Below are positions 1 to 10,013 of a stretch of 10,013 bases of DNA, piece after piece. The position numbers were made by a program, and so were the translations under genes. Below the pieces are notes generated by a model that saw only the letters and a program-made list of their open reading frames with translations, did not search any database and had not been told where the DNA came from. Source of the DNA: Chitinophagaceae bacterium (GTDB lineage: Bacteria > Bacteroidota > Bacteroidia > Chitinophagales > Chitinophagaceae); the NCBI GenBank assembly GCA_009996555.1, contig JAACZX010000051.1:1-10013 (forward strand), written 5' to 3'. Within the stretch, counting starts at the first letter, position 1, and each line of letters opens with the position of its first letter.

Positions 1-333
1 AGAAATGCTGCATGAAGAGAATTTTTTATAGGTTCTTTCACAAACAGCAGGCTTACCCTCGTTCCCTCTCCGGTAGAGAGGGAGGCCGGGCATTGAGAAG
101 AAGATGTTGCTTTTGTATTTCAGCATTTCATCAATAGGATTGTTGTCAGCACATAAGAGCAGCCGAAATAAAGGGTTGAAGTGGAAGAACAGGAAGTTGA
201 ATAGAAGTATGAAGCACCGCTCTTTTCCCTTCGGGATAACCGAGGAACGAAGGTTACGAGCGAAGCTCAGATGGAGAAAGGGGCTTGAATCAGCAACAGT
301 CGATTACAACATAAAATCTAACCGCAACGGTAC
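1..333. other. Region upstream of leuS, no supported gene
   Basis: I see no convincing gene here. A short open frame at 2-31 ends in TAG (reading EMLHEENFL) and could be the tail of a gene entering from the left, but nine residues are too few to judge. A plus-strand frame opening at 104 runs into leuS in a different frame and has a basic, low-information composition, so I treat it as chance. The stretch contains a small hairpin repeat at 63-83. Around 218-285 there is a purine/pyrimidine-skewed patch with repeated CGAAG/GCGAAG motifs that resembles degenerate intergenic repeat DNA. I found no clear Bacteroidota promoter (TTG / TAnnTTTG) before leuS. Confidence 0.5.
63..83. repeat. Small hairpin repeat upstream of leuS
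   Basis: TCCCTCTC (63-70) pairs perfectly with GAGAGGGA (76-83) around the five-base loop CGGTA. The flanks are GC-rich (ACCCTCGT before, GGCCGGG after). The layout, a pyrimidine arm, CCGG-like centre and purine arm, is similar to the SPSG-type repeats found inside leuS (arms CTCCCC and GGGGAG), so it may be a diverged relative. There is no T-tract, so it is a poor terminator candidate. Confidence 0.45.
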
Positions 334-3300
334 ATGGAATATAAGTTCAGAGATATTGAGAAGAAATGGCAACAGCAATGGATCAATACAAATGCCTACA
401 AGGTTTCGAACGTAAGTGACAAACCGAAATTTTATGTGTTGGATATGTTTCCGTATCCAAGTGGTGCTGGCTTGCATGTAGGGCATCCGCTGGGTTATAT
501 TGCCAGCGATATTTACAGCCGCTTTAAACGACTGAAAGGGTTTAATGTATTACACCCCATGGGTTATGATGCATTTGGTTTACCCGCCGAACAATATGCC
601 ATTGAACATGGTGTACACCCGGCCGTTAGTACCGATCAGAACATTAATAATTTCCGCCGCCAGTTAGATAATATTGGTTTCTGTTACGATTGGGATCGAG
701 AAGTACGTACTTGTGATCCCGGTTATTACAAATGGACGCAGTGGATCTTTTTACAACTCTTCAATAGTTTTTACAACCGCAAAACAAACAAGGCTGAAAA
801 AATTGATGTGTTGATCGCATCGTTTGAAGCAGAGGGTAACGCAACCCACCCAATCCCTAATTCCCAATTCCCAATTACTGCTTTCACTGCAACTGAATGG
901 AAAGCCTTCGACGAAAAAACGCAACAAGATATTCTCATGCAATATCGCCTTGCCTATTGCGGTTATGGCGAAGTAAACTGGTGTGAAGCATTAGGAACTG
1001 TGCTGGCGAATGATGAAGTAGTGAATGGTGTGAGTGAACGTGGTGGGCATCCGGTGGTGAAAAAGAAATTACGTCAATGGTATTTGCGCATTACAGAATA
1101 TGCCGATCGTTTACTCGAAGGTTTGGAGCGTATTGAATTCAGCGAAAGCATGAAAGAAATGCAGACCAACTGGATTGGGAAGAGTAGTGGGGCGGAGATC
1201 ACATTTGAAATCAAGCGGCCCCCTCTAACCCCCCCGGAGGGGGGGGACTGGCAAGCTGCAGAACAAAATCGGGACAATCCAACCGAAGAAGAAAATAGAT
1301 TGTGGCAACGGTTACGTGCCAATCAAACGGGGCATCATATTCGTCGTCAGCATATCATTGATCAATATATTGTTGATTTTATTTCGATTGATAAAAAAGT
1401 TACGATAGAGGTTGATGGAGGATATCATAATGATGCTGAACAAAAGCAATACGATGAAGTACGCACCGCTTTCCTGAAAGAACTTGGTTATGAAGAATTA
1501 CGTTTCACAAATGAGGAAGTAAGAAATAATATTGATGCAGTTGTTGAAGCAATAACTCAAAAGCTCAATAGTAAACCTTCAGTTGGGCAAGTCTCACCTT
1601 CCGGGGAAGATTTAGAGGGGGCTACTTTGACTGTTTATACCACAAGACCCGATACCATCTTCGGTGTAGACTTTATGGTGATTGCTCCTGAATTGGATTT
1701 AGTTGATCAGATAAAATCGGCAGAACAAACAACTGCAGTGGATGAATACATTGCGTACGTAAAAAGCCGCAGTGAGCGTGAACGACAAGCGGAGAAAAAG
1801 ATCAGTGGTGTGTTTACCGGTGCGTATGCCGTAAATCCGTTTGATGGAAGAGAAATTCCTATCTGGATTTCTGAATATGTATTGGCAGGTTATGGTACCG
1901 GTGCAATTATGGCGGTGCCTTGTGGCGATGACCGTGATTTCAAATTTGCACAGCATTTCAATATTCCTATCACCAACATTATTGGTAAACATTTCAACGG
2001 CGAAGAAGCCAATGCAACAAAAGATGCAGTGTTGGAGAACAGCGGTTTCTTAAACGGAACGCCGATGCGTGAAGCTGCCGAAATAGTAATTAATAAACTG
2101 GAAGAGTTAGGCATCGGTACACGCAAAGTAAATTTCAGAATGCGTGATGCAGCGTTCAGCCGTCAGCGTTATTGGGGTGAACCATTTCCGATCCAATGGA
2201 AGGGTGGTACTGCTTATCCATTAAGTGAAACTGAATTGCCATTGCTGTTACCGGAAGTTGATAGTTATAGTCCCGGCCCTGAAGGTGAAGGTCCGTTAGC
2301 AAATATTCCGGAGTGGGTAGCAAAAGAACTGGAGACGAACACCATGCCCGGCTATGCAGGCAGCAGCTGGTATTTCTTACGCTACATGGATCCCAAAAAT
2401 GAACATGCATTCTGCGACCGTACAGTAAGTGATTACTGGAACCAGGTTGATTTATACATTGGTGGTACAGAACATGCAGTTGGTCATTTGTTGTACAGCC
2501 GTATGTGGACAAAGACTTTGTACGATCTCGGGCATATTGGCCATGACGAACCGTTTAAAAAGTTGGTGAACCAAGGGATGATACAGGGGGCATCACGTTT
2601 TGTATATCGTATCAACGGAACCAACACATTTGTATCAAAGGATTTGTTGAAGAGCGAAGAAGAATACGAAGGAAAGAAATTAGATAAGTTACATGTTGAT
2701 GTGAATTTTGTTGATGGCTATGAATTGGATGTAGAAGCATTTAAGAAATGGCGCAACAATGAACATGCAAATGCCGAGTTCATTTTAGAAAATGATAAGT
2801 ACATATGCGGCTCTGAAGTAGAGAAAATGAGTAAGAGCAAGTTCAATACCGTTAACCCCGATGATCTCGTTAACAAATACGGTGCAGATACATTCCGTAT
2901 GTATGAAATGTTCCTCGGTCCGGTGGAGATCAGCAAACCTTGGGACACGAAGGGTATTGAAGGTGTGCATCGCTTCCTCAAAAAACTCTGGCGTTTGTTT
3001 TATGATGAGGTGAAAGGTCAGGTTTGGAATAATGATAAGGCAACGGATGCCGAATTGAAAGTGTTGCACAAAACCATTAAGAAAATTGAAGATGATACCG
3101 AGCGTTTCAGTTTCAACACCGGCGTAAGTACATTCATGATCGCCGTAAACGAACTAAGCGATCTAAAATGCCACAAGAAAGAAATACTGGAACCATTATT
3201 AGTATTACTGGCGCCCTATGCTCCGCACATTGCTGAAGAGTTGTACAGACGCTTGCAAGTCTCCCCTTCCGGGGGAGATTTAGAGGGGGCTTTTTCTATC

Positions 3301-3534
3301 CTCGATGCAAACTTCCCCAAATTTGAAGCGAAGTATGTAACCGAGTCAACCAAAGATTACCCGGTTGCCATTAATGGTAAAACAAGAACCGAGCTTACAC
3401 TCGATTTGAGTATAACCCAACAGGAAGTGGAGGCAATTGTATTGGCAAACGAAACTGTACAAAAATGGCTCGAAGGCAAACAGCCGAAGAAGATCATTTA
3501 TGTAAAGAATAAAATGATCAACGTAGTGATATAG
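334..3534 (+). CDS. leuS: Leucyl-tRNA synthetase with DUF559 nuclease-like insertion in the editing domain
   Basis: This class Ia synthetase charges tRNA-Leu with leucine in the cytoplasm and removes mischarged amino acids through its CP1 editing domain. The ATP-binding HIGH motif is HVGH (residues 48-51) and the second signature is KMSKS (831-835). The editing-site segment TLTVYTTRPDT (431-441) and the later GTGAIMAVP block (521-529) are present, as is the tRNA-binding C-terminal tail ending near IIYVKNKMINVVI. The start at 334 is secure: an in-frame TAA lies at 319-321 and the N-terminus matches the family. No clear Shine-Dalgarno is present. At 1066 residues the protein is roughly 130 longer than I expect for Bacteroidota LeuRS. 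The surplus is a nuclease-like insertion at about residues 295-430. Two smaller repeat-derived segments lie at about 171-182 and 976-986. The frame is open throughout and the synthetase motifs are intact, so the gene is probably functional. It is followed after 6 bp by a REP hairpin. Confidence 0.96.
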   Translation: MEYKFRDIEKKWQQQWINTNAYKVSNVSDKPKFYVLDMFPYPSGAGLHVGHPLGYIASDIYSRFKRLKGFNVLHPMGYDAFGLPAEQYAIEHGVHPAVSTDQNINNFRRQLDNIGFCYDWDREVRTCDPGYYKWTQWIFLQLFNSFYNRKTNKAEKIDVLIASFEAEGNATHPIPNSQFPITAFTATEWKAFDEKTQQDILMQYRLAYCGYGEVNWCEALGTVLANDEVVNGVSERGGHPVVKKKLRQWYLRITEYADRLLEGLERIEFSESMKEMQTNWIGKSSGAEITFEIKRPPLTPPEGGDWQAAEQNRDNPTEEENRLWQRLRANQTGHHIRRQHIIDQYIVDFISIDKKVTIEVDGGYHNDAEQKQYDEVRTAFLKELGYEELRFTNEEVRNNIDAVVEAITQKLNSKPSVGQVSPSGEDLEGATLTVYTTRPDTIFGVDFMVIAPELDLVDQIKSAEQTTAVDEYIAYVKSRSERERQAEKKISGVFTGAYAVNPFDGREIPIWISEYVLAGYGTGAIMAVPCGDDRDFKFAQHFNIPITNIIGKHFNGEEANATKDAVLENSGFLNGTPMREAAEIVINKLEELGIGTRKVNFRMRDAAFSRQRYWGEPFPIQWKGGTAYPLSETELPLLLPEVDSYSPGPEGEGPLANIPEWVAKELETNTMPGYAGSSWYFLRYMDPKNEHAFCDRTVSDYWNQVDLYIGGTEHAVGHLLYSRMWTKTLYDLGHIGHDEPFKKLVNQGMIQGASRFVYRINGTNTFVSKDLLKSEEEYEGKKLDKLHVDVNFVDGYELDVEAFKKWRNNEHANAEFILENDKYICGSEVEKMSKSKFNTVNPDDLVNKYGADTFRMYEMFLGPVEISKPWDTKGIEGVHRFLKKLWRLFYDEVKGQVWNNDKATDAELKVLHKTIKKIEDDTERFSFNTGVSTFMIAVNELSDLKCHKKEILEPLLVLLAPYAPHIAEELYRRLQVSPSGGDLEGAFSILDANFPKFEAKYVTESTKDYPVAINGKTRTELTLDLSITQQEVEAIVLANETVQKWLEGKQPKKIIYVKNKMINVVI
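844..879 (+). repeat. Heptanucleotide tandem repeat translated within leuS
   Basis: About four heptads (AATCCCT, AATTCCC, AATTCCC, AATTACT; 852-879) lie in frame in leuS and are translated as THPIPNSQFPIT (residues 171-182). Three heptads equal seven codons, so expansion or loss in steps of three units would keep the frame. The segment sits in a loop between FEAEGNA and FTATEWK, which I recall as variable in Bacteroidota LeuRS. The same type of 7-bp tandem appears at the end of the protease gene at 8095-8122 with a different unit. Confidence 0.7.
1217..1255 (-). repeat. SPSG-type repeat, copy 1 (left end of the DUF559 unit)
   Basis: Read on the minus strand this copy runs CTTGCCAGT, a C8 tract, TCC, a G7 tract, then TTAGAGGGGGCC. 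It matches copies 2 and 3 in order and spacing but is inverted relative to them. The C and G arms form a hairpin. In the leuS frame it is translated as PPLTPPEGGDW (residues 296-306). The long homopolymer arms (C7 at 1229-1235, G8 at 1239-1246) are unusual inside an essential reading frame. Confidence 0.85.
1218..1622 (+). mobile_element. Inverted-repeat-bounded unit encoding an in-frame DUF559 endonuclease domain
   Basis: The unit starts with GCCCCCTCTAA (1218-1228) and ends with its exact reverse complement TTAGAGGGGGC (1612-1622). It is 405 bp long, exactly 135 codons, and open in the leuS frame. Residues about 316-410 match the DUF559 pattern (Vsr-like, PD-(D/E)XK superfamily): NPTEEENRLWQRLR, then IRRQHIIDQYIVDF with D348, then IEVDGGYH with E359 and D361, then YDEVRTAFLKELGYEELRF. 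These acidic residues are the likely metal-binding catalytic set and all are present. The stretch has no methionine codon, so a free nuclease could arise only from a rare start or by processing. It interrupts CP1 directly before the TTRPDT editing strand (EITFEIK / TLTVYTTRPDT). I see no flanking target duplication. Treating it as mobile is inference from the inverted repeats, the alien domain and the extra repeat copy elsewhere in the gene. Confidence 0.8.
1585..1623 (+). repeat. SPSG-type repeat, copy 2 (right end of the DUF559 unit)
   Basis: The sequence GCAAGTCTCACCTTCCGG, then GGAAGATTTAGAGGGGGC, aligns closely with copy 3 and with the reverse complement of copy 1. It is translated as GQVSPSGEDLEGA in the leuS frame. 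With copy 1 it forms the inverted pair that frames the nuclease domain, the TTAGAGGGGGC end facing outward. Its hairpin arms are more diverged than in copy 3. Confidence 0.87.
3254..3292 (+). repeat. SPSG-type repeat, copy 3 (solo, in the leuS C-terminal region)
   Basis: The sequence GCAAGTCTCCCCTTCCGG, then GGGAGATTTAGAGGGGGC, differs from copy 2 at only a few positions and lies in the same orientation. It contains a hairpin with arms TCTCCCC and GGGGAGA around a five-base loop. It is read in the leuS frame as QVSPSGGDLEGA (residues 975-986), between the conserved APYAPHIAEELYRRL and SILDANFP segments, in place of a short loop. No nuclease domain accompanies it. Confidence 0.87.
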
Positions 3535-3540
3535 TTGCTG

Positions 3541-3577
3541 CGGTGGGTCACCCGCTTGTATTTGGGGTGGCCCACCG
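3541..3577 (-). repeat. REP-like hairpin A (inverted relative to B and C)
   Basis: CGGTGGGTCACCC (3541-3553) pairs with GGGTGGCCCACCG (3565-3577) with a single non-Watson-Crick position, around an 11-nt loop. On the minus strand it reads CGGTGGGCCACCC, loop ending in GC, GGGTGACCCACCG. This places the C-A mismatch where hairpins B and C have theirs. It starts 6 bp after the leuS stop codon and could also protect the 3' end of that mRNA. Confidence 0.85.
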
Positions 3578-3590
3578 GCTTTTCAACCGC

Positions 3591-3627
3591 CGGTGAGCCA
3601 CCCTTGAAGAAGGCGGGTGACTCACCG
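3591..3627 (+). repeat. REP-like hairpin B
   Basis: CGGTGAGCCACCC (3591-3603) pairs with GGGTGACTCACCG (3615-3627), leaving one C-A mismatch (3598/3620) around the 11-nt loop TTGAAGAAGGC. It is separated from hairpin A by 13 bp and inverted to it, forming a BIME-like pair. The 3' arm is identical to that of hairpin C. Confidence 0.87.
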
Positions 3628-3689
3628 AAAAAAGCACTTACCGTTTCAACTTCAGTTCAGAATGTTTATCTTACTCCAAACATCTGCTG

Positions 3690-4370
3690 ATGCCTATACC
3701 TGACGAATACAAAGCACCGTTTGCCTGCAATCAATATTATCATTTTCTTTTCCGTAGCATAGATGGCATTCCGTTATTCAAATCAAATAAGGAAAGATTC
3801 TTCTTCCTTGAGAAGTGGAAACGGTTTACAACAACATTGCTTAATACATGGGCATATTGCCTGATCGATAATCATGTTCATATCATCGGGAAAATGAAAG
3901 CCGAACAGGAGATAGAGCATAATCTTTTTTTCCTGCCAGTTGAGTTAAGAACAAGTGCTATCAGGAACTTTTTAAATGAAAAATCATTGCAGGCATTTGA
4001 ATCAGTTGTTGAACGGCAGATCAACAGTTTTATGGTTTCGTATAGTAATACTTATAATAACGTTATTGAAAGAAAAGGAGGCGTATTTCAGCAACCATTT
4101 CGAAGAAGTATCATTGCAGATGAATCGCACTTGCAGCAGGCGATTGTTTATGTACATGCCAACGCACAAAAGCATGGTTTAGTGAACGATTTTAAACGAC
4201 ACAACCATAATTCTTATCATACAATACTTGACGGCAACGAAACTTTTATAAGTACAAAAGCTGTAATTGAGTTTTTTGGAGGAATTGATAAGTTTATCAG
4301 CATTCATAAAGAGCAGGTAGCTTATTTTTACAGCAGACAATGGCCAAATTCAAAATTGGAAATTGAATAG
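3690..4370 (+). CDS. REP-associated tyrosine transposase (RAYT, Y1/HUH, IS200-like)
   Basis: This is a single-strand DNA nuclease-transposase of the TnpA-REP family, expected to bind and cleave REP hairpins. The metal-binding HUH motif is NHVHII (H62 and H64 of 226 residues). Aligned by eye with the E. coli RAYT around its catalytic tyrosine segment (DYIYINPVKHG), Y154 in VYVHANAQKHGLV is the likely nucleophile. The family's usual N-P pair is N-A here (158-159). The GVFQQPFRRS block (131-140) and HNSYHTIL (173-180) are also typical. The length and both motifs suggest an intact gene. The start at 3690 precedes conserved sequence by a short leader; no Shine-Dalgarno helps to decide it. REP-like hairpins on both sides support the call. 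RAYTs are usually single-copy domesticated genes, so this is probably a resident element rather than an active insertion sequence. Confidence 0.9.
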   Translation: MPIPDEYKAPFACNQYYHFLFRSIDGIPLFKSNKERFFFLEKWKRFTTTLLNTWAYCLIDNHVHIIGKMKAEQEIEHNLFFLPVELRTSAIRNFLNEKSLQAFESVVERQINSFMVSYSNTYNNVIERKGGVFQQPFRRSIIADESHLQQAIVYVHANAQKHGLVNDFKRHNHNSYHTILDGNETFISTKAVIEFFGGIDKFISIHKEQVAYFYSRQWPNSKLEIE

Positions 4371-4375
4371 TATTT

Positions 4376-4414
4376 GCGGTGAGCCATCCTATAAGAAATC
4401 GGGTGACTCACCGC
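4376..4414 (+). repeat. REP-like hairpin C
   Basis: GCGGTGAGCCATCC (4376-4389) pairs with GGGTGACTCACCGC (4401-4414) with the same C-A mismatch as hairpin B and one G-T wobble, around the 11-nt loop TATAAGAAATC. It lies 5 bp past the RAYT stop codon and has the orientation of hairpin B. Confidence 0.87.
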
Positions 4415-4440
4415 ATCATCTCTAAACTCAAAAAAACAGA

Positions 4441-4860
4441 ATGAAGAAATTAGCAATCATTGCACTTGTAGCATTTACAGCCTGTGCAGAAAAGAATCCT
4501 AACAACAACGAGCCCTTTGTAAAAGAACGTGCAACTATTAATCCGGCAGCAGTGAAAGAATACATTGCCGGTGGCGATACAGCACAGTTTAAAGTGCAGT
4601 TGTTTGAGCAAAAAGAATCACTCAATTACGAGGTAAAATTTTCTTATAAAGATGCAAGCAGTGAAAAGATCTTCACCCTGCCAAATATGGGCATTATGCC
4701 AAAGCCTGAGTTGAAGAAAGGTGCTGATGATCTTTCCTGTATCATCGGTTTTTATGATGCCGACAGTACATTCATGGAGTACCGTTTGGTAAAGGTAGAG
4801 AACGGATCATTGTTCTACCGTCACCTGAAAGAATACCAGGTAGAAGCGCCAAAGAAGTAG
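4441..4860 (+). CDS. Small predicted lipoprotein, function unknown
   Basis: The protein has 139 residues. It begins with a short signal sequence (MKKLAIIALVAFTAC) in which C15 is the likely lipidated cysteine. The -3 residue is Phe rather than the usual Leu, so the lipobox is imperfect. After a charged, Asn/Pro-rich tether (residues 16-27) the rest looks like one small beta-rich domain with alternating hydrophobic residues (AQFKVQLFEQ, NYEVKFSY, EYRLVKV), and its only other cysteine is in the middle (DDLSCIIGFYD). I do not recognise a named family. It is probably anchored in an envelope membrane facing the periplasm. The gene follows the REP module after 26 bp and is closed off by a hairpin, so it appears to be transcribed on its own. 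The ATG at 4441 is chosen because the signal sequence begins there. Confidence 0.85.
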   Translation: MKKLAIIALVAFTACAEKNPNNNEPFVKERATINPAAVKEYIAGGDTAQFKVQLFEQKESLNYEVKFSYKDASSEKIFTLPNMGIMPKPELKKGADDLSCIIGFYDADSTFMEYRLVKVENGSLFYRHLKEYQVEAPKK

Positions 4861-4880
4861 TACAGTTGATACAATGATAT

Positions 4881-4921
4881 GGAAGGTTGATGAAAGGTTT
4901 TTCGCCATTCATCAACCTTTC
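4881..4921. terminator. Hairpin after the lipoprotein gene, possible terminator
   Basis: AAGGTTGATGAA (4883-4894) pairs perfectly with TTCATCAACCTT (4908-4919), extended by a wobble and a G-C pair to 4881/4921, around a 13-nt loop. It begins 20 bp after the stop codon at 4860. The following run (TTCATTTCGG) is only moderately T-rich, so termination efficiency is uncertain. It also lies within an upstream in-frame extension of the protease gene and argues that this extension is not translated. Confidence 0.6.
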
Positions 4922-4972
4922 TTCATTTCGGGAGGAAGAGTTTTGTATTTTCCAACGATAAAATCATCAAGT

Positions 4973-7900
4973 ATGAAACAATTGTTTTCATTTGTATTCT
5001 TAAGCCTTATCACAAGTATTACTGTTGCACAAAGTAACACCCACTTTTTATCAAATCCCACACTCAGCCCCGATGGACAAACCGTTGTGTTTGCCTTTGA
5101 AGGCGATCTGTGGAAAGCAAACATCAACGATTTGCAGGCAACCCGCATCACCGCTATGCAGGGTTATGAAACATCGCCACGTATTTCACCCGATGGTAAA
5201 TGGATTTCATTTACCGGCCGCCAGTATGGTAATGCCGATGTGTTTGTAATGCCGCTGAATGGTGGTGAAGTAAAACAAATTACTTTTCACAGCGGTAACG
5301 ATGAAGTAACCAGCTGGAGCTGGGATAGCAAAAGTATTTACTTCAACAGCGGACGTGCAGGACAGGTAGCCGGTTTTAAAGTGGCAGCAACCGGTGGTAC
5401 ACCGCAGCGCATCTTCGGTAGTTATTTTTTCCAGTACGATCATAACCTTGTTGAGCACCCCACAACCGGCGAGATCTTTTTTAACGATACCTGGGAAAGT
5501 GTCAGTCAATCGCAACGTAAACGTTACAAAGGCCCGTTCAACCCCGATATTCAATCGTATAATTTCAAAACAAAACAGCATAAAAAATACACCACCTGGG
5601 AAGGAAAAGATTTTGCAGCAACTATTGATAAGAGTGGTAATGTATTCTTCATCTCAGATGAGAACAATGGTGAATACAATCTGTACACTCTCGATGCTGG
5701 TAAGAAAAAAGCATTGACCCGTTTTTCGTCTTCCATCAAAACACCACAGGTTAATGCAAACGGTGGTAAAGTGGTTTTTGAAAAAGATTACCAGTTGTGG
5801 TTGTACGATGTAAAAGCAGATAAAGAAACCAAACTCAATATTTCAATTGTTCGTAATCATGTGTTGCCGAAAGAGAAAGATTATGAAGTGCGTGGAAATA
5901 TTTCGGCGTTTGATGTGTCGCCCGATGCAAAGAAATTTGCTTTCGTAGTGAGAGGCGAATTGTTTGTAAGTGATGTGGATGGAAAATTTGTACAGCAGAT
6001 CAAACGTGGTTCGGCAGAACGTGTGCGTGAAGTACGCTGGATGAGTGATAATAAAACAATTGTGTTTACACAAACAGCTGATGGGTATATGAATCTTTTT
6101 ACTGTGCGGGCCGACAGCAGTGCCGTTCCCAAACAGTTAACCAATGACAAACAGAATAACCGCAGCATGGTAGTAAATAAAAAGCGTACCATGCTTGTGT
6201 ATTTAAGTGGAAGAAACGAAGTGCGCCTGCTCGACTTAAAAACACTGCAAAGCAAAACCATTGTAAAAGATGAACTGTGGGCTTTTCAAAACAGCGATCC
6301 CGGTTTTTCGCCCAACGATGAATATATAGTGTTTACTGCACGCCGCAATTTTGAAGAAGATATCCTTGTGCATCACATCAAGAATAACAAAACGATCAAT
6401 CTTACCAACAGTGGTGTAACCGAAAACAGCCCGGTGTGGTCGCCCGATGGAAAGTATATCTATTTTGTTTCGCAGCGGTTGAAACCAGCATATCCGTTTG
6501 GTATGGCCAATGCGAAAGTGTATCGTGTAGCATTGGAAAAAATGGATGAGCCTTATCGTTTAGATAAGTATAACGAATTGTTTAAAGAAGAAAAGAAAGA
6601 TGCGAAAGGAACAAATGCTGATTCAGGAAAAGTGATCAACATTGATACCGATCTGATCATGGAACGATTGGAGCAGATCGGGCCATCTTTTGGTACACAG
6701 TATCTCATCAATGTTTTTCAAAAAGGAGAGAAGGCCACAGTATTGTATGCCAGTAATCATGGTGAAGGACGATATGCTGTTTGGAAAACAGTGCTTGAGC
6801 CATTTGAATCAGCGAAAACGGATAAGGTTGCCGGCACAGATAATTCAGGCGGATTGGATATTGTTGAAGTGAATGATAAATATTTTGCGTTGGGTAATGG
6901 TACAATCAACAAACTTAATCTTGATGCCAATCGTATCGATCCGGTAAACATCAGTTATACCTTCCGTCGTAACCTGCAGGAAGAGTTCAGCCAGATGTTT
7001 TACGAAACATGGGCCGGAATGGAAGAAGGTTATTACGATGAAAATTTTCACGGGCTCAACTGGAAAAAAACAAAAGAGTATTACAAACAGTTTCTTCCTT
7101 ACCTGAACAATCGTGCTGATTTGCGTACACTGCTCAACGATATGCTCGGTGAGCTCAACTCATCGCACCAGGGCTTTGGTACGTTTGGTGATGATGAGAA
7201 TATTGCATTAACCAGTGCAACAATGGAAACAGGTATCATCTTCGAAAATGATGATCCGTATAAAGTAAAATACATTGTTAAACGTTCAGCAGCTGATCGT
7301 AAGAATATTGATATTAAGCCGGGTGATGTGTTGGTGAAAGTAAACGATGAAACAGTTGATGTAAACAAAGACCGCAATGCATATTTCACACTTCCATCAC
7401 GTGACCGTGAACTGAAGCTCACGTTTAAACGTGGCGCTGAAACAGTGCAGGTGAAAATTCATCCGCAGGCAACCTTGTTTAATAACCTGTATGATGAATG
7501 GGTTGATAACAATCAGAAACGTGTTGATGAAAAAAGCAAGGGTCGTATTGCGTATGGTTATATGAAGAACATGGGTACAGGCGAACTGGAGCAGTTCATT
7601 AACGATATGACGCAGGAGTTAACGAATAAAGATGCGCTCATTTTTGACTTGCGTTACAACACCGGTGGTAATGTACACGATGAAGTGTTGAAGTTTTTAA
7701 GTCAGCGTTCTTACCTGCAATGGAAATATCGTGAAGGAAAACTTACACCGCAATCGAATTTTGCACCATCTGATAAACCAATTGTATTACTCATCAATGA
7801 GCAATCGTTGAGCGATGCAGAAATGACTGCACAAGGGTTTAAAGGACTGAAGCTGGGTAAGATCATTGGCAACGGAACCTATCGCTGGATCATCTTCACC

Positions 7901-8098
7901 AGTGGTATTGGTTTGGTGGATGGGTCGAGTGTGCGCATGCCGGCATGGGGTTGTTATTCACTTGAAGGAAAAGATCTGGAGATACATGGTGTTGAGCCGG
8001 ATATCCGCATCATCAACAGCTTTGAAGACAAACTCAATGGCAACGATCCGCAACTGGATAAAGCCATTGAAGAAATATTGAAGCAGATCAAGTCGTGA
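4973..8098 (+). CDS. Secreted tricorn-like protease (beta-propeller, PDZ, S41 peptidase)
   Basis: This 1041-residue protein resembles archaeal tricorn protease, which degrades oligopeptides; the Bacteroidota homologues are exported. The start at 4973 is chosen because it gives a signal peptide (MKQLFSFVFLSLITSITVA, cleavage before Q20); the frame is open upstream to 4874 but would bury it. The N-terminal half has PD40/WD40-like propeller blades: LSPDGQ, ISPDGKWISF, WDSKSIYF, later VSPDAKKFAF, FSPNDEYIVF and WSPDGKYIYF. A tricorn core segment (about 665-735) carries S731-H732 in ELNSSHQG, equivalent to the tricorn Ser-His pair. A PDZ-like domain (about 745-840, PGDVLVKVND) precedes the S41 domain, with nucleophile S947 in SLSDAEM and E1008 in HGVEPDI. 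All expected catalytic residues are therefore present. It probably acts in the periplasm on imported or damaged peptides. A strong terminator follows. Confidence 0.93.
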   Translation: MKQLFSFVFLSLITSITVAQSNTHFLSNPTLSPDGQTVVFAFEGDLWKANINDLQATRITAMQGYETSPRISPDGKWISFTGRQYGNADVFVMPLNGGEVKQITFHSGNDEVTSWSWDSKSIYFNSGRAGQVAGFKVAATGGTPQRIFGSYFFQYDHNLVEHPTTGEIFFNDTWESVSQSQRKRYKGPFNPDIQSYNFKTKQHKKYTTWEGKDFAATIDKSGNVFFISDENNGEYNLYTLDAGKKKALTRFSSSIKTPQVNANGGKVVFEKDYQLWLYDVKADKETKLNISIVRNHVLPKEKDYEVRGNISAFDVSPDAKKFAFVVRGELFVSDVDGKFVQQIKRGSAERVREVRWMSDNKTIVFTQTADGYMNLFTVRADSSAVPKQLTNDKQNNRSMVVNKKRTMLVYLSGRNEVRLLDLKTLQSKTIVKDELWAFQNSDPGFSPNDEYIVFTARRNFEEDILVHHIKNNKTINLTNSGVTENSPVWSPDGKYIYFVSQRLKPAYPFGMANAKVYRVALEKMDEPYRLDKYNELFKEEKKDAKGTNADSGKVINIDTDLIMERLEQIGPSFGTQYLINVFQKGEKATVLYASNHGEGRYAVWKTVLEPFESAKTDKVAGTDNSGGLDIVEVNDKYFALGNGTINKLNLDANRIDPVNISYTFRRNLQEEFSQMFYETWAGMEEGYYDENFHGLNWKKTKEYYKQFLPYLNNRADLRTLLNDMLGELNSSHQGFGTFGDDENIALTSATMETGIIFENDDPYKVKYIVKRSAADRKNIDIKPGDVLVKVNDETVDVNKDRNAYFTLPSRDRELKLTFKRGAETVQVKIHPQATLFNNLYDEWVDNNQKRVDEKSKGRIAYGYMKNMGTGELEQFINDMTQELTNKDALIFDLRYNTGGNVHDEVLKFLSQRSYLQWKYREGKLTPQSNFAPSDKPIVLLINEQSLSDAEMTAQGFKGLKLGKIIGNGTYRWIIFTSGIGLVDGSSVRMPAWGCYSLEGKDLEIHGVEPDIRIINSFEDKLNGNDPQLDKAIEEILKQIKS

Positions 8099-8122
8099 GT
8101 GGTGAGTGGTGAGTGGTGAGTG
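8095..8122 (+). repeat. Heptanucleotide tandem repeat (GTGAGTG)4
   Basis: Four perfect GTGAGTG units occupy 8095-8122. The first contains the TGA stop codon of the protease gene (8096-8098), so the array begins exactly at the end of the coding sequence. It is a short tandem repeat of the period-7 type, prone to length change by slippage. Because it follows the stop, changes should not alter the protein. Confidence 0.9.
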
Positions 8123-8154
8123 GTATGCGGTAGTAGTTCATTCAGCTATAAAAC

Positions 8155-8181
8155 AAAGGGTGTACAACTGTACACCCTTTT
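8155..8181. terminator. Strong, probably bidirectional terminator between convergent genes
   Basis: AAAGGGTGTAC (8155-8165) pairs perfectly with GTACACCCTTT (8170-8180) around the four-base loop AACT. On the plus strand a T-rich run follows (TTTTACTTT). On the minus strand the stem is followed by GTTTTAT. It lies 57 bp after the protease stop and 90 bp beyond the end of the convergent minus-strand gene, so it can serve both. Confidence 0.85.
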
Positions 8182-8210
8182 ACTTTGCTAAATCATTTTA
8201 AATATCTTTT

Positions 8211-8235
8211 CTCTGTGCCTCTGTGTCTCTGTGTT
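8211..8235. repeat. Period-8 CTCTGTG-type repeat
   Basis: The units CTCTGTGC, CTCTGTGT and CTCTGTGT followed by T form a short direct repeat between the terminator and the end of the minus-strand gene. Sequences of this look are frequent in Bacteroidota intergenic DNA, to my recollection. Nothing links it to a function here. Confidence 0.65.
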
Positions 8236-8270
8236 TAATAAATTGTAAGCGTAGCGAACAATCTCTTAGC

Positions 8271-9362
8271 TCACTCTTTCTTCACAAACTTTATCATGGC
8301 ACTGCTGTTTTCTGTGCTTTCTAAATTAGCTGTATAACGTACACCATTTACATAAGCGATCATGTACGATGTGTTAGGAGGAATAGCGCCCAGATTTTCG
8401 GCCACCATTACCAACTCATTGCTTTCACTTAATTCTTTTACGGCGAACTTAACCACATGCGGTTTATCACTCAGTTTTACATGCTCAAACACCAAACGGT
8501 TATTCATGAATAACGAAATGGAATCGCCATCTATTTCTGCATTATCGTAAAAATGAATTTCAATTGTGTCGCCCAGCAGTGGTAATTCTGTTGTTAAAAC
8601 TTTTTTCCGTTCTATAAACTTTTCGGTAATGGTTGGCGGTTTGCTTGTAACAACTGTTGGCTCTTTTACAGGTGGTTTGTTTTCTTTTTTGGTAACAGGG
8701 TTTGTTTCCTTAGGAATAGTGGTTTGTGGTTGCAGAATAACCGGTTCAGGCTTTGTTTCTTCACGCTTTGGTTGCTCGGTTACAACAGTTGGAGGCGGTG
8801 TTACTGCAATTACTTCCGGTTGTTTAGTTACTTTATGTATCGTTGCAACACTGTCAATGAAATATGGATCGTTGGCACCAACCGTGTAATTATCGATCAC
8901 GAAATCCCACTCATCGTTGAATTGTGGTTGATCCACTTTATCCAGGTGCAGATCGCCTTTCTTCTTTTGTTCTTCTTTGGTTACAGCCTTTCCATCAAGC
9001 ATCATTACGCCGCCACCGGGACAATTAAAATCAGCTTCCATCAATAAAGGAACAGCACCCGGGGATGTAATCGCAATGCGTCCGGTTTTTGCTTCAATCA
9101 ATTCATCATCCCACCACACCACTTCATTTGTTTGATTGTTGAAATATCCTTTTACAGCATAACGACGGTAATTGTTTGGACTTTCATAGTAATACGAAGT
9201 GCCGAATAAACTATCACCTCGCTGAATAAGTTTCAATTCCAGTTTGGCCGGCTTTAAGCCGCTGCCCACTTTCCCCTTCCATACGCCTGTAATCATTTGT
9301 GCCTTTGTAGCCGTACCAAATAAAAGCAATGCAGCCAGTAAGAAGAAACAACGAATTTTCAT
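8271..9362 (-). CDS. Secreted two-domain protein with Pro/Thr/Lys-rich linker, function unknown
   Basis: The 363-residue product starts with a signal peptide (MKIRCFFLLAALLLFGTATKA, cleavage before Q22), so it is exported. Residues about 23-125 look like a small beta domain (ITGVWKGKVG, LELKLIQRGDSLFGTSYYY, VKGYFN, VVWWDDE), reminiscent of lipocalin-like or avidin-like barrels, but I cannot name it. Residues about 180-250 are a low-complexity Pro/Thr/Lys/Glu linker. Residues about 262-360 form a C-terminal beta domain (DTIEIHFYDNAEIDGDSISLFMNN, then PHVVKFAV, then SNELVMVAENLGAIPPNTSYM) of a kind I associate with several secreted Bacteroidota proteins. No catalytic motif is visible, and no lipobox. 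It may be a cell-envelope binding protein, but that is inference. The gene converges on the protease gene and diverges from the 158-residue gene across 98 bp. Confidence 0.87.
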   Translation of the reverse strand: MKIRCFFLLAALLLFGTATKAQMITGVWKGKVGSGLKPAKLELKLIQRGDSLFGTSYYYESPNNYRRYAVKGYFNNQTNEVVWWDDELIEAKTGRIAITSPGAVPLLMEADFNCPGGGVMMLDGKAVTKEEQKKKGDLHLDKVDQPQFNDEWDFVIDNYTVGANDPYFIDSVATIHKVTKQPEVIAVTPPPTVVTEQPKREETKPEPVILQPQTTIPKETNPVTKKENKPPVKEPTVVTSKPPTITEKFIERKKVLTTELPLLGDTIEIHFYDNAEIDGDSISLFMNNRLVFEHVKLSDKPHVVKFAVKELSESNELVMVAENLGAIPPNTSYMIAYVNGVRYTANLESTENSSAMIKFVKKE

Positions 9363-9460
9363 GTGTACAGCTAAAACGAAATGTTGATGGAAATATTTTT
9401 CAGCAATGTTAATGTTTCAACAAAAAGTAAACTGTTTTCTGTTTCGTCGGAAATTAGCGT
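9363..9460. promoter_or_regulatory. Divergent intergenic region expected to hold two promoters
   Basis: These 98 bp separate two divergently transcribed genes, so both promoters should lie here. The sequence is AT-rich. I found no exact Bacteroidota -7 box (TAnnTTTG) on either strand; the nearest minus-strand match, TACTTTTTG at about 9423-9431, has one base too many. No obvious operator palindrome is visible. The role is inferred from gene orientation only. Confidence 0.4.
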
Positions 9461-9937
9461 ATGGCACAAGCAAATATCCGTTTAATAGAAGCGTTGCGTG
9501 AAACAGCAACCCGTCTGCGCAATGGAATTCATTATGCATGGGGCAACCATGGCGCATGTAACTGCGGTAACCTTACGCAGGTTGTAACCAGGTTAACCAA
9601 AGAGGAAATACTGGCCTATGCGCACACGGGCATTGGTGAGTGGACCGAACTTGCCGAAGATCATTGCGGCATTACCAATGCGCCCGCAGGATTGTTGATC
9701 ACGAAGTTGCAGGAGATCGGTTTAACGCCCAGCGATATTCATAACCTCGAGTACCTGGAAGATAAAGCCGTGTTGCAACGTTTGCCCGGTGGCTTTCGCT
9801 GGTTGAAACGCAATGTACGGGAAGACGTCATTGTATATTTCGAAACCTTTGCAGATTTACTGGAAGAGCAACTGGCCAATAAGATTACGTTTACCATGCA
9901 AGATCTGTTGCCGCAACAACAACCCGAACTCGTTTAG
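9461..9937 (+). CDS. Conserved-looking hypothetical protein with CNCG motif
   Basis: This soluble protein of 158 residues has no signal peptide or membrane segment. I do not recognise a named family. It is largely helical by composition. It has a striking N-terminal segment WGNHGACNCGNLTQ (27-40) with H30, C33 and C35, and a later DHCG (67-70) with H68 and C69. These three Cys and two His could bind a metal or form a redox site, but the spacing fits no standard zinc finger that I know. The C-terminal part (FRWLKRNVREDVIVYFETFADLLEEQL) is charged and helical, ending in a Gln-rich tail. The codon pattern fits its neighbours and the start codon is preceded by no Shine-Dalgarno, as in the other genes. 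A clear terminator follows the stop, so it is probably monocistronic. Confidence 0.88.
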   Translation: MAQANIRLIEALRETATRLRNGIHYAWGNHGACNCGNLTQVVTRLTKEEILAYAHTGIGEWTELAEDHCGITNAPAGLLITKLQEIGLTPSDIHNLEYLEDKAVLQRLPGGFRWLKRNVREDVIVYFETFADLLEEQLANKITFTMQDLLPQQQPELV

Positions 9938-9958
9938 CAAACAACTTCTCAATAAAGT

Positions 9959-9987
9959 GCAGCCTTGTATGAACAGGGCTGCTTTTT
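9959..9987 (+). terminator. Rho-independent terminator after the CNCG gene
   Basis: GCAGCCTTGT (9959-9968) pairs with ACAGGGCTGC (9973-9982) with one T-G wobble around the four-base loop ATGA, and five T residues follow (9983-9987). It begins 22 bp after the stop codon. This is the most canonical terminator in the window. The remaining bases to 10013 show no feature. Confidence 0.9.
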
Positions 9988-10013
9988 ATTGGTACAGATC
10001 ATTCATTCAACAG

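Follow-up and report, generated by a model that had tools for sequence, protein, structure and literature searches.

A palindrome-bounded DUF559 nuclease cassette in leuS, probably one copy of an unspliced mobile family in Bacteroidota

The leucine-tRNA ligase gene (leuS) of a Chitinophagaceae bacterium is interrupted in frame by a cassette in which a palindrome and its inverted copy enclose a DUF559 nuclease domain. This unit is probably one copy of a phylum-wide family of unspliced mobile cassettes whose own nuclease assists their spread, and the family probably persists in the manner of inteins without the splicing. Such cassettes reside in frame in many unrelated genes, and empty and palindrome-only alleles occur at the same sites. 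Sister species carry differing cassette lineages at one site, and the nuclease is strongly conserved.

The cassette in leuS and its relatives in the same genome

In the window, the whole 10,013-nt stretch of DNA analyzed here, leuS is an ORF at positions 334–3534 (this and all features below are on the forward strand). It encodes 1066 amino acids, inserts counted in, and matches TIGR00396 with 911 bits against a cut-off of 548. The cassette occupies 1218–1622. An earlier sequence-only reading had described it as a unit bounded by an exact inverted repeat, divisible by three and open through both junctions, and all of this is present: GCCCCCTCTAA at 1218–1228 and TTAGAGGGGGC at 1612–1622 are exact inverted copies (extended, 16 nt at 88%), the span is 405 bp or 135 codons, and the leuS ORF continues across both borders. 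The left REP-like end (1218–1250) consists of the GCCCCCTCTAA outer motif and a C7/G7 hairpin (CCCCCCC, loop GGA); the right REP-like end, AAGTCTCACCTTCCGGGGAAGATTTAGAGGGGGC (1589–1622), has an imperfect hairpin in this copy. Read as protein, the ends of the insert give KRPPLTPP and EDLEGAT.

Between the ends lies the DUF559 (PF04480) domain at 1252–1566 (profile match, E=2.7e-30; fold model), placed by Pfam at residues 307–411 of LeuRS (E=1.5e-29, 102.5 bits against a curated cut-off of 20.6). D348, E359 and D361 are where the sequence-only reading had placed them, H365 is also present, and the stretch from the D348 codon to the H365 codon (1375–1428) holds these putative catalytic residues. 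The modeled domain is predicted to have a Vsr-type fold with the acidic residues and the histidine, in line with the proposed kinship to Vsr-like nucleases; I-Bth0305I, a homing endonuclease, and Vsr itself are among the solved structures nearest to it in fold. The structure model of the whole LeuRS had a mean pLDDT of 66.7, so it was left out of cassette placement. The unit sits just before the editing strand, as had been claimed, with VYTTRPDT following directly. From NWIGKS.GA to TTRPDT the window's LeuRS has 148 residues compared with 166–167 in close LeuRS relatives, and the missing 18–19 residues fall right before the nuclease core. An insert 79% identical to the window's was found in a LeuRS labeled Lacibacter.

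Inteins are identified by a Hint-type splicing domain and by splice-junction residues, and the insert ends given above do not fit the latter. In agreement with the earlier suggestion that the insert is not an intein, no Hint-type family was matched by Pfam at E<=0.001 over the whole LeuRS, and Pfam recognized no extra DNA-binding domain in the protein. No second LeuRS was found in the genome at E<=1e-15 (draft, 92.9% complete), and PADLOC returned only weak partial matches to defense systems (DpdF 4e-6, mREase_II 4e-4). Outside the DUF559 unit, a palindrome-only insert of the cassette's REP type lies in frame in the C-terminal part of the same gene (3257–3290). Separately, a stretch of the NPIPNSQFPIT type in LeuRS derives from AATTCCC-rich DNA at window positions 850–890.

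The exact 11-bp inverted repeat is no proof of an element when taken by itself: one such repeat at 250–600 bp spacing was observed in 10 kb, and codon-block shuffles gave an expectation of 1.19. Chance was ruled out because the cassette ends recur, both in genome-wide counts of TTAGAGGGGGC (13 occurrences compared with 2 for the reversed control pattern) and in the hairpins beside in-gene DUF559 copies. The window's genome has four DUF559 copies, three of them in frame in core genes, namely LeuRS, MetRS (directly before GKVLYVWFDAPIGY) and chorismate synthase (AroC; before an EIGGE stretch, the gene being cut by a contig end). A second hairpin type, CCCCTCC(N2-5)GGAGGGG, has 10 sites in the genome, each counted on both strands, compared with 0 for the control, and 2 of the 10 flank the one DUF559 copy outside core genes. 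The sequence-only reading had proposed a search for DUF559 frames with such repeat ends elsewhere; cassettes with palindromic ends do recur in MetRS and AroC of this genome and in many core genes across the phylum, but TTAGAGGGGGC is one of several end types and is too narrow as a sole signature. Further palindrome-only in-frame inserts occur in genes read by eye as MetH and NuoB.

Alignment with close relatives had been proposed as a check, and both same-genus genomes examined (G160 and G083) proved to be empty at all three sites. In LeuRS their flanks share 91–97% protein identity with the window, and similarity to the empty sites ends at approximately 1215–1218 and 1622–1626. The empty sequences read EIDFAIKGHEQQLRVYTTRPDT for LeuRS (G160; a close variant in G083), KVPLKDAEGKVLY for MetRS (G160; a close variant in G083) and KKLMPGITIHAEV for AroC (G083; a close variant in G160), and compared with them every insert has taken the place of a few residues of the loop. 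The short palindrome inserts of LeuRS, that at 3257–3290 included, and of MetRS are likewise absent from both. G083 does carry DUF559, as one copy fused ahead of ArgB (read by eye) and a 204-residue frame; the 850–890 stretch noted above is common to G160 and differs in G083.

Host genes, palindromic ends and nuclease conservation

DUF559 was found in 95 of 195 genomes of the family Chitinophagaceae, the window's own included, at no fewer than 150 places. Among the 150 listed copies, 73 sit in host frames; counted from the list, 72 are in open frames 350 or more residues long. The copies read were these 72, one CinA fragment of 282 residues and, from the other 77 copies in short frames, 21 (13 hand-chosen, 8 supplied as loci). 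With the duplicate loci L013, L014 and L026 removed, this gave 94 copies: 64 internal, 9 N-terminal fusions and 21 free. Host labels for LeuRS, MetRS, AroC, CinA, adenine deaminase and six MetH come from BLAST to Pfam-annotated proteins; IcmF, ArgB, IspG, HsdR, Lhr, M23, HisA, ThrB, RecG, IspF, two further MetH and similar hosts were labeled by eye.

Across Bacteroidota, 222 of 395 genomes contained DUF559, and 15 of 29 newly typed loci lay in long frames, 7 of these in LeuRS or MetH by BLAST. Named genomes were scanned with a profile built from 12 in-gene domains, which biases the scan toward such copies, and the best 80 of 570 confirmed stretches comprised 65 in host frames and 15 short ones. 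Among those 65, BLAST labeled 38 (LeuRS 20, IleRS 11, MetH 2, and Lhr, Acs, ArgB, AroC and IcmF one each); the other 27 were named by eye and include 14 RecG and 8 N-terminal fusions. All 19 records in the best 80 of 570 that are titled neither MAG, mag nor uncultured have the cassette within a host gene, that being RecG (e.g., Tenacibaculum gallaicum DSM 18841 and Maribacter luteus), IleRS (e.g., Marinilabilia salmonicolor and Salegentibacter holothuriorum), LeuRS (e.g., Agriterribacter humi and Pedobacter sp. Leaf194) or Lhr. The filled LeuRS was the sole LeuRS found at E<=1e-15 in six of six genomes, the window's own (92.9% complete, the one genome of known completeness) and five isolates. 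As for a vehicle, viral contigs gave 44 loci with a best identity of 47%, plasmids gave 39 records, every one below 60%, and neither a phage nor a plasmid vehicle was seen at that sensitivity.

A pyrimidine/purine hairpin was found near the domain on the left of 51/64 internal copies, on the right of 50/64 and on both sides of 40/64, compared with 26 of 1151 control windows (2.3%). The window's own leuS copy scored on the left only, its imperfect right hairpin going unscored in this survey. Free copies had the hairpin on the left in 7, on the right in 15 and on both sides in 6 of 21 cases, and no N-terminal fusion had it on both sides (0/9). When each element's left and right ends were compared as inverted copies, the internal copies (63 of 64, one at a contig end being left out) had a mean score of 33.8 against 20.1 across elements; the own-end match exceeded the cross mean in 56/63 and all 40 cross pairs in 18/63. 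Free copies (32.9 versus 18.3; 16/21 above the cross mean) and N-terminal fusions (32.0 versus 19.1; 8/9) behaved similarly.

End type weakly tracks nuclease lineage across host genes, beyond permutation: in 1440 pairs of inserts from different host genes (62 of 64 inserts), nuclease similarity correlated with end similarity at 0.11 on the left (14 of 1000 permutations as high) and 0.16 on the right (0 of 1000). One LeuRS cassette (L038) has a nuclease that groups with AroC cassettes and ends that are AroC-like too. The internal copies show two REPs in opposite orientation, the REPIN-type layout, and their palindromes stand in frame within unrelated protein genes, as do Rickettsia palindromic elements (RPEs, discussed below) and intragenic REPs. 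They depart from RPEs and REPs, which are short elements without a nuclease, in having a complete DUF559 domain between the palindromes, although palindrome-only forms also occur.

The putative catalytic residues are kept in 63–64 of the 64 in-gene copies, and the proposed check for selection on them thus found near-invariance. dN/dS values, estimable for 8 of 15 pairs, indicate purifying selection on the nuclease codons at the protein level.

Empty, palindrome-only and filled alleles

LeuRS, MetRS, AroC and RecG each have a site that is filled in some related genomes and empty in others, the pattern of homing elements. The richest series is in RecG. In one genus, 147 of 150 genomes gave a match, whose pattern indicated an insert in 9 (two at contig ends), and most other matches break around query position 414–424. 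Reading of 30 loci gave 20 empty, 9 filled and 1 palindrome-only allele: the empty form is KLWTKSEIPPHVLVM, the palindrome-only form KLWAKASPSPSNDGASVPPHVLVM and the filled form KLWGKASPSPSKGGE...GEVGGATPPHVLVM, with the left end GCCTCCCCTAGCCCCTCCAA common to the latter two. The net length of the insert is 432, 435 or 438 nt. The filled query is 85–90% identical in DNA to empty or palindrome-only alleles compared with 80–83% to the filled allele L287, and filled alleles are spread over seven positions of the RecG tree, which has weak support at its deepest branches. Even the closest empty/filled RecG pair, at approximately 87% DNA identity, does not resolve an insertion to the nucleotide, and it shows no target-site duplication; the inverted ends are present.

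The two LeuRS sites, with states counted by length, gave 31 empty, 1 short (not a palindrome) and 33 DUF559 loci at the first, and 35 empty, 4 short and 7 DUF559 loci at the second (30, 9 and 10 in listed proteins). The second site, like that of RecG, thus occurs empty, with a palindrome alone or with the full cassette. Cassettes at one LeuRS site differ between sister species in each of two genera: the hosts are 89/86% identical and the inserts 43% in the first pair, 94/86% and 49% in the second. In the first pair the cassette in IcmF has diverged less, with the host at 84/84% and the insert at 73%.

In a tree of the 94 domains, built on few columns and with bootstrap not settled, host labels need 25 changes, compared with a possible minimum of 17 and a shuffled mean of 59.5. 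One clade (98/93) holds 3/4 CinA, 3/3 MetRS and 2/2 adenine deaminase inserts. LeuRS accounts for 8 changes, 2 of which well-supported branches make unavoidable, and a single ancestral LeuRS insertion followed by losses may still be compatible with the tree. One half of the tree (96/96) takes in every N-terminal fusion (9) and most free copies (16 of 21).

Insert identity correlates with host identity, r being 0.42–0.74 in five protein sets (one of which, Acs, wrongly included a LeuRS row, P0059) and 0.75 in RecG, where just 5 of 45 filled pairs have greater identity in the insert than in the host; therefore much of the inheritance is vertical. Conflicts between insert and host trees exceed the host-half control modestly and unevenly, with none for the LeuRS insert against the right half.

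Several candidate cases of movement were set aside. P0089 and P0083 (100% insert identity, 83% between hosts) had suggested horizontal transfer, but windowed alignment traced the host difference mainly to a single variable region. MetH of G040 and G130 was considered as a homing tract and dropped as proof because the similarity, mostly 91–99% over approximately 6.5 kb around the insert and mostly 70–80% just outside, is a recombination mosaic not centered on it. The free copy L101 of G130 was no clean insertion polymorphism, as the G040 match stops before the gene with no clean empty site, and CinA of G040 (filled) and G130 (no DUF559 there) could not define borders with flanks at merely 74–77% DNA identity.

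Proposed mechanism, alternatives and known systems

We propose that each cassette is a stop-free coding unit for a Vsr-fold (DUF559) nuclease with a REP-like palindrome on one side and its inverted copy on the other, and that it settles, in frame, in loops of genes that are conserved and often essential. Host and nuclease would be made, and would stay, as one polypeptide, the palindromes being translated into short linkers rich in Pro, Gly and Glu. The nuclease, which probably helps the cassette to spread, would cut or nick alleles (or palindromes) lacking it, and repair would then copy the cassette in. Residence in an essential gene may protect the cassette, since only a precise in-frame deletion would be tolerated. 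The sequence-only reading had proposed a mobile in-frame element of this kind; the empty sites and the recurrence in core genes support it, and both the action of its ends in mobility and the nuclease as driver are inferred. It had also named two findings that would count against mobility, the lack of empty sites and the lack of repeat ends around other DUF559 genes, and both empty sites and such ends were found. The broader formulation is evenly balanced between holding and failing: REP-bounded Vsr-fold nucleases would form a phylum-wide class of unspliced homing elements that invade essential-gene loops (in aminoacyl-tRNA synthetases, RecG, chorismate synthase, MetH and other hosts) and stay there as domains that are always translated. 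Their palindromes would act in recombination as ends, in DNA as hairpin targets and in the protein as linkers, and palindrome-only alleles would be landing sites or footprints of the cassette.

Some of the same observations could be explained if the palindromes were ordinary REP/REPIN sequences moved by a REP-associated tyrosine transposase (RAYT) or by hairpin slippage, with DUF559 as a passenger that has a separate role. A RAYT-like gene does lie 155 bp downstream of leuS (3690–4370; NF047646, E=2.4e-11, 43.7 bits, below the curated cut-off of 80), palindrome-only inserts without DUF559 exist, and in-frame REPs are described in an earlier paper (PMC3733652). However, a mere passenger would need no catalytic residues, and these are intact over deep divergence; end type also tracks nuclease lineage across genes, if weakly. 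We regard the passenger explanation as unlikely. Palindromic-looking DNA also stands beside the RAYT-like gene, at approximately 3541–3620. Less probable still is domestication, in which old insertions in a few genes were kept for repair, defense or regulation and the patchiness reflects loss. It would account for the correlated insert and host identities, the purifying selection on the nuclease and the recurrence of the same sites across genera, but the host genes are unrelated with several sites per gene, different lineages occupy one site in sister species, both congeners are empty at three separate genes and a clade of the domain tree spans different host genes.

Removal of the insert after transcription or translation, by intein-like splicing or by ribosome bypassing via the inverted ends, seems very improbable. 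The ends might pair in mRNA, given hairpins on both sides in 40/64 copies, but the LeuRS protein matches no Hint family at E<=0.001, the nuclease codons are under protein-level selection, and neither RNA-level removal nor bypass would require inserts to stay open and in frame with lengths divisible by three, as those of RecG do (432/435/438 nt). An assembly or binning artefact can be given next to no weight: the window's genome is a draft of 801 contigs, but nineteen isolate-titled genomes have the same arrangement and the inserted LeuRS is the sole LeuRS found in the 6/6 genomes checked. The junction artefact that the sequence-only reading had allowed for is thereby excluded for the class, the window's own copy being known from a draft assembly alone.

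The cassettes of our preferred explanation, mobile and unspliced, share features with several known systems. Inteins likewise keep the coding sequence of a nuclease in frame within conserved genes of essential function, and occur as empty and filled alleles; the cassette differs in lacking a splicing domain, and its insert appears to remain in the protein. RPEs are described as palindromic elements of approximately 150 bp, in frame in unrelated protein genes and translated to a short conserved peptide, with no nuclease mentioned in that description (PMC10969869); the cassette shares the in-frame palindromes and also has a complete, conserved nuclease between REP-type ends in inverted orientation. 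Intragenic REPs and REP dimers lie in frame in genes including those for tRNA synthetases and repair, are proposed to be mobile, encode 20–30 residues (up to 82 in clusters) and include GTAG/CGTC-tagged families (Di Nocera 2013, PMC3733652). The in-frame palindromes in such hosts are what they share with the cassette, and the difference lies in the peptide of repeat that they encode. Homing endonucleases with the cassette's fold are already known: I-Bth0305I (PDB: 3r3p) is an EDxHD homing endonuclease of a mobile intron with extended DNA-binding regions and a target of nearly 60 bp (PMC3943268), whereas the cassette has no intron or intein and, by Pfam, no added DNA-binding domain. Vsr and DUF559 proteins such as Caulobacter VsrA are separate repair-type proteins, not in-frame inserts of core enzymes; a DUF559 protein acts in vivo in Caulobacter (PMC12907096). 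In fungal rps3 a LAGLIDADG homing endonuclease is fused in frame to a core gene (PMC10448965), but that fusion is encoded within a mitochondrial intron, has another nuclease class and does not take the form of palindrome-ended internal units in many bacterial genes.

A nuclease-carrying in-frame palindromic cassette was unreported in the literature searched, which covers few subscription journals and no bioRxiv, and titles and abstract openings of papers on DUF559 described no in-frame inserts. What would be new is the nuclease-carrying form, in-frame palindromes without a nuclease being known from RPEs and intragenic REPs. If our explanation is true, a nuclease-bearing mobile element can inhabit essential proteins without a splicing apparatus, and therefore what the folded host protein can tolerate replaces splicing as the condition of survival. 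A vague annotation (DUF559 domain in a tRNA ligase) becomes a class that can be tested, since culturable Bacteroidota hold its empty, palindrome-only and filled alleles, and REP palindromes, whose spread is poorly understood, are linked to a Vsr-type nuclease. The inserts also form a large natural catalogue of core-enzyme sites that appear to accept a folded domain of 110–150 residues, which is useful in protein engineering, and annotators are warned not to call such genes fused or broken.

Some individual loci deserve mention. In four LeuRS genes from other genera (L114, L128, L129 and L133), the CP1 loop contains low-complexity or repeated peptides (IQNSKFKIQNSKFKI, PQLAAQSSQL, RSQEPGI and IYNSQF), which suggests that this loop is a general insertion-tolerant spot. 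The L057 LeuRS insert, with 236 residues between the site 1 markers, has repeated palindromes around its DUF559 domain, as if elements had inserted beside or into one another, and two LeuRS genes (L023 and L058) each have DUF559 cassettes at two sites of the protein, the two belonging to different lineages. N-terminal fusions to biosynthetic enzymes (L059, L063, L067, L074, L084, L082, L090 and L080), with partners read by eye as ArgB five times, ThrB, HisA and an NTP transferase, lack pyrimidine hairpins and cluster with mostly free copies, the ArgB fusions forming one clade (100/94). Four free-standing DUF559 genes (L095, L096, L102 and L046) sit among arrays of several palindromes and are a possible source population.
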